A stretch of 64,000 bases of DNA from Kushneria avicenniae. Its GTDB lineage: Bacteria > Pseudomonadota > Gammaproteobacteria > Pseudomonadales > Halomonadaceae. The first letter of the stretch is position 1, and every line of letters begins with the position of its first letter. Below the pieces are notes generated by a model, which worked only from the letters and a program-made list of their open reading frames with translations, did not search any database and was not told the origin of the DNA. Made by a program: the position numbers and the translations under genes. Below, in pieces: positions 1-64,000 of the stretch. Location of the stretch: assembly GCF_900112585.1 (NCBI RefSeq), contig NZ_FOLY01000008.1, positions 1-64,000 on the forward strand. Direction: 5' to 3'.

Positions 1-110
1 CGGTGGGGCAGCAGCGCGGCGCCGGGCAGTTCCAGCCGCAGCAGGCGCTGTGACTGCGAAAGTGTTATGTCGAACTGTTCCAGCACACTGTTCAGTAGCG
101 AATCTGACAT
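1..110 (-). CDS. N-terminal fragment of a leftward gene, possibly a VgrG/TssI-like protein
   Basis: The ATG is on the minus strand at 108-110, preceded by a purine-rich GCAGG that can serve as ribosome binding site. The frame stays open for 36 codons to the window edge. The visible peptide contains a stretch reading RLLRLELPGAALLPH, which resembles the first beta strand of type VI secretion VgrG spike proteins, where a short leader precedes a basic-hydrophobic strand and a G-x-EALS motif. That motif would lie outside the window, so the identification is a guess. The DUF2235 hydrolase at 31974-32942 is compatible with a type VI system in this genome but does not prove one. No signal peptide is visible. 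Confidence 0.4.
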   Translation of the reverse strand, partial: MSDSLLNSVLEQFDITLSQSQRLLRLELPGAALLPH

Positions 111-196
111 CCTGCTGCACCCTGCCGCTTCATCACGAATGCGCTAATTTAACACATGTCGTATAAAAGACGGCATCCGGAATGGTATGTCGAACA

Positions 197-1090
197 TCAG
201 GCCAAACGCTGTCGAAAGGCGCGCGGCGTCTCGCCGGTGTGACGCTTGAAAAAGCGCGTGAAATAGCCGGGCTCGGAAAACCCCAGCTGCTCGCTGATGG
301 TGGCCACGCTGTGGCGGGTATAGGTCAGCTGACGACGGGCTTCGAGCAGCAACCGTTCATGCAGCAGCTGCAGGGCACTACGTCCGGCCAGCAGGCGGCA
401 GATGTCATTGAGGTGGGTACTGCTGATGCCGATGTCGGCGGCCAGCTGTGGCACGGTGGGCTGGTCGCGAAAACAGATTTCAATCAGAGCCTGGTAGCGC
501 TGCAGGTGCTGTTCGCCTCGCAGCGATATCGAGCGACGGGGGGGCGGTTGCCATCGGGCGCGTCGCCACAGCTGAAGCACGATTGCCTCGATAAACGCGT
601 TGAGCATCGCCTCGCGCCCTTCTTGCTGGCCCATCGGCGTGTGTCGATATTCGATATGCAATTGCTCGATCAGCGCGGTCAGAGGGGCCTGTTCGGCACG
701 GTCTGTTAGTGGGTAATGCTCGGCGCGTTGCAGCACCTGCGCCTGGGGCAGGTGTTGCTGAAGATATTCCACCAGCGGGCGGGCGAGAGTGACGATATGA
801 CCCTCGGTGTCCGGTGAAAAGTGAAAGTCATGGGATATCGAATCCGGCACGCAGATCAGGGTCGGTGGTGTCAGCCGATAGGCAAGATCCCCCAGACGGG
901 CACTGCCGCTCCCTGCCGTCAGCAACAGCAGATGCATCAGGTCGGTATGACGATGGGGCTTGATTCGCCAGCCATTGGGCCGGCTGCGTTCGGCAATGGT
1001 TTCGCAGTGCAGGAGATCCGGCGTGGGCCAGTCGTGGGTCTCTCCGTACAAACGAAAGACGGGCACTGTCTGCGCTATCGTCATCGCCAA
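197..1090 (-). CDS. pobR: AraC-family regulator, probable PobR
   Basis: A 297-residue AraC/XylS-type regulator transcribed away from pobA. The N-terminal half (about residues 20-150) is a cupin-like effector domain with the H-x-H-x5-H pattern PHRHTDLMHLL. The last 100 residues carry the two helix-turn-helix units, the second ending in the family signature GFSEPGYFTRFFKRHTGETP. In other proteobacteria the divergently placed AraC-type PobR activates pobA in response to 4-hydroxybenzoate; here the divergent arrangement and a 141-bp shared upstream region support the same role. The effector is inferred from context, not read from the sequence. Confidence 0.85.
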   Translation of the reverse strand: MAMTIAQTVPVFRLYGETHDWPTPDLLHCETIAERSRPNGWRIKPHRHTDLMHLLLLTAGSGSARLGDLAYRLTPPTLICVPDSISHDFHFSPDTEGHIVTLARPLVEYLQQHLPQAQVLQRAEHYPLTDRAEQAPLTALIEQLHIEYRHTPMGQQEGREAMLNAFIEAIVLQLWRRARWQPPPRRSISLRGEQHLQRYQALIEICFRDQPTVPQLAADIGISSTHLNDICRLLAGRSALQLLHERLLLEARRQLTYTRHSVATISEQLGFSEPGYFTRFFKRHTGETPRAFRQRLA

Positions 1091-1204
1091 TCTTCCGGGC
1101 AGGAGTGTCCTGCCAGACTAAAGTCACCGCCCAATCCATGGATATTGTCATTTCGTCGTCCATTTGTGCCTTATACGGCGTCGGCTGCGAGGCAGAGAAT
1201 GTAG

Positions 1205-2416
<1,212 letters not shown>

Positions 2417-2607
2417 TCCGTGCCGACAGGCGCCATCCCGGCGTTGCCCGATGCCCCGACGCCGTGAATCGCTCCACTAAAGTCGGTTTTATCGGCGGGT
2501 GCGGTTGGTTTATGTTGTTTCAAAAGACGAACTTTTGTACTTATCGCGAACAAAAAAGCAGTGGCCGATCATCGGCACACTGCGCGCGCCTGCGAGGTCA
2601 CAACATC

Positions 2608-3639
2608 ATGAACATTCGCTCCAGAATCTGTGTGCTGACCGCTGCGGCGGCTCTTTTGACCGCCGGTGCCAGTCAGGCTGCCACGACGCTGCGGATGTCG
2701 CATTTCTGGCCCGGCCCTTCCGCGATCAACCAGCAGATCTTCGAGGCGTGGGCACAACGTGTCGAAGAGGCGTCCAACGGCGAACTGCGGGTACAGAACT
2801 TCCCTTCCCAGACGCTGAGCAAGGCCGATGACACCTATGACGCCACCGTCAAGGGCATTACCGACATCGGCGTCACCGCTCAGGGCTACACGGCCGGGCG
2901 TTTCCCGCTGTCGCAGATCGTGGAGCTGCCGGGCGTGGCCGAATCGGCGCCGGAAGGCGCCTGCATCATGCAGACGCTTTATGACGACGGTCACTTTGGA
3001 GATGAGTACAGGGACACACACGTTCTGTTCATGTTCACGACCGGGCCGGGCTATATCCATACCCGTGAAACGGACGTGCAGACGCCGGCCGATCTTCAGG
3101 GACTGCGTATTCGGCGTCCGACGGCGGTAGCCGGCGGTCTGCTGGAAGGCATGGGCGCACGTCCGATCGGCATGCCGGCACCGGACATCTATACCGCCAT
3201 GCAGCGTGGTGTGCTGGACGGCCTGAGCTTTCCCTGGGAGGGCATGAAGGTTTTTCGCCTCAATGAGCTGGCCCATTACCACACACAGGTGCCGTTCTAC
3301 ACGCTGGTGTTTGTGGCCACCATGAACAAGAACACCTGGGAGCGCCTGTCGCCCGAGCAGCAGGCTGCCATCGATGCCAATAGCGGTATGGCCTGGGCCA
3401 GAAATGCCGGTGAGGTCTTTGCCGGTCTGGATACTGCCGGCCGACAGGAGGCCGAAGCAGCTGGGGATACCATTCGGGTGATCGATCATCCGCTGGACAA
3501 TCCCGACTGGCAGTCGCCACTGAAACAGGGCATCGAAAATTATCTGAGCGGTCTCGAGTCGCGAGGGCTTGATCAGGCCCGTGAGGTTTATCAGGCCGCG
3601 CTGGCGGCCAAACAGGACTGCGCAGCAGAAACGTCCTGA
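2608..3639 (+). CDS. dctP: TRAP transporter solute-binding protein (DctP family)
   Basis: A 343-residue periplasmic receptor of a tripartite ATP-independent (TRAP) transporter. An N-terminal signal peptide ends at about ASQAATT (residues 18-24). The DctP fold shows TPADLQGLRIRRPT in the middle, which contains the conserved arginine that usually binds the substrate carboxylate, and GVLDGLSFPWEGMKVFRL in the second lobe. The open frame extends upstream to 2464, but the ATG at 2608 is chosen because it gives a proper signal peptide. Small and large permease genes follow directly. The ligand is unknown; adjacency to pobA suggests an aromatic or other organic acid, which is inference only. Confidence 0.92.
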   Translation: MNIRSRICVLTAAAALLTAGASQAATTLRMSHFWPGPSAINQQIFEAWAQRVEEASNGELRVQNFPSQTLSKADDTYDATVKGITDIGVTAQGYTAGRFPLSQIVELPGVAESAPEGACIMQTLYDDGHFGDEYRDTHVLFMFTTGPGYIHTRETDVQTPADLQGLRIRRPTAVAGGLLEGMGARPIGMPAPDIYTAMQRGVLDGLSFPWEGMKVFRLNELAHYHTQVPFYTLVFVATMNKNTWERLSPEQQAAIDANSGMAWARNAGEVFAGLDTAGRQEAEAAGDTIRVIDHPLDNPDWQSPLKQGIENYLSGLESRGLDQAREVYQAALAAKQDCAAETS

Positions 3640-3690
3640 ACGATCGCGTTCACGTCAGAAATCTTTCATGTCTGACCCGGGGAGATCGTC

Positions 3691-4218
3691 ATGCAGGAGG
3701 GGCTGATTCGTGTCGGTCGCTGGCTGGAATTGTTGAGCAGGCTCGTCGCGGGTGTGGCGCTGGCGGGAATGCTGGTGGTGACCGTGGCCGATGTCACGCT
3801 GCGCTATCTGTATCGTCTCAGCGAAGGGGCGATCACGCTGCGAGTGACCGGCAGTGTCGAACTGGTCAGCTATCTGTTGCTGTTCGCCCTGCTGGCTGCC
3901 ATGGCCGCCAATGTCGAGAAGGGCCAGGTGGTGGTCGAGGCGTTCAGCCATCGCCTCAACGATACCCTCAAGACCCGGCTCAACGGCTTTTATCTGCTGG
4001 GGTTTGCGGTGCTGGGAGGAATGGTGGCCCTGGGGCTCTGGGCATCGGCAACCAGTGCCGCCGGACACGGCGAGGTTACCCAGGATCTACGGCTTCCCAT
4101 GGCCCCCATTTATGGCGTGGCCGCCATCCTGAGCCTGCTGCTGGGAATGCGCAGCCTGATCTTTGCGGTGCTGGGGCTGTGGTTCAATTACCGCGTGGCA
4201 TCGGTCGAGGAGCTCTGA
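3691..4218 (+). CDS. dctQ: TRAP transporter small permease (DctQ family)
   Basis: A 175-residue inner-membrane protein with four hydrophobic segments (about residues 15-40, 55-75, 100-125 and 140-165), the usual DctQ topology. The hallmark positively and negatively charged loop after the second segment (NVEKGQVVVEAFSHRL) is present. DctQ couples the receptor to the large permease. A GGGGAG ribosome binding site lies just before the ATG. The gene begins 51 bp after dctP and ends 1 bp before dctM, so the three are almost certainly one operon. Confidence 0.9.
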   Translation: MQEGLIRVGRWLELLSRLVAGVALAGMLVVTVADVTLRYLYRLSEGAITLRVTGSVELVSYLLLFALLAAMAANVEKGQVVVEAFSHRLNDTLKTRLNGFYLLGFAVLGGMVALGLWASATSAAGHGEVTQDLRLPMAPIYGVAAILSLLLGMRSLIFAVLGLWFNYRVASVEEL

Positions 4219-4219
4219 C

Positions 4220-5512
4220 ATGGCCAGTGAAATGATTGGTGCGCTGGGCCTTGGCCTGTTGCTGGTGCTGATGGTGCTTCGGGTACCGGTGGCGCTGACC
4301 ATGCTGATGGTCGGTGTGGGGGGCTTTGCCCAGGTCATCAACTGGAGTGCGGCACTGTCGATGGCGCGCTCCGTACCCGTGGAAGTGCTGACCAACTATA
4401 GCTTCAGCGCCGTGCCCATGTTCATCCTGATGGGGGTGCTGGCCGCGCACTCGGGCATGGCCGGCAAGCTGTTTGAGTCAACGCGTACCGTTTGCGGTGG
4501 CTGGAAGGGCGGGCTGGCAATCGCGGCGATCGGTTCCTGCGGTATCTTCTCGGCGATCTCGGGGTCGTCGCTGGCCACGGCCAGTACCATGACCCGCGTG
4601 GCCCTGCCGGAAATGGAGCGCTACGGCTACCACCGCGGCCTGGCCACCGGGGCGCTGGCGGCGGGCGGTACACTGGGCATCATGATTCCGCCCAGTATTG
4701 CGCTACTGATCTATGCCATCCTCACCGAGCAATCGGTGGGCGACATGTTCATGGCCGGGCTGATTCCGGGACTGATGGGGCTGGTGTTCTACTGCCTGAC
4801 CATTACCGTGGTGATGCGGTGTCGGCCGACGCTGGCCGTGGCGGGCGAGCCGACCGGCTGGGGTCAGAAGCTGGCCTCGCTGACCGGGCTGGTGCCGTTT
4901 TTTGCCGTCTTTCTGCTGATCATTCTGGGCATCTACTTCGGGATCTTCACGCCCACCGAAGGGGCCAGCGTCGGTGCCTTCGCGACCCTGCTCTACGCCC
5001 TGTTCAAGGGCATGCGCGGCGCCGGCATATGGCGCGCGCTACAGGAGACGCTGGCGCTCTCCACGGTCGTGTTCTTCATGCTGGTCGGGGCCGAGACGCT
5101 GGGCTACTTCATTACGGTGTCGCGTCTCTCGTTTTCCATTTCGGACTATCTCTATAGCCTCGAACTGGCACCGATAGTCGTACTGCTCTGCATCCTGGCG
5201 ATGTATTTCATTCTCGGCATGTTCATGGATTCGATTGCCATGCTGGTGATCACCGTGCCGGTGGTCTATCCGATCATTCAGGCCGTGGGCATCGATCCGA
5301 TCTGGTTCGGCATTGTCACGGTGCTGACCGTCGAGCTGGGGCTGATTACGCCGCCCGTGGGCATGAATGTCTTTGTCATCAAGGCAATGGCGCCCCACGT
5401 GGGACTGGGCGAAATCTTCCGGGGCGTCGCGCCGTTTATTGCCTCCGATCTTGTGCGTCTGACGCTCCTGATCCTGTTTCCGGCGCTCAGCCTCTATCTG
5501 GTGACGGGATGA
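4220..5512 (+). CDS. dctM: TRAP transporter large permease (DctM family)
   Basis: A 430-residue inner-membrane protein with about 12 transmembrane segments, matching DctM in length. Typical motifs are VPMFILMGVLAAHSG near residues 55-70, GTLGIMIPPSIALLIYAI near 150-167, and LGLITPPVGMNVFVIKA near the C-terminus. DctM is the channel that moves the organic acid with sodium ions. The ATG at 4220 is chosen over an upstream in-frame ATG inside dctQ, because it follows the dctQ stop by one base and gives the conserved N-terminus. A strong hairpin follows the stop codon. Confidence 0.93.
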   Translation: MASEMIGALGLGLLLVLMVLRVPVALTMLMVGVGGFAQVINWSAALSMARSVPVEVLTNYSFSAVPMFILMGVLAAHSGMAGKLFESTRTVCGGWKGGLAIAAIGSCGIFSAISGSSLATASTMTRVALPEMERYGYHRGLATGALAAGGTLGIMIPPSIALLIYAILTEQSVGDMFMAGLIPGLMGLVFYCLTITVVMRCRPTLAVAGEPTGWGQKLASLTGLVPFFAVFLLIILGIYFGIFTPTEGASVGAFATLLYALFKGMRGAGIWRALQETLALSTVVFFMLVGAETLGYFITVSRLSFSISDYLYSLELAPIVVLLCILAMYFILGMFMDSIAMLVITVPVVYPIIQAVGIDPIWFGIVTVLTVELGLITPPVGMNVFVIKAMAPHVGLGEIFRGVAPFIASDLVRLTLLILFPALSLYLVTG

Positions 5513-5521
5513 TCGTTCCAG

Positions 5522-5546
5522 GCGCCGACGGCCTGGCCGTCGGCGC
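5522..5546 (+). terminator. Hairpin terminator after dctPQM
   Basis: A perfect 10-bp inverted repeat (GCGCCGACGG / CCGTCGGCGC) around a 5-base loop begins 10 bases after the dctM stop and is followed by a short T stretch (GTTTTAGG). It fits a rho-independent terminator for the TRAP operon. Confidence 0.75.
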
Positions 5547-5589
5547 GCCCGTTTTAGGGTTCAGGTGCCAATGATCGCCCGGATGATGC

Positions 5590-5823
5590 TGTGAAAGAAC
5601 CAGCGCTGGGCCGGGGAAATGCTGGAAAGCATGGGCGCGTGACCGCTGATCATGTTGACACTGGATGTATATCGATACTGGCGGTTCATGAATGGCCTGA
5701 GCCTTTACTGGAAGGGCATGAAGGTATTTTGAATCAACGAGCTGACCCTTTATTACCTGCAGTTGCCCTGTATATGTCGTTGCCTTGGTGGCGACGATGA
5801 GCTGCGCCACCTATGACCACCTT
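5590..5823 (+). pseudogene. Decayed middle segment of a DctP-type TRAP receptor gene
   Basis: Translation of the plus strand, ignoring stops, gives LESMGA, then NGLSLYWKGMKVF and INELTLYYLQLP, and after a frame change YVVALVATMSCATYDHL. These align in order with the intact receptor at 2608-3639 (LLEGMGA, DGLSFPWEGMKVF, LNELAHYHTQVPF, TLVFVATMNKNTWERL). At least two in-frame stops, a small deletion and one frameshift are present, and both ends of the gene are missing. It is a dead fragment of a second TRAP receptor gene, not a functional gene. Its 3' end abuts the end of the degenerate lipoprotein gene on the other strand. Confidence 0.8.
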
Positions 5824-6148
5824 TTATTTGAGATACGCAAAAGCGTTACGTCATCGGTGACGGCATAAACGGTGTCACTCTTTTTGTCGTATCGGAGTTC
5901 ATCACCGTCTTCAAGTGTCAGAGTATGGCTGTCAGCGATCGTCGCTTTATAAATATCGGGGGTATAGGTTTTTATCCGGCGCTCGATGGTAAAACATCGT
6001 CATTGCGCTGGATAGTGTAATTAAAATGCATGTTTCTACTATTAACGCTTTTCCACTGCCCGGTAGACGATTCGCCGTCATGATGGCCGCACGCAGTTAT
6101 TCCGAACGCGAGAGCAATCATTATCCGTGGAATTCTGAAAACCGCCAT
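5811..6148 (-). pseudogene. Frameshifted second copy of the small lipoprotein gene
   Basis: Read leftward from the ATG at 6146-6148, the sequence encodes a signal peptide with lipobox ITACG, then GQWKSVNSRNMHFNYTIQR. After a change of frame at the four-base A run 5991-5994 it continues FTIERRIKTYTPDIYKATIA, EDGDELRYDKKSDTVYA and DDVTLLRIS before a stop at 5811-5813. Every segment aligns with the intact lipoprotein at 6242-6565. One missing base in a homopolymer run is the only disabling lesion, so this copy is either recently inactivated or the product of a sequencing error. Its position next to the intact copy indicates tandem duplication followed by divergence. Confidence 0.8.
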
Positions 6149-6193
6149 GATTGTTCACTGTTAAATCCTTGTTACCTGAATGCGGCAAAACTT

Positions 6194-6230
6194 CCCCCAA
6201 CCCATCTTGACGGGCGCGATGGGTTGGGGG
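6194..6230 (-). terminator. Hairpin between the two lipoprotein copies
   Basis: A perfect 13-bp inverted repeat (CCCCCAACCCATC / GATGGGTTGGGGG) around an 11-base loop lies 12 bases beyond the stop of the leftward lipoprotein gene. On the minus strand it is followed by a short TTTT tract. Probably the terminator of that gene. Confidence 0.65.
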
Positions 6231-6241
6231 GGTAACGGAAG

Positions 6242-6565
6242 TTATTCGATGCGGGAGAGAGTTATATTGTCAGCCCGTGAGCTAATAGTATCGTTCTCTT
6301 CGTTGTAAAGCAGCACATCACCATCGTCTCGAGTCAGAGTGTTCTTGTCAGTTGCGGTTGCTTTATACATCCGAGGATCAAAATTGTTCATTTGACGCTC
6401 TAGATTAAAAGTATCGCGCTCACGCTCGATGGTATAAGTAAATGTATTGTCCCTTTTGTTAACGCCTTGCCATTTACCGATAAACTGCTCGCCGTCGTCT
6501 TCGCCGCACGCCGTCAATGCCAGTGCCAGGGTCAACATTGCCAGAACCACTTTCAAGAACTTCAT
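6242..6565 (-). CDS. Small outer-membrane-type lipoprotein of unknown function
   Basis: A 107-residue protein with a clear lipoprotein signal peptide: two lysines/hydrophobic core followed by the lipobox LTAC, so Cys20 would be lipidated. The mature part is short, polar and acidic, with FIGKWQGVNKRDNTFTYTIE resembling the start of small lipocalin-like domains, in which a GxW motif opens a beta barrel. I do not recognise a named family. A ribosome binding site (AAGGAGCAGGC) precedes the ATG. A paralogous frameshifted copy lies directly downstream. The gene sits between two TRAP receptor relics, which suggests a recombination-prone spot. The base composition is slightly AT-richer than its neighbours. 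Confidence 0.8.
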   Translation of the reverse strand: MKFLKVVLAMLTLALALTACGEDDGEQFIGKWQGVNKRDNTFTYTIERERDTFNLERQMNNFDPRMYKATATDKNTLTRDDGDVLLYNEENDTISSRADNITLSRIE

Positions 6566-6629
6566 TGCCTGCTCCTTACCTTAAAATTATTACTAATTAA
6601 AAGAAATTAACCGACCTTGAGCGGTCGGG

Positions 6630-7025
6630 AACCGCCCCGACCTCCAAGGCGATTGCCGCTCAGGTTGCCAGGGGGACCGTGGCCTGTACACCGCCATGAT
6701 GGTACTGGCCATGAATCAGGCGACCTACAACCGGCTGTCACCGGCGCTTCAGAAAGTCATCGATGACAATTCGGGGTTACAGGAGGCGCAACGTATCGGT
6801 CGGGTGATGGATGAGGCCGAGGCGGAGGTGATCGAGACGGTTGCTTCGCGCGATGACGCTGAAATGATCTATATCGCCCAAAAGGACCAAAAGCCATGGC
6901 AGGCCGCGGCCGACAAGACCGTCCAGCAATGGATCGGCGACATGAAGACTCGCGGCATGGACGGACAGCAGCTTTATGATGACGCCATGGGCCTGGTGGG
7001 GAAATATACCCGTCAGACTCAATGA
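6630..7025 (+). pseudogene. Internally deleted C-terminal remnant of a DctP-type TRAP receptor gene
   Basis: The frame reads NRPDLQG, the start of the receptor core motif seen as PADLQG in the intact DctP, then jumps to LYTAMMVLAMNQATYNRLSP, which belongs about 80-90 residues further on. From there the C-terminal lobe is intact up to a normal stop at 7025 (HxxLDD..QQWIGDMKTRGMDGQQ region). The open part starting at ATG 6696 (109 codons) has no signal peptide and cannot make a receptor. It overlaps the relic at 5590-5823 in homology, so the two derive from different ancestral copies. Confidence 0.8.
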
Positions 7026-7062
7026 GGCCCGCCGCGACATTTTACGCCTTCCTGTCGTCAGA

Positions 7063-7092
7063 ATGCCGACACCGCAGAAGCGGTGCCGGCAT
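7063..7092 (+). terminator. Hairpin after the DctP remnant
   Basis: A 13-bp inverted repeat with one mismatch (ATGCCGACACCGC / GCGGTGCCGGCAT) around a 4-base AGAA loop, 38 bases after the remnant stop. It probably was the terminator of the lost TRAP gene; there is no strong T tract. Confidence 0.55.
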
Positions 7093-7215
7093 CACGCGTT
7101 CTAATAGCCAGACCGGGTGCCCGAGTGTTCGATACTGGACGCACGGGCATATTCACGCCATGGTCAGGGCGTACGGATCGATCGATCCCTGAACACCGCA
7201 TGAACAGGATGCCCC

Positions 7216-8313
7216 ATGAGTGACAACACCGCGCTTTTGAACGACCAGTCGCTGGATTTTCTCGAACGCTATCTCAATAACGCCTCGCCCACCGGCTACG
7301 AGTGGGAAGGCCAGAAGCTGTGGATGGACTATCTGCGCCCATGGGTCGATGAGTTCTTCACCGACACCTACGGCACCGCGGTTGGCGTGATCAACCCCGA
7401 GGCCGATTACAAGGTGGTCATCGAGGGGCACGCCGACGAGATCAGCTGGTATGTGAACTACATCTCCGATGACGGGCTGCTCTACGTGATCCGCAACGGC
7501 GGCAGCGACCATCAGATCGCGCCCTCCAAGCGGGTCAATATCCACACGAAAAACGGCATCGTTGAAGGCGTTTTCGGCTGGCCGGCCATTCATACCCGCC
7601 GCAGTCCCGGCAGCGAAGAGCAGGCGCCCAAGCCCGACAACATCTTTATCGACGTGGGCTGCGACAACAAGGAAGAAGTCGAGAAGCTCGGCGTGCACGT
7701 CGGCTGCGTGATCACCTATCCGGACACCTTCAGCGTGCTCAACGGCAACAAATTTGTCTGCCGCGCGCTGGATAACCGCATGGGCGGATTCATGATTGCC
7801 GAAGTGGCACGCCTGCTCAAGGAGAGCGGCAAAACGCTGGATTTCGGCCTCTACATCGTCAATTCGGTGCAGGAAGAAGTCGGCCTGCGCGGCGCGCAGA
7901 TGATCGCTGAGCGCATCCGTCCGGACGTCGCCATCGTCACTGACGTGACCCACGACACCCACACGCCGATGATCGATCCCAAGAAGGAAGGCAGCAATAA
8001 AATGGGTGCCGGCCCCGTGATCGCCTGGGCCCCGGCAGTGCAGAACCGTCTGCGCGAGCGGATTCTGGAAGTAGCCGAAAAGGGCAACATTCCCTTCCAG
8101 CGTGTTGCCAAGTCGCGCGCTACCGGCACCGACACCGATTCGTTCGCCTACAGCAACACCGGTGTGGCCTCGGCGCTGATCTCGCTGCCGCTGCGCTACA
8201 TGCACACCACGGTCGAGATGGTGCAGCGCGAGGACGTCGAAAACGTCATCCGCCTGATCCACGATACGCTGCTGAACATCAAGAAGGGCGAAACGTTCAG
8301 CTACTTTGACTAA
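7216..8313 (+). CDS. M42-family metallo-aminopeptidase
   Basis: A 365-residue cytoplasmic peptidase of the M42 (FrvX/glutamyl aminopeptidase) family. Expected dinuclear-zinc ligands are visible: EGHADEISW near residues 75-83, ALDNRMGG near 180-188, VQEEVGLRGAQ near 216-226 with the catalytic Glu-Glu, a TDVTHD Asp, and a late His in PLRYMHTTVEM near 335. Length matches the family (about 350-365). The ATG at 7216 is preceded by AGGATG. It stands alone between the TRAP remnants and a strong terminator. It likely trims short peptides; the exact specificity cannot be read. Confidence 0.9.
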   Translation: MSDNTALLNDQSLDFLERYLNNASPTGYEWEGQKLWMDYLRPWVDEFFTDTYGTAVGVINPEADYKVVIEGHADEISWYVNYISDDGLLYVIRNGGSDHQIAPSKRVNIHTKNGIVEGVFGWPAIHTRRSPGSEEQAPKPDNIFIDVGCDNKEEVEKLGVHVGCVITYPDTFSVLNGNKFVCRALDNRMGGFMIAEVARLLKESGKTLDFGLYIVNSVQEEVGLRGAQMIAERIRPDVAIVTDVTHDTHTPMIDPKKEGSNKMGAGPVIAWAPAVQNRLRERILEVAEKGNIPFQRVAKSRATGTDTDSFAYSNTGVASALISLPLRYMHTTVEMVQREDVENVIRLIHDTLLNIKKGETFSYFD

Positions 8314-8325
8314 ACGCTGCTGAAA

Positions 8326-8350
8326 CCTCCGGCGCCCCGGGCGCCGGAGG
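8326..8350 (+). terminator. Hairpin terminator after the M42 peptidase gene
   Basis: A perfect 10-bp GC-rich inverted repeat (CCTCCGGCGC / GCGCCGGAGG) around a 5-base loop starts 12 bases after the stop. There is no T tract directly after it. Confidence 0.6.
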
Positions 8351-8370
8351 ACGCCATGTTTGAAAGGACT

Positions 8371-8450
8371 TTACCCCACAGCCGGCGTTCGCGTCAGGAC
8401 CAGCCGAACGCCCAGCGCCACGAACATGATACTGAAGCGCAAGTGCAGTC
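8371..8450 (-). pseudogene. Possible C-terminal scrap of a LysE/RhtB-type exporter gene
   Basis: Leftward translation ending at a TAA at 8371-8373 reads RFSIMFVALGVRLVLTRT, which resembles the last transmembrane helix of LysE/RhtB amino-acid exporters (a pattern like GxxFxALGxRLxL). Only about 22 residues are recognisable and nothing upstream continues the family, so this is tentative. No other gene is seen in the gap 8314-8513. Confidence 0.3.
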
Positions 8451-8513
8451 AGAGCGAGATGCTGGCGCTGGTATCTGGCATGGCTCCGGCATGAATCATG
8501 AAAAGGTCAATGT

Positions 8514-9164
8514 CTAATAGGCCAGCCGGCCCTTTAATTCGCCAAATGGCCGCATGACCTGCTGTTGATAGGCGGGTCTTGCCTGCAATTGCTGGTACCA
8601 GCGGCGGACACTGGGAAGATCGGGCCGTTCAATACCGTCCATCTCGAAATAGCGATACAGCGTTGTCCCGGCAGGAATATCGGCCAGTCCCAGCGTGTTG
8701 CCGCTAAACCAGGGTTGTTGGCTCAATTGATCATCAAGGCGCTGATAAAGCTGCTCGCAGCGTTTCAAGGCTTTCGAAATGGCAGATTGATCACGTTGCA
8801 TCTCGGGTGTGCGGTAATAGCCCCAGAAGATGCCGCTAAAAAAGGCCGGTTCAAGCTCTGACAGGGACCAGTCGATCCAGCGATCGATCAACGACTGTGC
8901 CGCCGGCGTGTCACGCTGGAAATGATCGTTGCCATACTGCGCCGCCAGGTAGCGAAGAATGGCGTGGGTTTCCCAGATGCTGGTTGTCCCATCCACGATG
9001 ACCGGAATGCGTCCACCCGGATTCATGGCCAGAAATTCAGGAGTGTCCAGGTCGCCATGCTCACCGCCGGCGGGGATGTGCTGATAATCAAGCGATAGTT
9101 CGTCCGCCAGCCACAGCACCTTTTGTACGTTGTAAGAGGTCGATCTTCCATAAATCTGCAGCAT
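8514..9164 (-). CDS. Glutathione S-transferase family protein
   Basis: A 216-residue cytoplasmic protein with the two-domain GST layout. The N-terminal thioredoxin-like domain begins MLQIYGRSTSYNVQKVLW, where the serine-containing SxNxxK pattern is the typical bacterial glutathione-activating site, and includes PGGRIPVIVDGTTSIWETHA with the cis-proline and the E-S/T glutathione-binding turn. The C-terminal helical domain includes LGLADIPAGTTLYRYFEM, matching the GST signature with a structural Asp. The ATG at 9164 is chosen because it begins the fold and has AGGGAA upstream; the longer frame adds an unrelated leader. It is divergent from the glyoxalase gene, which also uses glutathione. Confidence 0.88.
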   Translation of the reverse strand: MLQIYGRSTSYNVQKVLWLADELSLDYQHIPAGGEHGDLDTPEFLAMNPGGRIPVIVDGTTSIWETHAILRYLAAQYGNDHFQRDTPAAQSLIDRWIDWSLSELEPAFFSGIFWGYYRTPEMQRDQSAISKALKRCEQLYQRLDDQLSQQPWFSGNTLGLADIPAGTTLYRYFEMDGIERPDLPSVRRWYQQLQARPAYQQQVMRPFGELKGRLAY

Positions 9165-9256
9165 TGCCGGTTCCCTTCGCTTGAATATCTTCACGTTCGT
9201 GACAGGTGATCCATGCATGGCCGACACTGGCAGGCACTATATCAATGGAGACCAGC

Positions 9257-9793
9257 ATGACGACCTTTACCGAGAAGGCTCCGGGCGTGGCCGAGGAGAT
9301 TCCGACCGCGGCGGCAGGCTTTACCCTTAACCACTCGATGGTGCGCATCAAGGACCCGGAGCGGGCCCTGCACTTTTATACCCACGTGTTCGGCATGCGT
9401 CTGCTGCGCAAGCTCGACTTCCCCGAGCTGCAGTTTACGCTCTATTTCCTGACCCAGCTTTCTCCGGAAGACAGCGTGCCGGAAGACCCGGATGAGCGTA
9501 CGGTCTGGACCTTCAGCCAGCGCGGACTGCTGGAGCTGACCCACAACTGGGGCACCGAGGACGATCCGGAATTTGCCTATCATAACGGCAACTCGGACCC
9601 GCAGGGTTACGGTCACATCTGCTTCAACGTGCCCAATCTGGAAAGTGCCGAGACGTGGTTCGAGGACATGGGCGTCGAGTTCATCAAGCGCGCCAATGAC
9701 GGCAAAATGAAAAACGTGGTTTTCGTGAAGGATCCGGACGGTTACTGGATCGAGGTGATCCAGGCTGATCTGATGGCCGGCGCCGGGCAGTAA
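9257..9793 (+). CDS. gloA: Lactoylglutathione lyase (glyoxalase I)
   Basis: A 178-residue enzyme that isomerises the methylglyoxal-glutathione hemithioacetal to S-lactoylglutathione. The paired VOC folds show the four metal ligands: His in LNHSMVRIKD, Glu in LLELTHNWG, His in QGYGHICFNV and Glu in GYWIEVIQ. The family signature KNVVFVKDPDGYWIE is present. Length is that of the longer, eukaryote/Pseudomonas-like type with an N-terminal extension (about 175-185), compared with about 135 for E. coli GloA; the longer class is usually zinc dependent. The ATG at 9257 is chosen because GGAGACC precedes it. Neighbouring divergent GST may share a detoxification theme. Confidence 0.93.
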   Translation: MTTFTEKAPGVAEEIPTAAAGFTLNHSMVRIKDPERALHFYTHVFGMRLLRKLDFPELQFTLYFLTQLSPEDSVPEDPDERTVWTFSQRGLLELTHNWGTEDDPEFAYHNGNSDPQGYGHICFNVPNLESAETWFEDMGVEFIKRANDGKMKNVVFVKDPDGYWIEVIQADLMAGAGQ

Positions 9794-9838
9794 CGCCCGA
9801 TGCCGTATCGAGTTTGGAACCGCCGGGCGCCGGCCGTG

Positions 9839-11251
9839 TCAGCCGGGGCTCGGCCCGTTGGGCGTTCTCTGCTCTGCAGGGGCGTCCTCCGGCGTCTGGG
9901 TGGGCGTCGTCTCCTCCAGAGGGGCGGTGTGCTCCTCCTGCGACGGCTCGCCGTGCAGGCTGTTGCGGTCGGGCATCAGCACGCGCATGCGGGGAAAGGC
10001 GTCCGGATATTCACGGGCGATAAAGCGGATCAGCCCCTCTCGCATCTCGCAGCGCAGATCAAAGGTATCGCCGCCGCCGCGGGCGCTGACCAGCACGCGC
10101 AGCTGCATGTTGTATTCGGTCATCTCGAGAAGCTGCACCTTGCAGACCACGCCGCTCCACAGCGGCGAGTTCTGCGCGATGCGGGTGGCCTCTTCCTGCA
10201 GCGCATCCAGCGGCAATGAGAAATCGGCATATAAAAAGACGCTGCCGATCAGGTCGTTGGTGCGCCGCGTCCAGTTCTCGAACGGGTTGTCGAGAAACCA
10301 GTTGATCGGCAGCACCAGCCGGCGCCAGTCCCACAGCCGCACCACCACGTAGGTCAGCGTCAGCTCCTCGATCCAGCCCCACTCGCCCTGAACCACCACG
10401 GCGTCATCAAGCTGGATCGGCTGGGTCATGGCGATCTGCACCCCGGCCAGCAGGTTGCCGAACACCTTCTGGGCGGCAAAGCCCAGCACCACGCCCATGA
10501 TGCCGGCCGAGGCCAGAATGCTGGTGCCGAGCTGGCGCACCCGGTCAAAGAGCATCAGCATCGAGGCCAGCGCCACCAGCACAATGATGAAATTGATGAT
10601 CTTGCGCAGCACCGCGATCTGGGTGTGCACCTTGCGGGCGGCCAGGTTATCGGCCACATCCACGCGATAGTGCTCGCGAAGCGCCCGTTCGACAATATTG
10701 ACCCCGTGCACCAGCACGCCGGCGATGCTGCCAATCAGCAGCATGCTGGTGACGTTGTGAATGGCGAGATCAAAGCGCTCGGAGGTGACAAACAGCGGAA
10801 ACAGCGAAAAGAGCAGAAAGATCGGAAAAAGTGCCGCCGCGGCGCGGGCCAGAAAGGGCGCCAGAAACCGTTCGAAGTAGCCCCGGCGGGTATCCGACCA
10901 GCGGTCCATGACCGCGATCACGCGCCGCGAGACCCGCACGAACAGCCAGAAGCCGAGAAACACGCCCACCACATTGGCCAGCGTCATGATCGTGGCCTGC
11001 CAGCCCAGCACGCCGGGCACCAGATAGTAGAGCGCCACCATCGCGCCGTACCACCACACCAGACCCACCAGCGGCGGATGCACGGCAAGTGCTGCGACAT
11101 TGAGTAGATGCCAGCGCCCGTGCTCCAGTCGGCGCAGCCGCAGGTGCAGGTATTTCAGAAGACCGTGCAGGATCACGGCGGCCGTGATGGCGGCCACGGC
11201 AAGGGTCCAGCGGGGAAGGTGGGCCAACCAGGGCATCAGTGTTTCCGGCAT
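9839..11251 (-). CDS. MscS-family mechanosensitive channel
   Basis: A 470-residue inner-membrane protein with about five hydrophobic segments in the first 240 residues, then the MscS pore-beta core. The pore helix region is SAGIMGVVLGFAAQKVFGNLLAGVQIAMTQ split here as SAGIMGVVLGFAAQ and LLAGVQIAMTQPIQLDDAV. The following beta domain reads GWIEELTLTYVVVRLWDWR and LPINWFLDNPFENWTR. The last 50 residues are low-complexity, rich in Glu, Thr and Pro, and likely a disordered tail. Such channels release solutes on hypo-osmotic shock, which suits a salt-tolerant organism. The ATG at 11251 has AGGAGA upstream. Confidence 0.9.
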   Translation of the reverse strand: MPETLMPWLAHLPRWTLAVAAITAAVILHGLLKYLHLRLRRLEHGRWHLLNVAALAVHPPLVGLVWWYGAMVALYYLVPGVLGWQATIMTLANVVGVFLGFWLFVRVSRRVIAVMDRWSDTRRGYFERFLAPFLARAAAALFPIFLLFSLFPLFVTSERFDLAIHNVTSMLLIGSIAGVLVHGVNIVERALREHYRVDVADNLAARKVHTQIAVLRKIINFIIVLVALASMLMLFDRVRQLGTSILASAGIMGVVLGFAAQKVFGNLLAGVQIAMTQPIQLDDAVVVQGEWGWIEELTLTYVVVRLWDWRRLVLPINWFLDNPFENWTRRTNDLIGSVFLYADFSLPLDALQEEATRIAQNSPLWSGVVCKVQLLEMTEYNMQLRVLVSARGGGDTFDLRCEMREGLIRFIAREYPDAFPRMRVLMPDRNSLHGEPSQEEHTAPLEETTPTQTPEDAPAEQRTPNGPSPG

Positions 11252-11332
11252 GCGCCTCTCCTGTTGTCATCCAGCGTGGGGACTACTCTGAGTCTGGTAC
11301 AGGATAGCGACTTTCGTATAACCAAAGCGTTT

Positions 11333-11347
11333 TCCCATAATATGGGA
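11333..11347. promoter_or_regulatory. Probable IclR-type operator upstream of the galactonate operon
   Basis: A perfect 15-bp palindrome, TCCCATAATATGGGA, lies 51 bases before the ATG of the IclR-family gene, with a partial second half (GGGATATGG) about 15 bases further on. IclR-family regulators commonly autoregulate through palindromes of this size, so this is a good candidate for the binding site. The AT-rich centre could also overlap the -10 region. Confidence 0.6.
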
Positions 11348-11397
11348 TAAATGCCTGCATGTTGGGATATGGCCGATTCAGGCGTACACTCAGTGTC

Positions 11398-12255
11398 ATG
11401 ACCAATTCACTTTCCTCCCGACCGGCCGGCGCGCAGGCCCTGATGCGCGGGCTGGCGGTCATCGATGCTGTGGCCGACGGCCATCATGACCTTGCCGCCA
11501 TCGGCGAGCGCATCCAGTGCACGCGCAGCACCACACATCGGCTGGTGTCAGCGCTGGTGCACGCCGGTTATCTGCGCCAGAGCCGCCACGGCTACCGGCT
11601 CGGCCTGAAGCTGGCAACGCTGGGGGCCCTCGCTCGTGAACAGATGCCGCTGGCAGCGCTGGCGCGTCCGGTCATCGAGGCGCTGGCCCGCGACTGCGGT
11701 GACAGCGTGCATCTCGGGATTCGCGACGGCGATCACGTGGTTTATCTCGACAAGATCGACGGTTCGCGTGGACTCGAGATGCGCTCGCGCCCCGGGCTGC
11801 GTCTGCCGCTGGCACTGACCGGCGTCGGACGGGCACTGATGCTTGATCTCGAGGAGCCGCAGTGGCAGCGGCTCTACATCCGGGCCGTGGATCATCAGGC
11901 GCGTCAGGTCGAGGCGCCGGTAGCCGGACTTGCGGCACTGGTACCGCCGGACTGGCCTGAATATCGAGCGCGGCTGCTCGATTATCAAGAGACGGGCGTC
12001 GTACTGGATCTCGAGGACAACGAGCGCGGCATTCGCTGCGTGGCCGCGCCGGTGCGCGACGAACGGAGCGTGATCGTGGCGGCGATCAGCGTTGCCAGCG
12101 CCACGCCCTGGATGTCGGATGCGCGCCTGACCGAGCTGGCGCCCAGGGTGCGCGACGCTGCCGTGCAGTTATCCCGCCGGATCGCCCGGCCCGACCTTCA
12201 TCCCGGAACGGTCCTTTCTTCACCTGCGAGCTTCACCTGCGAGAGCCTTTCATGA
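11398..12255 (+). CDS. IclR-family regulator of D-galactonate catabolism
   Basis: A 285-residue IclR-type regulator. Residues 10-65 form the winged helix (MRGLAVIDAVADGHHDLAAI, CTRSTTHRLVSALVHAGYL), followed by the effector-binding domain with motifs DCGDSVHLGIRDGDHVVYLD, LTGVGRALML and VLDLEDNERGIRCVAAPV. It is the first gene of the operon and overlaps dgoK by 4 bases (ATGA), so it is co-transcribed. E. coli uses a GntR-type DgoR for the same pathway; here a different family has taken the position. By analogy it is a repressor released by galactonate or a pathway intermediate (inference). Confidence 0.88.
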   Translation: MTNSLSSRPAGAQALMRGLAVIDAVADGHHDLAAIGERIQCTRSTTHRLVSALVHAGYLRQSRHGYRLGLKLATLGALAREQMPLAALARPVIEALARDCGDSVHLGIRDGDHVVYLDKIDGSRGLEMRSRPGLRLPLALTGVGRALMLDLEEPQWQRLYIRAVDHQARQVEAPVAGLAALVPPDWPEYRARLLDYQETGVVLDLEDNERGIRCVAAPVRDERSVIVAAISVASATPWMSDARLTELAPRVRDAAVQLSRRIARPDLHPGTVLSSPASFTCESLS

Positions 12256-13220
12256 CTGACACCTCTGCGCACCTGATTGCGCTCGACTGGGGCACCTCTT
12301 CACTGCGCGCCTGGCTTTTGGATGGCCACGGACAGATTCTGGACAGCCGGCATGAGCCCTGGGGCATCCTGCACACGCCGGAGAGGGATTTTGCCCGGGC
12401 CTATCAGACGGTAGTCGGCGAGTGGCGTCACGCCCACCCCGACCTGCCGGCGCTGGCCTGCGGCATGATCGGCAGCCGCGGTGGCTGGCAGGAGGTGCCC
12501 TATGTGGCAGCACCCGCCGACGCAGGTGCCATCGCCAGTGGGCTGATCGAGATCGAGACCGGCATCGATCGGCTCGCCCTGGTGCCGGGCGTCATGCAGC
12601 ACAGCGATGCCGCGACCGGCGCGCTGCCCAACGTCATGCGCGGCGAGGAAACCCAGCTGATCGGCGTCATGGCGCGCCAGCCAGCGCTTTCGCAGAACTC
12701 GCTGCTGGTCATGCCGGGCACTCACAGCAAGTGGGCGCGGGTCGAACGTGAACGTCTGGTCGGCTTCACCACCCACATGACCGGCGAGCTCTACGCCGTG
12801 CTGCGCGAGCATTCAATTCTGGGCCGACCGGCGCACGAGTGTCAGGAAAATGCCAGCGAGGCGGCAAGCCTTGAAGCCTTCGACGAGGGGCTTGCCAATG
12901 CCCGTGCTGCCGGCAGCGCCGGACTTTCCGGGCAGCTTTTCAGCGTGCGCAGTCGCGTGCTGGCCGATGAACTCTCGCCCGCGGCGAGTCTGGCCTATCT
13001 CTCCGGGCTTCTGATCGGTGAAGAGGTCCGCAGTGCAACGGCCACGCTGAGCGGCACGTCTCGTCCGTCGCTGGCGCTGATCGGCGATGACGCCCTGTGC
13101 CAGCGCTATAGCCGGGCGCTGTCGTATTTTGACTACACCAACGTTCAGACCATTCATGACGCCAGCATCAGCGGGTTGATGACGATTGCCCGCCATGCCG
13201 GTGTGATCGACCCGGTTTGA
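12252..13220 (+). CDS. dgoK: 2-dehydro-3-deoxygalactonokinase
   Basis: A 322-residue sugar-acid kinase that phosphorylates 2-dehydro-3-deoxy-D-galactonate at C6. The N-terminal phosphate-binding motif of the DgoK family is LIALDWGTSSLRAWLLDG (residues 8-25). Further family motifs are ACGMIGSRGGWQEVPYV, VMRGEETQLIG near residue 130, and LVMPGTHSKWARV near 155-167. The start overlaps the regulator stop (ATGA), a sign of translational coupling. Somewhat longer than the E. coli enzyme (about 292 residues). Confidence 0.94.
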   Translation: MTDTSAHLIALDWGTSSLRAWLLDGHGQILDSRHEPWGILHTPERDFARAYQTVVGEWRHAHPDLPALACGMIGSRGGWQEVPYVAAPADAGAIASGLIEIETGIDRLALVPGVMQHSDAATGALPNVMRGEETQLIGVMARQPALSQNSLLVMPGTHSKWARVERERLVGFTTHMTGELYAVLREHSILGRPAHECQENASEAASLEAFDEGLANARAAGSAGLSGQLFSVRSRVLADELSPAASLAYLSGLLIGEEVRSATATLSGTSRPSLALIGDDALCQRYSRALSYFDYTNVQTIHDASISGLMTIARHAGVIDPV

Positions 13221-13247
13221 CGTCTTTCGCTTACCAAGGAGCAGACC

Positions 13248-13871
13248 ATGCTGGATCAGCACCTGCAGACCCTACCGCTCATTGCGATTCTGCGCGGCGT
13301 GACACAACACGAGATCGAGCCCATCGGTCAGGCCCTTTATGACGCAGGCTTTCGCATCATGGAGGTGCCGCTCAACTCCCCCGAGCCGCTGGAGAGCATC
13401 GTGCGGCTGGACCGGGCGCTGGGGGATCAATGTCTGATCGGCGCCGGTACGGTCACCAGCGTTCAGCAGGTGCGCGACGTGGCGCATGCCGGCGGCAAGC
13501 TGATCGTCTCACCCCACGGCGACCCGCGCGTCATCCAGTCCACGAAGGCGGCAGGCCTGGTCAGCGCCCCGGGCGTGGCCACACCGACCGAGGCCTTTGC
13601 CGCGCTCAACGCCGGCGCCGATGTGCTCAAGATGTTTCCCGCCGAGCAGCTGGGGCCGAAGGTGATCAAGGCCTGGCGCGCTGTGCTGCCGCCTGAGGTG
13701 GCGCTGCTGCCGGTGGGCGGCATTACGCCGGATAACATGCAGGCCTTCGTTGATGCCGGTGCCGGCGGTTTCGGGCTGGGCTCGGCGCTTTACAAGCCCG
13801 GCATGAGCGCTGAAGAGGTCGGTCGCAACGCCCGGACCTTTCGTGATGCCTGGCAGGCGCTCAAGCGCTGA
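13248..13871 (+). CDS. dgoA: 2-dehydro-3-deoxy-6-phosphogalactonate aldolase
   Basis: A 207-residue class I aldolase of the KDPG/KDPGal family that cleaves 2-dehydro-3-deoxy-6-phosphogalactonate to pyruvate and glyceraldehyde 3-phosphate. Family motifs are LPLIAILRGV with the conserved Arg, the catalytic Glu in FRIMEVPLNSP, LIGAGTVTS, the Schiff-base lysine in ADVLKMFPAEQLGP (residue about 126), and LLPVGGITPDNM. The PLNSP and GPKVIKAWRAVLP motifs are typical of DgoA rather than Eda. The gene begins 27 bp after dgoK with AAGGAG before the ATG. Confidence 0.95.
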   Translation: MLDQHLQTLPLIAILRGVTQHEIEPIGQALYDAGFRIMEVPLNSPEPLESIVRLDRALGDQCLIGAGTVTSVQQVRDVAHAGGKLIVSPHGDPRVIQSTKAAGLVSAPGVATPTEAFAALNAGADVLKMFPAEQLGPKVIKAWRAVLPPEVALLPVGGITPDNMQAFVDAGAGGFGLGSALYKPGMSAEEVGRNARTFRDAWQALKR

Positions 13872-13931
13872 GCCGATACGAATGATCTTCTGTACGAGAA
13901 CTGCCCTGAACACGAACTGCCGAGACCTGTC

Positions 13932-15080
13932 ATGAAAATTACCCGACTGGAAACCTTCATCGTGCCGCCGCGCTGGTGCTTTCTGAAAATCGAGACCGAC
14001 GAGGGATTTGTCGGCTGGGGCGAGCCGGTGGTCGAGGGTCGCGCCCACACCGTGGCAGCGGCGGTGGAGGAGCTCTCCGACTATCTGATCGGCAAGGACC
14101 CGCGCCACATCGAGGACCACTGGACGGTGATGTATCGCGGCGGCTTCTACCGCGGCGGTGCCATTCACATGAGCGCGCTGGCGGGCATTGATCAGGCGCT
14201 ATGGGACATCAAGGGCAAGGTACTGGGCGTGCCGGTTCACGAGCTGTTGGGCGGTGCGGTGCGCGATCGTATTCGTGTCTACTCCTGGATCGGCGGCGAC
14301 CGTCCCGGCGATACCGCGCGCATGGCGAAGGCGCGCATGGACGGCGGCTTCACGGCCATCAAGATGAACGCCAGTGAAGAGATGCAGTTCATCGACACCT
14401 TCGACAAGGTCGATGGCGTCATTGCCAACGTGGCGGCCATTCGTGATGCGGTCGGTCCAAATTTCGGCATCGGTGTGGACTTCCACGGTCGCGTGCACAA
14501 GCCGATGGCAAAGGTGCTGATGAAAGAGCTGGAGCCCTATCGGCTGATGTTTGTCGAGGAGCCGGTGCTCAGCGAAAACGCCGAGGCGCTCAAGGAGATT
14601 GCGCCGCTGTCCAACATCCCGATTGCGCTGGGCGAGCGGCTCTTTTCGCGCTGGGACTTCAAGCAGATTCTGACCGGCGGCTACGTGGACATCATCCAGC
14701 CCGACCCGTCCCACTCCGGCGGCATCACCGAGACGCGCAAGATCGCCAACATGGCCGAGGCCTACGACACCGCGCTGGCCCTGCACTGCCCGCTCGGGCC
14801 GATCGCACTGGCGGCCAACCTGCAGCTGGATGCCAACTGCTACAACGCCTTCATTCAGGAGCAGAGTCTGGGCATTCACTACAACCAGGGCAATGACCTG
14901 CTGGATTACGTCAAAAATCCGGAAGTGTTCGTCTTTGAGGACGGCTATGTGAAGATCCCGCAGGGGCCGGGGCTGGGTGTCGAGGTCAATGAGGATTACG
15001 TGCGCGAGCGGGCTGACATCGGCCACCGCTGGCGCAACCCCATCTGGCGCCACGGCGATGGCAGCTTTGCCGAATGGTAA
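13932..15080 (+). CDS. dgoD: D-galactonate dehydratase
   Basis: A 382-residue enolase-superfamily enzyme (mandelate racemase type) that dehydrates D-galactonate to 2-dehydro-3-deoxy-D-galactonate, the first step of the pathway. It has the same length as E. coli DgoD, and the catalytic residues fall at the same numbers: Asp183 and His185 in [10 protein letters not shown], a Glu in FVEEPV near 209, a Glu in [12 protein letters not shown] near 235, and His in [12 protein letters not shown] near 285. The gene is separated from dgoA by 60 bp and followed by a hairpin. No galactonate transporter lies in the operon, so uptake must be encoded elsewhere. Confidence 0.96.
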
Positions 15081-15120
15081 GCCGTATTGACTGATCGCGG
15101 GCACGAAAGCGCGTTACCAT

Positions 15121-15141
15121 GGGCCAGCCTTGCGCTGGCCC
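15121..15141 (+). terminator. Terminator of the dgo operon
   Basis: An 8-bp perfect inverted repeat (GGGCCAGC / GCTGGCCC) around a 5-base loop, 40 bases after the dgoD stop, followed by a T-containing stretch (TGCTGTTTG). Confidence 0.55.
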
Positions 15142-15322
15142 TGCTGTTTGACAGGCGTTATATGGGGATGAAAAGTAGCGTTTGTGCCAAGCCATTCTCA
15201 CGATGGGTCAAGTATGATGGTCGGCAACAATCACGGCGTAGCCCTCGGGGCGCTTTCACCGGAGCAATCATGTGGTTCGGTGACGGTCGGTAAAGCACAT
15301 TTTTGATGAAAGGACGGTTCAA

Positions 15323-16489
15323 GTGAAAATTGCAGTTGCAGGCACAGGCTATGTGGGCCTTTCCAACGCCATGCTGCTGGCGCAGCATCATGAAGTGGTG
15401 GCGGTCGATATAGTGCCGGAGAAGGTCGAGCGCCTCAATCAGGGGCAGTCGCCCATCGAGGATGCGGAGATCTCGGATTTTCTGGCCAACCGTGCGCTGA
15501 ATTTTACTGCCACCCTGGACAAGGAAGCGGCCTATCGCGATGCGGCGTATGTCATCATCGCGACGCCCACCGACTACGATCCCCAGACCAACTACTTCAA
15601 CACCAGAAGCGTCGAATCGGTCATTGATGACGTCATGGCGATCAATCCCGACGCCGTGATGGTGATCAAGTCCACCGTGCCGGTGGGCTATACGCGCGAT
15701 GCGGTCGAACGCTTTGGCACGCAGAATCTGATGTTCTCGCCGGAGTTTCTGCGCGAGGGCAAGGCGCTGTATGACAACCTGCATCCGTCGCGCATCATCG
15801 TCGGCGAGCGCTCCGAGCGTGCCGAGCAGTTTGCCGACATGCTGAAGGCCGGGGCGGTCAAGCAGGACATTCCCACGCTGCTGGTCGACAGTACCGAAGC
15901 CGAGGCGATCAAGCTTTTCTCCAATACGTACCTGGCCATGCGCGTGGCGTATTTCAACGAGCTGGACACCTACGCTGAGACCCACGGCCTCAACGCCCGC
16001 CAGATCATTGACGGGGTAGGCCTCGACCCGCGCATCGGCAATCACTACAACAACCCGAGCTTTGGCTACGGCGGCTACTGCCTGCCCAAGGATACCCGTC
16101 AGCTGCTGGCCAACTATCAGAACGTGCCCAACAACCTGATCCAGGCGGTCGTGGATGCCAACCGCACCCGCAAGGATTTTGTGGCCGAAGCCATTCTGCG
16201 TCGGAAGCCGAAGGTCGTTGGCGTCTATCGTCTGGTGATGAAAAGCGGTTCCGACAACTTCCGCGCCAGCGCCATGCAGGGTGTCATGAAACGCATCAAG
16301 GCCAAGGGCGTTGAAGTCATCGTTTATGAGCCGAGCCTGGCAGAAGAGGAGTTCTTCAACTCCCGCGTCATCAGGGATTTCGAAGCGTTCAAGGCCGAGG
16401 CGGACGTGATTATCGCCAACCGCATGCTGCCCGAACTCGAGGACGTGAAGGACAAGATCTATACCCGCGATCTGTTTCATACCGACTGA
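15323..16489 (+). CDS. ugd: UDP-glucose 6-dehydrogenase
   Basis: A 388-residue enzyme that oxidises UDP-glucose twice with NAD+ to UDP-glucuronate, a precursor of surface polysaccharides. The N-terminal Rossmann motif is [15 protein letters not shown] (residues 2-16). The substrate loop [20 protein letters not shown] is near residues 140-160. The catalytic Cys is in [15 protein letters not shown] (residue about 253). The 388-residue length is that of the short enterobacterial Ugd type, not the 440-residue Pseudomonas type. It stands alone, with an upstream AAAGGA and a strong terminator downstream; the flippase gene at 24866 is the only other polysaccharide gene in view. Confidence 0.96.
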
Positions 16490-16514
16490 GCCCTTCAGAG
16501 CGCCTGTTACCGAT

Positions 16515-16542
16515 AAAAACCATCCTTCGGGATGGTTTTTTT
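16515..16542 (+). terminator. Rho-independent terminator of ugd
   Basis: A 10-bp perfect inverted repeat (AAAACCATCC / GGATGGTTTT) around a stable TTCG tetraloop, followed by more T residues. Classic intrinsic terminator. Confidence 0.92.
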
Positions 16543-16577
16543 ATGTCTGGTTAAGTGAATGCCTGTTGCGCTTCATA

Positions 16578-16596
16578 TGCGAATCGTTTTCAAATG
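16578..16596 (+). promoter_or_regulatory. Probable Fur box upstream of a TonB receptor gene
   Basis: The sequence TGCGAATCGTTTTCAAATG matches the spaced hexamer pattern of Fur sites (GAATCGTTTTCA core) and lies about 90 bases before the chosen start of the receptor gene. It supports iron repression and argues that translation does not start at the more upstream in-frame ATGs. Confidence 0.65.
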
Positions 16597-16681
16597 CACA
16601 AAATTAACGATGCAGCGCTCACGTAGAGAGCAGAATAAAAAACGCTCCGACAGGGCGGCACATATTTCAGGGGTCAAGGCA

Positions 16682-18763
16682 ATGACAAGGGAACAGGGGC
16701 TCGGACGCAAACTGCGCCGGCATATCGTCACGGGTGTCGTCACGAGCGGCGTGGTCGTCACCGGCGCGGCTTATGCTGCAGAACAGGCACCTGTTGCGCA
16801 GGGTGAGACCATGGTGGTTACCGGCACGGCGTTGAAAGTTCCAACGCCGCTGCTCGAAACGCCGCGATCTGCATCAATCGTGGAAAGCGACGAACTTGAG
16901 CAGCGCGCTGTCACACAATATGACCAGGCTCTGAACTATCGCGCAGGTGCGGTAACAGCACCCTATGGCAACGATGCCAAGGCAGACTGGTTTCTGTTCC
17001 GCGGTTTTAGCGGCGAGAAATCTACCTATCAGGACGGTTTGAGACTGTTCCGGGAAGCCGGCTACCTGTGGTGGAAAACCGAGCCGTTCGGCCTCGAGCG
17101 GGTCGAGTTTCTCAAGGGTCCTGCCTCCATTTTATATGGCGAAGCGCCTCCCGGCGGCATCGTGAATGCCATCAGCAAGCGCCCGACCGAAGAGGCGCGA
17201 GGGCTTGTCGACATACAGGGCGGCAACAAGGGCCATCGACAGATTGGTATCGACACGTCCGGACCGCTGACCGAGCGCGGTGATGTGCGCTACCGCTTCG
17301 TGGGCATGTTTCGTGAGCAGGACTGGGAGCAGCGCGGCACCGATAACGAGCGGGTCTATCTGGCCCCGAGTCTGGCCCTGGATGTCACCGATGACACCAC
17401 ACTAACGCTTCTGGCCAGTTATCAGCGCGATCACGGCACGCCCGCCAACGTCTTTTATCTGCCGTATGGCACCGTCAATGACACGCCATTTGGCAAAATC
17501 GATCGGGACACTGATCTGGGGGACAACGATAACGATCGTCTTGAGCATCGACAGATCTCGATCGGCTACGAGCTCGAACATCGTTTCAATGACACCTGGA
17601 GGGTAGAGCAAAATGCCCGTTTCAGTACGCTGGATCTTCTATTGCGTACGGCTTATCCCTCCTACATGAACGGTGACCGCAATGCCGTGCTTGGATTGAC
17701 CGACCGCGACGGCAGCTATGATGCCACGACCATCGACAACCGGGTGATCGGCAACTGGTACGGCGACGGGGTCGAGAACACGCTGCTGTTGGGTTTTGAC
17801 TACCAGAACCTGGATGCCGAGTATGCCAATCGCGACGCCTTTCCCTATGGCAGCATTGATATCTTCAATCCCGGCGATGCTGACTTCGGGAGTCGTGGAA
17901 ACAAGACGAATTTTGATCTGGGCAAGGAGCAGTACGGGCTCTACGTTCAGGACCAGCTGCGCTTGGAGGACCGCTGGATTCTGATGGCCGGCGCGCGGCA
18001 TGACAATGCACGAGTCACCAATCGTCAGGAAGGTGGCGATAATCAGGGCTACGACGATAGCCAGATGTCGTATACCGGTGGCGTGATGTATCTCGGCGAT
18101 TACGGGCTGTCGCCTTATTTGAGCTATAGCGAATCGTTCACGCCTAATATTGGCAATGACCTTGATGGTAATGCCTACGATTCCAGCGAGGGCAAGCAGT
18201 GGGAGCTGGGGGTCAAATACGCACCCGACTGGCTGGATGGTTATGCCACGGCAGCAGTGTTCGATCTCAAGGAGACCAATACGCTTTATCCCAGCGGCGG
18301 CTCGTCAAGCAATCAGGGTGGTGAGCGCCACTCGCGCGGCTTTGAGCTGGAAGGCGTGGGCTATCTCACCGATGAGCTTCAGGTCAAGGCCGCTTATACC
18401 TATACCGATGTGACCGTTGATGTCAGTGATACCCAGCAGGACCTGCGTGCCGGTATTGTGCCCCGCCATCAGGCCTCTCTGTGGGTCAATTATGGCTTTG
18501 ACCATGGTGCGCTTGATGGGCTGACACTTGGCGCCGGTGCCCGCTATATGGGCACCAGCGTGGACTCGCCGCAATACAGCGATACGGCTGTTGCGGCCTA
18601 TACCGTCTACGACGCCATGGCCAGCTACGATATCGACCAGAACTGGACGGTACAGGTGAATGCCAACAATGTGACCGACAAGGAGTACATCAGTGGTTGT
18701 GAGTACTGGTGCTACTACGGCGAGTCACGCAGCATCATCGGCAGTCTGAAATATCGCTGGTAA
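16682..18763 (+). CDS. TonB-dependent siderophore receptor
   Basis: A 693-residue outer-membrane receptor of the siderophore (FhuA/FpvA-like) class. A long signal peptide ends near AAYAAEQA (residues 28-36). The TonB box region GETMVVTGTAL follows, then the plug domain with TPRSASIVESDELEQRA, LNYRAGAV, FLFRGFSGEKSTYQDGLR and FLKGPASILYGEAPPGGIVN. The 22-strand barrel follows and ends in an aromatic C-terminal residue (SLKYRW), as required for BAM-mediated insertion. The ATG at 16682 is chosen because AAGGCA precedes it and the Fur box lies upstream; the open frame itself extends to 16559. No siderophore biosynthesis genes are nearby, so a foreign hydroxamate siderophore is the likely ligand (inference). 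Confidence 0.92.
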   Translation: MTREQGLGRKLRRHIVTGVVTSGVVVTGAAYAAEQAPVAQGETMVVTGTALKVPTPLLETPRSASIVESDELEQRAVTQYDQALNYRAGAVTAPYGNDAKADWFLFRGFSGEKSTYQDGLRLFREAGYLWWKTEPFGLERVEFLKGPASILYGEAPPGGIVNAISKRPTEEARGLVDIQGGNKGHRQIGIDTSGPLTERGDVRYRFVGMFREQDWEQRGTDNERVYLAPSLALDVTDDTTLTLLASYQRDHGTPANVFYLPYGTVNDTPFGKIDRDTDLGDNDNDRLEHRQISIGYELEHRFNDTWRVEQNARFSTLDLLLRTAYPSYMNGDRNAVLGLTDRDGSYDATTIDNRVIGNWYGDGVENTLLLGFDYQNLDAEYANRDAFPYGSIDIFNPGDADFGSRGNKTNFDLGKEQYGLYVQDQLRLEDRWILMAGARHDNARVTNRQEGGDNQGYDDSQMSYTGGVMYLGDYGLSPYLSYSESFTPNIGNDLDGNAYDSSEGKQWELGVKYAPDWLDGYATAAVFDLKETNTLYPSGGSSSNQGGERHSRGFELEGVGYLTDELQVKAAYTYTDVTVDVSDTQQDLRAGIVPRHQASLWVNYGFDHGALDGLTLGAGARYMGTSVDSPQYSDTAVAAYTVYDAMASYDIDQNWTVQVNANNVTDKEYISGCEYWCYYGESRSIIGSLKYRW

Positions 18764-18796
18764 ATCACGAGACACTTGATTCAGGTACCTGTACGT

Positions 18797-18820
18797 CGCC
18801 GGCCCTTCGAGGCCGGCGTT
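18797..18820 (+). terminator. Terminator of the TonB receptor gene
   Basis: An 8-bp perfect inverted repeat (CGCCGGCC / GGCCGGCG) around a 6-base loop, 33 bases after the stop, followed by TTGT. Confidence 0.6.
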
Positions 18821-18971
18821 GTCATGTTCTGACGCGCGATCCCGATCCGCCTGCCCGGGGCGACCTGCTCTCGGGCCGCGATGTCGTCCCCATCGCCTTT
18901 CTGTTATGTTCGCGCTGTTGCCGAGCGCCCGATACGCTCCGCTTTCCTGTCACCCGTGGATGCCAGCGCCC

Positions 18972-21191
18972 ATGCTTGATCGCCTGACCCATTCACTGCG
19001 CCGCCTCTGGGCGCTGGATGCCTTTGCCTACAGCCTGCGCGTGTTCATCGCGCTGACCGGCGTGATGCTCTGGAGCTGGCTTTTCGGTCACATCGAACAG
19101 ATGATTCCGCTGTTTCTGGGCGTGATCGCCAGCGCTCTGGCCGAGACCGACGACAGCTGGCAGGGCCGGCTGCGGGCGCTTCTGGTCACGCTGGTCTGCT
19201 TTGCCATCGCATCGCTTGCCGTGGAACTGACCTTTGCCCATCCTTGGCTTTTTGGCGTCGGGCTGGGGCTGGCCACCTTTTTGATGATCATGCTCGGCGC
19301 CATCGGTCAGCGCTACGCCACCATCACCACGGCGACACTGATTCTGTCGGTCTACACCATGATCAATATCGAACAACGCGGCGGCGTGCCGGCGGAAAAC
19401 CTCTGGCATGGGCCGCTGCTGCTGGTGGCGGGCGCCGCCTGGTACGGAGCGCTGTCGATTGCGTGGCAGGCGCTGTTTACCCATCAGCCGGTGCGCCAGA
19501 GCCTGGCGGCGCTGATGAGCGAGCTGGGGGCGTATCTGGACATCAAGGCCTCTCTTTTCGAACCGCTGCGCGGCGTGGATCGCAGCACTCGCCGGCTGGC
19601 GCTGGCGCAACAGAACGCTCGCGTGGTCAGCGCGCTCAACGAGGCCAAGGAGATGATCTTTTCGCGGTTGCAGGGCCAGCACAACAGTGCCCGCATCGAC
19701 CGCTATCTGCGCCTTTATCTGATTGCTCAGGACATCCACGAGCGCGCCAGCTCCACCCACTACGACTACGACGCGCTGGCCGAGCATTTCTTTCACAGTG
19801 ACGTCCTGTTTCGCTGTCAGCGGCTGTTGCATCAGCAGGGTCGCTCCTGCCGGGCGCTGGGGCAGGCACTGCTGCTGCGCCAGTCATTCGATCATGGCGG
19901 CAGCGAACAGGCCCTGGGTGACCTGCGCGCTTCGCTCGAGTATCTCAAGAGCCATCCGCCCGGCGAGGACGCCCATCAGAACCATCGGTTGCTGCGCTCG
20001 CTGACCTCGCTGGTCATCAATCTGGATGAGCTGGAGCGTCAGCTTTCGCGTGCCGACAATCCCGATCTGGCGCTGGATGAGCATGACCGCAAGCTGCTGG
20101 ACCGCTCGCCGAGCGGGATAAGGGATGGCTGGCAGCGGGTGCGCGGACATCTGCGTTTGTCCTCGCCGATCCTGCGTCATGCCCTGCGGCTCTCCTCGGC
20201 GCTGGTGGCGGGCTATCTGCTGCTGCGCCTGATTCACCCCACTCAGGGCTACTGGATCCTTCTGACCACGCTGTTCGTATGCCGATCAAGCTTTGGCGCC
20301 ACCCACCGCTTTCTGCAGCAGCGCATTATTGGCACCGTGCTGGGGCTGGTGGCCGGCTGGGCGCTGATCACGCTCTTTCCCTGGGATGCGGCGCAGTCAC
20401 TGATTGCGGTGCTGGCCGGCGTTTTATTCTTCGCGGCCCGCATTCGCCACTACATGGTGGCCACGGCCGCCATCACGCTGATGGTGCTGGCCTGCTTCAA
20501 CCAGGTCGGCGACGGGTTCGATCTGATCTGGCCGCGGCTGTTCGATACGCTGCTGGGGGCAGGACTGGCGGCGCTGGCGGTGCTGTTGATCCTGCCGGAC
20601 TGGCAGGGTCGGCGGCTCAATCGGGAGGCGGCGTCGGTAGTGACGGCCAGCGAGGCCTATTTTCGCGAGATCGTGCATCAGTACCGTGGCGGCAAGCGCG
20701 ATGATCTGGACTATCGGCTGGCACGGCGCAACGCCCACAACGCCGATGCCGCGCTCTCCGGGCGCCTGGCCAGCGTCATGCAGGAGCCGGGGCAGTATCG
20801 ACACGATGCTGACGAGGGCTATCGTCTGCTGGTGATTACCCACAGCATTCTGGGGCATCTCTCGGCGCTGGGCGCGCATCGCCGCAGCGTCAGCGAGCGG
20901 CTGGAGATGCAGGAGCTCGACAGCGTGCTCGAGGCCATCAGCGGCCATCTTTCAACCATCGCCGGGGCGCTGTCCCGACGTGAGGCGCCGTCGGTGCTGT
21001 CACCGCCGCCGTCAGCCCTGATCGAGCAGCTCGAGCAACCCCTTGATGAGATGGAGGATGCCCGGCGGCTGGTCTATACCCAGCTGTTGATGATCTGTCA
21101 GCAGATGACGCCGCTGGCCGAGGTGGCCGGTCGGCTGGTGGATCAGCAGGGCCGCCACCGCGGCCCCTTCAGGTCTGCGCGGTCGGCTTGA
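18972..21191 (+). CDS. FUSC-family inner-membrane protein, YccS-like
   Basis: A 739-residue protein with two blocks of about five or six transmembrane segments (near residues 15-185 and 400-530), each followed by a helical cytoplasmic region. This is the YccS/aromatic-acid-exporter-like FUSC layout. Motifs typical of the family are IPLFLGVIASALAETDD near residue 45 and the second-block GYWILLTTLFVCRSSFGATH near 425. The frame opens at 18819; the ATG at 18972 is preferred because the conserved N-terminus begins there, but 18906 or 18960 are possible. Its function is unproven; relatives are proposed to be efflux or envelope proteins. Its last 23 bases overlap the convergent GGDEF-EAL gene. Confidence 0.85.
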   Translation: MLDRLTHSLRRLWALDAFAYSLRVFIALTGVMLWSWLFGHIEQMIPLFLGVIASALAETDDSWQGRLRALLVTLVCFAIASLAVELTFAHPWLFGVGLGLATFLMIMLGAIGQRYATITTATLILSVYTMINIEQRGGVPAENLWHGPLLLVAGAAWYGALSIAWQALFTHQPVRQSLAALMSELGAYLDIKASLFEPLRGVDRSTRRLALAQQNARVVSALNEAKEMIFSRLQGQHNSARIDRYLRLYLIAQDIHERASSTHYDYDALAEHFFHSDVLFRCQRLLHQQGRSCRALGQALLLRQSFDHGGSEQALGDLRASLEYLKSHPPGEDAHQNHRLLRSLTSLVINLDELERQLSRADNPDLALDEHDRKLLDRSPSGIRDGWQRVRGHLRLSSPILRHALRLSSALVAGYLLLRLIHPTQGYWILLTTLFVCRSSFGATHRFLQQRIIGTVLGLVAGWALITLFPWDAAQSLIAVLAGVLFFAARIRHYMVATAAITLMVLACFNQVGDGFDLIWPRLFDTLLGAGLAALAVLLILPDWQGRRLNREAASVVTASEAYFREIVHQYRGGKRDDLDYRLARRNAHNADAALSGRLASVMQEPGQYRHDADEGYRLLVITHSILGHLSALGAHRRSVSERLEMQELDSVLEAISGHLSTIAGALSRREAPSVLSPPPSALIEQLEQPLDEMEDARRLVYTQLLMICQQMTPLAEVAGRLVDQQGRHRGPFRSARSA

Positions 21192-23280
21192 TCACGGTCA
21201 GGCCGGGAATGTCTTGAGCACAGCCCGGTCGACCGAGCAGAAAGCCCTGCAGATGCGAACAGCCTTCATTGCGAAGCAGGGCCATCTGTTCAGGATGCTC
21301 GACCCCTTCGGCCGTCACTTCCATGTCGAGACTTTTGCCCATGCTGGTGACGGCACGCACGATGGCCAGTGCCTCTCGACTGTCGCACATCTCGCGAACA
21401 AAGCTCTGATCGATCTTGAGCCGGTCAAATGGGAAGGCGCGTAGGTAGTGCAGCGATGAGTAGCCGGTACCGAAATCGTCGAGCACGATGCGCACGCCCA
21501 GACGTTTGAGCTGATGCAGGATGTCGATGTTGCGCTGGCTGGCATCGAGCAGGGTCGATTCGGTAATCTCGAGCTCCAGCCGGGCGGGCAAAAGCCCCGT
21601 GACCTCCAGCGCGTGGGCCACTTCATCGACCAGCGCCTGACGGCCGAACTGCGCCGGCGACAGATTGACCGAGATGCGCTGATCAGATGGCCAGCGGCTG
21701 GCTTCATGACAGGCCTCGACCAGCGCCCAGGCGCCAATCTCCAGGATGACGCCGCTGTTTTCGGCAATCGGGATGAACTCAAGCGGTGACACAACGCCGC
21801 GAACCGGATGGCGCCAGCGCATCAGGGCCTCGAAACCGGTGGGATGCGTGCCGCTGATGTCGTAGATGGGCTGATAGAGCAGGAAAAGTTCCTTTTGCGC
21901 CAGCGCGCTGCGAAGGTCGTTTTCAAGATCGAGGCGTTCGCGCGCCAGTTGCGCCAGTTCGGGGCGAAAGGTGGTATAGCGTCCCTTGCCCTGACGCTTG
22001 GATTCATAAAGGGCGAGATCGGCGCAGCGCATCAGCTGCTCGAAGCTATCGATCTCCTGGCTGACGCGCACGCCGCCCAGGCTGATGCCGGTCTGCACCC
22101 GATGTTCGCTGAGCTGAAAGGGCGCCCGCGCGCTGGTGGCCAGGGTGTAGGCCAGATCGGAAAGCGCAATATCGGAGTGAACCTCGGGCACCAGCAGCGC
22201 AAATTCGTCACCGCCGATGCGGGCCAGGGTTTCGCCGTGATGCAGGTGCTGCCGTAGTCGTGCGGCCAGCTGGCACAGCAGCTCATCACCGACGTGATGG
22301 CCCAGCACATCGTTGATGGTCTTGAAGTTGTCCATGTCCAGCAGCAGCATGCCTACTCGCCCGATGCCGCCATCGGGCGCCTTCAGCAGCGCCTGGGTAC
22401 GCTCTCCGAACAGCAGTCGGTTGGGCAGGTTGGTCAGGGCGTCATGATGGGCCATGTGGCGAATGGTGGCCTGGGCGGTATGCTCCTTGGTCACGTCATC
22501 GATCAGATAGAGACGCTGGCCGGTAGCCTCGCCGTTGTCCGTGATCTCAAGGGTCAGGCATTTCAGGTGACAGGTGCCCTCGGGGGTCTCCAGCTTGAGC
22601 CGGATCTCGCGCGAGGGCGCCTCGGAAAAATGAGACAGCTCGGACTTGATCCGCATCAGCAGGGCATCGGTGGCCAGGTGAGCGAGCAGCGTTCGCGGGC
22701 CTGTCTGATGCGTTTGCAGGTCGTGATTACACAGCAGAATACGGCCGTCGGCCTTATCCTCGACCAGTACCCGGGTCGGAATGTTGTGAATGACGGTATG
22801 CAAAAAGGCATAGAGTCCACTCAGCTCGCGGGACTGCCGCTCGGCGGCGTCCCGGGCCTTGAGAATCTCCTGCTGTTGCGCTCGTTTCTGCGTGATGTCC
22901 CGGGTGATCTTGGCAAAGCCGATCAGCTGGCCCTGCTCAAGGATGGGGTCGATCACCACGCTTGCCCAGAAAGCGCTGCCGTCCTTGCGAAGCCGCCAGC
23001 CCTCCGCCTCATGGCGACCGTGTTGACGGGCCGCCGACAGTCCCTTCATGGGCAGCTGTGCCTCGCGCTCTTCGGGGGTGTAGAAACGACTGAAGTGCTG
23101 CCCCACGATCTCGTCGCTGCGATAGCCCTTGAAGGCCTGGGCACCCTCGTTCCAGCTCAGAATGACGCCCATCGGGTCGAGCATGTAGATGGCATAGTCG
23201 GTAATTTTCTGTACCAGCTGACGATAGAGGGCGTTGCTGTTGGTCAGCTCGGCGCCGGTGTACGGGCGTGTGTCTGCCAT
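21169..23280 (-). CDS. PAS-GGDEF-EAL cyclic di-GMP protein
   Basis: A 703-residue cytoplasmic sensor with no transmembrane segment. A PAS domain occupies about residues 10-125 (DYAIYMLDPMGVILSWNEGA, then GFAKITRDITQKR). A second sensor-like region spans about 150-270. The diguanylate cyclase domain has an intact GGDEF motif at residues 356-360 (RIGGDEFALLVPE). The phosphodiesterase domain has the EAL motif at 484-486 (GFEALMRWRHP), plus LEITESTLLD and VLDDFGTGYSSLHYL with the metal ligands. Both catalytic motifs appear intact, so net activity cannot be predicted. The ATG at 23280 is preferred; the frame extends to 23421. Confidence 0.92.
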   Translation of the reverse strand: MADTRPYTGAELTNSNALYRQLVQKITDYAIYMLDPMGVILSWNEGAQAFKGYRSDEIVGQHFSRFYTPEEREAQLPMKGLSAARQHGRHEAEGWRLRKDGSAFWASVVIDPILEQGQLIGFAKITRDITQKRAQQQEILKARDAAERQSRELSGLYAFLHTVIHNIPTRVLVEDKADGRILLCNHDLQTHQTGPRTLLAHLATDALLMRIKSELSHFSEAPSREIRLKLETPEGTCHLKCLTLEITDNGEATGQRLYLIDDVTKEHTAQATIRHMAHHDALTNLPNRLLFGERTQALLKAPDGGIGRVGMLLLDMDNFKTINDVLGHHVGDELLCQLAARLRQHLHHGETLARIGGDEFALLVPEVHSDIALSDLAYTLATSARAPFQLSEHRVQTGISLGGVRVSQEIDSFEQLMRCADLALYESKRQGKGRYTTFRPELAQLARERLDLENDLRSALAQKELFLLYQPIYDISGTHPTGFEALMRWRHPVRGVVSPLEFIPIAENSGVILEIGAWALVEACHEASRWPSDQRISVNLSPAQFGRQALVDEVAHALEVTGLLPARLELEITESTLLDASQRNIDILHQLKRLGVRIVLDDFGTGYSSLHYLRAFPFDRLKIDQSFVREMCDSREALAIVRAVTSMGKSLDMEVTAEGVEHPEQMALLRNEGCSHLQGFLLGRPGCAQDIPGLTVIKPTAQT

Positions 23281-23461
23281 GGCGGTATTCGATCGCGAAG
23301 AGAATGGAAGGGGCGTCTGCAGCCATTGCGCAGGCCATGTCGACGCCATCAAAAACTGATCTGGATTATGAAACAGTGGAACCTGATCAAAGCCGCAATC
23401 AAGGCCTTTTTTAAGCCTCAACTGCGGCGATTGAGGGGAGTGCTGGGATAGCGGAAAAGGA

Positions 23462-24616
23462 TCAGTTCAAAAGACGCCTGACCAGCGCCTGCCACCAGGC
23501 CACGCCAATGGGCGACAGGTCGTCGTTGAAATCATAGCCCGGATTGTGAAGGGCGGCGCTGTCACCGTTGCCCATCCAGATGTAGGCGCCCGGGCATTGC
23601 TCGAGCATGAAGGCAAAGTCTTCCGAGGCCATGCAGGGCGGCAGATCGTAGTGCACCTTCCGGACCTCCGGCATGTGCTCCAGCACTTCAGCGCAGCGTC
23701 GGGCCTGCTCGGCGTCGTTGATGGTGGCCGGATAGCGCGACTGATAGTCCAGCTCGACCTCGAGACCGTGAAAATCGGCGCTGGCCTGGACCGCCTCGCG
23801 AAAACGCTTTTCCAGATGCTCGCGAAGCTTCGGATCAAAGCAGCGCAGGGTGCCGCGCAGCTCGACCGTCCCCGGCATGACGTTGAAGGCATCCCCGCCA
23901 TGAAACTGCGTGACGCTCAGCACCGCCGGCTGATGCGCCGGCCGCTCGCGGCTGATCAGCCCCTGCAGCTGGGTGACCAGCTCGCAGCCTGCCAGAATCA
24001 CGTCATCACCCATGTGCGGCATGGCGGCGTGACAGCCGCGGCCGGACAGACGCAGCGTGAAAACGTCAAAGGCGGCCATGGAGGGGCCGCTGTGAACGGC
24101 CGCCTCGCCGACCGCCATGCCGGGCCAGTTGTGCAGGCCGTACACGGCGTCCATCGGAAACAGGTCAAAAAGACCCTCCTCGATCATCACCCGGGCACCG
24201 CCCTCGTTTTCCTCGGCAGGCTGAAAGATGACATGCACCCTTCCGGCAAAGTCGGGATTGCGCGCCAGCGCCCAGGCGGCCCCCAGCAGCATCGTGGTGT
24301 GGCCATCGTGACCGCAGGCGTGCATGCGACCGGGCGTGCGGGAGGCCCATTCCAGCTCGGTGGCCTCTTCGATGGCGAGCGCGTCGATATCGGCGCGCAG
24401 GCCGATGGTGCGTCCGGGGCCGCGTGCGCCCTCGATCGTGCCGATCACCCCGGTGCCGGCCAGCCCGGTATGCACCTCGATGCCGGCCTCACGCAGCAGC
24501 TCGGCGATGCGCGCACTGGTGCGATGCTCTTCAAAGGCGATTTCGGGATGACGATGAAAGTCGCGGCGCCACTGGCGCAGCTGCTCGGCGTCGGGGCAGG
24601 TCTCAAGAGCGGTCAT
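23462..24616 (-). CDS. M20-family amidohydrolase (hippurate hydrolase-like)
   Basis: A 384-residue metallohydrolase of the M20D group, which removes acyl groups from N-acyl amino acids. The dimetal site is visible: Cys-His in MHACGHDGHTTML (residues 96-108), Glu-Glu in IFQPAEENEGGARVM near 130-145, a His in YGLHNWPGM near 162, and a late His in ALHNPGYDFND. The dimerisation domain contains GRGCHAAMPHMGDDVI. Length is typical (380-390). It is monocistronic and leftward. The true substrate is not readable from sequence. Confidence 0.9.
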   Translation of the reverse strand: MTALETCPDAEQLRQWRRDFHRHPEIAFEEHRTSARIAELLREAGIEVHTGLAGTGVIGTIEGARGPGRTIGLRADIDALAIEEATELEWASRTPGRMHACGHDGHTTMLLGAAWALARNPDFAGRVHVIFQPAEENEGGARVMIEEGLFDLFPMDAVYGLHNWPGMAVGEAAVHSGPSMAAFDVFTLRLSGRGCHAAMPHMGDDVILAGCELVTQLQGLISRERPAHQPAVLSVTQFHGGDAFNVMPGTVELRGTLRCFDPKLREHLEKRFREAVQASADFHGLEVELDYQSRYPATINDAEQARRCAEVLEHMPEVRKVHYDLPPCMASEDFAFMLEQCPGAYIWMGNGDSAALHNPGYDFNDDLSPIGVAWWQALVRRLLN

Positions 24617-24775
24617 GGGGTTTTCCTGATCAAGGGAGATAGAAGAGGGCGGCCGTGCCGGGCTGTCGATTCGGCAGGCCAGCCACAGGGTCTGGTGAAA
24701 ACCTTATGCTGATCGCTTCCGAGTGTCGATGCGCCCGGTGCTTGTTCCCTGGGGCGCACGGTGAGAATCAGCTAT

Positions 24776-24810
24776 AAAAAAAGGCGCCTGACAGCGTACT
24801 GTCAGGCGCC
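24776..24810 (-). terminator. Strong terminator downstream of the flippase gene
   Basis: A perfect 12-bp inverted repeat (GGCGCCTGACAG / CTGTCAGGCGCC) with a CGTA loop at 24783-24810. On the minus strand it is followed by seven T residues (24776-24782). It ends transcription of the leftward flippase gene. Confidence 0.9.
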
Positions 24811-24865
24811 AATAGTATAGCGAGTGCGTGTGGTTCGAAATGAACCGATAAGTATCAGAGCAACA

Positions 24866-26140
24866 TTAGGCAGATACTTTTCTGGGTAAAAAAGCGGTGA
24901 TCTGAAGTCTTAAAACCCTGCCTCTCTGATAAAGGGCATTAAGTACCAATGCAGAGAGAATTTCAGCGATCAGAGTTGCTGAGGCAGCACCCATCATCCC
25001 GTAATGAGGAATAAGAATATAGTTGAGGATGACGTTGACAAGACTGACAAACAGCATTTTTTTCAACAGGAATGCGTAGCCACCTATTACCGTAATGACC
25101 CGATAAGCGGCTGTACCATAGGCGGAAAAAACCGAAGAAATGGCCGTGATGGCCAGTATATTACCTGCCGGCGTATAACCATCGCCATAGACCAGAGCGA
25201 TAATGGGATGTCGAAAAATACCCATTATCAGCGCCGGTATCAACGCCATGAAGAAGACCACCAGAAACATGTTTTTGATACGATTTTCAAAAAATGTAAC
25301 GTCATTGCTTCTGGCCGCTTCGTTAACGCCGACCATCCATGAGGTCATCAGAGCAACGGGGAACATCAGCCAGCCCTGAGCTAGCGTCAGAGCAGCGCTG
25401 TACCAGCCAACGTGAGTTTCATCCAGCATCGCTCCCAGCATGACCTGGTCAGTTCGCGTATAGAGCGCAATCGACAGACTGGAAATGGCAAGCGGAAGCC
25501 CCGCATGCAGCAGGTGTCTGGCATGACGACGGCTGTGACGCTGTACCTTTTGAAAACCGGATTTTATGCTTTTATTAAAAAAGTAGCGTTTGATGATCCA
25601 CGATATAAGCCACTGCATGATATTGGCGGCAGCAAAATAGGCAACAGTGGCGCCTATATGGATAAAGAATAATTTTAAAAGGACGGCAATGCCAAGGGCG
25701 CCATTTTGCGCAATCGTATTGAATTTCGAGCTCAATGTGGCATTAAAAAAGACGCTGTAAACTTCAACAGTAATAAAATAGCTGCCCCATATGATAATGG
25801 TGAATACCAGCATTTTATGAAGGGTGTCGAAATAAAACCACGCCCCTACCGTGATAAGGGAATTAACCACCAGAAAATTGATAAATCGGACACGTGTCGA
25901 GGCTGCCATCAACAGCAGGCCACTTTTCTGATTGCGTGCCAGTCGATTGAAAATGACGTTTTCACTGCCCAGCTTTACCAGCGGCGTAATCAGCGCCACG
26001 ATGGCCAGTGCCAGGCTAATAAGGCCGAATTCGTTTGGTCCCAGATAGCGGGCCACGTAGACCGTGATAAAAATACCGGCCAGCGCAAACATGACCTTTT
26101 CGCCCATTATCCAGGCGGTATTGATGAGTGCCTTGTTCAT
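24866..26140 (-). CDS. Polysaccharide flippase (Wzx/MATE-like oligosaccharide exporter)
   Basis: A 424-residue inner-membrane protein with about 12 hydrophobic segments. It matches the polysaccharide biosynthesis (RfbX/Wzx) family, with an N-terminus of the type AWIMGEKVMFALAGIFITVYVARYLGP, where the YLGPxEFG motif is characteristic. Such proteins flip lipid-linked sugar units across the inner membrane. It is an orphan: no glycosyltransferase or polymerase gene is adjacent. The coding sequence is clearly AT-richer than the flanking genes, which suggests acquisition by transfer or a remnant of a polysaccharide cluster. It has its own strong terminator. Confidence 0.87.
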   Translation of the reverse strand: MNKALINTAWIMGEKVMFALAGIFITVYVARYLGPNEFGLISLALAIVALITPLVKLGSENVIFNRLARNQKSGLLLMAASTRVRFINFLVVNSLITVGAWFYFDTLHKMLVFTIIIWGSYFITVEVYSVFFNATLSSKFNTIAQNGALGIAVLLKLFFIHIGATVAYFAAANIMQWLISWIIKRYFFNKSIKSGFQKVQRHSRRHARHLLHAGLPLAISSLSIALYTRTDQVMLGAMLDETHVGWYSAALTLAQGWLMFPVALMTSWMVGVNEAARSNDVTFFENRIKNMFLVVFFMALIPALIMGIFRHPIIALVYGDGYTPAGNILAITAISSVFSAYGTAAYRVITVIGGYAFLLKKMLFVSLVNVILNYILIPHYGMMGAASATLIAEILSALVLNALYQRGRVLRLQITAFLPRKVSA

Positions 26141-26290
26141 GAAGCTGCTTTTTTGAGGGTGAATCGCCGAGAAACGAACGGTCGACAGGGAAGGGAGTCA
26201 ATCATGACACTTAAGACTATTGTCGTGTATGCAGACTTGTGCGACGTCCGGTGTCTTGTTGTTAAACAACATTGGATGGAAACACAAAAA

Positions 26291-26524
26291 TCAAAGGTCT
26301 TCCAGCAGCCGACCGATGGCACTGTCCTTGAGTAGTGCGCGCAGCGGCTCAGGAGTGTCGCGCCAGGCCAGGCGCAGGTGCTCTGCGCGTCGGATCATGC
26401 TCGTGTAATTCTGTTCGAGCTGCTGACAGGGGGACAACGCGCTCAGAAGTGCCTTGTGGTCATCTTCATCCTGTAGCAGGTGATCCTGTTCGTTGGCCTG
26501 AGCGTAGAAGCGATCCAGTTTCAT
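26291..26524 (-). CDS. Small hypothetical protein
   Basis: A 77-residue, charged, leucine-rich predicted cytoplasmic protein without signal peptide or membrane segment. It reads as mostly helical (for example QDEDDHKALLSALSPCQQLE). No family is recognised. There is only a weak ribosome binding site before the ATG at 26524. It is codirectional with the flippase gene, 150 bp upstream of it. It could be a real small gene or a chance frame; codon use looks compatible with coding. Confidence 0.45.
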   Translation of the reverse strand: MKLDRFYAQANEQDHLLQDEDDHKALLSALSPCQQLEQNYTSMIRRAEHLRLAWRDTPEPLRALLKDSAIGRLLEDL

Positions 26525-26616
26525 GGTGGCGGCAATCCAGAAGGTGTTCCCCGCCTTTATCGGCGACAGCGTTGCCCTCTTGATGCTTATATTTACGTTT
26601 TGTTACCAAGGTTGTA

Positions 26617-26645
26617 GCCCTTCACGACATTTGGTCGTGAAGGGC
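26617..26645 (-). terminator. Terminator downstream of the first carboxylesterase gene
   Basis: A perfect 12-bp inverted repeat (GCCCTTCACGAC / GTCGTGAAGGGC) around a 5-base loop, 31 bases past the stop of the leftward esterase gene. Confidence 0.75.
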
Positions 26646-26675
26646 ATACACCATGACGGTCTAGACAAGCAGCGA

Positions 26676-28319
26676 TCAGCGATCCAGTGCCGGGGTCAGG
26701 TGACGCTCGATCAGATCCAGCCGCGCCTGCCAGGGGTCCTGACGGGCCACAGGCCCCTGATCCTGCGTGAAGTCCATCATCAGATTCGACAGCGGCGTAT
26801 GCAGCGGCCAGGTCGGGGCGCCGCCGCCGTTCGGATTGCCGCTTCGGGCGAAGTTGACCACATAACGGTGCAGCTGCCAGGCCGTGGCGCGGTCGCTGTC
26901 ATCCAGCCGGTCATAGCGCGAATCGAGCGTGCGAAAGAGATAAGGCAGTTCGCTGGCGTGCACCGCTCCCGGCCAGCGCTCACGGGCGTCCAGCGACACG
27001 TGTGAAAAGCGATAGCGCCACACCGGCTCGCCGCTGGTGGCCACCTGATCGGCAATAAAGCGTGCCGGCTCGGTCATCATGCGATCCATCCCCACGCGCT
27101 GCCCCACCTTCTGTACATCATCACTGCCTTCGGGGTCGTAGAGCGCACGGGCCCGGTCGGCATCCTCACCGAAGGGTGCAAAAAGTGCATCCATGCTGTC
27201 AGCAGCGCTGAACCCCAGATCGGCATCGGTGGTGCCGATCAGCATCGGCACGTGCTGCTGAAGACTGGACCGATAAATGCGCTCGGGTTCGCCGGAGACC
27301 AGCTCGCCGTCGCGAATCGGGCCGCCGACCCAGGTGCGGGGGCCCTGCTGCGGTGACATGAGTGCTTGCATGTTGAGACCATCGACGACCTGCTCTGCCG
27401 GCAGATGCCGGAGCGCGGTCAGCGCCGCATCATCCTGTCCCTGAATACCGTGGCGGCGTGCGAAGTTGTTGCCGATGGTTTCGGCGGAAGGGGACGCCGG
27501 CGTGTCACCGGCAAGCGGTGGCATGGGTCCCATCAGCGCCCGGCCACCGCCGGACATCACCACGGCGCGCTCAAACAGTCCGCGCGCGGCCGGTGTGCCG
27601 GTCAGATCCAGCACTGACGCGCCGCCGGCGGATTCGCCCATGATCGTGACGTTGCCGGCATCGCCGCCAAAGGCGTTGATGTTGCGCTGCACCCAGTCCA
27701 GGGCGGCGAGCTGATCCATGATGGCGTAGTTGCCCGGAGGCGTTTGTCCCTGCTGCTCGTGGCTCAGGGCGGGGTGGGCAAAAAAGCCGAAGCGACCCAG
27801 CCGGTAGTTGAGGCTGACCAGAATCACGCCGTCGCGGGCGAAGGCGCTGCCGTCATAAACGGGCGCCGAGGTGCCGCCGTTGACGTAGCCGCCGCCATGA
27901 ATCCATACCAGCACCGGATGGTTGGTCTGCGCGCGGTCTGCCTGCGGATCGGGAATGGCGTTCGAGGGCGCCCAGACGTTGAGATAGAGACAGTCCTCGG
28001 CGGGCGTCACGCCCAGCGGCGCGGCATCGCTGGGGTCCGGTTGCTGCATGCAGTCCGGGCCGAAGGCAGTGGCCTCGCGGACGCCCTGCCATGGCGGTAC
28101 CGGCTGCGGTGGGCGCCAGCGGTTGTCACCGGTGGGCGGGGCGGCGTAGGGAATGCCCTTGAAGGCCGTTACACCAGGCGCGCTACTGCCTCGCAGAGCG
28201 CCGCTCTCGATATCCACCCGGGTCACGGATGACTCGTCGGACCCGGCGGCCTGTGCGCCTGCCCACAGCGGCGTGGCCAGCAGGCCCAGTGTCAGCACTC
28301 CTTTCAACCAGCGTTGCAT
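26676..28319 (-). CDS. Exported type-B carboxylesterase (downstream copy)
   Basis: A 547-residue alpha/beta hydrolase of the carboxylesterase/cholinesterase family. A signal peptide ends near GAQAAGSD (residues 21-28), so it acts in the periplasm or outside. Family motifs are AFKGIPYAAPPTGDNRWRPP, EDCLYLNVWAPSN, the oxyanion loop VWIHGGGYVNGG, and the nucleophile elbow TIMGESAGGASV with the catalytic Ser. The catalytic His is expected in HASELPYLF. It lies 62 bp downstream of a close paralogue (28382-30142), with which it shares motif order and length, so the pair arose by tandem duplication. Substrate unknown. Confidence 0.9.
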   Translation of the reverse strand: MQRWLKGVLTLGLLATPLWAGAQAAGSDESSVTRVDIESGALRGSSAPGVTAFKGIPYAAPPTGDNRWRPPQPVPPWQGVREATAFGPDCMQQPDPSDAAPLGVTPAEDCLYLNVWAPSNAIPDPQADRAQTNHPVLVWIHGGGYVNGGTSAPVYDGSAFARDGVILVSLNYRLGRFGFFAHPALSHEQQGQTPPGNYAIMDQLAALDWVQRNINAFGGDAGNVTIMGESAGGASVLDLTGTPAARGLFERAVVMSGGGRALMGPMPPLAGDTPASPSAETIGNNFARRHGIQGQDDAALTALRHLPAEQVVDGLNMQALMSPQQGPRTWVGGPIRDGELVSGEPERIYRSSLQQHVPMLIGTTDADLGFSAADSMDALFAPFGEDADRARALYDPEGSDDVQKVGQRVGMDRMMTEPARFIADQVATSGEPVWRYRFSHVSLDARERWPGAVHASELPYLFRTLDSRYDRLDDSDRATAWQLHRYVVNFARSGNPNGGGAPTWPLHTPLSNLMMDFTQDQGPVARQDPWQARLDLIERHLTPALDR

Positions 28320-28381
28320 GCGCCATCCCGTTTGCGTTGGTTCAAACGCTCAGGATAGACCACACCTGGGCCGTGAGCTCG

Positions 28382-30142
28382 TCAGGTACGATCGCTGTGC
28401 GCGGTGTTGGGCGCGCGCACCCAGCGGCCCTCGATCATGTCCAGACGCTCCCACCAGGGGTCGCGCATCACCTGCGGCCCGTCATTCTGGGTGAAGTCCA
28501 GAATCCGTTCCTGCTGCGGGTCGTGCTGCGGCCACTGCGGCAGGCCTTCACCGTTGGGGTCGCCGGTCAGGGCAAAATTGACCACGTAGCGATGAAAGGC
28601 CGTGGCCGTGGTGCGGTCGCTGTCGTCGATACCGCTGCCGTAGGCGCTGTCCAGGCGATCAAACAGGTACGGGATGTCGGTCGCGTGCGGCGCGCCTGAC
28701 CAATCGGCCCGCTTCGGGGCCGCCACATGAGAGAAACGATAGCGCCACACCGGCTGGCCGGCGGCGCGCATCTCGTCGGCGATGAAGCGGGCAGGTTCAG
28801 TCATGGTGCGATCGCGCCCGATCTCCTTGGCCAGCGTTTTCAGATTGACGCTGCCGCTCGGGTCATAGAGCGCACGCATGCGATCGGCATTGTCGCCAAA
28901 GCTGTCGAAAAGCTCGGTCTTGGAGGCCGCATCAAAACGTCCCAGATCGAGATTCGTCGAGCCGATCAGCATCGGTATCCTGCGCTGCTTTTGCTGTTGA
29001 AACCGGTTCTGGGTCTCATCAACAAGCAGTCGATTGTCGCGAATCGGCCCGCCGGCGTAGGTCTCTCGCTCGCGGTTGGGGGTGTACATCATGCTCATGT
29101 TGAGATCGCCGGTCACCGCCTCGGCCGGTAGCGCGCGCAGCGCCTCGAGCGTCCGGGCGTCGTTGCCCTCGATGCCGTGGCGGCTGGCAAAGCGCTCGCC
29201 GAAGGTATCGGCGGACGGATTGTCGGGCTGGTCCTCGTGCAGGTCATGGCGCACGGCGCGCAGCCCGCGACCGCCGCCGGACATGACCACGGCGCGCTGA
29301 AAGAGGCCTTCGGTGGCCGGGCTTGCCATCAGGTTGAGAATCGAGTTGCCGCCGGCGGATTCGCCGACCACGGTGACCTGGTTCGGATCGCCTCCAAAGC
29401 GCTCGATGTTGTTTCTGACCCACTCAAGCGCCCGGATCTGGTCCATGACGGCGTAGTTGCCCTGCGGCCCGTCGCCGGCGTCACCGGCCAGGGCCGGATG
29501 GGAGAAAAAGCCGAAGCGCCCCAGCCGGTAGTTGAAGCTGACATAGATCACGCCGTCGCGGGCGAAGCTCTCGCCATCATAGGCTGGCGAAGAGGCACCA
29601 CCGTTGACGTAGGCGCCCCCATAGAGCCAGACCACCACCGGTCGGCCCTTGTCGGCTCCGGTGCCCTCCCTGTCGGCGGCGCTGTCGTTTTTGACCACGT
29701 CATCGCTTTTGAAAGCCTGGTCGCGCGCGCCGTCGGGCTGCCACACGTTGAGATAGAGACAATCCTCATCGGGGCGTTCATCACCGGGCGAAGCGCTGCT
29801 GGACAGCGGCTTTTGCATGCAGTCGCGGCCAAAGCGCGTGGCCGGACGAATGCCCTGCCATGGCGTCACCGGCTGCGGCGGTCGCCAGCGGTTGTCGCCC
29901 ACCGGCGGTGCGGCAAAGGGAATGCCGCGATAGACTGAAAAGCCCTGACCCTGTTCGCCACGCAGCCGGCCCTTGTCCACCGAGACGACCGGGGCGCCGT
30001 CGCCGGCGGCTACCGCAAGCGCTGCCGTCTCGTCCACCCGGGCCGGCACCGCGGACGGTTCGGCCATGGCGGCCGCGCATGACAGACCCAGCAGTGCCCC
30101 CGCCATCAGCATGACGCCCCTTCTACCCGCTGCCGAGCGCAT
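28382..30142 (-). CDS. Exported type-B carboxylesterase (upstream copy)
   Basis: A 586-residue paralogue of the next esterase. The N-terminus is a signal peptide (GVMLMAGALLGLSCAAAMAE) followed by a 25-residue linker. Motifs include YRGIPFAAPPVGDNRWRPPQ, EDCLYLNVWQPDGA, VWLYGGAYVNGGASSPAYDG (a GAY variant of the HGGG oxyanion loop: the usual His-Gly-Gly is Tyr-Gly-Gly), VVGESAGGNSI with the catalytic Ser, and HATDIPYLFDRL. The changed oxyanion loop may alter substrate range. A good GGGAGGTGAC ribosome binding site precedes the ATG. A codirectional short-chain fatty acid transporter gene lies just upstream. Confidence 0.9.
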   Translation of the reverse strand: MRSAAGRRGVMLMAGALLGLSCAAAMAEPSAVPARVDETAALAVAAGDGAPVVSVDKGRLRGEQGQGFSVYRGIPFAAPPVGDNRWRPPQPVTPWQGIRPATRFGRDCMQKPLSSSASPGDERPDEDCLYLNVWQPDGARDQAFKSDDVVKNDSAADREGTGADKGRPVVVWLYGGAYVNGGASSPAYDGESFARDGVIYVSFNYRLGRFGFFSHPALAGDAGDGPQGNYAVMDQIRALEWVRNNIERFGGDPNQVTVVGESAGGNSILNLMASPATEGLFQRAVVMSGGGRGLRAVRHDLHEDQPDNPSADTFGERFASRHGIEGNDARTLEALRALPAEAVTGDLNMSMMYTPNRERETYAGGPIRDNRLLVDETQNRFQQQKQRRIPMLIGSTNLDLGRFDAASKTELFDSFGDNADRMRALYDPSGSVNLKTLAKEIGRDRTMTEPARFIADEMRAAGQPVWRYRFSHVAAPKRADWSGAPHATDIPYLFDRLDSAYGSGIDDSDRTTATAFHRYVVNFALTGDPNGEGLPQWPQHDPQQERILDFTQNDGPQVMRDPWWERLDMIEGRWVRAPNTAHSDRT

Positions 30143-30239
30143 GTCACCTCCCTGTTGACCGTATTGTCGCCTCCCGCGACTCTCCCCGGGTCTGACTACA
30201 AACGCTCGTGGTCGTTCGCTCGGGAGACGCGCGGCGCGA

Positions 30240-31568
30240 TCAGATCAGGAACATGGCCAGGCCCAGCACGACCCCCGTGACCAGCATGATGACCGAGGTA
30301 TAGCCCATGATGTCGCGAATCTGCAGCCCCGCAATCGCCAGCAGCGGCAGGGTCCAGAAGGGCTGGACCATGTTGGTCCAGGCATCTCCCCAGGCCACCG
30401 CCATGGCCACGCTTGCCATACTGGCGTCGAGCTGTTGAGCCGCGTCGATTACGATCGGCCCCTGCATGATCCACTGACCGCCCCCGGCCGGGATGAAAAA
30501 ATTGATCAGTCCGGCGCTTAAAAACGAATAGAACGCCAGCGTTTCGCTGCTGGCGATCGATACCAGTGCGCTGCCGATGTCGGCAGCCATGCCGGTGCCC
30601 CCGATCACGCCCATCATGGCGGCGTAGAAGGGGAACTGCATGATGATGCCGTAGGCCGTGCGCGACCCGCCGGTACAAAAGGCGATGTATTCGCGCACGT
30701 GGCGGGAAAACATCAGCCCCAGGGCGAAAAAGCCCAGGATGACGGTGTTGATGTTGACCCCGCCGCCGGTCACGAAATGATCCATCAGCCACAGCAGGGC
30801 GATGGTGCCCAGCGTCAGCGGAATCAGGCGCGAATACTCCAGTCGCTGGGCCGGCGTCATGCGGGTTTTGTCCGGCATCGGGGCGGCCGGGGCATCATCG
30901 CTTTGCTCGCTCTCCGGCAGATTCACGCGGGCTTCATCGCGGCGCGGACGCATCGACACCAGCACCGCCGGCACCACCAGCACCATCGCCGCCAGAATGG
31001 CCAGATTGCCGATCGAAAAGACCGTCTGCGACACCGGGATGATGCCCATCTCGGCCTCCAGGAAATGCCCCGGATTGGCGATGACGGTAGGGATCGAGCC
31101 GCCGTAGCCGCCGTGCCAGACGATAAAACCCGAATAGGCCGCCGCCACGACCAGCGGATAGTGCACGCGCCCGCGATGGACGATGCCCATCTCGCGTGCC
31201 ACCAGCCCGCCGGCCACCAGCCCGAACCCCCAGGAGATCCAGCTGCAGAGCATGGCGATCAGCGTGGTGGCCACGATCACCTGCACCTCGGTACGCGGTA
31301 GACGGGTCAGTTTGATCAGCGCACGCCGCACCGGACGGGTATGGGCCAGCGCATAGCCGCTGACCAGCACCAGAATGATCTGGCAGGTGAATTCATAAAT
31401 GCTGAAAAAGCCGGTGCCCCAGTAGTCGAGCACCCGGCGCGGCGAATGGGTGTCATCCCAGGCGATACCCAACCCCAGTACCACCAATGTGAGAAAAAAC
31501 AGAAAGACAAAGGCGTCGGGCAGATAACGCACGGCAATGTGGGTGAACAGGCGACCGATGACACGCAT
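30240..31568 (-). CDS. atoE: Short-chain fatty acid transporter (AtoE family)
   Basis: A 442-residue inner-membrane protein with about 10-12 transmembrane segments. It belongs to the AtoE family, with motifs WGFGLVAGGLVAREMG, GFIVWHGGYGGSIP and FIPAGGGQWIMQGPI. In E. coli AtoE takes up acetoacetate and short-chain fatty acids. The ATG at 31568 is preferred over a TTG two codons earlier, with GGGAG upstream. It is read in the same direction as two secreted esterases directly downstream, which suggests that esterase-released short-chain acids are imported (inference). No ato CoA-transferase genes are nearby. Confidence 0.88.
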   Translation of the reverse strand: MRVIGRLFTHIAVRYLPDAFVFLFFLTLVVLGLGIAWDDTHSPRRVLDYWGTGFFSIYEFTCQIILVLVSGYALAHTRPVRRALIKLTRLPRTEVQVIVATTLIAMLCSWISWGFGLVAGGLVAREMGIVHRGRVHYPLVVAAAYSGFIVWHGGYGGSIPTVIANPGHFLEAEMGIIPVSQTVFSIGNLAILAAMVLVVPAVLVSMRPRRDEARVNLPESEQSDDAPAAPMPDKTRMTPAQRLEYSRLIPLTLGTIALLWLMDHFVTGGGVNINTVILGFFALGLMFSRHVREYIAFCTGGSRTAYGIIMQFPFYAAMMGVIGGTGMAADIGSALVSIASSETLAFYSFLSAGLINFFIPAGGGQWIMQGPIVIDAAQQLDASMASVAMAVAWGDAWTNMVQPFWTLPLLAIAGLQIRDIMGYTSVIMLVTGVVLGLAMFLI

Positions 31569-31973
31569 GAACAATGACGCTCCCGATGATTATTGTGTTT
31601 TACAGCGACGTGTTGACAGCGACAGGCCCGTCGGACATCAGTGATATTCCGACAGCCTTCGAACGCTAGACGCCCGGGGGCCGTCACGGCCCTGGCAGAA
31701 GTGCGCATGCGGGCGGAAACAGGGGGAGCTTCAGCCTGAAAACGGTTTGATGCAGTCTTCGCCCTTTTCAGGGCATGACCGGGCCATCAGGCGAGTGCCA
31801 GGAGCGTGTTCACCGCCGGGCCCGGTGGTCCAGGCCGTTGGCGATGACACCAGGGAGCGCGCTCATTTATTCACAATGTCTGAAGGGGCGAGTTGTTTGA
31901 TGGGGTGAGATATCTGATGAGACGAGATATCTGATGGAGAGCGGAGGGGGCGATGCGCCGGGAAGCACCGCTG
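31569..31973. other. Intergenic region with a short direct repeat
   Basis: 405 bp without a convincing gene. It contains a 13-bp direct repeat, GAGATATCTGATG, at 31907-31919 and 31924-31936 (17-bp period), near the 3' end of the DUF2235 gene. The 31569-31640 part should hold the atoE promoter. Nothing else is seen. Confidence 0.5.
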
Positions 31974-32942
31974 TCAGTCGCGCGCCTTTTCCCGGGCGGC
32001 CGGCTGGTAGCCCTCGACCTGCTCGATGCGACGCTGCACGCTCTCATCGAGCAGGGCACCCGGCGGATAGTGGCGTCGTCGGGTGCCCAGAAGCCGCCAC
32101 GGCCCCGAGGCCTTCTGGTGCAGCATGCCTGAGGCATCGCCGCTGATTCGGGACAGCGGGTCGTCCTGCAGCAGCAGTCCGTGCTCGCTGGCGCGCTCAA
32201 GCATCCAGTGCAGGGTGATGTCGGCCAGCCCGCGCTCGCGGTACATGCCGCCCACATCGCCGTGGCTGCCGGCGAACCAGCGCTGCTCGATGTGCTGCTC
32301 GTCGCCGGCCTTGCGCTCATCCCAGGGCGTCGGCGAGAAGGGGCGACGCTTTTCATCCAGCGCCAGGGCGTGAAAGGCGTGACGCACGCCCGGACTCAGG
32401 CGACGGTTGTGGAATCTGCGCAGCGAGATCAGACATCCCAGTGCGCCGACGGTATCCCACACGCCCACCAGCCATGGCCTGCAGGGGCGGGCGAAGGTCT
32501 CGCGAAACGTTTTCAGGGAGGTGGCGTCATCGCCGCGCAGAAAGCGCCGGGTGATCTCGTGGACCATGTTGTCATGATGCGGGTAGAGAATGCCGCAGCG
32601 GTCGATCATCGAGGCCAGCGAGCGCGCTGTGAAGGCCCCGCGGCTGAAGCCAAACAGAAAGACCCGATCGCCGGGCTCGTATTCGCTCATCAGAAAACGG
32701 TAGGCATCCTCCATGTTCTGCTGGATGCCGTAGCCAAAGGCGGTTCCCAGCACGCGTCCCAGCGTCTTCCCCACGCCGAGCCCGAAAAAGGAGGCTGCAA
32801 AGGTGGCCACGCCCGGGCTGTAGAAGGCTTTTTGCTGATCGCTGTGGCGCACGATCGAGCGAAACAGGTGGACCACGTTGGTATTGACGCGGCCGAACTG
32901 CTGATTGGTGCCATCGCAGCACACCACAAGATTCTTGCCCAT
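31974..32942 (-). CDS. DUF2235 alpha/beta hydrolase (Tle1-like phospholipase family)
   Basis: A 322-residue protein of the DUF2235 family. It starts with the family signature KNLVVCCDGTNQQFG and has the nucleophile motif FLFGFSRGAFTARSLA (residues about 100-115), plus WDTVGALG and a HGDVGGMYRERG segment with the likely catalytic Asp/His. Some members are type VI secretion phospholipase effectors (Tle1), usually much longer and next to vgrG and immunity genes. This one is short, monocistronic and has no such neighbours, so a housekeeping or stress-related esterase is equally possible. No signal peptide. Confidence 0.85.
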   Translation of the reverse strand: MGKNLVVCCDGTNQQFGRVNTNVVHLFRSIVRHSDQQKAFYSPGVATFAASFFGLGVGKTLGRVLGTAFGYGIQQNMEDAYRFLMSEYEPGDRVFLFGFSRGAFTARSLASMIDRCGILYPHHDNMVHEITRRFLRGDDATSLKTFRETFARPCRPWLVGVWDTVGALGCLISLRRFHNRRLSPGVRHAFHALALDEKRRPFSPTPWDERKAGDEQHIEQRWFAGSHGDVGGMYRERGLADITLHWMLERASEHGLLLQDDPLSRISGDASGMLHQKASGPWRLLGTRRRHYPPGALLDESVQRRIEQVEGYQPAAREKARD

Positions 32943-33020
32943 CGAGGCTGCTCCACCCGGGTGCAGAAGTAGTGTCCGGCCCTTTAGCGTAGCGGCTGAG
33001 CGCCCTTGCGCCAGCCGCGA

Positions 33021-33629
33021 TCAGCCCGGCGGTCGATAGAAGCGGAACTCGTGGGTCTGTGCCGTCTGCACAAAGCTTGATGCCCAGCTCGGCGTGATGC
33101 CGCGATGATGGAAAAACAGCGCCCCGTGGGTGCGATCGATCAGGCTGCCATTGAGCGCCTGCCGGGCGATTTCGCGGGCGGTAGCGTACTCCTTGAGCTC
33201 ATTGGCCTCGTCAGGACGGCCGTCGCACCACCAGGAGAACTGACAGCTGCCGGTCTCCGAGCCTTCCTGCACCACGCCGCACAGGGTGGTGGGAAAGCCA
33301 TCGCTGCCCAGGCGGTTCATGATCACGTTGGCCACGGCTTCCATTTCACGCGCGTTGGTGCCCTTGGCTTCCCAGTAGATGGAGCGGGCCAGGCAGCTCA
33401 CGGCGTCGTTGAGCGGTGCCTGGCCGCGCGGGTCGATGGCGCGGGTCCCGTCGCGGGTCAGGCGAACGTCGGGCGGTGGTGGCTGCACGCCCCCCTCGTT
33501 GGAGGCGCGTTGCTCCAGCACCTGTGCCTTTTGCTGCGCCATGGCACGCTGAGTGGTTTCCGAGGCATGAAGAAAGGAGGCATTCAGACAGACCGCCAGG
33601 CCGGCGGCAAGAATCAGGAGATGACGCAT
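33021..33629 (-). CDS. Cell wall hydrolase, SleB/CwlJ-like domain
   Basis: A 202-residue exported protein. The signal peptide (LLILAAGLAVCLNASFLHAS) is followed by a linker of about 60 residues and then the SleB-type hydrolase_2 domain. That domain shows LARSIYWEAKGTNAREMEAVA with the conserved catalytic Glu, VIMNRLGSDGFPTTLCGVV and QFSWWCDG, and HGALFFHH. The domain is a lytic-transglycosylase-like fold that cuts peptidoglycan; in non-sporulating bacteria it acts in envelope remodelling. Monocistronic and leftward. Confidence 0.88.
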   Translation of the reverse strand: MRHLLILAAGLAVCLNASFLHASETTQRAMAQQKAQVLEQRASNEGGVQPPPPDVRLTRDGTRAIDPRGQAPLNDAVSCLARSIYWEAKGTNAREMEAVANVIMNRLGSDGFPTTLCGVVQEGSETGSCQFSWWCDGRPDEANELKEYATAREIARQALNGSLIDRTHGALFFHHRGITPSWASSFVQTAQTHEFRFYRPPG

Positions 33630-33760
33630 GGCAGCTCTCGTGACCGGGGAATCTCCATCCTACGCAAACTCGTGAGCGCCGGGAAACCATCTTTAAGGTC
33701 AGGACAGCAATGGCACAGTGATGAAAGTACCCGGGTGGGCGCCTTCTTGAGGCCGTTGCA

Positions 33761-34672
33761 TCAGCCTTCGGTAGACCAGTCGGCGCCGGTCAGCTCACAG
33801 GAGACCTGCCAGAGCCGCTCGCCCTGCGCCGGGTCGCGGGCGGCCCCTGACATTCGTGCCCGTTTGGGGGCGCCGCGCGTCTCGCCCATGCCATCCGGGC
33901 CGAAATAGTCGCCCGGGCGGATATCGCTGGCGGTGGCGGCGTGAATCGTGGGGCGCGCGCCCTCGGTGGCGTTCTGGCTCAAAAGCGGCATCGCCAGTCG
34001 AAAGAGTGTGCCTACCAGCGGGCGGCTTCTCACGCCGTGATCAAACAGCGCCGTGCGCGACAGCCCCGGGTGCGCGGCCAGACTGTCCAGCCCCCAGAGC
34101 TCCTGATTGCTGTGACGCTGCAGGGTCTGGCTGAACATCAGCATGGCCAGCTTCGACTGGCGATAGGCGCGCCACGGGTCGTAGTGGCGGCTGGCCTGCA
34201 GATCGTCGAAATCGATGCGACCGCCCCGGTGCGCAAGGCTTGAAAGCTGTATCACCCGCGGCGCCGCGGCGTGCATGAGCTGGGGCAGCAGCAGGCTGGT
34301 CAGCAGGAAATGGCCCAGATAGTTGACGCCGAACTGACGCTCGAACCCCTCCTCGGTCAGCTCGCGCTCGGGCAGGGCCATGACGCCGGCATTGTTGATC
34401 AAAAGGTCCAGCGACGGTTCACGCGCCTGTACGCGGCGGGCAAACTCGCGCACCGAGGTCAGCCGATCAAGATCCAGCAGCTCAAGGGACACATCAGCCT
34501 TGGGCGATTCGGCCCGCAGCGTCTCGACCGCGGCCTCGCCCTTTTCCGGGTTGCGGGCGGCCAGGATGACCCGATAGTTCTGATACATCAGAGTGCGGGC
34601 GGTTTCATACCCCAGACCCGCGTTGGCGCCGGTCACCAGGGCCAGCGGCCGTCTGTCCACGTGCTCGTTCAT
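33761..34672 (-). CDS. Short-chain dehydrogenase/reductase
   Basis: A 303-residue SDR protein of the retinol-dehydrogenase/WWOX-like group. The nucleotide-binding motif is LVTGANAGLGYETA (residues 12-25), followed by LLINNAGVMALPE near 90-102 and the active-site Tyr-Lys in RAYRQSKLAMLMFS near 170-183. The conserved late motif AAHPGLSRTALFD is present. The 300-residue length fits this group. It lies 38 bp downstream of the IsdG-like monooxygenase gene and is codirectional, so the two are probably co-transcribed. Substrate unknown. Confidence 0.9.
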   Translation of the reverse strand: MNEHVDRRPLALVTGANAGLGYETARTLMYQNYRVILAARNPEKGEAAVETLRAESPKADVSLELLDLDRLTSVREFARRVQAREPSLDLLINNAGVMALPERELTEEGFERQFGVNYLGHFLLTSLLLPQLMHAAAPRVIQLSSLAHRGGRIDFDDLQASRHYDPWRAYRQSKLAMLMFSQTLQRHSNQELWGLDSLAAHPGLSRTALFDHGVRSRPLVGTLFRLAMPLLSQNATEGARPTIHAATASDIRPGDYFGPDGMGETRGAPKRARMSGAARDPAQGERLWQVSCELTGADWSTEG

Positions 34673-34710
34673 GGCAATGCTCCGCAGTGCGCCATCAGGC
34701 TATCGCGTCA

Positions 34711-35043
34711 TCAGGCGTGATCGGTCTCGCTGATGGTCTGGATGACCTCAAAGCCCTCGAACTTCGGCGGCCCCAGATAGAGCCCCTCGCGGCGACTCTG
34801 ACCGGCATTGGCATGCGCGGCGCGGAAAGCCTCGGAGTGGGTCCAGGCCTCGAAATCCGCGCGCGAACGCCAGATGGTGTGCGAGGCGTAGAGCACGTGG
34901 TCCTCCTCGGCGGGGCCGCGCAGCATATGAAACTCGACGAACCCGGGCAGGCCCTGCAGATGGGTTTCACGCTCCAGCCAGAGCTTCTCGAACTCTTCCA
35001 CTCGCTCGGGATTGACCCGAAACCGGTTCATGGCAATAAACAC
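34711..35043 (-). CDS. Antibiotic-biosynthesis-monooxygenase-fold protein, IsdG/HmoB-like
   Basis: A 110-residue ABM-fold protein. The N-terminus FIAMNRFRVNPERVEEFEKLW contains the Asn of the heme-degrading monooxygenase triad (Asn6 here); Trp in HTIWRSRADFEAW and His in EAFRAAHANAG sit where the Trp and His of IsdG-type enzymes lie. This supports heme or related tetrapyrrole degradation, yet ABM proteins are functionally diverse. The start is a GTG at 35043 (GGAGAG upstream), because the conserved N-terminal FIAMNRF begins there; ATG at 35031 would cut it. Near two Fur-linked iron receptor genes, so an iron role is plausible. Confidence 0.82.
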   Translation of the reverse strand: MFIAMNRFRVNPERVEEFEKLWLERETHLQGLPGFVEFHMLRGPAEEDHVLYASHTIWRSRADFEAWTHSEAFRAAHANAGQSRREGLYLGPPKFEGFEVIQTISETDHA

Positions 35044-35182
35044 TGCAGACTCTCCGTCATCTTCAGGAATGCGGCCGCATCGCGCCGCTCATGGCATGAC
35101 GATGGCACCTTGCCGGCGTTCGGGCAAGGTGATCAGGTTGACCCGAGTATATTGAACCACCGAGTTTTTGGAGATATCTGTC

Positions 35183-35668
35183 ATGAATCCAGTCATGAGT
35201 CTGTCACGGTTGACGACGCACGCTTGGCAACAGGGTGATTTTTTCGGGGGATCGGACCTCAGGTTTGGCGCGCTGCTCGGCCTGACGGCATTGGGCATTA
35301 CCTACAATGAGGTACCATCGGGGAAGTCGAGCTGTCCGTTCCATAATCACCACGTGGAAGATGAAATTTTTGTCATTCTGCAGGGGGAGGGTGACTACCG
35401 GTTTGGCGAGATGCGTTATCGGGTCACGGTGGGGGATGTACTTGGTGCCCCCGCTGGAGGTGCTTAAACGGCCCATCAGCTGATCAACACCGGCGATCAA
35501 TCGCTCCATTATCTGGTCATTTCCAGCAGGGCAACGGCAGATATCATCGAGTATCCCGACTCGGGCAAGTTCATGGCACGCGCCGATGGTGCTGACAGCC
35601 AGCGCGTTCGCCTGATGGGCCACCATGATGATATGCCTGCCTACTGGGAAGATGAGCCGGGCGCATAA
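35183..35668 (+). pseudogene. Cupin-domain gene interrupted by an in-frame TAA
   Basis: From the ATG at 35183 (GGAG upstream) the frame encodes a cupin with the metal-binding motif CPFHNHHVEDEIFVILQGEG and YRFGEMRYRVTVGDVLGAP. A TAA at codon 95 (35465-35467) interrupts it. The same frame then continues without further stops for 66 codons, including TAHQLINTGDQSLHYLVIS and SGKFMARADGADSQRV, up to a natural TAA at 35666. The rest reads as a normal second cupin motif, where a Glu or Gln codon would be expected at the interruption. One base change is the only visible lesion. Such cupins bind sugars or small acids; exact role unknown. Confidence 0.85.
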
Positions 35669-35697
35669 GCCACCCGCAGGGCACACCGTCAAAGGAT

Positions 35698-36447
35698 TCA
35701 CGGCGCTTTTGGGTCGTATCCAGTGTCATTCGATCCGAGCAGCCCATTGCAGGGCTGTCCCGCTGATAGCGCCTGTGTGCTCTGAGCGGCCAAAAGCCAG
35801 GCGTCCTGTTCACCGAGTAGCTCAAGCCTGTCACCTTCCCGGCGCAGGGCAGTGCCTTCCGGCAGGGCGACCACCCGGCTGTCGGGGTTGAGGGCCAGAT
35901 ACTCCGACAGACGCTCTTCCCGGCTTTCGCCGTGATGACCGGCACTCTTGGCGGCGATGAAATGCGGGTTGATCTGAAAGGGCACCAGATCGAAAGTGCG
36001 AAAGCTCGGAGGCTCGACAATCGGCATGTCGTTGGTGGTGCACAGGGTCGGAGCGGCGATGTTGGCGCCGGCGCTCCAGCCGATATAGGCCATGCCATCA
36101 CGTACGCGCTCGCGAATCACGTCGATCAGTCCCTTTTCATAAAGACGACTGACCAGCGCGAAGGTGTTGCCACCGCCGACCATCAGCGCCTCGGCGCTGC
36201 GTATCGCCCCTTCGGGATCGTCGCTGTCATGAAGGCTTTCAAGGGATATCTCTTTGAGATCGAGTGCTGCGCGCACGTTGACCAGATAGGTATCAAAGGA
36301 GCGACTGACGCTGGCATGCGGGACAAACAGTGCCTGCCTGATTCTCACGGGATGAGCGCTCAAAAAATCCTTGATCAGCGGGCGAGCATACGCCAGATAG
36401 CCGCCATCACCGGCCATGGCGCTGCTCAGCAGCAGAAGTCGTGACAT
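35698..36447 (-). CDS. pepE: Peptidase E (alpha-aspartyl dipeptidase)
   Basis: A 249-residue cytoplasmic S51 serine peptidase that hydrolyses dipeptides with an N-terminal aspartate. The nucleophile is in IGWSAGANIAAPT (Ser near residue 123). Other family motifs are MVGGGNTFALVSRLYEKGL near 90-108, NDMPIVEPPSF and DLVPFQINPHF with the catalytic His near 160. Length is slightly above the E. coli enzyme (229 residues) because of a C-terminal tail. Monocistronic, convergent with the cupin gene. Confidence 0.93.
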   Translation of the reverse strand: MSRLLLLSSAMAGDGGYLAYARPLIKDFLSAHPVRIRQALFVPHASVSRSFDTYLVNVRAALDLKEISLESLHDSDDPEGAIRSAEALMVGGGNTFALVSRLYEKGLIDVIRERVRDGMAYIGWSAGANIAAPTLCTTNDMPIVEPPSFRTFDLVPFQINPHFIAAKSAGHHGESREERLSEYLALNPDSRVVALPEGTALRREGDRLELLGEQDAWLLAAQSTQALSAGQPCNGLLGSNDTGYDPKAP

Positions 36448-36496
36448 GTCATGGCCCTCGTGAAGTCATCACGTTTGTTAGCAGATATTGAATCTA

Positions 36497-36515
36497 AATG
36501 ATAATTATTTTTATT
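36497..36515 (+). promoter_or_regulatory. Probable Fur box upstream of a TonB receptor gene
   Basis: The AT-rich stretch AATGATAATTATTTTTATT is close to the Fur consensus (GATAATGATAATCATTATC) and stands out in this GC-rich DNA. It lies about 85 bases before the receptor ATG at 36598. Confidence 0.75.
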
Positions 36516-36570
36516 GACTTTTGTAGCGGTGCTTTTCAGACTGCATCCCGCCTCTGGCCTTCATAACAAG

Positions 36571-36585
36571 GGCGCTAAATGCGCC
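36571..36585 (+). promoter_or_regulatory. 5' UTR hairpin just before the receptor ribosome binding site
   Basis: A 5-bp inverted repeat (GGCGC / GCGCC) with a 5-base loop lies between ATAACA (36563-36568) and ACAAGGGA (36587-36594), which serves as ribosome binding site for the ATG at 36598. The same order of elements occurs before the second broken receptor at 52495-52531. Confidence 0.45.
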
Positions 36586-36597
36586 GACAAGGGAACC

Positions 36598-38749
36598 ATG
36601 AACGACACCACACATCGTCCGGAAGGCGTGTTCAACGCGTTTCCGCTTTTTTCGCATGTCTGCTCGAAACGCCACCGCCATCTGCCGGTCATGATGGTGT
36701 CCTCGGCCATGCTGCTGACCACGGCGCTGCCGCTTCAGGCGGCCCCGGCGCCCGAGACGCTGGAGACCGTCACCGTCGAGGCCAATGCCATTGCCGACAG
36801 TGCCGCCGGTCCCGACAGCTCGATCGTGGCCCAGCGCACCCTGACCGGCTCAAAAACCGACACCGATGTGCTGGATCTCTCCAATACCGTGTCGACGGTG
36901 ACCGAAGAGGAGATGCGCACGCGCAACGTGAAGGACCTGGAGCAGGCGATCGGCTACACCGCCGGTGTGGCGGTAGATCAGTACGGCGGCGATGATCGCT
37001 ATGACTTTTTCATGATTCGCGGCTTCGACAGTACCTCATCGGGTACCTATCGCGATGGGCTGAACCGTCGCACGGTCAATTTCACCGGTGGCAAGCTTGA
37101 ACCCTACGGATTGCAGCGCATCGACGTGCTCAAGGGCTCGACCTCGACGCTCTTTGGTCTCAATGCGCCGGGTGGCATGGTCAATGCGATCACCAAGCGC
37201 CCGCTCGATTACGATTTTGGCGAGGTCTACACCACGCTGGGCGATGATCATACCGAGACCGGCGCCGATTTTGGCGGCCCGATCGATCAGGCCGGCGAGT
37301 GGACCTATCGCATCACGACCAAATGGCAGGATGCCGAACTCACTGCTGACGAAACCCGTGATGATCGCTTCTATTTTGCACCGGCCCTGACCTGGAAACC
37401 CGATGATGCCACGTCGCTGACGTTTCTGGCCGATTACAACAAGCGACGGGGTAACACTTCACACGCCATCCCGATGGGCTCAAATATCGATCCGGAGACC
37501 TTTCTCGGTGAGCCCGATTACAACGATATGGATCGCTTCGAGCGCAATGTCGGCTATCTCTTCGAGCACGAATTCCAGAACGGTCTGACCTTTCGCCAGA
37601 ACGCCCGCTACACCCATCTCGACATGGATTACCGCCATGTCTATCTGAGCAACCCTGATCCGCGTGATGGGCGCGACGCATTTGTGGTAGCGGGCGAGCG
37701 GGACCAGTTATGCCATCGACAATCAGCTCCAGTTTGATCACGAGTTTGAGGGCGTCAAGACCCGTACCCTGGTGGGGTTTGACTACAACAATGACGAGGT
37801 CGACGAACGCTCCCGCTTCGGAACGGCGGGCGGGATTGATCCCGATAACCCGCGCTACTGCGGCGATGCCTGCGTCACGCTCGGTGCGCCCTCTGACTTT
37901 CACCAGAAACAGCTGTCGCGGGGCACCTACCTGCAGGAAGAGCTGACCTTCGATGATCGCTGGATCGTGACGCTGGGCGGGCGCTATGACGAGGTCATGA
38001 CGGATACCGAAACGGACAGCTTTGGTGATTACGCCTTCACCAAGCGTGCCGGTCTGACCTGGAAGGCGCTGGATAACCTGTCGTTTTACACCAACTATTC
38101 CGAGTCGTTTGAACCGCCTTCAAGCCGCAGCTTTATCGTGGGCAGCGCCGAGCCGCAGGAGGGCAAACAGTACGAAGTCGGTGTGAAATATCGCCCGGAG
38201 AACATCGATGCGCTGTTCACGCTGGCCGCGTTTGATCTCACCCAGGAAAACGTGACCAAACAGGTGACGCCGACCCTTTATCGCCAGGTCGGTGAAATCA
38301 ACGTTCGCGGGCTTGAACTCGAGGGCAAGATGGCCCTGACGGATCGGCTCAACATGACTGCGGCCTATTCGTACTGGGACCCTGAAATCAAGGAAGACGG
38401 CCTGAGCGGTAACGAAGGCAATCGACCGATACTGGTACCACGCAACATCGCCTCGGTATGGGCCGACTACACGATTCCGGGCAACAGCACCCGCGGTGAT
38501 CTGACCATGGGGCTGGGCACCCGCTTTGTCGGCGATACCTATATAGATGACGCCAACAGTGAGCGCGCCGCCTCCTACACGCTGGTCGATGCCATGGCGC
38601 GCTATGAGCTGACCCGTGATCTGGATCTGGCCGTCAACGTGACCAACCTGTTTGATCGGGACTATCTGACCTACGTCAATAGCTTCAGCAACAGCGGCTT
38701 TTACGGCGATGGCCGTTCGGTGCTGACCACGCTGCGCTATCACTGGTAG
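36598..38749 (+). pseudogene. TonB-dependent siderophore receptor gene with a frameshift
   Basis: The first frame (36598-37737) encodes a signal peptide (ending LPLQAAPAP), TonB box region ETLETVTVEAN, plug motifs IGYTAGVAVDQYGGDDRYDF, FMIRGFDSTSSGTYRDGLNR and DVLKGSTSTLFGLNAPGGMVN, and the first barrel strands. Around 37685-37700 the reading moves to the +1 frame, which continues with ASGTSYAIDNQLQFDHEF and runs to a proper aromatic C-terminus (TLRYHW) at 38749. Removing one base near 37689 would give a continuous 717-codon gene reading FVVRASGTSYAIDN. All else is intact. Whether this is a true mutation or a sequencing error cannot be decided here. A Fur box precedes it. FhuA-like class. Confidence 0.87.
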
Positions 38750-38761
38750 CGTGCTGCCGGA

Positions 38762-39829
38762 TCAGGGCATGCGGTCATGGTCGTCGCGGAGGGCGCAGGC
38801 ATTATCCTGCGTGCTCTGTCTGACGATCAGCCTGACCCCAAGATCGAGTCGTCTCTCGTCGTCATCGATCCGCCGGGTCAGGCTGTCAAGAAGCAGACGG
38901 GCGGTCCGCTGGCCGATCTCGTGGCGCGGCGGTTCGATGGTGGTCAGGGGCGGCACCGTACTGGTCGTGAAGTCCAGGTTGCCGAAGCCTGCCAGGGCGA
39001 TGTCGGCGGGAATCTCCAGTCTCTGGCGCTGACACTCGAACATCACGCCGAGCGCGACCATATCGTTGGAGCAGGCGATCGCCGCGGTGTCGGGATGGTC
39101 CCTGAGCAGCTCATTGGTGAGTTGCCCGGTCTCTTCGGCGTGACTTCGCCCGCTCAGCTCCCGAAGCACAACCGTGCCACCAGCGGCTTCGATGGTGTTG
39201 CGAAAGCCGTGATAGCGATCGCGCGCACGTACGTCGCGTTGAAACCTGGTGCTGATAAAAGCGGTCTGCAGCCTTTCCTGCGCCAGCAGATGCTCCGCGA
39301 TCAGTCGGCCGCAGTCATGGTGTGAAAACCCCACCACCATATCGAGTCCTGTCTGGCCGTAGTCCCACATTTCGACCACCGGGATACCGCTTTGAGAGAG
39401 CAGCCTCTGCGTCTGACGGCTGTGACCGAAGCCCGTCAGGACCAGCCCTGCCGGGTTCCAGCTCAGAATCGAGCGGACCAGCTCCTCCTCTCGCGTCGCG
39501 TCAAACTCAGTATTGCCGATCAAAAGCTGATAACCGGCGTCACGCAAATGGCGCTCCAGCGTCTCCAGCGTTTCGGAAAAAAAGGAGTTCGTGATCGTGG
39601 GTACGATGACGCCGATCACTCGCGATGTCGACGAGGCGAGCCCGCCCGCCATGACGTTGGGAAGATAGCCCAGCCGATCGATCGCCGACTGGATCAGCTC
39701 GGCGCGGCGTGCAGAAACTTCGTCGGGCCGGCGAAGATAGAGCGATACCGTACTGGGCGAGACGTCGGCGAGCCGGGCGACGTCGCCCATGGTAATCCGC
39801 TGTGATCCGCGTCGCTGTCGCTTGGCCAA
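38762..39829 (-). CDS. LacI-family regulator of the adjacent TTT/enolase/phosphatase operon
   Basis: A LacI/GalR-type repressor of about 355 residues. The N-terminal helix-turn-helix reads ITMGDVARLADVSPSTVSLYLRRP split as ITMGDVARLADVSPSTVSLY, followed by hinge helix LPNVMAGGLASSTS and a periplasmic-binding-protein-like domain with IGVIVPTITNSFFSETLE and ACSNDMVALGVM. The frame is open to 39880, but the TTG at 39829 is favoured because AGGAG sits 8 bases upstream, while the ATG at 39880 has no such site. It is convergent with the broken receptor and divergent from tctC. Two matching palindromic operators in the divergent region are its likely targets. Confidence 0.88.
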   Translation of the reverse strand: MAKRQRRGSQRITMGDVARLADVSPSTVSLYLRRPDEVSARRAELIQSAIDRLGYLPNVMAGGLASSTSRVIGVIVPTITNSFFSETLETLERHLRDAGYQLLIGNTEFDATREEELVRSILSWNPAGLVLTGFGHSRQTQRLLSQSGIPVVEMWDYGQTGLDMVVGFSHHDCGRLIAEHLLAQERLQTAFISTRFQRDVRARDRYHGFRNTIEAAGGTVVLRELSGRSHAEETGQLTNELLRDHPDTAAIACSNDMVALGVMFECQRQRLEIPADIALAGFGNLDFTTSTVPPLTTIEPPRHEIGQRTARLLLDSLTRRIDDDERRLDLGVRLIVRQSTQDNACALRDDHDRMP

Positions 39830-39950
39830 ACTTTGATCTCCTGTCGTCGAGGTCGGCCATGGCTGGCCGCTTGTGGACATATGTCATGCGTTCATGCGTT
39901 CATGCCTTCAAGGGGAACAAACATGACGCCGTTCTCGTTGTCTTTTGACT

Positions 39951-40046
39951 CTGGTTCGAGCGTCTATTGCGTCGAGAATCTATAGGTTTGAGAGTCTATT
40001 GGTTCGAGAGTCTACTGGCTCGATAGTCTATTGGTTCGAGAAAACG
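39951..40046 (+). repeat. Tandem repeat, six units of 16 bp
   Basis: Six adjacent 16-bp units starting at 39951, 39967, 39983, 39999, 40015 and 40031; a typical unit is TTGGTTCGAGAGTCTA. Units 4 and 5 differ at three positions, others at up to five. No spacers separate them, so this is a minisatellite and not a CRISPR. It lies between the LacI gene and the operator, in a region with no gene. Confidence 0.9.
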
Positions 40047-40124
40047 GGTGTTATCGCGATGGTTCTCCATACGCATCAAGCCTTTAGGCAAACCCTGCGA
40101 CGAATGGACGATAAACAGCCGTTG

Positions 40125-40160
40125 TCAGGTCAAAATCGTAGCGCTACGATTTTGACCTGA
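40125..40160. promoter_or_regulatory. Perfect 36-bp palindrome containing a LacI-type operator (O1)
   Basis: The 18 bases at 40125-40142 are the exact reverse complement of 40143-40160. The core at 40136-40149 reads TCGTAGCGCTACGA, a LacI-type operator with a central CG step. The long flanks could also form a stem, acting as attenuator or terminator for leftward or rightward readthrough. A second copy of the core lies at 40237-40250. Confidence 0.8.
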
Positions 40161-40236
40161 ATTGATCCGGTTTGGCCACGAAAAAAGTTTCACAACCTGA
40201 TCATTGATCCATCTGCGCTGATGATGATGCCCTGAA

Positions 40237-40250
40237 TCGTAGCGCTGCGA
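40237..40250. promoter_or_regulatory. Second LacI-type operator (O2) overlapping the tctC leader
   Basis: TCGTAGCGCTGCGA differs from the O1 core at one position. Its centre is 101 bp from the centre of O1, and it ends 15 bases before the tctC start, just ahead of the ribosome binding site GGAG. Two operators at this spacing suggest DNA looping by a tetrameric repressor or cooperative binding. Confidence 0.75.
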
Positions 40251-40264
40251 AAATGGAGTCCGCC

Positions 40265-41191
40265 ATGAGCGCTTTACGTCACTCTCTCGTTGCCGCCGCC
40301 CTCGTCGGCATCACGCAGTCGGCGGCGGCCGACAACCTGGACTTCGTGGTGCCCTTCGCGGCGGGAGGGGCCACCGATATCGTCGCTCGGAGTTTCGAGC
40401 CGATTTTTTCCGAGCAGCTCGGTGTAACCTCCGTGATCCGCAACGTTGCCGGGGCGAGTGCCACGGTGGGCACGGCGGAGGTCGCCAAAAGCGAAGGCAA
40501 TCCCAACATCATCGGCTACGAACCGGCCGGCGCGCTGTCGATCCAGCCCTCGCTCAAGGATCTGCCCTATGGGCCGGAAAGTTTTACCTATGTCTGCCGC
40601 ACGGTCTCCAACCCGATGTTTTTGATGGTGTCGAAGGATTCCGACATCGATTCCATTGATCAGCTCATCGAGGAATCCCGGGAGTATCCATTTCTCTACG
40701 GTTCATCCGGCCCGGGTACGCTCCCGCACCTCGCCATGGCCGCGCTTACCGTCAAGAGCGATCTTCAGGCGCAGCACGTGCCCTACAGCGGCTCCGGCCC
40801 GGCGATGAATGCGCTCGCCGGCAACGAGATCCAGATCATGGCCGACACCGAGACCATTCTCGAGAACTACGACCTGAAGCCGCTGGCGGTCTTTGCTGAA
40901 CAGCGGGTCGAAGGGTACGAGGACGTGCCGACGTTCAAGGAACTCGGCATGCAGGATCTCGAGTTTTCGGTCTGGCAGGGCGTCGTCGCGCCGAAGGGTA
41001 TCTCGCAGGAACGTGCCGATGCCTTCGCCGATGCCTGCAGGGCGACCGTCGAGTCGGACCGCTTCAAGACCTTCGCTGACAAGTCCGGGGTCAGCATCGA
41101 CTATCTCGGCCCCGAGGATTTCAAGGACTTCGTTGCGCGCCGCGTCGAGGTCAACCAGCAGGTGCTCAAGGACGCCGGTCTGACCGAATAG
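40265..41191 (+). CDS. tctC: TTT-family solute-binding protein (TctC/Bug)
   Basis: A 308-residue periplasmic receptor of a tripartite tricarboxylate transporter. The signal peptide (SLVAAALVGITQSAAADN) is followed directly by DFVVPFAAGGATDIVARSF, the Bug motif VPxxAGGxTD that clamps a substrate carboxylate. Other family motifs are YGSSGPGTLPHLAMAAL and VPYSGSGPAMNALAGNEIQIM. The ATG at 40265 is chosen because GGAG lies 7 bases before it; an ATG at 40253 overlaps the operator. tctB and tctA follow. Receptors of this class bind carboxylic acids, sugar acids and amides; the ligand here is unknown. Confidence 0.92.
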   Translation: MSALRHSLVAAALVGITQSAAADNLDFVVPFAAGGATDIVARSFEPIFSEQLGVTSVIRNVAGASATVGTAEVAKSEGNPNIIGYEPAGALSIQPSLKDLPYGPESFTYVCRTVSNPMFLMVSKDSDIDSIDQLIEESREYPFLYGSSGPGTLPHLAMAALTVKSDLQAQHVPYSGSGPAMNALAGNEIQIMADTETILENYDLKPLAVFAEQRVEGYEDVPTFKELGMQDLEFSVWQGVVAPKGISQERADAFADACRATVESDRFKTFADKSGVSIDYLGPEDFKDFVARRVEVNQQVLKDAGLTE

Positions 41192-41222
41192 ATCACTCGT
41201 TCTCTCGTTTGAAGGAGTCGGT

Positions 41223-41660
41223 ATGACGTCGACACTGCTCCACCCTCGAATTGTCACCGCTTTCGCGCTGCTGCTTGTTGGTGCGGGCTTGTCGATCACG
41301 GCCTGGCAGGGGCCGGACGACGCCATGCTGGTGCCGCGGTTTGTGCTCACGATCTGGTGCGCGACGGCGTTGATGGTGCTGATCGGTGAGCTGATTCGTC
41401 GCGCGCCGGTGGCGAAAGCCCAACGCTCGCCGTTGCCGCTGTTGATGGCAGCAGTGCTGATCGCGGCCATCGCCACCGCGAGTCTCGGCTTTCTGATTCC
41501 GGCACTGCCCCTGGTGGCGCTGACGCTGTGGCTCTTTCGCGTTCGCCAGCCTTTGTGGCTTGTGCTGGGCACGCTGATTCTCGGCGGCGGGCTCTGGTTT
41601 TTGTTTCACCATGTACTGCTGATCCGGCTGCCGACGCTGCTTGCCAGCGGTCTGATCTGA
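41223..41660 (+). CDS. tctB: TTT-family small permease (TctB)
   Basis: A 145-residue inner-membrane protein with four hydrophobic segments (about residues 12-30, 40-58, 75-105 and 112-140), the standard TctB topology. Sequence similarity among TctB proteins is low, so the call rests on topology, length and position between tctC and tctA. GAAGGAG precedes the ATG. Confidence 0.85.
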   Translation: MTSTLLHPRIVTAFALLLVGAGLSITAWQGPDDAMLVPRFVLTIWCATALMVLIGELIRRAPVAKAQRSPLPLLMAAVLIAAIATASLGFLIPALPLVALTLWLFRVRQPLWLVLGTLILGGGLWFLFHHVLLIRLPTLLASGLI

Positions 41661-41678
41661 CTTTCGGAGGCGACCAGG

Positions 41679-43187
41679 ATGGATATCGTTCTCGCGGCGG
41701 CAGCCGATGCCTTCACCTGGCAGGCACTGCTCGCCATCGTCGTCGGCACTTGGGCGGGCATCATCATCGGCGGCCTGCCCGGGCTCGGTTCGGTTGTCGG
41801 GCTGACCATCTTTTTGCCGTTTACCTTCGGCATGGACGTCATCACCAGCATGGCGCTGCTGATCGGGGTCTACTGCGGCTCCGTCTACGGCGGTTCGATC
41901 ACCGCGATTCTGATCAATACCCCGGGCACGCCTCAGGCGGCGGCGACCACCTTCGACGGCTATCCGATGACCCAGCAGGGGCGGGTCGGTGAAGCGCTGG
42001 GCTGGGCCACTTTCGCCTCGTTCTTCGGCGGCGTGCTGTCATGCGTGATGCTGATCGTCGGGGCGCCGCAGCTGGCGAAGTTCGCGGTCAACTTCGGTTC
42101 CATCGAGGTGTTCGCGCTGGTCTGTCTGGCCATGCTCTGCATCGTCGGCGTCTCCCGGGGCAGCACCCTCAAGGGCATCCTCTGCGGCATGATGGGGTTT
42201 CTGTTCTCGATGGTGGGCAGCGACCCGATCACCGGGGCGGATCGCTTCACGTTCGGTCAGTATGCGTTGAGCTCGGGGCTGACGCTGATTCCGGTGGTAG
42301 TCGGGGCGTTCGCGCTCTCGGAGATCTTCGTCCGCTTTGCAAGCCGTGACGACGAGGCGGCGCGCATCCCCGAGGCACGGCTCACGTTTCCCGGCCTGCG
42401 CGACATCGGCCGGCGCATGGTCGAGCTGCTGCGCGGCTCCTTCATTGGCGGTTTTATCGGCGCGCTGCCGGGTACCGGTGCAGCGGCGGCGGCCTTCATC
42501 AGCTATGCCTCGGCGCAGAAACTCTCGCCCAGACGCCAGCATCTCGGCAAGGGCGAGCCGGACGGCCTCATCGCCTCGGAGTCCTCCAACAATGCCGTCA
42601 CCGGCAGCTCGTTCATTCCCACCCTGGCGCTCGGCATCCCCGGGGACGTGGTCACGGCGATGATGATGGGCGCAATGGTGATTCACGGCATCACGCCGGG
42701 GGTGCGGCTGATGGCGGATCAGGCACAGACGGTTTACGCGCTCTTCGTGGTGCTGATCATCGTCAACGTGGCGATGCTGATTCTCAGCAAGCCCTCGATC
42801 GGCCTGTTCCGCTATCTCTTCAAGCTACCGCAGGGCTTCGTGATGGGCGGCATCGTGATGTTCAGCTTCATCGGTGCGGTCTCGGTGCGCGGCAATCCGC
42901 TGGATCTCATCGTTGCCGCCGTTACCGGTCTGCTCGCCTATGTGCTGCGTCGCGGCGGCTACCCGCTGGCGCCGCTGGTGATCGGCATGGTGCTCGGCCC
43001 CGAGCTCGAAAGCTCGCTGCGCCGCGGGCTTTTGATCTCGCGCGGCGATTTCAGCGCCTTTTTCACTCACAGCACCATCGCCAGCGTGCTTTTCGTCCTG
43101 ATTGCGCTGTTCATCGCCGGTACGCTCTGGTCCGGATTCAGCCAGTGGCGCAAGGACCGTGCCGCGGCCGGGACGCCGGCCGCGTGA
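41679..43187 (+). CDS. tctA: TTT-family large permease (TctA)
   Basis: A 502-residue inner-membrane protein with about 12 segments. Diagnostic motifs are GIIIGGLPGLGSVVGLTIF near residues 25-43, YGGSITAILINTPGTP near 68-83 and the repeat IGALPGTGAAAAAFISYA near 255-272, the two related glycine/proline motifs that mark TctA. The ATG has GGAGG upstream, 18 bp after tctB. Together with TctC and TctB it forms a sodium- or proton-driven importer. Confidence 0.95.
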   Translation: MDIVLAAAADAFTWQALLAIVVGTWAGIIIGGLPGLGSVVGLTIFLPFTFGMDVITSMALLIGVYCGSVYGGSITAILINTPGTPQAAATTFDGYPMTQQGRVGEALGWATFASFFGGVLSCVMLIVGAPQLAKFAVNFGSIEVFALVCLAMLCIVGVSRGSTLKGILCGMMGFLFSMVGSDPITGADRFTFGQYALSSGLTLIPVVVGAFALSEIFVRFASRDDEAARIPEARLTFPGLRDIGRRMVELLRGSFIGGFIGALPGTGAAAAAFISYASAQKLSPRRQHLGKGEPDGLIASESSNNAVTGSSFIPTLALGIPGDVVTAMMMGAMVIHGITPGVRLMADQAQTVYALFVVLIIVNVAMLILSKPSIGLFRYLFKLPQGFVMGGIVMFSFIGAVSVRGNPLDLIVAAVTGLLAYVLRRGGYPLAPLVIGMVLGPELESSLRRGLLISRGDFSAFFTHSTIASVLFVLIALFIAGTLWSGFSQWRKDRAAAGTPAA

Positions 43188-43216
43188 TCCGAAGATGTCT
43201 GGATATCCGTCGAGGC

Positions 43217-43288
43217 TTCAAGGTCCGTAGAGACTGCCATTTCAAGGTCCGCAGAGACTGCCACTTCAAAGTCCGCAGAGACTGCCAA
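43217..43288 (+). repeat. Tandem repeat, three units of 24 bp
   Basis: Three head-to-tail 24-bp units at 43217-43240, 43241-43264 and 43265-43288, core AAGGTCCGCAGAGACTGCCA; adjacent units differ at two or three positions. A degraded partial unit precedes them (CCGTCGAGGC). They fill the gap between tctA and the dehydratase gene, so they are transcribed within the operon. They do not form obvious hairpins. Confidence 0.88.
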
Positions 43289-43305
43289 TAAAGAGAGAGC
43301 CCTTC

Positions 43306-44457
43306 ATGACTCGCGTGACCGATCTCAAGACCCACGTTCTCGCCGCGCCGCTGGCCGAGCCGTTTGCGTTCTCCCAGGGCTGGGTGCATCAGCGCACCGC
43401 CATGCTGGTAGAGATCACCACTGACGATGGCCTGACAGGCTGGGGCGAGTGCGTCAATCACGGCCTGCAGCCACCTCAGGTTGCTCAGGCCATGGTCGAG
43501 CATGCGCTCAAGCCGCTGGTGATCGGTCGTTCGATCTTCGACCGCGAGGTGCTGTGGGAGGCGATGTATAACCACACCCGTCCCTACGGCCAGCAGGGTG
43601 TGGCGCTGTTTGGCATCGCCGCGATCGATGTCGCGCTGTGGGATCTTGCCGGCAAGGCCCTCGGTCAGCCCGTGCATCGGCTGATGGGCGGTGCGTTTCG
43701 TGGGCGCATTCGCCCCTACGCGACCGGTTTCTATCGCCGCCAGGACGGGGTTTATCCCGACGAGGTCGTCGAGGAGGCATTGCGTCACCAGTCCAACGGC
43801 TACCGCGCGATGAAGATCAAGACCGGCTTCGGCATCGAGGCGGATATCCGCGACATGCGTGCGGTGCGTGAGGCGGTCGGTGACGACATTGCGCTGATGA
43901 TGGATGCCAACTGCGCCTACAGCGTCCCGGCAGCGCGGCGCATCCTGATGGAGCTTGAAGAGACGCGCGTGCATCTGTTCGAGGAGCCGCTGAGCCCGGA
44001 GAACCGCCATGGCTACCGCGAGCTCAAAGGGCTATCGACAACCTGGATTGCCGCCGGCGAAAACGAATACACCCGGTTTGGTTATCGAGACTGGATCAGC
44101 GACGGCGCCCTCGATGTGATTCAGCCCGACATCGGTGCCGCCGGTGGACTCACCGAATGCCGCAGGATCGCCTCGCTCGCCCAGGCATGGCACGTGCCGG
44201 TAATGCCGCATGTCTGGGGCACCGGCATTGGCCTGGCCGCGGCGGTACAGCTGATCGCCACCCTGGCCCCTCAGCCGCTGTCGCTGACACCCGATGACCC
44301 CATGCTTGAATACGATCAGTCCGCGCATCCCTTCCGGCAGGAGCTGATCGGCGGTGAATTTGGTCTCGACGCCGAGGGCCTTGTCGCGGTGCCGGAAGGG
44401 CCGGGACTGGGTATCGAGATTGATCGGTCGGTCATCGACCGCTATCGCATCGCATGA
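43306..44457 (+). CDS. Enolase-superfamily sugar-acid dehydratase (mandelate racemase type)
   Basis: A 383-residue cytoplasmic enzyme of the MR/muconate lactonising group. Catalytic features are visible: Lys170 and Lys172 in AMKIKTG, metal ligands Asp200 in LMMDANCAYS, Glu226-Glu227 in LFEEPLS, Glu252 in AAGENEY, and the general base His302 in VMPHVWGTGIG. A KxK motif plus a late histidine marks acid-sugar dehydratases and racemases. The N-terminal capping domain (TAMLVEITTDDGLTGWGECV) sets specificity, which cannot be read. It is distinct from DgoD at 13932-15080. It is co-operonic with the TTT transporter and overlaps the next gene's upstream ATG. Confidence 0.9.
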   Translation: MTRVTDLKTHVLAAPLAEPFAFSQGWVHQRTAMLVEITTDDGLTGWGECVNHGLQPPQVAQAMVEHALKPLVIGRSIFDREVLWEAMYNHTRPYGQQGVALFGIAAIDVALWDLAGKALGQPVHRLMGGAFRGRIRPYATGFYRRQDGVYPDEVVEEALRHQSNGYRAMKIKTGFGIEADIRDMRAVREAVGDDIALMMDANCAYSVPAARRILMELEETRVHLFEEPLSPENRHGYRELKGLSTTWIAAGENEYTRFGYRDWISDGALDVIQPDIGAAGGLTECRRIASLAQAWHVPVMPHVWGTGIGLAAAVQLIATLAPQPLSLTPDDPMLEYDQSAHPFRQELIGGEFGLDAEGLVAVPEGPGLGIEIDRSVIDRYRIA

Positions 44458-44486
44458 ACGATGCGCCGCAGCCACCAGAGACCGCT

Positions 44487-46265
44487 ATGAACGAATCGAG
44501 GAAAATCCTGCTACTGGGCGTTGACGGGCTGATCCCGGAGCTCGTCGAACGCTTCTGCGCCGAGGGTGTACTGCCGAATATCCAGCGGCTGCGTGATGAA
44601 GGTGGCTCGACGCGCCTTCTGCCCTATATCTCCACCTGGGGGGATACCAACTTCGTGACGCTGCTGACCGGTCAGGCCCCCGGCACCAGCTGGGTCGGCC
44701 AGCGCCACCCACCGCACGGTACGCGTCATCTGCTCGAGCTGATGCGGGATGCCGGCAAGCGCGCCGCGCTGGTGCATTTTCCCGAAAGCCTGACGCCCGC
44801 CGATGAGCGCGATCTCTGCCTCGCGCCGTTCTGGAGCGACAAGGGGCCAGCACCGATGGAGCTGGCGCCGGCGTGTCTGCACACGACCCGCCTGGACAGC
44901 TGGCAGGTGGAGGAGCCTGACGAAGCGCTGGGCTGGCCGCCGACCGGTACGCTCGCCCATCATCAGAAGCACAACCGCTACGCCATCGAGCGTGCCGGTG
45001 AGAGTTTTGTGGCCCATATTCCCGCACATCGCGTCGCGCCGGTGACGGTCATATTGCACCCCGAGGGCGAACGTCTTCGCGTTGAAGTGGCCGGCACCGA
45101 GATGAGGCTCGGCGTCGGGGAGTGGAGCGAGTGGCTGGCGCTGGAAGACGATCACGCGCTGGAGGGCAAGCCGGCGGCTGTACGCTTCAAGCTGCTGGCG
45201 TTCGACCCTGCCACCGGTGATATCGATCTGCTGCAGTCGCAGGTCACCGCGCCGGCCGGGGGCAGCGGTCGACCGGGATTGACGCGCCGACTGATCGCGC
45301 GCCACGGTTCCTTTGTGTCCAAGTGGGCTGTCTCCGCCGATCCGAGCAGCCGTTACTTCGAGACCAGCTTCGAGGAGGGGCGCTACCAGCTCGAGTGGCT
45401 GGTCGACAGCGCCCTGACGCTGCTCAACGACGAAGGCTTCTCGCTTTTTGCCACCGTCTTTCGACTGAACGACGAAACACACCATACGAGCCTTGCCCAG
45501 TGCGATCCCGAATCGCGCTTTTATGACTGCGAACACCACGAGCGCTATCTCGACGTTATCCGCCGTTCATATCGCCTGCTCGATGAGGCGGTAGGTCGCG
45601 CGCTCGCCGGCTGCGACGACGACACCACCTTCGTGCTCGCTTCCGACCATGGCGATGTCCCCAACAGCCATCTTTGCGATATCCACAGGCGGTTGGCCGA
45701 GTTCAACCTGTGCATACTCGATGACGCAGGGCGCCCGGACCCGGGCCGGAGCCCGGCGTTTCTCAAGGACGAGCGCGGCGGGCTGGAGATTTTCGTCAAC
45801 CGCAATCTCGTACCCGAGCGCGAGATTGAGGCTGTGAAGACCCGCATCCTCAAGGCGCTGACCACCTGGTATGTCGACACTGCTGGCGGTGAACGCAACG
45901 TCGTCGCGCTGGCGGTGAAGCGTGACGACGCCGCACCGCTCGGCTACTGGGGTGAGGCGATGGGCGATGTGCTCTTCGCCTACGCCCAGGGCTTCGTCTG
46001 GGGCAGCAACGTCCGCGGCGATACCGTCGCGCCGGTGACTTCTCCCGGTGCCAACCACGGCCCTCAGGTGCCTACTGCCCGCACGGCATTCGCTTCCAAC
46101 CAGGGCATCGCTTTCTTTCATGGCGCCGGCGTGCGCCATGGCGATCGGCTCGGTATGGATGCGCTACCGCGCATGGACAGCGTCGGCGCAACGTTCGCGC
46201 GGTTGCTCAGGCTTCCCATGGATTCACTGGATGGCCAGGTACTGGAAGGATTTGTCGACGAATAG
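44487..46265 (+). CDS. Alkaline-phosphatase-superfamily hydrolase (phosphodiesterase/nucleotide pyrophosphatase type)
   Basis: A 592-residue protein without a signal peptide, hence cytoplasmic. The metal-binding Asp is at residue 13 in KILLLGVDGLIPE, the candidate Thr nucleophile is in WGDTNFVTLLTGQAPG, further ligands are in RLNDETHHTSLAQ, ASDHGDVPNSH and SPGANHGPQ. A beta-rich insert near residues 150-270 resembles those of this superfamily. Members cleave phosphate, phosphodiester, phosphonate or sulfate esters. The frame can also start at ATG 44454, which overlaps the dehydratase stop as ATGA; 44487 is preferred because the core begins directly there. It is the last gene of the TTT operon, so its substrate is probably derived from the imported acid. 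Confidence 0.85.
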   Translation: MNESRKILLLGVDGLIPELVERFCAEGVLPNIQRLRDEGGSTRLLPYISTWGDTNFVTLLTGQAPGTSWVGQRHPPHGTRHLLELMRDAGKRAALVHFPESLTPADERDLCLAPFWSDKGPAPMELAPACLHTTRLDSWQVEEPDEALGWPPTGTLAHHQKHNRYAIERAGESFVAHIPAHRVAPVTVILHPEGERLRVEVAGTEMRLGVGEWSEWLALEDDHALEGKPAAVRFKLLAFDPATGDIDLLQSQVTAPAGGSGRPGLTRRLIARHGSFVSKWAVSADPSSRYFETSFEEGRYQLEWLVDSALTLLNDEGFSLFATVFRLNDETHHTSLAQCDPESRFYDCEHHERYLDVIRRSYRLLDEAVGRALAGCDDDTTFVLASDHGDVPNSHLCDIHRRLAEFNLCILDDAGRPDPGRSPAFLKDERGGLEIFVNRNLVPEREIEAVKTRILKALTTWYVDTAGGERNVVALAVKRDDAAPLGYWGEAMGDVLFAYAQGFVWGSNVRGDTVAPVTSPGANHGPQVPTARTAFASNQGIAFFHGAGVRHGDRLGMDALPRMDSVGATFARLLRLPMDSLDGQVLEGFVDE

Positions 46266-46311
46266 ACGCTGCAACATGCAGGAGTAATGGCCCGTGTTTC
46301 GAGCGCAGTGA

Positions 46312-46338
46312 GCCCGGGGGCGACTGTCGATCCCGGGC
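46312..46338. terminator. Hairpin between convergent operons
   Basis: A perfect 7-bp inverted repeat (GCCCGGG / CCCGGGC) around a 13-base loop in the 88-bp gap between the convergent phosphohydrolase and bioA genes. Possible shared terminator; no T tract. Confidence 0.45.
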
Positions 46339-46353
46339 ATGGTGTCGGAAAGG

Positions 46354-47703
46354 CTACTGTCCGGTGGCCACTTCCAGCCCTTCGCGGGTGACCTCGCCGA
46401 GAAAGTCGATCTCTTCCGGTGTGATCACATAGGGCGGCATCCAGTAGATGACATTGCCCAGCGGGCGCAGCATGGCGCCGCGAGACATGGCGTGCTGAAA
46501 GACCTTGAGCCCGCGGCGCTCGCGAAAGTCGTAGGGCTCGAGCGTCGCCTTGTCCTTCACCATTTCGATGGCGACCACCATGCCGGTCTGGCGCACATCG
46601 CCCACATGCGGATGGTCGCGCAGCGGCGCGGTGACCTGTTCGATGCGCGCCGCCCTCTCCCGATTGGCCGCGATCACGTCGTCCTCTTCCAGAATATCGA
46701 GCGTGGCCAGGGCGGCGGCGCAGGCCAGCGGATTGCCGGTGTAACTGTGTGAATGGAGAAACGCTCTAAGCGTTGAATAGTCGTCATAGAAGGCGGCGTA
46801 GATATCATCGGTGGTCATCACCACCGACAGGGGCAGATAACCGCCGGTAATTGCCTTGGACAGGCACAGATAGTCCGGGCGCACGCCGGCCTGCTCGCAG
46901 GCGAACATCGTGCCGGTGCGCCCGAAGCCGACCGCGATCTCATCGAAAATCAGCTGGACGTTGTGACGGTCGCAGGCCTCGCGCAGCCAGCTCAGATACT
47001 CCGGCGGATACATGCGCATGCCGCCGGCACACTGGATCAGCGGCTCGACGATGACGGCGGCCAGCTCATCGCCATGACGCTCGAGCGCCGCTTCCATGTG
47101 GGCAAAGGCGGCGCGGGCCTGGTCGATCCATTGATCGCGCGGCAGGCCGAATCCGTCCGGTGCCGGCACCTTGATGACATCCAGCAGCAGCGAGCGGTAG
47201 GTGTCGGTAAAGATGGCGACATCGCCCACCGACAGCGCGCCCAGCGTTTCGCCGTGATAGCCGTTGGTGATGGTCAGAAAGCGTCGCTTTTCCGGGCGGC
47301 CGCGGTTGTGCCAGTAGTGGTAGCTCATCTTGAGCGCGATCTCGATCGCCGAGGAGCCGTTGTCGGCATAGAAGCAGTGCCCCAGCCCGGCGGGGGCCAG
47401 CCGACCCAGTCGCTCGGAGAGCTCGATCACCGGCTGATGGGTAAAACCGGACAAAATGACGTGTTCGAGCGTGTCCAGCTGGGTCTTGATCCGATCATTG
47501 ATGCGCTCGTTGGCGTGGCCGAGGATATTGACCCACCAGGAGCTGATGGCATCCAGACAGCGCTTGCCTTCGAAGTCCTCGAGCCATACCCCCTTGCCCG
47601 AACGGATGGGGGTCACCGGCAGGGTTTCATGGTCCTTCATCTGCGTGCAGGGATGCCAGAGACTGGCCAGATCGCGCTGCATCCATGTGGCGTTATCGTT
47701 CAT
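46354..47703 (-). CDS. bioA: Adenosylmethionine-8-amino-7-oxononanoate aminotransferase
   Basis: A 449-residue PLP enzyme that makes 7,8-diaminopelargonate using S-adenosylmethionine as amino donor. Motifs are LASLWHPCTQMKDH at the N-terminus, GHCFYADNGSSAIEIALKMS, TITNGYHGETLGALSVG, LIFDEIAVGFGRTGTMFA with the PLP-binding Asp, and the Schiff-base lysine in YLCLSKAITGGYLPLS. The ATG at 47703 overlaps the end of bioD by 11 bases. It is the last gene of the leftward biotin operon; bioA at the end instead of divergent from bioB differs from E. coli. Confidence 0.96.
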   Translation of the reverse strand: MNDNATWMQRDLASLWHPCTQMKDHETLPVTPIRSGKGVWLEDFEGKRCLDAISSWWVNILGHANERINDRIKTQLDTLEHVILSGFTHQPVIELSERLGRLAPAGLGHCFYADNGSSAIEIALKMSYHYWHNRGRPEKRRFLTITNGYHGETLGALSVGDVAIFTDTYRSLLLDVIKVPAPDGFGLPRDQWIDQARAAFAHMEAALERHGDELAAVIVEPLIQCAGGMRMYPPEYLSWLREACDRHNVQLIFDEIAVGFGRTGTMFACEQAGVRPDYLCLSKAITGGYLPLSVVMTTDDIYAAFYDDYSTLRAFLHSHSYTGNPLACAAALATLDILEEDDVIAANRERAARIEQVTAPLRDHPHVGDVRQTGMVVAIEMVKDKATLEPYDFRERRGLKVFQHAMSRGAMLRPLGNVIYWMPPYVITPEEIDFLGEVTREGLEVATGQ

Positions 47704-48403
47704 GAGGCTCCAGTAGGGGGTCGAGATCAAGACAGTGGCCGACCCGTTCCGGGGTCGGGTCGGCCAGATGAGACACGCTTCCCAGACAGGGAATGCCGGC
47801 GCGCTGGCTCAGCCAGTGATCGAGCGTGGCCAGATTGGCCGTCAGTCGGGAAGTCCGGTCGTCGACGACGTTGGCCACCCAGCCGGCCACACGCAGACCG
47901 TCACGCTCGATGGCCTCCAGGGTCAGGCGGGCGTGATTGATGGCGCCCAGGCGTACGCCCACCACCAGAATCACCGGCAGGTCCAGTGCCACGGCCAGAT
48001 CGGAGAGCGAGGCCGTCTCGTTGATGGGCACGCGCCAGCCGCCGGCCCCCTCGATCAGGGTCAGGTCGGCCTGCTGCTTCAGCAGGGTCTGCATGGGGGC
48101 GAGCAGCCCGGCCAGCGACAGCTCGGTTCCGGCTTCGAGTGCGGCGATATGAGGCGCGATGGCTGGTTCGAACGCCAGCGGATTGACCGTGTCGTAGCTC
48201 AGGGCCGGCGCACACTGCGCCTGTAGTGCCAGGGCATCGTCATTGCGCAGCCCGTCCGGCGTCAGCACGCTGCCAGAGGCCACCGGCTTGCCCGCGGCGG
48301 TGGTCAGCCCCCGACGGCGGGCCAGGTGCAGCAGGCTCGAGGCGATCAGGGTCTTGCCGGCATCGGTGTCGGTACCGGTCACGAAAAAGGCGTTGGGGGT
48401 CAT
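47693..48403 (-). CDS. bioD: ATP-dependent dethiobiotin synthetase
   Basis: A 236-residue enzyme that closes the ureido ring of dethiobiotin with CO2 and ATP. The P-loop is FVTGTDTDAGKTLIA (residues 7-21), and the second motif is IEGAGGWRVPIN near residues 115-126. Further family motifs are AAGKPVASG and AGWVANVVDD. The start lies 17 bp after bioC; its end overlaps bioA. Confidence 0.95.
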   Translation of the reverse strand: MTPNAFFVTGTDTDAGKTLIASSLLHLARRRGLTTAAGKPVASGSVLTPDGLRNDDALALQAQCAPALSYDTVNPLAFEPAIAPHIAALEAGTELSLAGLLAPMQTLLKQQADLTLIEGAGGWRVPINETASLSDLAVALDLPVILVVGVRLGAINHARLTLEAIERDGLRVAGWVANVVDDRTSRLTANLATLDHWLSQRAGIPCLGSVSHLADPTPERVGHCLDLDPLLEPHER

Positions 48404-48420
48404 GTCGGGGTATCAGCAGG

Positions 48421-49248
48421 TCATGGAACAGGGGCAGCGGGCTTGCGTGTCACGATAAAGGCCACCCGGTAGGTCGTGGGCAGCCCGTTCGGGGTTCGAA
48501 AGCGCTCCAGTGATCGGGTCAGGCACGCCCAGCGCTGACGGCTCATCAGGCCCCGGCAGGACGGCCGTTCCAGCGTGGCCGCGCCCACGGCCTTCAGGGC
48601 CTGCAGGCTCTCGGCGGCGCTGTCATGAAAGGCCAGATGATCGGCGCAGCTCAGGTGATGGCCCGTCAGCGGGCTGGCGTGCAGATGATTCACAAGCGCC
48701 GGGGGCGTCAGGAAGGTGTTGACCCGCGGGGCTTCATCCAGTGTGGCAAAGGCGTGTTTCAGCTCGCCCAGCGTGCCATCGAGCAGGGTGGTAAAGGCCA
48801 GCCACCCCCCGGGGCGCAGCGCGCGCGCGGCTTCCTGCAGAAATCCTGCCGGCGAAGCACACCACTGAATGGCCAGACTGGACACCACCATATCCAGGCT
48901 GTGATCGGCAAAGGGCATCTGCTCGGCCTCGCCGGACTGCCAGGTCAGTCGGTCATGGCCACGCCGGCGGGTAGCCTCCTGCAGCATGCCGGGCGCCGGA
49001 TCTATCCCAGTGATTCGGGCATTGGGATAGCGTGCACGCAACCCCGCGGTGACATGGCCGGTACCGCAGCCGATATCCGCCAGCCGGGTCAGGGCCCGAT
49101 TGGGAAGGGCACTGTCGAGCGGGAGCGCGCCGAGCAGGGCATCGGCCACCTCGCGCTGGAGGCCGGCATGGGTGTCGTAATGGCGGGCGGCCCTTGAAAA
49201 ATTCTCCGCAATGCGGTGTTTCAGGGCCGGTGCCACGTCAGCGTTCAT
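48421..49248 (-). CDS. bioC: Malonyl-ACP O-methyltransferase
   Basis: A 275-residue SAM-dependent methyltransferase that methylates malonyl-ACP to start pimelate synthesis on the fatty acid pathway. Motif I is LADIGCGTGHVTAGL (near residues 52-66), preceded by the BioC hallmark FSRAARHYDTHAGLQREVA. Later motifs are DMVVSSLAIQWC and ALRPGGWLAFTTLLDGTLGEL. The ATG at 49248 has GGAG upstream and overlaps the bioH stop by 11 bases; the longer frame runs antisense-like through bioH and is not coding. Confidence 0.94.
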   Translation of the reverse strand: MNADVAPALKHRIAENFSRAARHYDTHAGLQREVADALLGALPLDSALPNRALTRLADIGCGTGHVTAGLRARYPNARITGIDPAPGMLQEATRRRGHDRLTWQSGEAEQMPFADHSLDMVVSSLAIQWCASPAGFLQEAARALRPGGWLAFTTLLDGTLGELKHAFATLDEAPRVNTFLTPPALVNHLHASPLTGHHLSCADHLAFHDSAAESLQALKAVGAATLERPSCRGLMSRQRWACLTRSLERFRTPNGLPTTYRVAFIVTRKPAAPVP

Positions 49249-49999
49249 CCGCCTGGTCTCCATCATGTCGCCGGATAAAGGCTGCCATGATGTCGGCGCA
49301 GCGCTCGGGATGTTCCAGCGGAAAGGCATGGCCGGTATCCGCCATCGTGTGGGTCTCGCTACCGGCAGACAAGAGTTCGGCAACCGCGGCACAGGCACTG
49401 GCTGGCACCATCGCATCGTATTCAGCAAACAGATGCAGCCCGGGGTTCCGGTGTTGGGGCAACAGCGTCCGCAGGTCCATCTGTTGAAGCATCGACAGTC
49501 CGGCCAGGGCATGTTCAAGGTTCAAGGGGAGCGAGTGTTGTTCGATATGACGTGCCATGTGACCGGTGTTGGCACTCCCCCGGGCGGCCAGCGCGGCAAA
49601 GCGGGAAAAGGTCGCTTCCGGTGATTTTGACCACCGGTTTCGAAAGGCCACCAAGGTGGCGATCGGCAGGGCGCAGCCCCAGTCATCGCGGGTGATGAAG
49701 CTGGCATTGCTGCCCAGGGTGATCACGCCGGGACAGCGCTTGCCGCGCCGCGCTGACAGCGCCATGGCCAGCATGCCGCCCAGTGACCAGCCGGCCAGCC
49801 AGGCGTGATCGGGCAGCTGGCTGTCGAGTTCATCGAGCCAGGTCTCCGGGTGGTCGTCTTCCAGCAACGGCAGGGGGATCGTGCTGATTGTCCAGCCCGG
49901 CAGCTGCGCTTCCAGTGCTGACGCCAGCGGCGCCATGGCCGAGGGTGCGATGGCCCAGCCCGGCAGCAGTATCAGGGTCGGCGAAGGTGTAATGCTCAT
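49238..49999 (-). CDS. bioH: Pimeloyl-ACP methyl ester esterase
   Basis: A 253-residue alpha/beta hydrolase that removes the methyl group from pimeloyl-ACP methyl ester. The nucleophile elbow is LAGWSLGGMLAM (Ser near residue 71 in GWSLGG), the BioH motif. The C-terminal His is in ADTGHAFPLEHPE. Start ATG at 49999 overlaps the bioF stop by three bases. A BioH inside the bio operon, next to bioC, is the Pseudomonas-type arrangement; E. coli keeps bioH apart. Confidence 0.93.
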   Translation of the reverse strand: MSITPSPTLILLPGWAIAPSAMAPLASALEAQLPGWTISTIPLPLLEDDHPETWLDELDSQLPDHAWLAGWSLGGMLAMALSARRGKRCPGVITLGSNASFITRDDWGCALPIATLVAFRNRWSKSPEATFSRFAALAARGSANTGHMARHIEQHSLPLNLEHALAGLSMLQQMDLRTLLPQHRNPGLHLFAEYDAMVPASACAAVAELLSAGSETHTMADTGHAFPLEHPERCADIMAAFIRRHDGDQADER

Positions 50000-51180
50000 G
50001 GGGTCAGTGCTCGGCAGCCGTGTTCAAGAGCTGACAATAGCTGATCCAGGTCCGTCTCGGTATGCGCCGCCGAGAGGGTAACGCGCAGTCGGGAGGTGCC
50101 GGGCGGCACTGTGGGCGGCCGGATGGCGGTGCACAGAACGCCTTCGTCGCGCAGACGCGCCGACAGCGCCATTGCTTTGTGCTCGTCGCCGATCAGCAGC
50201 GGCTGAATGGGTGTTTCGGAGGGCATCAGCGTGATACCGGGCAACGCCAGCGTGCTCAGCTCGCGTCGAAAGCGCCGGATCAGATGGTGCAGGTGGGCAC
50301 GCCGCTCGGGCTCGGTCTGCACGATATCCAGCGACGCCAGCGTGGCCGCAGTCAGCGCCGGCGAGAGACTGGTGGTGTAGATGAACGGCCGCGCAAACTG
50401 GATCAGGGTCTCGATCAGGGTGTGGCTGCCGGCCACAAAGGCGCCCTGGGTGCCGAGCGCCTTGCCCAGCGTGCCGACCAGAATGGGCACCTCGGCGGGG
50501 GCCACGTTCTGTGCCTCCAGCGTGCCGGCGCCGTGGGTACCGAGCACCCCAAGGCCGTGGGCATCATCGATCATCAGCGGCACCTCATGGCGACGGGCCA
50601 GCGCGGCCAGCGCGTCAACATCGGCGCAGTCGCCATCCATGCTGAAGACCCCATCGCTGACCAGCAGGCGATCCGATGCCGGCGCCAGCCTTGCCAGTAT
50701 CTGCTCTGCGGATGAGAAGCTGGCGTGATCGAAGCGGTGAAGCCGGGCACCTGACAGGCGGGTGCCATCCAGCAGCGAGGCGTGATTGAGCCGGTCATGA
50801 ATGACATGGCCGCTGCGCGGCATCAGCGCCGAGATCACGCCCAGATTGGCCTTGTAGCCGCTGGAAAACAGAAGGGCGCGTTCATGGCCGGTCCACTGCG
50901 CCAGGCGCGCCTCAAGCCGGTCGTGAATCTGCTGATGACCGTTGACCAGATGCGAGGCGCCGCCGCCGGTGCCATAACGGCGCGCGCCTTCGCACATGGC
51001 CTCGACCACGCGCGGGTGCGTGGCAAGCCCCAGATAATCGTTGCTGCAGAAGGTCAGCATGGCCCGGCCGTCGATCCGGGTATGCACGCCGGCATCACTC
51101 TGGCTGCGGCGCTGCCGATAATGGCCGGTTGACCTCTGTTGTTCCAGCTGATGGCTCAGCGCGCGTTCGAAGGTGTTCAT
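49996..51180 (-). CDS. bioF: 8-amino-7-oxononanoate synthase
   Basis: A 394-residue PLP enzyme that condenses pimeloyl-ACP and L-alanine. Motifs are TFCSNDYLGLATHPRV, GTGGGASHLVNGHQQIHDRLE, FSSGYKANLGVISAL, LMIDDAHGLGVLGTHGAGTL and the lysine-containing LVGTLGKALGTQGAFVAGS. The start at 51180 is preferred over 51213 because CAGG precedes it and the family N-terminus fits; it lies 16 bp after bioB. Confidence 0.96.
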   Translation of the reverse strand: MNTFERALSHQLEQQRSTGHYRQRRSQSDAGVHTRIDGRAMLTFCSNDYLGLATHPRVVEAMCEGARRYGTGGGASHLVNGHQQIHDRLEARLAQWTGHERALLFSSGYKANLGVISALMPRSGHVIHDRLNHASLLDGTRLSGARLHRFDHASFSSAEQILARLAPASDRLLVSDGVFSMDGDCADVDALAALARRHEVPLMIDDAHGLGVLGTHGAGTLEAQNVAPAEVPILVGTLGKALGTQGAFVAGSHTLIETLIQFARPFIYTTSLSPALTAATLASLDIVQTEPERRAHLHHLIRRFRRELSTLALPGITLMPSETPIQPLLIGDEHKAMALSARLRDEGVLCTAIRPPTVPPGTSRLRVTLSAAHTETDLDQLLSALEHGCRALTP

Positions 51181-51196
51181 CTCCGATGCCTGCCGC

Positions 51197-52270
51197 TCAA
51201 TGGGCCGCGGCATCGGTGGTCATGGCCCTGACACGCGCCTGGTAAAGCTGCTGGTCCAGCACTGCCTCATGGGTGGCGTCATCGACATCGCGTCGATGCT
51301 CCGGATAGAGCCCCAGCCGTTCGAACAGCCGTTTGTCGTGGGCGGCCTGCGGGTTCTGAGCGGTCAGCAGCCGCTCGCCATAAAAGATCGAATTGGCACC
51401 GGCAAAAAAGGCCATCGCCTGGGTCTCATCACTCATCAGCTCCCGGCCGGCAGCCATGCGGACATGGGAGGTGGGCATCAGGATGCGTGCGGTGGCAATC
51501 GTACGAATGAAATCGATCGGATCCAGGTCCTCGACGTGCTCGAGCGGGGTGCCCTGAATGCGAATCAGCATGTTGATCGGCACGCTCTCGGGGTGCGTGG
51601 GCAGATTGGCCAGCTGCTGCAACAGCCCGGCGCGATCATTGATGCTCTCACCCATGCCCAGAATGCCGCCGGAGCAGATTTTCATGCCCGCCTGACGCAC
51701 ATGATCCAGGGTCTCCAGCCGATCGGCATAGGTGCGGGTGGTGATGATCTCGCCGTAGTACTCCGGTGAGGTGTCCAGGTTGTGGTTGTAGTAATCAAGG
51801 CCGGCCGTTTTCAGCGCATCGGCCTGATCCTGGTTGAGCATCCCCAGCGTCATGCAGGTTTCCAGTCCCATGGCACGCACGCCGCGCACCATCTCCAGCA
51901 CGTAAGGCATGTCCTTCGCCCGCGGGTTCTTCCAGGCCGCCCCCATGCAGAAACGACTGGCCCCCACCTCCTTCGCCCGGCGCGCCTCTTCCAGCACGGC
52001 ATCAACCTGCATCAGCTTTTCACGCTCGAGCCCGGTGTTGTAGTGCCCGGACTGCGGGCAGTACTTGCAGTCCTCCGGGCAGGCGCCGGTCTTGATCGAC
52101 AACAGCGTCGAGACCTGCACCGCATTGGGATCAAAGTGTTGACGGTGAACGCTCTGCGCCCGGAACAGCAGATCGTTGAACGGCATGGTCAAAAGCGCCT
52201 CGATCTCGCTTCGGTGCCAGTCGTGACGCAGGGAATCGGAGGATGAAAGGCCGCTTTCGGGAGCATGCAT
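51197..52270 (-). CDS. bioB: Biotin synthase
   Basis: A 357-residue radical SAM enzyme that inserts sulfur into dethiobiotin. The radical SAM cysteines are in [17 protein letters not shown] (residues about 60-76). Other motifs are [33 protein letters not shown] split by the Asn-His-Asn of the [2Fe-2S]-site family, and [17 protein letters not shown]. The ATG at 52270 is chosen from two close candidates. It leads the operon bioBFHCDA, with a BirA operator just upstream. Confidence 0.96.
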
Positions 52271-52324
52271 GGCGCCGTTAACCTTTTGGTCTCGAAAAGA
52301 TAACGGCAACTTTGCCAGTGTCTC

Positions 52325-52356
52325 TGGTCAACTTCAAATTTTTGGCAGGTTAACAA
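52325..52356 (-). promoter_or_regulatory. BirA operator (biotin box) of the bio operon
   Basis: On the minus strand TTGTTAACC, a 14-base spacer and AGTTGACCA form an inverted pair close to the BirA consensus (TTGTAAACC, 14-16 bases, GGTTTACAA). It lies 55 bases upstream of bioB. Biotinoyl-AMP-loaded BirA would repress the operon when biotin is plentiful. This implies that the genome's BirA has an N-terminal DNA-binding domain. Confidence 0.78.
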
Positions 52357-52418
52357 TGGGGCGCGCTGTGGCGATGTCATGTCGATAACAGGGCGGAATA
52401 TGAGGGTTTCTTTTCTGA

Positions 52419-52437
52419 AAATGAGAATCAGTATTAT
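52419..52437 (+). promoter_or_regulatory. Probable Fur box upstream of the FhuE-like receptor gene
   Basis: AATGAGAATCAGTATTATT matches the Fur consensus core (ATGAGAATCA) and lies about 95 bases before the receptor ATG, in the intergenic region shared with bioB. Confidence 0.75.
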
Positions 52438-52500
52438 TGGCGTTGACTTTGAGACAGCGGGCTCATCAAAATTCGGGGGGCGAACACAACACTGATAACA

Positions 52501-52517
52501 GGCGTGCTCAGCACGCC
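52501..52517 (+). promoter_or_regulatory. 5' UTR hairpin just before the FhuE-like receptor ribosome binding site
   Basis: A perfect 7-bp inverted repeat (GGCGTGC / GCACGCC) with a TCA loop, framed by ATAACA (52495-52500) upstream and AACAAGGGA (52518-52526) downstream, 13 bases before the ATG. The layout repeats that before the receptor at 36598. Confidence 0.5.
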
Positions 52518-52530
52518 AACAAGGGACAAC

Positions 52531-54696
52531 ATGGAAAAGCCATCCTGCCGTCGGCGTGCGCCTGCGACACCGTCTGCACGTCGAATGGGGTTTGACGGTC
52601 GTCACGTCTCGACCGCCATGCTCACCAGCGCCTGCCTGATCACACCCGTCATGGCTCAGGCCGATGACGCCGCCATGGATACCCTCACGATCACGGCCTC
52701 CAATCTTTACGAGAACGTGGGCTATACCCGGCGCACCATAAATGCCGGTACGCGGATGAACCTCTCACCAAAGTAGATTCCGCAATCCGTCAGTGTCATG
52801 ACCGAGCAGCGCATCAGGGATCAGAACCTGCGGGATTTTGAAGATATTCTGGCCAATACCACGGGCATTTCCGTATCGACCATCGACAGTACCCGGCGCA
52901 GCTTTTATTCCCGCGGTTTTTTGATCAACAACTATCAGTTTGATGACATCCCAACGACCGTTCAGCCGCAGTGGTATATGGGGGATGCGGCACTGGATAG
53001 CGCCATCTATGACCGTGTGGAGGTTGTGCGTGGCGCCAATGGTCTGCTGACGGGGGCCGGCAACCCGGGGGCTTCAGTCAACTTCGTGCGAAAACATGCC
53101 GACGCTTACAGGCCGACAGGCACCATCTCCGGTGAGCTGGGCAGTCGGGGCCATGGTCGTACAGTGATCGACGCGCAGACACCGCTGACCGAATCCGGCG
53201 ACGTCAGGGGGCGTTTCGTCGGTGGTTATGAAGATGGCAACGGCATTCTGGATCGCTTCAGCGAGCGCAAGAAGTTTGGCTATGCCGTGATCGATGCCGA
53301 TGTCACGGACAACACGACCGTATCGCTGGGATATGAATATCAGAACACCCATCAAAACGATGTGACCTGGGGCGGGCTGCCGGTGTTATACAGCGACGGT
53401 GGCCGCACGGACTTTGATCGGGATTTCAGCGTTGCGCCGCGATGGTCCTTTTATGATTACGATTCGGAAAAGGTCTTTGCCGAGCTGAACCATCAGTTCG
53501 ATAACGGCTGGGAGCTGCGCGGGGTCGCCACCCATGCCACGCTCGACAGTGACAGCAGGCTTTTATACATGTTCGGCTTTCCTGACCGTCAGTCAGGACT
53601 GGGGCTCAATGGCGGTGCAGGACATTATGAAAGCACGCGTCGGATGGATGCCGTGGATACCTATGTTGATGGCCCCTTCGAGCTGTTGGGTCGTGAACAC
53701 GAGCTGGTGGCGGGCATCAGCTATAACCGGCAGCACACTCGCCACGAAGGGGCTTACAGGACTGTCGATACGTCATCGGTGGACATCCATCAGTTTGATG
53801 GCCGCATCGAAGAGCCCGAGTGGACCGGGATAACCACGCTGGTAGACGACGTGACCCGGCAGCGTGCCTTCTACACGGCTACCCGACTGTCGTTGACCGA
53901 TCCCCTGACCCTGATTCTGGGCGCGCGCTATACCGACTGGCAAAACGACGGCCTGCAGACCTCCCGGCATCATGAGGAAGTCGTTCCCTATGGCGGGTTG
54001 GTGTATGACATCAACGATACCTGGTCGGCCTTTGCCAGCTACACCGAAATCTTCATGCCACAGGACTATCGAGACCAGAGCGGTGCCTATCTTGATCCCA
54101 TCACCGGCAAGAACTACGAAACCGGTCTCAAGGCAGGCTGGCATGATGATCGTCTGACGGCGTCCTTCTCCATCTTCCGCCTCGAGCAGGACAACGTCGC
54201 CCAGGCCGACGGCAATGCCATCGTACAGAGCACTGGAGATCAGGCCTATACGGCTGCCCGGGGCGTCGTCAGTGAAGGGTTTGATTTTGAACTCAACGGC
54301 GCCGTGACCGAACGTCTGGACACAACGCTGGGGATCACTCGCTACACCGCGAAAAACGATGAGGGTGGCGTCAATACCGGCCAGCCGCGTACTCAGATCA
54401 AGCTCTTCTCGAGCTATCGTGTGCCCCAGTGGGAAAAGCTGACCGTTGGCGGCGGCGTCAAGTGGCAGAATCGTACCTTTAACGATATTGCCAATCCGGA
54501 CGGCGGGACTACGCGGGTGCAGGAAGGCAGCTACGGGCTGGTGGATCTGTTCGGACGTTATCAGTTCACGCCCGACCTGTCGCTACAGGCCAACATCAGG
54601 AATCTGTTCGACAAGGAGTACTACGGCTACCTTAGCGCTTCCGGAGTCTATGGCGCGCCGCGTAGCGCCACAGCGACGCTGACGTACTCGTTCTAA
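52531..54696 (+). pseudogene. FhuE-like TonB-dependent siderophore receptor gene with an in-frame amber codon
   Basis: From the ATG at 52531 the frame encodes a signal peptide (ending TPVMAQADDA) and TonB box DTLTITASN, and then meets a TAG at codon 82 (52774-52776) within the plug motif, where a Gln is usual (SP-x-IPQSVSVMTEQRI). The frame then runs open for 640 codons with QNLRDFEDILANTTGISVS, SRGFLINNYQFDDIP, VVRGANGLLTGAGNPGASVN and ends in an aromatic residue (TATLTYSF). At 722 codons it matches the length of E. coli FhuE (coprogen/rhodotorulate receptor). A CAG to TAG change would explain it. Internal restart at ATG 52798 would lack the signal peptide and be non-functional. Confidence 0.88.
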
Positions 54697-54716
54697 CCTC
54701 GCTGCCACGACTCACT

Positions 54717-54738
54717 CGGCCGACAATTCTGTCGGCCG
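54717..54738 (+). terminator. Terminator of the FhuE-like receptor gene
   Basis: An 8-bp perfect inverted repeat (CGGCCGAC / GTCGGCCG) around a 6-base loop, followed directly by TTTTATT. It starts 21 bases after the receptor stop. Confidence 0.88.
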
Positions 54739-54806
54739 TTTTATTCGTATTCGCTTAAATGACCGCGCTACACTGGGGGCCAATTCCACATTCGTGGCGC
54801 CTTCTA

Positions 54807-55175
54807 ATGTCCTCCGGTCCGCTCATCACGCTTGCTCGCTTCACCTTTCCCCACGAGGCCCATGTGTTCATGGGGCTGCTGGAATCCCGGGGCCTTGCGG
54901 CCTTCATCGCTGATGAGCACCTGATCACGATGCAGTGGATGTGGGAGACCGCGCTGGGTGGTGTGAAGGTACAGGTAGCCCCGCACGACCTTGAGGCCGC
55001 CAAAGAGGTACTGGCGGACCATCAGGCGCATCGACTGGCCATGTCTTCGTCCGCGTCTGAAGCTTCGACACCGCCTGGTGCGATGCGCTTTTACGGCTGG
55101 CGGGCGTTGGTGATGGCCTGCTGGGCGGTAACGGGCGTGGTGTTTCCGCTGCCGCGGCACCAGAGGAGATGTTGA
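54807..55175 (+). CDS. DUF2007 domain protein (putative signal-transducing protein)
   Basis: A 122-residue protein. Residues 1-75 match the short DUF2007 fold: ARFTFPHEAHVFMGLLESRG, then a hydrophilic turn, then VKVQVAPHDLEAAKEVLADH. The C-terminal 45 residues are predicted to include one hydrophobic stretch (ALVMACWAVTGVVFPL), and then end abruptly in basic residues, so a frameshifted or shortened tail is possible. The ATG at 54807 is chosen because the domain starts there. Function unknown; the GC content drops sharply just after this gene. Confidence 0.75.
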   Translation: MSSGPLITLARFTFPHEAHVFMGLLESRGLAAFIADEHLITMQWMWETALGGVKVQVAPHDLEAAKEVLADHQAHRLAMSSSASEASTPPGAMRFYGWRALVMACWAVTGVVFPLPRHQRRC

Positions 55176-55623
55176 GCAGTAATTGATAGGCGCCCACCCC
55201 GGATAGACCAATATCTAATGTAAATATAAGTGACATTACGTTCGCGACGTATTAGCTTGCATCAGGTTCTGCTTCTGGATGCTATCGATCAATGCTTGGC
55301 GTGCCGCACGAGCCTTGATGCTGTTTGTACATGCTTTGAAAAGATGCGGATCAGCCTATTAATGAATCCGTATTTAATGCGGGTCCATGCGTCAAATGTT
55401 GAATAAAGTGTTGGCTATCGATCCAAAGCGGGGATGGTAGCAAAGGCAGCAAACGCGTTTATTGGTGCTATATGGCAGTCGCAAGGAAAGTGTCCATAAA
55501 AATCAGCAATTTGATAGTGAGGTATAAAAATATTGAACTCGCGCGCACGTTCAAGTAGGAAAACGCGCGTGCTACCTAATGCCTGTTAAGCGTTACTGCG
55601 TAGCTCAAGTTTGGAGGGGAATT
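55176..55623. other. AT-rich intergenic region upstream of the dual-OB operon
   Basis: 448 bp without a recognisable gene on either strand. Composition changes here from the GC-rich host average to AT-rich, marking the left edge of the transferred block. It must contain the promoter of the operon starting at 55624. No tRNA, integrase or insertion-sequence terminal repeat was found. Confidence 0.6.
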
Positions 55624-56238
55624 ATGAACAATGTTGAAATAGTGATTCTGGCAAATTCCGTAAAGCATCAGCAGCACTGTGTTGCTGGAAAATGCACCGC
55701 TACTGGCCAGTGGGTGCGGCCGGTCTCGAATGAAAATGGTGCGGAATTGAGTCACGAGGAAGCTCTGTGCCAGAATCCACATGGAACTTTCAATGTGAAG
55801 CCTTTGCAGAAAGTTTTTATGAGTTTTTCTGCTTATGCTCCTTTGGTACACCAGCCAGAAAACTATGTAATAGACGGATCTACGTGGCGGCAAAATTATA
55901 GGATTTCAGACGATGAGTTAAGCCAGCACCTAGATCAACCTGACGATATATGGGGTAATGAAGATCGAGTACCTTATGCATCTATTTTATCAGGACAGAT
56001 TGTAGTTGGACAATCCCTATATCTAATAGTCGTCGATAATTTGAATTTATACAGAAATCAGTATAATCGACGAAGAGCATCATTTTCGTATTGCGGAACT
56101 AACTACGATCTCGCTGTTACGGACCCTGAATTTGACAGAATCACTCAAAACGACAAGGCAGTTAGAGGAGTTTTATGTGTGAGCCTAGGTGAAGAGTACC
56201 AAGGCGACTGCTTCAAGCTCGTTGCGACTGTTTTCTAG
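55624..56238 (+). CDS. Dual OB-fold family protein
   Basis: A 204-residue cytoplasmic protein. The N-terminus MNNVEIVILANSVKHQQHCVAG and TGQWVRPVSNENGAELSHEE match the family known as dual OB-containing proteins, in which two small beta-barrels are predicted; the second half (GQSLYLIVVDNLNLYRNQ, RRASFSYCGTNYDLAVTDP) fits the second barrel. No catalytic residue is obvious. GGAGGGGAATT is an excellent ribosome binding site before the ATG at 55624; the frame also opens at 55579. It is the first gene of an AT-rich operon with DUF488 and DUF4326 genes. The function is unknown; OB folds suggest nucleic-acid binding (inference). Confidence 0.75.
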   Translation: MNNVEIVILANSVKHQQHCVAGKCTATGQWVRPVSNENGAELSHEEALCQNPHGTFNVKPLQKVFMSFSAYAPLVHQPENYVIDGSTWRQNYRISDDELSQHLDQPDDIWGNEDRVPYASILSGQIVVGQSLYLIVVDNLNLYRNQYNRRRASFSYCGTNYDLAVTDPEFDRITQNDKAVRGVLCVSLGEEYQGDCFKLVATVF

Positions 56239-56249
56239 TAGGAAATACT

Positions 56250-56690
56250 ATGAAAGTTTATACGATTGGATTTACACAAAAGGACGCGGAAAAATTCTTT
56301 AGTTTCCTAAAGGTGTCGCAAGTTAAGACCTTGATTGATGTTCGTCTTAATAATGTGTCTCAGTTATCTGGATTTGCAAAAAGGGACGATCTAAGATTCT
56401 TTTTGAAAGAGCTGTGTGGTGCTGATTATGCGCATTTGCCAGAGCTGGCACCTACAAAAGATATTCTTAGCGCATATAAAAAAGGTGATATGCCATGGAG
56501 GCAATATGAGGATAAATTCCTTAACCTAATGGCGCAAAGGAATGTCGAGAAATCAATCGTGCCATCGCTCCTAGATCATGGGTGTTTGCTGTGCTCCGAA
56601 CACGAACCGCATTTTTGCCACAGACGGCTAGTTGTGGATTATTTAAACGAAAACTCCAGTTTGGATCTCAAGGTTAAACATTTATACTGA
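56250..56690 (+). CDS. DUF488 family protein
   Basis: A 146-residue protein. The DUF488 signature parts are present: VYTIGFTQKDAEKFFSFLK at the N-terminus, LIDVRLNNVSQLSGFAKRDD, ADYAHLPELAPT, and the Cys/His motif CLLCSEHEPHFCHRRLVVDYL near residues 110-130. The shortness of the N-terminal linker and the VDVR-type Asp-Arg are conserved in the family, whose biochemical role is not established. AGGAAA precedes the ATG, 11 bp after the previous gene, and its stop overlaps the next start (TGATG). AT-rich codon use, unlike the neighbours. Confidence 0.85.
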   Translation: MKVYTIGFTQKDAEKFFSFLKVSQVKTLIDVRLNNVSQLSGFAKRDDLRFFLKELCGADYAHLPELAPTKDILSAYKKGDMPWRQYEDKFLNLMAQRNVEKSIVPSLLDHGCLLCSEHEPHFCHRRLVVDYLNENSSLDLKVKHLY

Positions 56691-57295
56691 TGAAAAAAAT
56701 CCTGGTTCTTTATCCGAAGCTTTTTAAATGCTATCAGAAATTTAATAGAAAAGTTGAAAAAATACTCTCTGCTTCAGATGAGGTTGAGTTGATTTATCCA
56801 TCGGATGATAATTGTTTTATCCAGCGGATGTCTGATGAGAGCCAAAAAGTTGGTTCGATTCGGCGATCTGAAAATTGGAGTGTGAGCGGCATAACCCACG
56901 CGATTGTTTTCGATGACGGTGAAGAGTTTCCAAAAGAGGTTGAGCTGCTCAAAAAAAACTCTGTTCCTCTTCGATTTATAAATATTGCTATCACTCGAGT
57001 GATCAATATTAAACGTGAGCCAAATTATAAAGGCCTAAAAAGTACGCCCGATTACGAGTACATCGGGCGGGGATCGTATTGGGGCAACCCTTATTCAATG
57101 TATGAGGACGGTGAAGAGAGAGAAGAGGTTATTAGGAAGTATAAATACGATTTTGATTTTGAGAAATTTCCAAACAAGGAAAAAAAAGAGGTGTACAAAC
57201 TTGCAGGGAAACGTTTGGGGTGTTTCTGTAAACCAGATTCGTGTCATGGAGATGTGTTGGCAGACTTTTTGAATTCATGGGATGACGGTAAGTGA
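56690..57295 (+). CDS. DUF4326 family protein with an N-terminal Rossmann-like extension
   Basis: A 201-residue protein. The C-terminal 95 residues match DUF4326: YIGRGSYWGNPYSMYEDGEE, EEVIRKYKYDF and LAGKRLGCFCKPDSCHGDVL, with the conserved GRGSxWGNP and CxCKPxxCHGD motifs. The N-terminal 100 residues (KKILVLYPKLFKCYQKFNRK, ITHAIVFDDGEEFPKEVELL) alternate strands and helices like a Rossmann-type nucleotide-binding domain; that part is a guess. It overlaps the preceding DUF488 gene by one base. DUF4326 has no established activity; the Cys-rich motif may bind metal or a nucleobase (inference). Confidence 0.85.
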   Translation: MKKILVLYPKLFKCYQKFNRKVEKILSASDEVELIYPSDDNCFIQRMSDESQKVGSIRRSENWSVSGITHAIVFDDGEEFPKEVELLKKNSVPLRFINIAITRVINIKREPNYKGLKSTPDYEYIGRGSYWGNPYSMYEDGEEREEVIRKYKYDFDFEKFPNKEKKEVYKLAGKRLGCFCKPDSCHGDVLADFLNSWDDGK

Positions 57296-57715
57296 TCGCT
57301 TAATAAAGCGCTGCTGTCGGACAAATTTTACGCTGCACTCCAAATTTGCCGCAGAGCGCGGAGTTACATCAGACCTAGCTAAAATTCCACCCCTAACCGA
57401 AAGCAGCCCTTCTCCGTTCCTTGCCTGAAAGGCGGCGCTTTATATTCCTGTCTCTTGATCATGCGCATTGGTTGGCTCTGAAAGCGACGATTCCTCGATA
57501 ACAGCCGGCAAGCAATGCAAGCATCACTTGTCCTGATATCGCGCTGGCACTTGTATATACGGTGCCATCGGGACATTCCTGCGTCTGTCTCATGACACAC
57601 AGCGATGAAGGCCTCCGCGTCAACCAGAGGTCATGAACCCCATGGCTTCTCTTTTACGGTGCCTGTGAGGTTTCATGTTTGGTATACCAGCCCCTTGAAC
57701 AGGATATAAGCGGAT
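57296..57715. other. Intergenic region after the AT-rich operon
   Basis: 420 bp. AT-rich at the left end, returning to host composition by about 57,380. A 73-codon leftward frame (57379-57600) has a string of basic residues and no recognisable domain, and is not reported as a gene. No clear terminator was found; the promoter of the hydrolase at 57716 is expected near 57,640-57,700. Confidence 0.5.
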
Positions 57716-58504
57716 ATGCCTTCGCAAAACGCAGGCAGCGTCGTGGTCGCGCTGGCACAGATGCCGGTATTGAGAGGCGCTGTCGCCGAAAATCTGGCCA
57801 CGCATCTATGCTGCATCGAGCGTGCGGCGGAGCACGGTGCTGATGTGGTCGCCTTTCCCGAACTCTCGCTCATCGGCTACGAGTCTGACCTGCTGGCGCA
57901 GTTGGCCATGTCCGAGAAGGCCGAGGCCTTCACAACGCTTTCCGATGCCGCCATGGCACACCACCTGGTCGTGGTCGCGGGTTGTCCGCTGGTCAATGAC
58001 GGCGGCAAACCTTACATCGGCGCGGTCATCTGCTTCCCTGACGGGGCGCGTGCGTTTTACGCCAAGCAGCACCTGCACGATGGGGAAGCGGCGTACTGCG
58101 CGCCGGGTCATAAAGAGTGCCTCTTCACTGTCAACGGCGTGCGCATCGTCCTGGCGGTGTGCGCTGATTTTGTCCACCCTGCCCATGCAGAGGCCGCCGC
58201 GGCCCAACAGGCGCAGATCTATCTGGTCAGTGCGATGATCTCGGAAGCAGGGTATGACGCCGATGCAGAACTGCTTGCCGGGATTGCGCGGCGTCACCGG
58301 TTTCCGGTGCTGCTTTCCAACCATATCTCTCGTACCGGTGGCTGGCAGACCTGCGGCAAAAGCGGCGGCTGGGATACAAGGGGAGAGCCACTACTTCCCG
58401 TGACCAGACACCTGGTGCCTGCCCAAAACGCTGAGCCTTCTCTTGTCATTTGTGCCCTTGAAGCACGGGGTCTTGAGGTGTCAGTAGCGTCCGTCACGAT
58501 ATGA
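57716..58504 (+). CDS. Carbon-nitrogen hydrolase (nitrilase superfamily)
   Basis: A 262-residue amidase-type enzyme. The catalytic triad is visible as Glu49 in VVAFPELSLIGYE, Lys117 in RAFYAKQHLHDGE and Cys149 in IVLAVCADFVHPA. A cis-Glu/Tyr pair around residues 125-130 fits the family. It is monocistronic, and followed about 200 bp later by an MFS gene. The substrate (an amide, nitrile or ureido compound) cannot be read. Confidence 0.88.
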   Translation: MPSQNAGSVVVALAQMPVLRGAVAENLATHLCCIERAAEHGADVVAFPELSLIGYESDLLAQLAMSEKAEAFTTLSDAAMAHHLVVVAGCPLVNDGGKPYIGAVICFPDGARAFYAKQHLHDGEAAYCAPGHKECLFTVNGVRIVLAVCADFVHPAHAEAAAAQQAQIYLVSAMISEAGYDADAELLAGIARRHRFPVLLSNHISRTGGWQTCGKSGGWDTRGEPLLPVTRHLVPAQNAEPSLVICALEARGLEVSVASVTI

Positions 58505-58705
58505 GGGACGAGAGTGACCGATAGCGCCCGGGCGGTCATTCGACAAGGCTTGATGCCTGCTCGTCCTTTTGTTTGACCGGGTCGCGGCGCTTTTCTAGAT
58601 ACTTGTATTTTTGTACAGTATTTTCTTGGGCAGGTGTGCAGTCGATAAAAGCCTGTTCAACGCTGCCTTCAATGAAGTTCCCTACCATTCAGCGTCGTGG
58701 CATCA

Positions 58706-60082
58706 ATGACTGATTCACTCAACCCCTCCTCTGACAAGGGGTATGCACCCGGTCTTTTCTCGAAGGACTATCGCGCGCTCAGCCTCAGCCTGTTCTGCAT
58801 CACAGTGCTTGTGGCTTTTGAAGCACTGGCCGTGGCGACCGCCATGCCGGTCATTGCGGATCATCTGGATGGCCTGTCGCTTTATGCGCTGGCCTACGCA
58901 GGCCCTGTGGCTGCCAGTGTGATCGGCATGGCCGCAGCGGGCTGGTTGAGTAATGCCCGCGGCCCGCGGCCGGCGTTTTTGATCGGCGCTGTCTGTTTTG
59001 CCAGCGGTCTTTTGATTGCAGGCTCGGCGCCGACGATGACAGTTCTCGTGGCAGGGCGCGTTGTGCAGGGGCTGGGCGGCGGGGCAATCTCTGTTGCCGT
59101 CTATGTGATCGTGGCGCGCGCCTATCCGTCTTCACTGCGCCCCAGCGTGTTCGCGCTGTTTTCGGCTGGATGGGTATTGCCATCTCTTGTTGGTCCGGTG
59201 GTCAGCGGCCTGATCGTGACTGCTTTAGGGTGGCGCTGGTTGTTTCTTTTGATTCCGGCGCTGCTCGTGCCTGTGGCGTGGGTCATCCTGGTGGCTCTGC
59301 GCCGAATCAGCGAGAATCGTCAGCCCTTCGAATCGCCCGGTCAGCTCATCTGGGCACTACTGGCGGCCGCCATGGTAGGCCTTGTCCATATCGGTGCGCA
59401 TTCGCAGGGTCTGCTGCAGTGGTGGCTACTGATGGGCGGTCTGGCCGGGCTGTTGACGATCATGCCGCGCATGCTTCCGAAAGGGACGTTCAGGCTGCAC
59501 CAGGGGCTACCGAGGGTCATTGCCCTGCGGATGACGCTCGGTGCGACATTTTTTGCCAGCGAAGCGTTCATTCCATTATTGCTCGAACACGAGCACGGCC
59601 TCTCTCCCGTCATGGCAGGTCTCGCGCTCAGCGTGGGGGCTATCAGCTGGTTTCTGGGGGCCTGGATTCAGAGACGCCCCGGCCTGCAGGGGCGGCGGCT
59701 GCCGCTGGCAGGGATGTGCGCAATGAGCGCCGGGCTTCTGGTCATTTTTCTTTCACAGCTCGTCTGGCGCTCTGTCATCCCCATCATGGCTGGCTGGGGG
59801 CTGGTCGGGCTGGGCATGGGACTGGGATATGCGAGTCTTTCTGTATTGACGCTGGCTCTGACGCCAGAGGATGAGCAGGGAACGACCGGGGCGGCGCTTC
59901 AACTGGCCGATGCGCTATCGATCGCGATGGCCCTGAGCGTGGGTGGCATTGCCATTGGCCATCTGACTGCCGGCGATCCCATGATTTACGCGCTTTGTTT
60001 TGGATTTACGCTGCTGCTGGCGTGTGCAGGCCTGTTGATTGCGGCCTTTTTACCGCAGGCTGGACGGCGTGGTGCAGCTTGA
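58706..60082 (+). CDS. Major facilitator superfamily transporter (DHA2-like exporter)
   Basis: A 458-residue inner-membrane protein with about 14 hydrophobic segments. It has the MFS motif A-like loop GWLSNARGPRPAFLIGAV (residues 70-90) and motif C-like VLPSLVGPVVSGLIV near 150-165, which indicates a proton-driven exporter of the DHA2/EmrB type. A GTG at 58697 three codons earlier is an alternative start; ribosome binding site is weak for both. Substrate unknown. Confidence 0.87.
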   Translation: MTDSLNPSSDKGYAPGLFSKDYRALSLSLFCITVLVAFEALAVATAMPVIADHLDGLSLYALAYAGPVAASVIGMAAAGWLSNARGPRPAFLIGAVCFASGLLIAGSAPTMTVLVAGRVVQGLGGGAISVAVYVIVARAYPSSLRPSVFALFSAGWVLPSLVGPVVSGLIVTALGWRWLFLLIPALLVPVAWVILVALRRISENRQPFESPGQLIWALLAAAMVGLVHIGAHSQGLLQWWLLMGGLAGLLTIMPRMLPKGTFRLHQGLPRVIALRMTLGATFFASEAFIPLLLEHEHGLSPVMAGLALSVGAISWFLGAWIQRRPGLQGRRLPLAGMCAMSAGLLVIFLSQLVWRSVIPIMAGWGLVGLGMGLGYASLSVLTLALTPEDEQGTTGAALQLADALSIAMALSVGGIAIGHLTAGDPMIYALCFGFTLLLACAGLLIAAFLPQAGRRGAA

Positions 60083-60248
60083 CGGCACCGCCCCGTGTAC
60101 TCGATAGCGCATCAAAGCGTTGCTCTGGATACGATCTGATGGAAAAAGCCCGGGCGTATATGATGCCCGGGTGCCTCGCCCGCTTTCCCTGCCCATATCG
60201 AAAAGGCGTTGCCTTCCCCGAACCCTCCGGGCATAGAATGCAGGGGAC

Positions 60249-60405
60249 ATGGTTCTGAAACGGCGCTGCTGTTTCAGATGAAAAGGGAACGTGGACAAGC
60301 CACGGCTGCCCCCGCAACTGTAAGCGACGAGCCCGCCTCACATGCCACTGGCAACCGCCGGGAAGGCGAGGCCCGGGTGATGACCCGCAAGCCAGGAGAC
60401 CTGCC
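60249..60405 (+). ncRNA. Cobalamin riboswitch
   Basis: An RNA with the class I cobalamin-riboswitch signature: a purine-rich leader ending GAAAAGGGAACGTGG near 60280-60294, the core GCCCCCGCAACTGTAAGCGA-type segment at about 60307-60326, GCCACTGGCAACCGCCGGGAAGG-type helix around 60344-60366, and the B12 box AAGCCAGGAGACCTGCC at 60389-60405. It sits upstream of the cobalt/cobalamin-related permease gene at 60461 and likely shuts its expression when adenosylcobalamin is abundant. A small hairpin (CTGCAC/GTGCAG, 60431-60447) before the ribosome binding site may be the expression-platform partner. Confidence 0.93.
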
Positions 60406-60460
60406 ATGTTCATCTCCATCCATCTCATCCCTGCACGGTGGGTGCAGCAAGGAGCAAGGC

Positions 60461-61144
60461 ATGCATATCGAACCGGGCGTCGTGACGGGCGCCAAAATCA
60501 TTTTGAGTTACGCCAGCGCGGCCGGTGCCTTTGGGCTGGCCGCACGTCTGGCCTGGCAAACGCTTGAGGGCCGCGGTGGGGTTGTGGGGCTGGCCAGTCG
60601 CAGCCTTGTCGCCACGCTGCTGGTGTTCTGTTTTTTCGAGGTGTTGCCACATCACCCTGTCGGCGTTTCCGAGGTCCATCTGATTCTGGGCTCAACGTTG
60701 CTGCTGCTGTTTGGCGCCGGGCCGACGGCGATCGGTCTGGCGCTGGGGTTATTGTTGCAGGGACTCTTTTTTGCCCCGTTTGATCTGCCCCAGTACGGCA
60801 TGAACGTCACCACGCTGATCGTGCCGCTGTGGGGCATCAGTGTGCTGGCCAGACGCCTGATTCCCCATGACACCCCGTACGTTGACGTGACCTACAAACA
60901 GGCACTGGCCCTGTCCACCACCTATCAGGGCGGCATTGTGCTCTGGGTCGCCTTCTGGGCCTTCTATGGCGAGGGGCTCTCGGCGCAGAGTCTGGCCGAG
61001 GTCAGTACCTTCGGCGTGGCCTATATGAGCGTGGTGCTTCTGGAGCCGCTGATTGACCTTGGCGTACTGGCAATCGCCAAAACGTTCTCCGGGGCCACAC
61101 GGGGGCCGCTGTTCAACGGCCGGCTGCACCGCCCGGCGACCTGA
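60461..61144 (+). CDS. CbiM-like cobalt/energy-coupling-factor permease
   Basis: A 227-residue inner-membrane protein with about six hydrophobic segments. The start MHIEPGVVTGAKIILSYASA carries the His-x-Glu N-terminus that in CbiM/NikM-type substrate-binding subunits supplies metal ligands. The length is typical (about 220-230). AAGGAGCAAGGC precedes the ATG. No CbiN, CbiQ or CbiO genes follow, so it is a solitary member; it may use another ATPase module or act alone. Control by the upstream cobalamin riboswitch strongly links it to cobalt uptake for B12. The strand between it and the riboswitch is 55 bases. Confidence 0.85.
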   Translation: MHIEPGVVTGAKIILSYASAAGAFGLAARLAWQTLEGRGGVVGLASRSLVATLLVFCFFEVLPHHPVGVSEVHLILGSTLLLLFGAGPTAIGLALGLLLQGLFFAPFDLPQYGMNVTTLIVPLWGISVLARRLIPHDTPYVDVTYKQALALSTTYQGGIVLWVAFWAFYGEGLSAQSLAEVSTFGVAYMSVVLLEPLIDLGVLAIAKTFSGATRGPLFNGRLHRPAT

Positions 61145-61164
61145 AAATTCCTCGAGTCAAATGA

Positions 61165-61196
61165 TGACAAGGCCCACCCAACGGTGGGCTTTGTCA
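61165..61196. terminator. Bidirectional terminator after the CbiM-like gene
   Basis: A long inverted repeat, TGACAA then GCCCACC / GGTGGGC then TTGTCA, around a CAAC loop, with TTTG on the right side. It separates the rightward permease and the leftward DUF3100 gene, which converge here. Confidence 0.8.
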
Positions 61197-61214
61197 TGAT
61201 GCGTCGTTTGAACA

Positions 61215-62525
61215 TCAGAGCAGCAACTGGGCGACGACCGCCGAGCCCAGGTAGGTACCGGTAAAGACCAGCAGTGACACGATCACCAGCTTCTAGCCGG
61301 TCCGGCGGAACATGACAAACTCGTGCCGGCTCGGGGCCAGGCCGGCATAAGCCAGTGCCGGTGTGACAATGGCAAGAAAGTTGATGGCCGAAAGCTGCTC
61401 GACCAGCCATGCGCTGCCGGGGAAAAACGGCAGCGTCACGAGGATGCTGATCAGCGATACCCACGCCACTGCCGGCAGATAGAAGGGCACGAGGCGGGTA
61501 ATGACGAGCCCGGCCAGCGTCATCAGATACAGCATCACCATGCCCGGTAGTGCGCCCCAGAGCTGACCACTGCTGATGGTATTGCTCAGCCAGCCCACCA
61601 CGCACACCGCGGCCAGCGTCAGCGCCGTCCTGCCCAGCTGCTGCTCGGGGCGTACGGTGTCACTGTCCTGATCCGCGCCGCTTTTATGCACGGTCGAATC
61701 CTGGGCGGCCCCTTTCTTCAGGCGTCTGGCGTTCAGGCGGCGATAGAGCCATTCGGCGACCGGCAGGGCGATGAACAGCGACACATAAAGGCCGGTGGCA
61801 TAGGTCAACAGATTGCTGGCGCCGGAAAAGGCCAGCAGCTCCTCGCGCAGGGCCGGTACGGCTTCGGTCAAGGCGCCGGAACAGGCGGCCACCATGCTGG
61901 CGCTGCCCACGCCGCAGGCCATGGCCAGCGCATGAGGATCAAACAGATCCATCGACGCCAGAAAGCCCGCCATCAGCGCAAACCAGAGGGTGCCAAACAT
62001 GGTGCCGACCACATAGACCCCCATCACGCCGATGCCCTCGGGGCCCCTGAGGCCGTAACGATCCGAGATGATCGCGATGTTGGGTTCCCGTGCCACCGAA
62101 TAGGTCGCCCCGATGGCCTCGCGCCCCATCTTCAGCACCAGCACGGCGAAGGGCAGGGCGATCAGCATGGTGCCCAGATTGCCCAGCTCCTGAAGAATCA
62201 ACGCCGGCCCGGCGCTGATGATCTGATCGGTCGACGGCCCGATGGTGGAACCAAAGCGGGCGATGAACGGCATGATCGCAATCAGCGTCATCGGCGCGGC
62301 CGCAGCGCTCAGACGCGGCGGCGCCAGCGCATGAAATCGGGTAGAGAGATGCGGGTTCAGCACGATGGCCAGCGAAAAGGTATAGAACAGCGGCAGCAGC
62401 AGTAGCGTGCCGACCCCGGCCGGTATCTTGATAATGCCGATCCACTCGGCCAGCAGCGAGAGGATGACGACCAGCCCATGCAGACGCAGAACATCGAGCG
62501 GTGACATCCGGTTGGCAGCATTCAT
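61215..62525 (-). pseudogene. DUF3100 membrane protein gene with an in-frame amber codon near the end
   Basis: The leftward frame from the ATG at 62525 encodes a 410-residue integral membrane protein with about ten hydrophobic segments and the DUF3100 N-terminus (LAEWIGIIKIPAGVGTLLLL). It meets TAG at 61293-61295, after which the same frame continues KLVIVSLLVFTGTYLGSAVV and AQLLL to a TGA at 61215-61217, giving the last transmembrane helix. A Trp codon (TGG) changed to TAG is the simplest explanation. The truncated protein lacks the final helix, so activity is doubtful. Function of the family is unknown; membership recognised by sequence feel, moderate certainty. Confidence 0.78.
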
Positions 62526-62705
62526 GAAACGTTCCCAATGTGTTGTGTGCAGACACCGGCTGTGACCGGGCGGGGCCTATTGTAGGGGAGTCGTGAGCGT
62601 GAAGAAGGGTGTCAGGCCCGATGGCGGGCGGGATACGGGAAAACGCGTCGATGTGTCGCTGTCATGAAGCAATGAGCTATCGAGCACGCTCCTGGCGCTC
62701 TCGGC

Positions 62706-63656
62706 TCAACGTGCCTTGTCGAGAGCGCTTCGGTCAAAGGCGCTGGCCTCGGCCAGTAGCCAAACGATAAAGCGTTCGACGGCTGGAGACGCCTCACCAT
62801 TGGAGGGCGTCAAAAGCTCATACGTCATGGGCGAGGCGAGGACATGCTGCTCGCCGAAGGGGCGAACCAGCACGCCACTCTCCAGCCGGTCCATCACGAC
62901 AGGAAGGCTGGCGAGCATGATGCCGCGCCCGGCGATGGCCTGATCCATGGCCAGACCTGAAAGTGAGTAATGCCTTTTGGGCGGTGTCACTTGATCGGCG
63001 ACGCCGGCTGCATCAAGCCATTCCTTCCAGCCTGGAACGGCGGCGCTCTGTGGCGAGTCCCAGGCGACTTCAAGCAGGGTGTAATGTGCCAGGTCGGCGG
63101 GCGTCACGGGCTGGTCATGCTGCGCCAGCAGTGATGGCGCACACACCGGAAACAAAACATCGCCGAATAGATGATGGCTTGTCACTTCCGGCCAGGGGCC
63201 GCGACCATAGCGAATCGCCAACCGCGCACCATTGCCCTGCCAGGCAGGTGTCGTCAACGACTGACTGGCTTCCAGCGAGATATCAAGACCGCCAATTTGA
63301 GCATCGAACGCGGCCAGGCGTGGTAGCAGCCATAACTGCAGAAAAGAGGGCGGCGCGCTGAGCATCAGCGACGGTGTTTGTCGCGTGCTCTCTTGTGCCG
63401 TTACAACCCCCGCCGCGATGCGTTCAAGGCCGCTGTCGATGTCATGGGCCAGCTGATGCCCGACCTCATTGAGTTTTACGCCGTTGGCGTGCCGAGCGAA
63501 AAGCAGGACGCCAAGCCGGTCTTCAAGCTGTTTGACCTGACGGCTGACCGCACCGGGGGTAACGCCCAACCGGCTGGCGGCGTGCTTGAAGCTTTCGGTG
63601 CGCGCGGCCTCGGCAAAGGCCCGCAGCGCATTCAAAGGGAGTCGCTCGATCTTCAT
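62706..63656 (-). CDS. LysR-family regulator
   Basis: A 316-residue LysR-type regulator of the GcvA-like group. The winged helix at the N-terminus reads LNALRAFAEAARTESFKHAA, followed by LGVTPGAVSRQVKQLEDRLG. The effector domain starts near residue 95. It is divergent from the EamA transporter gene starting at 63753, with a 96-bp gap, so it probably regulates that transporter (inference from LysR habit). Confidence 0.92.
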   Translation of the reverse strand: MKIERLPLNALRAFAEAARTESFKHAASRLGVTPGAVSRQVKQLEDRLGVLLFARHANGVKLNEVGHQLAHDIDSGLERIAAGVVTAQESTRQTPSLMLSAPPSFLQLWLLPRLAAFDAQIGGLDISLEASQSLTTPAWQGNGARLAIRYGRGPWPEVTSHHLFGDVLFPVCAPSLLAQHDQPVTPADLAHYTLLEVAWDSPQSAAVPGWKEWLDAAGVADQVTPPKRHYSLSGLAMDQAIAGRGIMLASLPVVMDRLESGVLVRPFGEQHVLASPMTYELLTPSNGEASPAVERFIVWLLAEASAFDRSALDKAR

Positions 63657-63752
63657 GGCGTGAGTTTTCCTGAGTCTTGGCCTCCAGATTAATCGTTTGG
63701 CGACGACCCCGGCAAATGCTGCACTAAGCCTCTGTTACTGCCAGGAGGCAAC

Positions 63753-64000
63753 ATGCAAAACACCGGACAGTCGGGTAATGGCATGGCACCATCAGAGTGC
63801 GCATCACGTCGAAGGATGAATTATCAGGCCAGCGCATTGATGGTCATTTTTTGCCTTGTGCTAGGGGCTCAGCAGGTGGCCATCAAGATGGTCGCCGATG
63901 ATATCCCGCCACTGGCTCAGGTTGCGTTGCGCTCATCCATGGCGGCGCTTCTGGTGGCCGCATTGGTGTTTCGGCAGGGCATTCGCGTCTCTGAAATGCG
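63753..64000 (+). CDS. EamA/DMT-family transporter, N-terminal part
   Basis: An open frame from ATG 63753 (AGGAGGCAAC upstream, a good ribosome binding site) to the window edge, 82 codons. After a hydrophilic leader (residues 1-28) it shows a first transmembrane segment MVIFCLVLGAQQVAIKMVAD, then IPPLAQVALRSSMAALLVAA, the typical EamA pattern with Pro and Arg after the first helix. The gene continues outside the window. The LysR gene upstream is divergent. Confidence 0.82.
   Translation, partial: MQNTGQSGNGMAPSECASRRRMNYQASALMVIFCLVLGAQQVAIKMVADDIPPLAQVALRSSMAALLVAALVFRQGIRVSEM

What the first reader, a model, noticed from the sequence alone, without database searches (positions are those of the whole stretch)
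55624..57295. AT-rich three-gene operon: dual-OB protein, DUF488, DUF4326
Three small genes with tight spacing (11 bp, then a one-base overlap) form an operon whose base composition differs sharply from the surrounding high-GC DNA, which indicates transfer as a unit. Two encode domains of unknown function with conserved Cys/His or Cys-x-Cys motifs, one a dual-OB protein; the third also carries an N-terminal Rossmann-like extension. A self-contained, mobile-looking cassette of nucleic-acid-like and nucleotide-like folds next to no metabolic partner could be a defence, nucleotide-signalling or nucleotide-sanitising system. I know of no established function for the trio.
Basis: partly seen in the sequence, partly recalled or inferred. 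Interest (0 to 1): 0.8.

Follow-up and report, generated by a model that had tools for sequence, protein, structure and literature searches.

The report
Mobile three-gene candidate phage-defence cassette
Three foreign-looking bacterial genes form a cassette that recurs in the same order in many unrelated bacteria, often beside known anti-virus systems, so they probably work together against invading DNA, although this has not been tested in the laboratory here.

Summary
Window 55624-57295 holds three tight co-directional genes: DuOB (PF22557), DUF488 (PF04343) and minimal SLOG fused to DUF4326 (PF22565+PF14216). GC3 is 0.39-0.40 against 0.68-0.78 in five neighbours. DuOB is absent from 9 of 9 congeners searched; the site is empty in three and holds other defence-type genes in two. 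Of 80 loci found with this DUF488, 35 carry mSLOG-DUF4326, 37 a second DUF488 instead, none both; 60 of these 72 also have DuOB. Genes beside 16 such trios include Gabija, type I restriction, CBASS and Lamassu; a same-contig control was nearly free of them. PADLOC already lists DuOB and this DUF488 as candidate PDC-M45. So: a new member of a known, untested kind. Two leads were not found in print: the same DUF488 was recruited at least twice, alone, beside uvrA or uvrB in plasmid formaldehyde-resistance clusters, hinting at DNA as substrate; and a ~175-bp repeat just upstream also precedes varied AT-rich cargo in 40 of 151 family genomes. No step of the mechanism is shown.

The parts
55174..55429 (.). 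left edge of the hotspot, shared in part with congeners G001 and G003
   Evidence: blastn and alignment of congener sites
55413..55588 (+). repeated non-coding element just upstream of the trio
   Evidence: recurs in 40 of 151 family genomes; sharp ends in an alignment of 23 copies
55624..56238 (+). DuOB, tandem-OB protein, 204 aa
   Evidence: Pfam PF22557 1.1e-46; PADLOC PDC-M45A 8.3e-41; confident model
56250..56690 (+). DUF488, conserved core enzyme candidate, 146 aa
   Evidence: Pfam PF04343 1.7e-23; PADLOC PDC-M45C 1.2e-66; conserved C115, C123-H-R
56690..57295 (+). mSLOG-DUF4326, 201 aa (mSLOG residues 1-105, DUF4326 residues 114-191)
   Evidence: Pfam PF22565 4.9e-41 and PF14216 8e-20; no PADLOC match
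57397..57487 (.). right edge of the hotspot, shared with congeners G001 and G003
   Evidence: blastn of congener sites

Best explanation
A horizontally acquired, self-contained anti-invader (most likely anti-phage) cassette of the DuOB-DUF488 kind that acts on DNA. Proposed working: DuOB, two OB folds in tandem, grips target DNA (an end, a lesion or an unusual base); DUF488, the constant core, does cysteine-dependent chemistry on that DNA or its terminal nucleotide; mSLOG-DUF4326 is a second cysteine enzyme that completes or regulates the reaction, its mSLOG part binding a nucleotide; in the other half of the systems a second DUF488 takes this seat. Foreign DNA is thereby blocked or marked. 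Shown: the genes, their unity, mobility, recurrence, the exchange of the third component, conserved Cys/His residues, defence surroundings. Inferred: defence function (about 0.75), DNA as substrate (about 0.5), roles of the single proteins (about 0.3). The chemical step is unknown.
For: Ordered, tight module in 27 M-type and 29 B-type loci of 80; third seat exclusive, 35 against 37, both 0, and 27 against 10, both 0, in 37 viral-collection loci. Site hotspot in the genus with PDC-S15 and PDC-S06 genes. Neighbours: 95 genes hit 228 PADLOC models, control of 96 genes 5; eight proteins confirmed one by one in 5 of 16 loci. E. coli copies in integrase islands. DNA: tandem OB model whose best PDB matches include HIN DNA receptors; two recruitments of the DUF488 beside uvrA/uvrB.
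Against: No experiment. PADLOC has many models per system, so 228 against 5 overstates; 11 of 16 loci have no defence neighbour confirmed one by one (20 of 95 proteins scanned so). HIN similarity is weak, TM-score below 0.4. Profile comparison gives no firm link between DUF488 and DUF4326 (probability 28.5 over 19 columns; 0.6), so 'same clade' rests on papers. mSLOG-DUF4326 has no significant PDB fold match. The uvr link could reflect formaldehyde chemistry rather than DNA.
Confidence: 0.5

Rival explanations
1. A mobile DNA-damage or stress-tolerance cassette, not defence: DuOB finds lesions or ends, DUF488 and DUF4326 clean them, and the host gains under genotoxic stress.
For: Solo DUF488 relatives beside uvrA or uvrB in formaldehyde-resistance clusters (5 of 7 plasmids opened; 88 records cover the uvrA-end plus DUF488 query by at least 80%).
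Against: The trios themselves sit among defence genes; no uvrA or uvrB match appeared in any of the trio loci held when searched.
Confidence: 0.2
2. A nucleotide- or ADP-ribose-processing system: mSLOG senses or cleaves a signal nucleotide and the cysteine enzymes remove phosphates from ADP-ribose derivatives.
For: Proposed for DUF4326 in PMC9503650 (passage) from fusions with SLOG, Macro and NADAR; mSLOG is fused to DUF4326 here.
Against: No NAD-handling partner in the trio; mSLOG-DUF4326 is exchangeable for a second DUF488; DuOB has a tandem-OB fold.
Confidence: 0.2
3. A plasmid-maintenance or toxin-antitoxin-like unit.
For: Carried on plasmids down to 4.2 kb; toxin-antitoxin genes near it in some records.
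Against: Third component exchangeable, no small antitoxin-like partner, many chromosomal copies.
Confidence: 0.07

Closest known systems
PADLOC candidate system PDC-M45 (models PDC-M45A, B, C)
   Same: DuOB matches PDC-M45A (8.3e-41) and DUF488 matches PDC-M45C (1.2e-66)
   Different: mSLOG-DUF4326 matches no PADLOC model; PDC-M45B presumably is the second DUF488 of the other variant (inferred, not tested).
RapZ-C-DUF488-DUF4326 enzymes of the rhodanese-phosphatase superfamily (Burroughs and Aravind 2023, doi 10.1093/nargab/lqad029)
   Same: Domain names and the predicted role in conflict and nucleic-acid processing (clade name recalled; only the reference entry was seen; the paper is not held)
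   Different: Whether this exact trio is drawn there could not be checked
DUF4326 fusions of phages and large DNA viruses (PMC9503650, PMC7824862; passages)
   Same: DUF4326 fused to a SLOG-type domain
   Different: Phage records match the third protein mostly over DUF4326 only (3 of 1351 cover 80% of it), and the DUF488 finds only 7 phage records at under 30% identity
Uvr-linked formaldehyde-resistance clusters on plasmids and ICEs
   Same: Contain a close relative of this DUF488
   Different: No DuOB or DUF4326 annotated beside it; uvr plus formaldehyde genes are in print (PMC7156236, PMC11623301; passages), the DUF488 was not found with them in the one search made

Membership tests
PDC-M45 candidate defence system | protein matching PDC-M45A (DuOB) | tested here: met
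   8.3e-41
PDC-M45 candidate defence system | protein matching PDC-M45C (DUF488) | tested here: met
   1.2e-66
PDC-M45 candidate defence system | separate protein matching PDC-M45B | tested here: not met
   third protein has no PADLOC match; DUF488 itself matches M45B only weakly (3.3e-12). Whether the system definition demands B is unknown, so it is filed as a relative, not as a full PDC-M45
DuOB-DUF488 module (as defined by this survey) | DuOB and the conserved DUF488 adjacent in one orientation with either mSLOG-DUF4326 or a second DUF488 | tested here: met
DUF488/DUF4326 cysteine enzymes | conserved Cys and CH(R/G) motifs intact | tested here: met
Anti-phage defence system | protection against phage | not testable with these tools
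   needs plating assays
Anti-phage defence system | location among defence genes | tested here: met
HIN-type DNA receptor | HIN-200 fold | tested here: inconclusive
   Foldseek best hits are HIN domains, but TM-score below 0.4
Integron gene cassette (for the upstream element) | site ending GTTRRRY, beside an integron integrase, in arrays | tested here: inconclusive
   GTTRRRY in 11 of 22 located ends; half-copy beside an integrase in G600 and copies flanking cargo in G028 and G020; but integrase over cut-off in 7 of 40 element genomes against 27 of 111 others and no right-hand copy seen at the trio

The most novel reading that the evidence does not exclude
A two-enzyme DNA-attacking immune system in which a bacterial dual-OB protein works like a HIN-type foreign-DNA receptor and two cysteine enzymes carry out an undescribed chemistry on DNA ends or on modified or adducted bases. 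The same DUF488 enzyme, stripped of its partners, was twice made a partner of UvrA/UvrB in mobile formaldehyde resistance. In this bacterial family the system travels, like many other defence genes, in cassettes marked by a common ~175-bp integron-like site.
Probability: 0.18. Interest if true: 0.8.

Novelty: new member of a known kind. Interest (0 to 1): 0.55.

Why it matters
If the reading holds, a widespread but untested module (relatives here in Pseudomonadota, Planctomycetota, Acidobacteriota, Actinomycetota and others) becomes a defined target: one constant enzyme, one constant DNA-binding candidate and one exchangeable enzyme, none with a solved relative by sequence. The uvr/formaldehyde link offers a simple genetic assay of what DUF488 does. 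The repeated upstream element offers a homology-free way to find further mobile, possibly defensive, genes in this bacterial family.

Tried and rejected
Promoter-like, terminator-like and short repeats in and around the trio are near chance level. No Rfam match in 54000-58800; no tRNA in the window; NCBIfam gives nothing relevant for the trio. Foldseek with mSLOG-DUF4326: nothing at E up to 0.001. DuOB against viral models: one hit at E below 0.001, TM-score under 0.3. An RNA-structure reading of the upstream element is not supported: consensus energy -9.35 with covariation term +0.17, 2 of 22 pairs with a double change. Phage origin of the trio is unlikely. Profile comparison of DUF488 with DUF4326 was not convincing, while the two DUF488 types match clearly (probability 97).

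Of 17 eligible M-type loci I tested 16 for neighbours (L139 left out because its contig is short) and none of 18 eligible B-type loci. The neighbour set includes two divergent DuOB genes, in L121 and L133. Genes were called by a simple longest-ORF script.

Full report
Observation. The three genes, their spacing, domains, motifs and AT-rich composition are as described. The operon looks foreign: GC3 0.39-0.40 against 0.68-0.78 in five neighbours, and DuOB is found in 0 of 9 congeners, 0 of 27 other sampled genomes of the family and 1 of 21 of the order. A close relative (90% identity in DUF488) does occur in Salinicola endophyticus, listed in the same family, Halomonadaceae, so that sample did not catch every carrier.

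Where it sits. Between the DUF2007 gene and the carbon-nitrogen hydrolase gene, congeners G004, G005 and G009 have only 117-132 bp between matching flanks. G001 has YefM-YoeB, an MtlR-like gene, an FRG gene (PADLOC PDC-S15) and DUF5677; G003 has YefM-YoeB and an AAA_13/PrrC-like ATPase gene (PDC-S06). G008 is only partly comparable; G002, G006 and G007 gave no usable pair of flanks. The edges 55174-55429 and 57397-57487 are shared in part with G001 and G003. So the trio occupies a slot where this genus exchanges defence-type genes.

Recurrence. With profiles built here, 35 have mSLOG-DUF4326 within 2.5 kb, 37 a second DUF488 (DUF488B), none both, 7 neither and 1 DuOB only; 28 of the 35 and 32 of the 37 also have DuOB. 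Of three M-type loci where my profile saw no DuOB and I asked Pfam, two have a divergent DuOB above the cut-off and one a match below it (L121, L139, L133). Among 37 viral-contig loci, 27 are M-type, 10 B-type, none both. The standard gene order is kept in 27 M-type and 29 B-type loci of the 80, with median gaps of 15 and 5 nt, and 28 and 28 nt. In 321 genomes of the class, all 6 mSLOG genes above cut-off lie beside DuOB. So DuOB plus DUF488 is constant and the third seat is held by one of two enzymes. The DUF488 tree splits M-type from B-type rows (93/92), with one M-type row (L182, Comamonas, gene order changed) on the B side, which suggests a later exchange; many forks are unresolved.

Defence surroundings. 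Three genes on each side of 16 M-type trios (95 genes) hit 228 PADLOC models at E up to 1e-10; 96 genes roughly 65-110 kb away on the same contigs hit 5 models. PADLOC holds many models per system, so this ratio exaggerates. Of 20 proteins scanned one by one, eight, in five of the 16 loci, are defence proteins: GajA and GajB (Halodesulfovibrio), type I R and S subunits and PDC-S02 (Providencia), LmuB (Pseudomonas petrae), CBASS cyclase (Raoultella), PDC-M26A (Alteromonas). BstA, a 2TM effector and PDC-S66 appear only in the tally. In E. coli a related trio occurs in 14 of 5426 genomes, all on chromosomes; of four opened, three lie between ffs and ybaA with an integrase and one lies at icd near mcrA.

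What the parts look like. DUF488 is the most conserved part: 49-80% identity between the window and 13 relatives, with C115-S-E and C123-H-R in 117 of 117 rows. DUF4326 keeps C178, C180, C185-H-G-D in 53 of 53 rows. DuOB keeps S12, K14, C19, G22, W30, R32 and K198 in 76 of 76 rows. Its model is confident (mean pLDDT 96); most of the best PDB matches are HIN-200 DNA receptors, with other OB proteins, but TM-scores are below 0.4 and only three hits have E below 0.001. The mSLOG-DUF4326 model is confident too (94.6) but has no significant PDB fold match. No chain in the PDB matches the three profiles by sequence.

A hint at the substrate. 138 plasmid records match the window's DUF488. Of seven I opened, five have it beside uvrA or uvrB within formaldehyde-resistance genes (gaps of 192-376 nt, same strand), and two have it after another DUF488 gene, one near CBASS genes and one near CRISPR genes. 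A uvrA-end plus DUF488 query is covered by at least 80% in 88 plasmid records. The tree puts the five uvr-linked copies in two separate places among the trio DUF488 genes, and its well-supported branches force at least two changes. No uvr match was seen in the trio loci held. Formaldehyde plus uvr genes in an ICE and in fungal Starships are in print (PMC7156236, PMC11623301; passages); one search for DUF488 with formaldehyde listed only a Staphylococcus secretome paper. This favours action on damaged or adducted DNA, but chemistry on formaldehyde products is not excluded.

The upstream element. Window 55413-55588 recurs in 40 of 151 family genomes, up to five copies each, the long matches being about 70-82% identical; in a sample of 140 genomes of the order it was found in three, all of this family. 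Its ends are sharp. In 20 copies with downstream DNA the following 1.5 kb is always less GC-rich than the preceding stretch (medians 0.457 and 0.616), and in 18 of 20 a co-directional ORF starts -54 to +43 nt from the end of the match. Of 36 proteins downstream, Pfam names (25 of 30 families shown) include OLD-type ATPases, PIN, GmrSD, Mrr, DUF4365, SIR2 and CHAT, but also acetyltransferases. In G600 a half-copy lies between a divergent integron integrase gene and cargo, and in G028 and G020 copies flank cargo. Against an integron: the integrase passes its cut-off in 7 of 40 element genomes and 27 of 111 others, GTTRRRY is met in 11 of 22 located ends, and no right-hand copy was seen beside the trio. 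It is an observation, not a settled integron site.

Known or new. Pfam names, PADLOC PDC-M45 and papers of the Aravind group show that the parts are catalogued and suspected of conflict roles. Searches of the paper library for PDC-M45, for DUF488 with DUF4326, and for any two of DuOB, mSLOG, DUF488 and PDC-M45 found nothing; DUF4326 occurs in seven papers, of which I read passages of two. Subscription papers are mostly not in that library. I know of no experiment on the trio. Verdict: a new member of a known, untested kind, with two leads on what its core enzyme acts on and how such cassettes travel.

Noticed in passing
window 55413-55588; L284, L285, L312-L335: A sharply bounded ~175-bp repeat precedes varied AT-rich cargo, several of defence type, in 40 of 151 family genomes; integron-like in some respects, not in others.
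   Followed up: partly
L277, L278, L280, L281, L282: Solo DUF488 close to the trio's sits beside uvrA or uvrB in formaldehyde-resistance clusters on plasmids, from at least two separate recruitments.
   Followed up: partly
L023; L024: A 4.2-kb Citrobacter plasmid carries the trio; in the related Salmonella plasmid pA172 the DuOB region is split by a stretch with ISEcp1 and blaCMY-31. Described only.
   Followed up: no
phage collection; L028: 1351 phage records match mSLOG-DUF4326, mostly over DUF4326; three cover 80% of it, among them Vibrio phage Vp_R1, with a SLOG-like N-terminal part by eye. They might be counter-defence genes.
   Followed up: no
L147, L155, L160: In three B-type loci a gene with Schlafen AlbA_2 and HATPase_c_4 domains lies directly upstream of DuOB.
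   Followed up: no
L019 3487-5549: In an Aeromonas caviae record the DuOB match is in two pieces about 1.4 kb apart, as if by an insertion; the record of 4.9 Mb is listed as a plasmid.
   Followed up: no
L148, L167, L175, L178: Four Caldilineaceae loci have this DUF488 without DuOB or a third component in the DNA held, and form one clade (100/99).
   Followed up: no
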